From Clostridia bacterium (GTDB lineage Bacteria; Bacillota; Clostridia; Christensenellales; UBA1242), in NCBI GenBank assembly GCA_023228225.1, contig JALOBO010000064.1, forward strand, positions 1-7,753: 7,753 nucleotides of DNA, written 5' to 3'. The notes beneath the pieces are model-generated. The model made no database searches and was not told the DNA's origin. It saw only the letters and a program-made list of their open reading frames with translations. A program made the translations under genes and the position numbers. Positions within the stretch are counted from its first letter, which is position 1. Each line of letters begins with the position of its first letter. Positions 1 to 7,753 of the stretch are shown one piece after another.

Positions 1-90
1 ATAGTATATACCGAAGATTATGGTATTACTTTTAAATGTCATGGTTGTATTATTTTTACAAAAATATACGGTGATTTATCAGAACAATAA
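1..90 (+). CDS. 3' end of a truncated hypothetical gene
   Basis: An open frame runs from the first base to a TAA at 88-90 and encodes the last 29 residues of a protein whose start lies outside the window. The tail contains a Cys-His-Gly-Cys cluster and ends in Leu-Ser-Glu-Gln. Codon choice (AAA, GAT, TTA, GGT) resembles the other genes here. A TATA-like box for the next gene follows within a few bases of the stop, the tight spacing expected if this is a real gene end. No function can be assigned from so short a piece. Confidence 0.5.
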   Translation: MVYTEDYGITFKCHGCIIFTKIYGDLSEQ

Positions 91-95
91 TTACC

Positions 96-105
96 TTTTT
101 ATATA
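96..105 (+). promoter_or_regulatory. TATA-like box for the gene at 126
   Basis: A TTTTTATATA stretch is centred about 25 bases before the ATG at 126. This is the archaeal TATA position for a transcript starting at or beside the start codon. There is no ribosome-binding sequence between it and the ATG, so leaderless translation is inferred. Confidence 0.55.
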
Positions 106-125
106 ATGAGCGTGTATAATAGTAT

Positions 126-620
126 ATGGTATCTATTACTAAAACATCAATCGCTAAATATCTGAAAGGATGGAAGAGTGAAATGGAAAGACTTAACACT
201 CCACGTAAGTTTGAAAATGCTGTAGAAAAACGATATAATGAATATTTGAAAGCATATAACACATCTCCAGTTAAAAGAATGACTGTTCAAATTGAATATT
301 CTAGAACTGGAAACGCGAAAGCTTCTGTAAGCGGAGTTCGTAAAGATGGGTCATATTTTAACGGGTCAGGTTTTAGCGCTGGCGGGAGTGGTTATAGTAA
401 ATCTATGAGTTTGCTTCAAACTATTTTAAATACTTACGCAGTTTCAAACTTATTACATAAAAAGACACTATCTAATATGGAATACACCCACGCATATAAC
501 GATGGTTATAACATGCCGTATTATAGTTTAGGTGATGATGAAATTCGTAAAGGAGGCTATACTATTACTAAAACAGCAAGTGGAACATTATTTGAACAAT
601 TCGAAATTGTATTCAAATAA
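126..620 (+). CDS. Hypothetical protein, 164 residues, Gly/Ser-rich centre
   Basis: This gene encodes an unrecognised soluble protein. The first 45 residues are charged and probably helical. Residues about 52-70 look like beta strands. Residues 74-92 are rich in Gly and Ser and end in Gly-Gly-Ser-Gly-Tyr-Ser-Lys, followed by a helical segment. The layout of strand, glycine-rich turn with G-Y-x-K, then helix recalls small phage proteins carrying a GGxGYDK-type motif, but this is a weak resemblance by eye. The ATG at 126 is chosen because a TATA-like box sits about 25 bases upstream. It converges on the integrase gene, whose stop is only 2 bases away, so the two transcripts must meet. No signal peptide or membrane segment is seen. 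Confidence 0.8.
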   Translation: MVSITKTSIAKYLKGWKSEMERLNTPRKFENAVEKRYNEYLKAYNTSPVKRMTVQIEYSRTGNAKASVSGVRKDGSYFNGSGFSAGGSGYSKSMSLLQTILNTYAVSNLLHKKTLSNMEYTHAYNDGYNMPYYSLGDDEIRKGGYTITKTASGTLFEQFEIVFK

Positions 621-622
621 TT

Positions 623-1564
623 TTACCCAAATTTCATCATATTTTTAACAATATCACTTTCATTTAATCGTAAATAATATTTTAAAGCTGGCGCGTTTGG
701 TGAGCCGTGCGTTGTCATACTAACACTTGAAATTGGTTCCCCATTTGCTATTCTTCGACTGATGTTGTGCGCGCGACCTTTGTGGCTTGTTAAAGTTGGA
801 TAACCATTTTTCTGAAGTAAATTAAACCAATAACGAATATATGAATATTTTAATTCTTTTTCTGTTCCAGTAAATAAATTCATGGATTTATTAGTAGTTT
901 CCATTAATATAAGATGCGATTTAATATAATTCATCAAATAAGGTCTGTTGATAATCGTAGTTCTTCGCTTTTCTGTTTTTTTATCATCAACCGATACTTT
1001 ATAATATCCACGCCCCGTTTCTGTATCAAGTTTATATGTTACGTCTTCAATAGTCAATCTTAATACCTCTCCGATGCGCATTCCACCACCAAATAAAAAT
1101 GCAATTATCGTTTTCATTTGATTTGGCAATGTGTAAGTTTTGCCTTTTTTATTGGTTAATGCGATGCTTAAAACATCTTTTACCTGTGTTTCAGTTAATA
1201 TCTTAGATTCTTCAATTACGATTGGTTTGGCTTTATGCGTTTTTAGCTTACAAATGACTGTATAATCTAAATTTTGATTTATTTTTTCTTCGCACAGATA
1301 TTTTAAAAATTGAACAATGTATCTTGAACGAAGCGCGCGAGTAGAATCGCTTAAATCAGATGATAAAAATTGACTGTATGATAATTTTGCGTCTTGGGTA
1401 GTCATTGATTCCCAATTTAATGTTGGAGTTAATGTTGAAAAATAGTGTAAAGCTGTTGTTATATGAATGTTGCGAGGTGTTGACAAATAACCAGTAGTTG
1501 TAATTAATTCTTGTTTAAAATTTGATATTAATATTTCATGATGTTGGGGATATACATTTTGCAT
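623..1564 (-). CDS. Tyrosine recombinase / integrase (XerC/D-like)
   Basis: This is a 313-residue site-specific recombinase that would cut and rejoin DNA at attachment sites to integrate, excise or resolve the element. The N-terminal half (to about residue 110) is a helical core-binding domain. The C-terminal half is the catalytic domain. It contains Gly-Met-Arg-Ile-Gly-Glu with catalytic Arg163, a beta-hairpin lysine (Lys195 or Lys196) in a Asp-Asp-Lys-Lys stretch, the His-x-x-Arg box as His261-Lys-Gly-Arg264, His286 in place of the usual Gly-His pair, and the Lys-Tyr-Tyr nucleophile region (Tyr296/297). Length and motif order fit the family. The His-x-x-Arg box reads HKGR rather than the common HxLRH, a divergent archaeal-like form. 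The ATG is supported by a TATA-like box centred 27 bases upstream. Whether it is active, and which att site it uses, cannot be told from the window. Confidence 0.93.
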   Translation of the reverse strand: MQNVYPQHHEILISNFKQELITTTGYLSTPRNIHITTALHYFSTLTPTLNWESMTTQDAKLSYSQFLSSDLSDSTRALRSRYIVQFLKYLCEEKINQNLDYTVICKLKTHKAKPIVIEESKILTETQVKDVLSIALTNKKGKTYTLPNQMKTIIAFLFGGGMRIGEVLRLTIEDVTYKLDTETGRGYYKVSVDDKKTEKRRTTIINRPYLMNYIKSHLILMETTNKSMNLFTGTEKELKYSYIRYWFNLLQKNGYPTLTSHKGRAHNISRRIANGEPISSVSMTTHGSPNAPALKYYLRLNESDIVKNMMKFG

Positions 1565-1585
1565 ATCGAATTAAAGGATATTCTT

Positions 1586-1595
1586 ATATTTAAAT
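1586..1595 (-). promoter_or_regulatory. TATA-like box of the integrase gene
   Basis: Read on the minus strand this is ATTTAAATAT, centred about 27 bases before the integrase ATG at 1564. The spacing implies a leaderless integrase mRNA. Confidence 0.6.
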
Positions 1596-1604
1596 GTAAT
1601 GTTA

Positions 1605-1623
1605 ATAATCTAATTTAGATTAT
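1605..1623. promoter_or_regulatory. 19-base palindrome upstream of the integrase promoter
   Basis: Two perfect 9-base arms, ATAATCTAA and TTAGATTAT, flank a single central T. The palindrome lies about 10 bases upstream of the integrase TATA box and on the far side from the gene. The symmetry and position suit a dimeric regulator binding site. A recombinase core site is an alternative. Function is inferred from position only. Confidence 0.4.
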
Positions 1624-1730
1624 GTTAGAAAGTATATGTGTGCGTGTTGTCATTGTAAATTGCGATAAAATTCTTAATCCGATAAAAAAGTAATTTTAAT
1701 TGCTTTTAATGTGCAAAATCATAGAATAGT

Positions 1731-1738
1731 ATTATATA
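1731..1738 (+). promoter_or_regulatory. TATA-like box for the ORF at 1761
   Basis: ATTATATA is centred 26.5 bases before the ATG at 1761, so the predicted transcript starts on that ATG. It is the only good promoter seen for the downstream pentapeptide gene. Confidence 0.55.
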
Positions 1739-1760
1739 CTTATGATGCAAAATTATAAGT

Positions 1761-1877
1761 ATGCAACCATTAAGGTTATTTGCTAGGATATCGTTCGCGC
1801 ATATTCGTGTTAACGCGGATGGTGCAAGTATGCATCATCAATCACTTAATTCGACCCGTAAAGATAAGGCTGTTTAA
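1761..1877 (+). CDS. Small leaderless ORF, 38 residues, abutting the pentapeptide gene
   Basis: A short basic peptide beginning Met-Gln-Pro-Leu-Arg-Leu-Phe-Ala-Arg, with an amphipathic first half and a Lys/Arg-rich end. Two facts support it as a gene. Its ATG lies at the start point predicted by the TATA box at 1731-1738. Its TAA (1875-1877) is directly followed by the ATG of the next gene with no gap, as in a translationally coupled pair. It could instead be a translated leader that controls the pentapeptide gene, or a chance frame in a leader RNA. AAGTATGCA occurs both at its start and at 1826-1834. No family is recognised. Confidence 0.5.
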   Translation: MQPLRLFARISFAHIRVNADGASMHHQSLNSTRKDKAV

Positions 1878-2687
1878 ATGAAAAAATATAACATTACCCA
1901 AGCGGAGTTAAATGTAAAAGTAGATTTGCATTCGCATCAAGGTATTAATTGGTTTACACTGAATGATAGGATTTTGGAGAATATAGATTTATCAAATAAA
2001 TCGTTGCCTTCCGCCTCTTGGGTAAGCTGTGTTTTACAAAATGTGAATTTTAGCAATGGGAATTTTCCATCGAATGATTTTCAATATTCTGATTTAACAA
2101 ATGTTGATTTTTCTGGGGCAAATCTTTGCTTTACTAATTTTAAATACACTAATTTGAAAAATGTAAATTTTACAGGTGCTAATTTAAAGGGTGCTGATTT
2201 TACAGGCTGTGAAACTGAAAATCTTATTTTTGAAAATTGTGAGATTTCCCCCAAAACTATCTTACCTCCTGTTAGAACTGAACCTGTAAATTTACTGAAG
2301 TGTACGGTTAAAAAAGCATTGCATGTTACCAAAAAGATTGCGCAAGTTTTAGTTTTATTCGCAAGTATTTGTGTGGTTAGCGGATTATTTATATACGCTT
2401 TGTATCAGATATGGGATATTTTAGTATCATTTATAAATAATTGTGTGAAATCAGTTGTGGATTTCAGTTTCTTAGTTATAAGTTTAGTTGGCAAATTCAT
2501 TTCAGATATAATTTACGTATTAGTGTCTGTCCCGTGGTTTGTTTGGGTGAGCATATTTGTTCCTATGTTAATAATCGGATATTCATACGTATGGTGTTAT
2601 CATAAAAATTATCCTGGTAAATTTGAACGTAAACTGCATTGGTTTAAAATGAGATTATACTATATCTTACACTGGCTGAAGATGTAA
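1878..2687 (+). CDS. Pentapeptide-repeat protein with C-terminal membrane anchor
   Basis: A 269-residue two-part protein. Residues about 35-123 hold pentapeptide repeats of the A(D/N)LxX type, clearest as Ser-Asp-Leu-Thr-Asn, Val-Asp-Phe-Ser-Gly, Ala-Asn-Leu, Thr-Asn-Leu and Ala-Asp-Phe-Thr-Gly. Such repeats fold into a right-handed quadrilateral beta-helix. After a linker with Pro-Pro, three hydrophobic segments follow at about 155-178, 192-215 and 216-239, then a basic, aromatic tail rich in Lys, His and Trp. The repeat domain would therefore sit at the inner or outer face of the membrane; topology is not certain. The ATG abuts the stop of the 38-residue ORF, suggesting co-transcription and coupling. 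Pentapeptide proteins include DNA mimics and many membrane-linked proteins of unknown role, so no function is assigned. Confidence 0.9.
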   Translation: MKKYNITQAELNVKVDLHSHQGINWFTLNDRILENIDLSNKSLPSASWVSCVLQNVNFSNGNFPSNDFQYSDLTNVDFSGANLCFTNFKYTNLKNVNFTGANLKGADFTGCETENLIFENCEISPKTILPPVRTEPVNLLKCTVKKALHVTKKIAQVLVLFASICVVSGLFIYALYQIWDILVSFINNCVKSVVDFSFLVISLVGKFISDIIYVLVSVPWFVWVSIFVPMLIIGYSYVWCYHKNYPGKFERKLHWFKMRLYYILHWLKM

Positions 2688-2803
2688 AGACTGCCGTTGA
2701 AACGCGCAAAAGGGTTAACACCCATACTTGTATTGGCGTAGATATATTTGTAAAGGAGACAACTAATGATTGCCGAGAGTGTTTATTATACATGAATATA
2801 TAA
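2648..2803 (+). other. Protein-like open frame lacking a usable start codon
   Basis: One frame stays open for about 50 codons across the end of the pentapeptide gene and beyond, stopping at 2801-2803. Its translation past the overlap has a balanced, protein-like composition, including a Cys-x-x-Cys near the end, but it has no ATG, GTG or TTG until three codons before the stop. It may be the remnant of a decayed gene or a chance open frame. No function is proposed. Confidence 0.2.
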
Positions 2804-2830
2804 ACGCAAAAGAATTAACACTGTATACTT
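2705..2830 (+). repeat. Two imperfect direct repeats exactly 100 bases apart
   Basis: CGCAAAAGGGTTAACA starts at 2705 and CGCAAAAGAATTAACA starts at 2805. The likeness continues through a following CAC/CCC and ATACTT. A related GCAAAAGAGTTAA occurs at 4121-4133, directly before the start of the gene at 4136. The shared core GCAAAAGRRTTAA could be a protein-binding site. Confidence 0.45.
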
Positions 2831-2844
2831 ATTTTGTTTTTTTT
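2831..2844 (+). terminator. T-rich terminator after the pentapeptide operon
   Basis: ATTTTGTTTTTTTT ends in eight T residues, a typical archaeal transcription stop. It lies about 145 bases after the pentapeptide stop codon and just upstream of a new promoter, separating the two transcripts. Confidence 0.5.
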
Positions 2845-2864
2845 ACAGTATAATATACTTTAGA

Positions 2865-2872
2865 TTATATAA
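2865..2872 (+). promoter_or_regulatory. TATA-like box of a predicted small RNA
   Basis: TTATATAA is centred at 2868.5, which places transcription start near 2894-2895. That point is the first base of the 11-base outer stem of the structure that follows. No start codon is present there, so a non-coding product is implied. Confidence 0.55.
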
Positions 2873-2893
2873 AATATTAAGTTAATGTTAAAA

Positions 2894-3040
2894 AGATTAG
2901 TTGCTGTAATAATTAATTATTACAGTGAGTCCATTACCTTCACGCAACTAATCTCCAGCCTGTTTACAATTAATCCAGAATCGTCCGAAGAGCAAAGAAC
3001 GTTTGCTAAATTTAAAACTTTCACTATTTTAAATTTAGTA
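2894..3040 (+). ncRNA. Predicted structured small RNA (family unknown, 3' end uncertain)
   Basis: The predicted transcript opens with AGATTAGTTGC (2894-2904), which pairs perfectly with GCAACTAATCT (2944-2954). Inside this outer stem lies a 22-base perfect palindrome (2904-2925), sharing one base with it, followed by an 18-base single-stranded stretch. Further hairpins follow: AGCAAA/TTTGCT (2991-2996 with 3002-3007) and a perfect 12-base stem CTAAATTTAAAA/TTTTAAATTTAG (3006-3017 with 3027-3038, 9-base loop). The last two share bases 3006-3007, so they compete or stack. No convincing coding frame is seen on this strand. The promoter at 2865-2872 fits the 5' end. The 3' end is unknown and could reach the hairpin at 3111-3143. 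An AT-rich replication-origin or protein-bound cruciform role is an alternative to RNA. Confidence 0.45.
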
Positions 3041-3110
3041 TCATATCGTTAATGCACAATAGTTCGTAGGTATGTCCATGTGTTAAGACAGTTTCGAGAG
3101 ATTACTACGT

Positions 3111-3143
3111 TGTAAAGTAGTTTTTATACAAAGCTACTTTACA
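3111..3143. repeat. 14-base inverted repeat, 5-base loop
   Basis: TGTAAAGTAGTTTT (3111-3124) pairs with AAAGCTACTTTACA (3130-3143) with one G-U pair and loop TATAC. A second copy of the right arm core, ACTACTTTA (3143-3151), can pair with the same left arm (3113-3121), giving two exclusive hairpins. It may close the upstream RNA or be a regulator site for the gene at 3233. Confidence 0.5.
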
Positions 3144-3193
3144 CTACTTTATTAGACTTCAAAGCATATAAATGTTTTGTTGATAGTAAATAC

Positions 3194-3204
3194 ATTTAAG
3201 TATA
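3194..3204 (+). promoter_or_regulatory. Probable promoter for the gene at 3233
   Basis: ATTTAAGTATA is centred near 3198, predicting a start near 3225 and a leader of about 8 bases. The fit is looser than for other genes here. A second candidate, CATATAAA at 3165-3172, would give a longer leader. Confidence 0.4.
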
Positions 3205-3232
3205 CCGGGTTGCTATATTAATTTGATAAATT

Positions 3233-3682
3233 ATGAATGACAATTTACATGAAAAACTTGTAAGATATGCAGAGGAGGAAGCATTATCCCCCAACACAAC
3301 TAAGCGTTTTATACAATTTGCAGAAGATTGGGCGGCTACTAAAGATATACATTTTGGTGGAGGCTATGGTAACGAATGGGCGGCACGTTTTAGAAAACAA
3401 GAAGAATATATTCACGCGGATGGTAGTAATGTAGCAAGACTTGCTAAAATAGATGGGGATAAGGCATTCGACATATTTGTAAAACAATTATTAAAATATG
3501 ACCCGTCACGAAGTGTTAAAAATGCAATTGCGTATGTTGAAAAACACTTAGGACTTTCTGAAAACGAAACATTAAAAGGCAGAAACACTTGTGTTACAAC
3601 ACATCAAATTACTAAAAGAGCAAACAAAATGGTTGGAACGTTACCTAATTTCACTCGTAATTTTAGAAAATTAGTGAAATAA
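3233..3682 (+). CDS. Hypothetical protein, 149 residues, mostly helical
   Basis: Unrecognised. The N-terminal 37 residues are acidic and helical (Glu-Glu-Glu, Glu-Asp-Trp). Then comes a glycine-rich stretch, Phe-Gly-Gly-Gly-Tyr-Gly (41-46), a charged helix, an Asp-Gly-Ser-Asn turn (63-66), two further helices to about residue 107 and a strongly basic tail (Lys/Arg at 116-149) with no acidic residues after about 112. The charge split, acidic front and basic end, suggests contact with nucleic acid or another protein, but this is inference. There is no ribosome-binding sequence before the ATG. The gene stands alone between two structure-rich non-coding stretches. No membrane segments or metal ligands are seen. 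Confidence 0.8.
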   Translation: MNDNLHEKLVRYAEEEALSPNTTKRFIQFAEDWAATKDIHFGGGYGNEWAARFRKQEEYIHADGSNVARLAKIDGDKAFDIFVKQLLKYDPSRSVKNAIAYVEKHLGLSENETLKGRNTCVTTHQITKRANKMVGTLPNFTRNFRKLVK

Positions 3683-3688
3683 AAATTA

Positions 3689-3694
3689 TTTTTT
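3689..3694 (+). terminator. Short T run after the gene at 3233
   Basis: Six T residues just after the stop codon, within an A/T-rich stretch, could end the 3233 transcript. If it does not, the following hairpin region would be the 3' part of that mRNA. Confidence 0.3.
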
Positions 3695-3695
3695 A

Positions 3696-3965
3696 GTGTC
3701 TAGGCAAAATAGACACATGGTTGAGTATTACTTTGCTGTTAGAGAGGTGTTTTCAACGACATCCACAGGGGTAGGATGTATTCTTTAAGACGTGATTATT
3801 TTGTAAATCCAATACGAACAATGACTCCTAAGTTAATCTAAGTATCATTCATTGGGAAATGATACTCACCAGTTAGACTAACTTATTTGTGCTCGAAAAA
3901 CGCTGAGCACTGCGTCATGCGAAACATCATCGCAAGTCTTTAGCAAAGCTGTTTTTCATTCTTTT
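3696..3965 (+). ncRNA. Candidate large structured RNA, about 270 bases (family unknown)
   Basis: Successive hairpins fill this gap. They are GTGTCTA/TAGACAC (3696-3702 with 3710-3716); ACATCC/GGATGT (3759-3764 with 3774-3779); a compound stem of TAAGTTAATCTA with TAGACTAACTTA (3829-3840 with 3874-3885, one mismatch) capped by perfect AGTATCATT/AATGATACT (3841-3849 with 3858-3866); GTGCTC/GAGCAC (3889-3894 with 3905-3910); and TGCG/CGCA (3918-3921 with 3931-3934). CTTTGCT (3731-3737) can pair with AGCAAAG (3942-3948), a possible closing helix. T runs start at 3951. No coding frame of note is present on the plus strand. It carries no recognisable RNase P, SRP or tmRNA core. No strong separate promoter is visible, so it may be processed from the 3233 transcript. 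Strand is chosen from the T-rich end. Confidence 0.4.
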
Positions 3966-3977
3966 TATTTGCTTTTT
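3951..3977 (+). terminator. T-rich transcription stop
   Basis: Three T runs of five each, with intervening ATTC and ATTTGC, follow the last hairpin. Repeated T runs are the usual archaeal terminator form. This end sets the plus-strand orientation of the candidate RNA. Confidence 0.5.
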
Positions 3978-4063
3978 AGCAAGCCAACTCTACAATACTA
4001 TATTAGTGCTTTTAGTATTTAAAACTTTTTATTTAATATTTTTAAAAACATCGTATGTAAAGA

Positions 4064-4071
4064 TTTATATA
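4064..4071 (+). promoter_or_regulatory. TATA-like box for the 4136-4506 operon
   Basis: TTTATATA predicts a start near 4094, giving a leader of about 42 bases. The leader holds a hairpin, TGTTAT/ATAACA (4101-4106 with 4113-4118), and the GCAAAAGAGTTAA element next to the start codon. A second box, TTATAATA at 4079-4086, would start transcription near 4109. This gene is thus an exception to the leaderless pattern. Confidence 0.45.
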
Positions 4072-4135
4072 TTATAAGTTATAATATGTTAGCAAGCAAA
4101 TGTTATAGTGAAATAACACTGCAAAAGAGTTAAGT

Positions 4136-4270
4136 ATGAACATAATAGAAAATGTTAACAAAGTATCTGAAATCATCGATGCTGACGAATGGTATGTGAA
4201 AAACGTCATTAGAGCTAAACCATGTGAAGATGTGATTATCGCTCGTGAACTGGCAACTGTGGTGATTTAA
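4136..4270 (+). CDS. Small hypothetical protein, 44 residues
   Basis: A short acidic, probably helical protein starting Met-Asn-Ile-Ile-Glu-Asn and containing one Cys (Cys34). It is first in a two-gene unit: its stop codon is 2 bases before the ATG of the cysteine-rich gene, and its last codons (GTG GTG ATT) carry the GGTGAT ribosome-binding site of that gene. This arrangement is the main evidence that it is real. The ATG follows TTAAGT, the same context as the start at 5437. No family is recognised. Confidence 0.65.
   Translation: MNIIENVNKVSEIIDADEWYVKNVIRAKPCEDVIIARELATVVI
4261..4266 (+). promoter_or_regulatory. Ribosome-binding site GGTGAT for the gene at 4273
   Basis: GGTGAT complements ATCACC near the 3' end of archaeal 16S rRNA and ends 6 bases before the ATG at 4273. 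It is embedded in the last codons of the upstream gene. Confidence 0.6.
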
Positions 4271-4272
4271 AA

Positions 4273-4506
4273 ATGAGTATCGGTTGTGACTGCGATTGTA
4301 TAGATGAACATCCGTACAGCACATCTAAACATTGTGCTGAATGCAGTGTCGATTGCAGTAGAACATACGCAATTCGGTTAATTGCATATTTAAGTGACGC
4401 TGGGAAAGATGTCAACATGACATGTAACGATGGTTCTTGTGTTGTAACTTGGACTATTGAATTGACAGATGTGTTAGGTTATAAAGATTTACCTAGTATT
4501 TCATAA
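4273..4506 (+). CDS. Cysteine-rich small protein, 77 residues, probable metal binder
   Basis: Eight cysteines fall in two groups. Cys5, Cys7, Cys9 form a Cys-x-Cys-x-Cys cluster. Cys21, Cys24 and Cys28 follow His20, and His13 lies between the groups. Cys51 and Cys56 come later, before a beta-like C-terminal segment. The spacing suggests one or two zinc or iron sites, although it matches no finger family I can name. Translation starts at the ATG 2 bases after the upstream stop, with GGTGAT as ribosome-binding site. The gene's end contains the likely TATA box of the first tRNA gene. The function is unknown; nucleic-acid binding is possible. Confidence 0.8.
   Translation: MSIGCDCDCIDEHPYSTSKHCAECSVDCSRTYAIRLIAYLSDAGKDVNMTCNDGSCVVTWTIELTDVLGYKDLPSIS
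4479..4486 (+). promoter_or_regulatory. Possible TATA box for tRNA-Leu(CAA)
   Basis: TTATAAAG lies inside the end of the preceding gene and predicts a start near 4509, about 12 bases before the mature tRNA. Read-through from the upstream operon is an alternative source of the transcript. Confidence 0.35.
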
Positions 4507-4520
4507 ACATATTTTTAAAA

Positions 4521-4604
4521 GCGTGGTTGCCAGAGTGGTCAAATGGGCGCGCCTCAAGAGCGTGTGTTGCAGAACTTTCGCAGGTTCAAATCCTGCACTA
4601 CGCA
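4521..4604 (+). tRNA. tRNA-Leu, anticodon CAA
   Basis: A complete class II tRNA. The 7-base acceptor stem GCGTGGT pairs with ACTACGC (one G-U), discriminator A at 4604. The D arm uses CCA/TGG with a GTGG-containing loop. The anticodon stem CGCGC/GCGTG encloses loop C-T-CAA-G-A with anticodon at 4555-4557. A 15-base variable arm forms a short stem (GTT/AAC). The T stem GCAGG/CCTGC encloses TTCAAAT. No CCA is encoded and no intron is seen. The anticodon and long arm indicate leucine, reading UUG. Discriminator A fits leucine. It is closely similar to the tRNA at 4665, so the pair probably arose by duplication. Confidence 0.95.
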
Positions 4605-4617
4605 TTTTTATTATTTT
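4605..4617 (+). terminator. T-rich stop after tRNA-Leu(CAA)
   Basis: TTTTTATTATTTT directly follows the discriminator base, a standard position for ending a tRNA transcript. Confidence 0.5.
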
Positions 4618-4626
4618 AACAAAAGC

Positions 4627-4634
4627 TTTATATG
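4627..4634 (+). promoter_or_regulatory. TATA-like box for tRNA-Leu(TAA)
   Basis: TTTATATG predicts a start near 4657, about 8 bases before the mature tRNA 5' end. The second tRNA therefore seems to have its own promoter. Confidence 0.5.
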
Positions 4635-4664
4635 TATAAAGATACAATAGTTATATATATCAGA

Positions 4665-4747
4665 GCGTGGTTGCCAGAGCGGTTAAATGGGCGCGCCTTA
4701 AGAGCGTGTGTCGTAGGACTACGCAGGTTCGAATCCTGTACTACGCA
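4665..4747 (+). tRNA. tRNA-Leu, anticodon TAA
   Basis: A complete class II tRNA with the same acceptor stem, D stem and anticodon stem as the gene at 4521. The loop C-T-TAA-G-A has its anticodon at 4699-4701 and reads UUA. The variable arm is 14 bases and forms GTC/GAC. The T stem GCAGG/CCTGT has one G-U pair and loop TTCGAAT. The discriminator is A and no CCA is encoded. With its neighbour it covers both UUR leucine codons. TTA is the dominant leucine codon in nearby genes (13 of 19 in the gene at 4792). Confidence 0.95.
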
Positions 4748-4760
4748 TTATTATACATAC

Positions 4761-4768
4761 ATTTAAAT
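4761..4768 (+). promoter_or_regulatory. TATA-like box for the gene at 4792
   Basis: ATTTAAAT is centred 27.5 bases before the ATG at 4792 and lies just after the tRNA, indicating a separate leaderless transcript. Confidence 0.6.
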
Positions 4769-4791
4769 GTTACAACATACTAGAATATAAC

Positions 4792-5148
4792 ATGGTATCT
4801 AAACGCGATATTAATAATATCAGCAGAGGGTGTATAGCTGGATTAGCATCATTTTTATTTGTTGGTTTAGGGTTTATGATGACGCATCAATATAAAAAAT
4901 TTTTTGCATATTTACTATTATCAATTATTTTATATTTTGCAAATCTAGGAGCGTTATTATTTTTTGTAACATGTGTAATTATTAACAACAACTCGACAGC
5001 ATCACAAATGCTTGTTTGGTTAAGTGGTGGCTTAGTGTGTGTATTTTTCTTATTAGCAATTCTCGTATGGGTGATGAGTATGATAAACGCAAGTCTGGAT
5101 GCTTACAACGCAAATAAACTGGTCGATGAATTAACAACTGTTGATTAA
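4792..5148 (+). CDS. Small integral membrane protein, TM2-like
   Basis: A 118-residue protein with hydrophobic segments at about 13-30, 36-63 (long, possibly two short spans) and 74-98, and a polar, acidic tail. The pattern of Ala-x-x-Ser-Phe-Leu-x-x-Gly-Leu-Gly near the first span, then Lys-Lys starting the second, and Leu-Asp-Ala-Tyr-Asn-Ala-Asn after the last, resembles the broad TM2-like / DUF5683-like family seen in many archaea and bacteria (SFLxPGLGQ ... DAY). The usual Pro of the motif is replaced by Val. The family has no agreed biochemical role. The start is set by the promoter 27 bases upstream. It is monocistronic or ends before the next promoter at 5151. Confidence 0.8.
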   Translation: MVSKRDINNISRGCIAGLASFLFVGLGFMMTHQYKKFFAYLLLSIILYFANLGALLFFVTCVIINNNSTASQMLVWLSGGLVCVFFLLAILVWVMSMINASLDAYNANKLVDELTTVD

Positions 5149-5150
5149 AT

Positions 5151-5158
5151 ATATTTAA
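5151..5158 (+). promoter_or_regulatory. TATA-like box for the gene at 5182
   Basis: ATATTTAA is centred 27.5 bases before the GTG at 5182 and 36.5 before the ATG at 5191. The window's usual spacing favours the GTG as the leaderless start. Confidence 0.45.
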
Positions 5159-5181
5159 TTACAAGTAGAACATATAATTAA

Positions 5182-5379
5182 GTGATTAAAATGATTAACT
5201 CTAAAAAATATAAAGGTTTTACTTATTATGAAACAAAACAACATTATGTTAAATCTGATGGCACTCTTACGCGATACGTATATAAAATTGATGGGTTAAA
5301 AGCAGAATATACAGCGCCATGGTTGACGAATGATGTAGCCGTAAAAGCATACATTAACTCTAAATTAAATAGCGCTTAA
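5182..5379 (+). CDS. Small hypothetical protein, 65 residues
   Basis: A compact basic protein with a Lys-Gly-Phe-Thr-Tyr-Tyr start, an aromatic beta-rich middle (Tyr-Val-Tyr-Lys-Ile-Asp-Gly) and a short C-terminal helix, Ala-Val-Lys-Ala-Tyr-Ile-Asn-Ser-Lys. The order (KGF strand, IDG turn, then AxxYIxSxL helix) recalls small phage-encoded proteins of unknown role. This is an impression, not an assignment. The start is uncertain. GTG 5182 matches promoter spacing. ATG 5191 would use the GTGAT at 5182-5186 as a ribosome-binding site, and the 12-mer GTGATTAAAATG is identical to that at the start at 5972. The difference is three residues. Confidence 0.7.
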   Translation: MIKMINSKKYKGFTYYETKQHYVKSDGTLTRYVYKIDGLKAEYTAPWLTNDVAVKAYINSKLNSA

Positions 5380-5407
5380 TACTCATCAAACATCAAACCA
5401 AACTCTT

Positions 5408-5415
5408 TTTATACT
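5408..5415 (+). promoter_or_regulatory. TATA-like box for the 5437-7014 operon
   Basis: TTTATACT is centred 25.5 bases before the ATG at 5437. The ATG is preceded by CATATAATTAAGT, a 13-mer also present at 5171-5183 around the previous start. Confidence 0.5.
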
Positions 5416-5436
5416 ATTAGTGTCATATAATTAAGT

Positions 5437-5970
5437 ATGGGATTCTTTACATCAACCAACAACGGATGCTGGATTATTACTAGTTCAGGTGCGTATACGT
5501 CTATAAATGAGTTATATGAACAAAAAGCAGAAAATTATATTGAAGACAACATGCATTATAGTCATGCTTTACAATTTATTAAAAATATTCACGACCAATC
5601 TATTTGTAAAGAAATTAAAGCGTTATGTTATGAAGAATTTATTCAAGACGCGGAATTCATGGCGAATTATTGGGAAAAGTGTTTAGAATATTACGTGTGG
5701 AGTGCCACAGATAAAGAATACGCATCAGTTCTTAGAGTTCTATTGGATTATGAAAACACTATTGAATTAAACCAGTTCATGAGTCAGTATCATTGGTGGA
5801 AACCATACTCAGGAATAAACACTTCTGAAGATATGCGCGATGTTATTAACGCAATTATGCACAAAAAACTTATCGAAAATGATGTGTTTAAACAGACCAT
5901 GCTTGGGTGGATTAGTAATGGATTATTGGGCATCGCAAATGACGCAATGCTTAATGGCAAAGGTGATTAA
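5437..5970 (+). CDS. Hypothetical helical protein, 177 residues, first in operon
   Basis: Unrecognised. The first 20 residues are Ser/Thr/Gly/Asn-rich and may form strands. From residue 24 the protein is nearly all helical and acidic, with many aromatic residues (Tyr-Glu-Gln-Lys, Tyr-Trp-Glu-Lys, Tyr-His-Trp-Trp at 118-121). No membrane span, signal peptide or metal site is obvious. The repeated helix pairs between 25 and 165 could be an alpha-helical repeat of a protein-binding type, but this is inference. It is the leaderless first gene of a three-gene unit. Its last codons, GGT GAT TAA, provide the ribosome-binding site of the next gene one base further on. The ATG follows a TATA box at the usual distance. 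Confidence 0.82.
   Translation: MGFFTSTNNGCWIITSSGAYTSINELYEQKAENYIEDNMHYSHALQFIKNIHDQSICKEIKALCYEEFIQDAEFMANYWEKCLEYYVWSATDKEYASVLRVLLDYENTIELNQFMSQYHWWKPYSGINTSEDMRDVINAIMHKKLIENDVFKQTMLGWISNGLLGIANDAMLNGKGD
5962..5967 (+). promoter_or_regulatory. Ribosome-binding site GGTGAT deciding the start at 5972
   Basis: GGTGAT overlaps the last two codons of the upstream gene and ends 4 bases before ATG 5972. It argues against using an in-frame ATG at 5840, which would overlap the upstream gene by 131 bases. Confidence 0.65.
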
Positions 5971-5971
5971 A

Positions 5972-6520
5972 ATGGGTTATGTAGACATATATTTTTACAA
6001 AGTTATAATTGAAGAAGAATATAAAAAAATCACGTTTAATAGTGATGACAGATTTCACGAATGTGAAGAATTTGTATATGAACCCCAGCTTGGATATATA
6101 CCAACTCATATCACCGAAACTGAATATTACGACGTTGAAGGAGTATTCCGAGATTTGAGACTTGACCATACGAAATATTACGAAATAACTGGTGAAGATG
6201 GTACAATAACGTATGCAAATGGAGAAACCGGCAATCGGAAAGATAACGTAGTGTTTGAAATAAATAATTTAAAAACATTTGTAGAATCTGAAAAGAAATT
6301 TTACGTAAAATGTGTTAAAAATATTTGTGTAACGAAAAAATCCCATATACAAGTTCTGGCAATGGTTTCAAACCTTACATGTTTCAAATTTATTACAAAA
6401 CAAAGATTACGTGAACTCATGGTATATATTCCGAATCTTAAGAAAATATTGAAAAAATATTACAAACTTCACGGAATACCAAAAGATTTAGATTACGATA
6501 TCGTTGACTTTAGTTGGTGA
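5972..6520 (+). CDS. Hypothetical protein, 182 residues, second in operon
   Basis: Unrecognised. Residues 1-100 are acidic and strand-rich, with many Tyr and Glu and a Gly-Glu-Asp-Gly-Thr-Ile-Thr-Tyr turn. Residues 101-182 are basic and helical, including Lys-Lys-Ile-Leu-Lys-Lys-Tyr-Tyr (157-164), and contain three of the four cysteines. The opposite charge of the halves suggests two domains. The frame is open upstream to an ATG at 5840, but GGTGAT at 5962-5967 and the one-base gap to the previous stop favour ATG 5972. The end overlaps the ribosome-binding site of the next gene. No homologue family is recognised. Confidence 0.82.
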   Translation: MGYVDIYFYKVIIEEEYKKITFNSDDRFHECEEFVYEPQLGYIPTHITETEYYDVEGVFRDLRLDHTKYYEITGEDGTITYANGETGNRKDNVVFEINNLKTFVESEKKFYVKCVKNICVTKKSHIQVLAMVSNLTCFKFITKQRLRELMVYIPNLKKILKKYYKLHGIPKDLDYDIVDFSW

Positions 6521-6521
6521 C
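6516..6521 (+). promoter_or_regulatory. Ribosome-binding site GGTGAC deciding the start at 6526
   Basis: GGTGA, spanning the TGA stop of the preceding gene, ends 5 bases before ATG 6526. It makes this ATG preferable to the in-frame TTG (6514) and GTG (6517), which lie inside the site itself. Confidence 0.6.
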
Positions 6522-6525
6522 CTAT

Positions 6526-7014
6526 ATGTTCCCAAAACACTGTGATAAATGTGCGATATGGCTGTATGAAAAAAGCGATACTGCTGAACTTAACATGTGT
6601 CGTTATTATCATACATGTATTCGAAATGTGAGTAAGTGTCAATTTGCCTTCAACAATAAGGGCGCCGTTGACACTTCAGTCCCAACTGAATGGACAAAAG
6701 AACGATTAACCGAATGGTTTAACTTTTATACTGAAAAATATAATATTGAATTTTTATTTAAAGATTACTATCGTTTCGGGGATTATATTATTTATTTAAA
6801 TGACAACGTTTTATGCATTGAGGATGGTGATTTCAATAGAGTTGATGAAATAACTACCACTATTTATTTAGATATTCCGTATATTACTATTGGCACAATG
6901 CGTTTAACAAATATTGCATCCGTGATTACGTTAGAAATTAGTAACAAAAAACGAAGAAATATTGTATCCTTATGTAAAAAGTTTGAATCACCTAAGAAAG
7001 CATATATTTCTTAA
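6526..7014 (+). CDS. Hypothetical protein with N-terminal Cys cluster, 162 residues, third in operon
   Basis: The N-terminus holds Cys6-x-x-Cys9, then Cys25, His29, Cys31 and Cys38, a plausible zinc site over the first 40 residues. A linker and a Trp-rich helix (residues 55-71) follow. The rest is beta-rich, with repeated Tyr/Ile/Asp pairs, ending in a basic helix and tail (Lys-Lys-Arg-Arg at about 142-145). The domain order, metal cluster then mixed domain, would suit a nucleic-acid or protein-binding role, but no family is recognised. It ends the operon. Its start is 5 bases after the previous stop with a good ribosome-binding site. Confidence 0.82.
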   Translation: MFPKHCDKCAIWLYEKSDTAELNMCRYYHTCIRNVSKCQFAFNNKGAVDTSVPTEWTKERLTEWFNFYTEKYNIEFLFKDYYRFGDYIIYLNDNVLCIEDGDFNRVDEITTTIYLDIPYITIGTMRLTNIASVITLEISNKKRRNIVSLCKKFESPKKAYIS

Positions 7015-7027
7015 ACCAATAATTACT

Positions 7028-7035
7028 TTTAAATA
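7028..7035 (+). promoter_or_regulatory. TATA-like box for the gene at 7058
   Basis: TTTAAATA is centred 26.5 bases before ATG 7058, marking this ATG rather than any upstream in-frame start. Confidence 0.6.
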
Positions 7036-7057
7036 TTACGACATCAATATATTTATT

Positions 7058-7330
7058 ATGAAAAAATTAACAGCAGATGATTTGCGCCCGTACGAGAGAT
7101 TGAATTTGATGTATTTTAAAGACGGTTCTTTAATTCAAGAAGAAACTGCCACGCGCTTACCGGGCGGTAAATGGCATACCGTTTTAAAAATCATGCGCAC
7201 AGGCATTGTAATTAACGATATGATAGATACACATACTTGTTTAATATTACTCAACGAGCGAAAAGATGCTAAAATTTTTGGCGTTAAAAACAACCCAAAA
7301 GGACAACCAACATTTACTAGACTCAGGTAA
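7058..7330 (+). CDS. Small hypothetical protein, 90 residues
   Basis: Unrecognised. A charged N-terminal segment (Lys-Lys-Leu-Thr-Ala-Asp-Asp-Leu-Arg) is followed by what looks like a small all-beta domain: alternating hydrophobic stretches separated by Gly turns such as Leu-Pro-Gly-Gly-Lys-Trp and Lys-Asp-Gly-Ser. The C-terminus is basic. The frame is open further upstream to an ATG at 6962 inside the preceding gene, but the leaderless promoter marks ATG 7058. The stop codon sits within AGGTAA, which may serve as a ribosome-binding site for the ORF 5 bases further on, so this gene and the next are probably co-transcribed. Confidence 0.75.
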   Translation: MKKLTADDLRPYERLNLMYFKDGSLIQEETATRLPGGKWHTVLKIMRTGIVINDMIDTHTCLILLNERKDAKIFGVKNNPKGQPTFTRLR

Positions 7331-7335
7331 TTATC

Positions 7336-7461
7336 ATGGTAAAACGATTGCACAACAAAACAAATCATACATATTATACTGTTAGACAACGGTCAAACGC
7401 AAATGGAACGAAAGGGCAAATTGCAGGACACTGGTCATCAAAACCCAAATCGAGGAAATAA
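7336..7461 (+). CDS. Very small basic protein, 41 residues
   Basis: A strongly basic peptide with Thr-Tyr-Tyr-Thr-Val-Arg in the middle, Ile-Ala-Gly-His-Trp near residue 33 and a Lys/Arg-rich end. It starts 5 bases after the upstream stop, with AGGT at 7325-7328 as a weak ribosome-binding site. Its pattern YYT(V/I) then about 14 residues then I-x-G-x-W recurs in the overlapping ORF at 7403-7567, supporting both as coding. Size and charge suggest nucleic-acid contact, but this is inference. Confidence 0.55.
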   Translation: MVKRLHNKTNHTYYTVRQRSNANGTKGQIAGHWSSKPKSRK

Positions 7462-7567
7462 TTGTAAAATAATTCGAAATCCTGTTACAGGTTCGTATTA
7501 TACAATTAAATCACATTCTTCAAAACCGCGTAGTAGGAAAGAAATTAAAGGTTTATGGGAAAATTAA
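7403..7567 (+). CDS. Overlapping small ORF, 54 residues, likely copy of the previous domain
   Basis: This frame is +1 relative to the ORF at 7336 and overlaps its last 59 bases. Its second half reads Gly-Ser-Tyr-Tyr-Thr-Ile-Lys and ends Ile-Lys-Gly-Leu-Trp-Glu-Asn, matching the YYT...IxGxW pattern of the upstream ORF; both also share a Ser-Lys-Pro-(Lys/Arg)-Ser-Arg-Lys run. The first part (ATG 7403 to about 7465) may not be translated as such, since no ribosome-binding site precedes it. Explanations are a real overlapping gene, a frameshifted two-domain protein, or sequencing error. The C-terminal half is very likely coding; the start is doubtful. Confidence 0.5.
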   Translation: MERKGKLQDTGHQNPNRGNNCKIIRNPVTGSYYTIKSHSSKPRSRKEIKGLWEN

Positions 7568-7579
7568 TTTTTAAATATT

Positions 7580-7587
7580 TTTTATAT
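7580..7587 (+). promoter_or_regulatory. TATA-like box for the ORF at 7609
   Basis: TTTTATAT is centred 25.5 bases before ATG 7609. The T-rich stretch at 7568-7583 may also terminate the preceding transcript. Confidence 0.5.
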
Positions 7588-7608
7588 GATGACGGTTAAC
7601 AATAAAGC

Positions 7609-7749
7609 ATGATTCCAACACATACTGTAGAAGGTGTCTTAGCAACAACTACAAGCAACATACTTGTTCCATATTGGAAGAATATGGATACCGCATTCGA
7701 AGAAACTCTTAAAATTCACAAAGATGGATTAAAATTACTTGCACAATGA
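7609..7749 (+). CDS. Small hypothetical protein, 46 residues
   Basis: A short complete ORF with a Thr-rich start, Leu-Val-Pro-Tyr-Trp-Lys in the middle and a helical amphipathic second half ending Leu-Lys-Leu-Leu-Ala-Gln. The promoter spacing supports a leaderless start at this ATG. The stop TGA lies four bases before the window's end. No family is recognised, and the hydrophobic content is too low for a membrane span. Confidence 0.6.
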   Translation: MIPTHTVEGVLATTTSNILVPYWKNMDTAFEETLKIHKDGLKLLAQ

Positions 7750-7753
7750 TGTT

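Follow-up and report, generated by a model that had tools for sequence, protein, structure and literature searches.

The intergenic region downstream of a 149-residue open reading frame (ORF) in the window, which is the entire stretch of 7753 bases analysed here (31% G+C), probably contains a structured, seemingly non-coding element that belongs to no known family and may have a function. Our preferred reading, to which we assign a probability of roughly 40%, is that a folded RNA of about 310 bases, which is not translated and may act as an antisense regulator of the 149-residue gene, is encoded on the minus strand. The stretch studied, positions 3683–3977, lies between this ORF and a small ORF starting at 4136, within a gap of 453 bases between the end of the former at 3682 and the start of the latter. 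The features of the window are collected in Table 1.

Table 1. Positions of genes, predicted RNA elements and candidate transcription signals in the window
Feature	Position	Strand	Description and evidence
Integrase (tyrosine recombinase) gene	623–1564	minus	PF00589 match (Pfam)
Pentapeptide-repeat gene	1878–2687		
149-residue ORF	3233–3682	plus	Tail to tail with the predicted minus-strand RNA
Predicted non-coding RNA, ~310 nt	3681–3995	minus	Ends predicted from TATA-box placement and T-rich sequence
Perfect hairpin GTGTCTA/TAGACAC	3696–3716	both	7 pairs
Folded core	3718–3957	minus	Folding z-score against shuffles
Closing helix P1	3730–3949	minus	8 pairs, 3949–3942 (GCUUUGCU) with 3737–3730 (AGCAAAGU)
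Long-range pair CTTTGCT/AGCAAAG	3731–3737/3942–3948		7 of 7 pairs Watson–Crick
Hairpin ACAUCC/GGAUGU	3759–3779	minus	6 pairs; mean pair probability 0.96 on minus, 0.90 on plus
Long arm	3829–3885	minus	12 pairs (3885–3874/3840–3829, one G–U) and 10 pairs (3866–3857/3850–3841, one G–U), with a one-sided bulge
Perfect stem	3841–3866		9 pairs; part of the long arm
Hairpin GUGCUC/GAGCAC	3889–3910	minus	6 pairs; mean pair probability 0.95 in the core
Stem TGCGA/TCGCA	3918–3934		5 pairs
Three TTTTT tracts	3952–3977	plus	Possible archaeal terminator of plus-strand transcription
TATA box TTTAAATA	4016–4023	minus	8/8 match; predicted promoter of the minus-strand RNA
TATA box TTTATATA	4064–4071	plus	Points away from the predicted RNA
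tRNA-Leu (CAA)	4521–4604	plus	tRNA prediction and Rfam match
tRNA-Leu (UAA)	4665–4747	plus	tRNA prediction and Rfam match

The hairpins are real, and the perfect-hairpin signal comes from one sequence. Positions 3683–3977 contain four perfect stems of at least six pairs, compared with a mean of 0.91 in 1000 dinucleotide shuffles, 12 of which have four or more, and the stem pairs total 28, compared with 5.8 in shuffles (4 of 1000 reach 28). With the five-pair stem at 3918–3934 added, the count agrees with the preliminary description of this DNA, which had reported at least five hairpins, mostly with perfect arms; the long-range pair CTTTGCT/AGCAAAG and the T runs at the end of the stretch that it listed are also present. 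When 295-base stretches were slid along the window, 14 of 299 exceeded the studied stretch in stem pairs; nine of these start at 3576–3876 and overlap it, and the other five start at 2751–2901. The G+C content is 38% in 3720–3950 and 35% in 3683–3977, against 31% window-wide. Both the shuffle counts and the raised G+C content speak against functionless hairpins that arose by chance, or against decayed sequence, in AT-rich intergenic DNA, a reading that we regard as distinctly unlikely even though it would suit a single sequence without relatives and the folding z-scores near −3 or lower at several other sites in the window.

A protein-coding reading was rejected, as no ORF of 40 or more residues lies inside 3683–3977 and the longest stop-free frame touching 3690–4000 spans 56 codons, on the plus strand; the earlier remark that the plus strand offers no good coding frame holds. 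A known RNA family was rejected for want of an Rfam match. In the covariance search that the preliminary description had suggested (cmscan with all 4227 families of Rfam 15 over the whole window), only the two tRNAs matched at E ≤ 1, in keeping with its assignment of the element to no recognized class, and the region 3640–4100 gave five sub-threshold matches, the best with 16.8 bits against a gathering score of 43. Scans of viral contigs and genome contigs yielded no related DNA, and DNA searches of phages (10 records, all with E ≥ 0.9) and plasmids (one record, with an E of 1) stayed at chance level. Six comparisons of 3683–3977 with the non-coding stretches 1570–1877 and 2686–3232 gave no clear similarity, the best being equalled by 18 and 21 of 200 shuffles.

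Folding energies compared with those of shuffled sequences point to the minus strand. The fold of 3683–3977 has a z-score of −2.98 on the minus strand (0 of 200 shuffles as good) and −1.97 on the plus strand (9 of 200), and the expectation that the stretch folds better than shuffled sequence is borne out on the minus strand and borderline on the plus strand. For the core (3718–3957) the values are −3.11 (2 of 250) and −1.38 (22 of 250), respectively, and the minus strand from 3995 to 3681, the only strand folded over this range, gives −3.01 (0 of 250). The minus strand has the lower z-score in all five shifted 240-base windows (−2.69 to −3.26 versus −1.29 to −2.55 for plus). In a 240-base scan of 126 windows with 25 shuffles each, the lowest z-score, −4.64, which is noisy because of the small number of shuffles, belongs to the minus-strand window at 3721, one of five windows below −3. 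In a 150-base scan, a z-score of −3.0 is attained by seven windows outside the studied stretch, whose own best window ranks 12th. The plus strand has the lower z-score in the 150-base window at 3651 (−2.57 versus −2.08), and in the 240-base window at 3680 (z-score of −2.55 on plus) its raw energy is also below that of the minus strand. The z-score is a weak detector, since the two real tRNAs in the window, each folded on its own strand, give only −0.7 and −0.5.

The long stem bears on the same choice. It had been described as 12 plus 9 pairs on the plus strand; the stem is real, but position 3836/3878 inside the arm is an A–C mismatch on the plus strand, where the longer part consists of seven and four pairs around the mismatch, and a G–U pair on the minus strand, where the part has 12 pairs including this one. 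The folding z-scores, the G–U pair and the TATA box at 4016–4023 favour the minus strand and the T tracts favour the plus strand, and we conclude that the minus strand probably carries the structured RNA and that the plus-strand RNA originally proposed was probably placed on the wrong strand.

In the predicted minus-strand RNA, P1 would close the fold into a single domain. Its mean pair probability is 0.98 in the minus-strand core; it is missing from the minimum-energy fold of 3995–3681 and is kept in the maximum-expected-accuracy fold of 3995–3676. The long arm has mean pair probabilities of 0.89 (12-pair part) and 0.96 (10-pair part) and, folded alone, z-scores of −4.98 on the minus strand and −3.19 on the plus strand. 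The loop GUUUUUC of the 3889–3910 hairpin is complementary to GAAAAAC at 3957–3951, a pairing that represents a possible pseudoknot. The hairpin at 3696–3716 appears in the folds of 3683–3977 on both strands and is missing from the minimum-energy fold of 3995–3681. Together with the T-rich stretch that comes after it on the minus strand, which includes TTTTT at 3685–3681, it may constitute a terminator.

From these signals and the promoter pattern we infer that the RNA is produced and where it begins and ends. A start would be expected about 28–30 bases beyond the TATA box at 4016–4023, i.e. at 3993–3995. This box is the only perfect minus-strand site in 3600–4140, with three 7/8 sites further upstream (4030, 4039 and 4054), and it offers moderate evidence for the predicted RNA, as a perfect minus-strand site arises in 12–16% of local shuffles. 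The window as a whole holds 14 perfect TTTAWATA sites against 6.0 expected, a number reached by 0 of 200 shuffles. A search for sigma-70 promoters in 2600–4800 was uninformative (16 versus 10.8 in shuffles, with a standard deviation of 2.9). A direct repeat, TTAGCAAGCMAA, at 3976–3987 and 4089–4100 flanks the two divergent TATA boxes and may be a regulator site.

T tracts act as archaeal terminators. The plus strand carries T5 runs at 3952–3956, 3962–3966 and 3973–3977, a cluster of three in 26 bases that is equalled in density by 9 of 2000 shuffles of 3683–4063; the first run begins four bases after the long-range helix, just outside P1. This arrangement argues for a plus-strand RNA ending at 3952–3977, either as a structured 3′ untranslated tail of the mRNA of the 149-residue gene or as an RNA processed from it, as do the long-range helix in the plus-strand centroid and maximum-expected-accuracy folds, an extra loop-closing G–U pair that the 3889–3910 hairpin gains on the plus strand and the z-score of −2.55 in the window from 3680. 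We nevertheless consider such an RNA doubtful: the plus-strand fold of the core is weak (z-score of −1.38, with 22 of 250 shuffles as good), the long-range helix is missing from the plus-strand minimum-energy fold, the promoter scan found no plus-strand TATA site of at least 7/8 starting in 3600–4027 and a T6 run at 3689–3694 may terminate the mRNA first.

Alternatively, the region could act as DNA, as an intergenic cluster of inverted repeats that provides protein-binding sites for recombination, replication or the control of transcription. The four main stems are perfectly Watson–Crick paired and so exist on both strands, and folds computed for single-stranded DNA beat the shuffles on both (z-scores of −3.14 and −2.63, 0 of 200 each). 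A tyrosine recombinase is encoded in the element, and the direct repeats beginning at 3976 and 4089 flank two divergent TATA boxes. We judge this reading unlikely, as the hairpins differ from one another in sequence and would not be repeated binding sites, the integrase gene is 2.1 kb away from the studied stretch and the G–U pair favours RNA.

In the antisense reading that we prefer, the minus-strand RNA would begin at about 3994, downstream of the TATA box, and stop at about 3681, overlapping the tail of the 149-residue gene. If the mRNA of this gene continues as far as the T5 tracts at 3952–3977, its sense tail and the minus-strand RNA would share about 300 bases of complementarity. The two RNAs could then meet through their hairpin loops and form a duplex, which would lower or time expression of the 149-residue gene. 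The action of the minus-strand RNA as a structured counter-transcript is the most tentative step; it would account for the minus-strand TATA box and the plus-strand T tracts together. Contrary to such an overlap, the T6 run lies directly past the gene and could end the mRNA early. The sequence evidence for the minus-strand RNA would fit a free-standing RNA of that strand, acting elsewhere, just as well. Should the minus-strand RNA exist, its predicted ends and helices would make it a defined target, against which expression of the orphan neighbouring gene could be assayed. To our knowledge, archaeal viruses and plasmids have few known structured RNAs, and none was named in the titles among the matches listed by a literature search.

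The relatives of the 149-residue protein fall into two clusters, 99 and 79% identical to it, in a search of protein collections that covered relatives sharing short exact words. The 79% cluster (P0002) may stem either from a second copy alongside the gene in the window or from a sister element. The protein has no Pfam match at E ≤ 0.1, and its predicted model, of low confidence (mean pLDDT of 53.7), consists largely of helices. The relatives of the integrase form five protein clusters, of which one is the window's own; P0003 is 100% identical to the integrase of the window. The longest contig given for P0003 and for P0002 is 82,501 bases in both cases; P0002 would be the second copy if the window is part of that contig. 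None of the five integrase clusters was found in viral contigs or genome contigs, and the integrase itself had no match in phages. None of eight further ORFs scanned in the window reached the Pfam cut-off.

The host of the element is likely to be archaeal, based on the spacing of the TATA boxes and on two integrase matches. A TATA box about 28–31 bases before the start codon is the archaeal leaderless pattern. Among 16 chosen starts (14 ORFs and two tRNAs), nine have a 7/8 or 8/8 TATA match 17–50 bases upstream; five of these nine matches lie 28–31 bases before the start, a raw count over hand-chosen starts, and the count supports the archaeal setting assumed initially. The single match of the integrase profile to solved structures at E ≤ 0.001 is 4a8e, a XerC-like recombinase that we take to be XerA of Pyrococcus abyssi, and the archaeal phage integrase family of Pfam matches the integrase below the cut-off (16.2 versus 27 bits). 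The element is probably mobile as well as archaeal, and it may be viral; it contains an integrase gene and tRNA genes, its status as a virus being putative. The tRNA-Leu pair (CAA and UAA) of this low-G+C element occupies 4521–4747, with the two genes 60 bases apart; the matches listed for it are all short and belong to bacterial phages and plasmids.

A second structured stretch, at 2880–3160, is found on the other side of the 149-residue gene (z-scores of −3.7 and −3.9). Within it, 2894–2954 forms a three-way junction with no unpaired bases where its helices meet, composed of an 11-pair helix (2894–2904/2944–2954), an eight-pair hairpin (2905–2924) and a five-pair hairpin (2925–2943, with one G–U on the plus strand); its z-scores are −6.25 on the plus strand and −5.81 on the minus strand (0 of 500 shuffles each). 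We regard it as very improbable that the two folded non-coding loci (2880–3160 and 3681–3995) and the 149-residue orphan protein constitute one RNA–protein module, representing a new class of archaeal mobile-element RNA. Two further sequence features were noted. The motif GCAAAAGRRTTAA occurs exactly three times, at 2706, 2806 and 4121, always on the plus strand and never inside one of the larger ORFs; allowing one mismatch gives four matches against 0.2 expected, for a pattern that was defined after the copies had been seen. It may be an operator or leader element. Before the pentapeptide-repeat gene, the arms ATGATGCAAAATT and AAGTATGCATCAT (1742–1838) are 85% complementary and 71 bases apart; the whole of 1757–1877 folds no better than shuffles (z-score of −0.21).

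The preliminary description had likened the element to the GOLLD and ROOL RNAs. A published account describes these as bacterial and phage RNAs, often located near tRNA genes in phages and prophages, with many GOLLD members longer than 800 bases and a ROOL numbering that runs to at least 464, and notes that Rfam includes profiles for both (PMC12286853). The present element resembles them in being structured, of unknown function and located in a mobile element with tRNA genes less than 1 kb away; the tRNA-Leu genes, the sole basis of the analogy, lie 540–690 bases from the studied stretch. It differs from them in both model match and size: no Rfam model matches it, neither GOLLD nor ROOL is among the five sub-threshold matches in 3640–4100, and the predicted RNA has about 310 bases in an inter-ORF gap of 453. 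The pairs txpA/RatA and bsrG/SR4 are convergent antisense RNA pairs of bacterial mobile elements whose proteins are short peptides. The 149-residue protein, with its low-confidence, mostly helical model, is larger than these peptides, and the overlap of transcripts is here predicted from the TATA box and T tracts. The arrangement otherwise resembles that of txpA/RatA and bsrG/SR4: a small gene of a mobile element faces a predicted structured RNA tail to tail.
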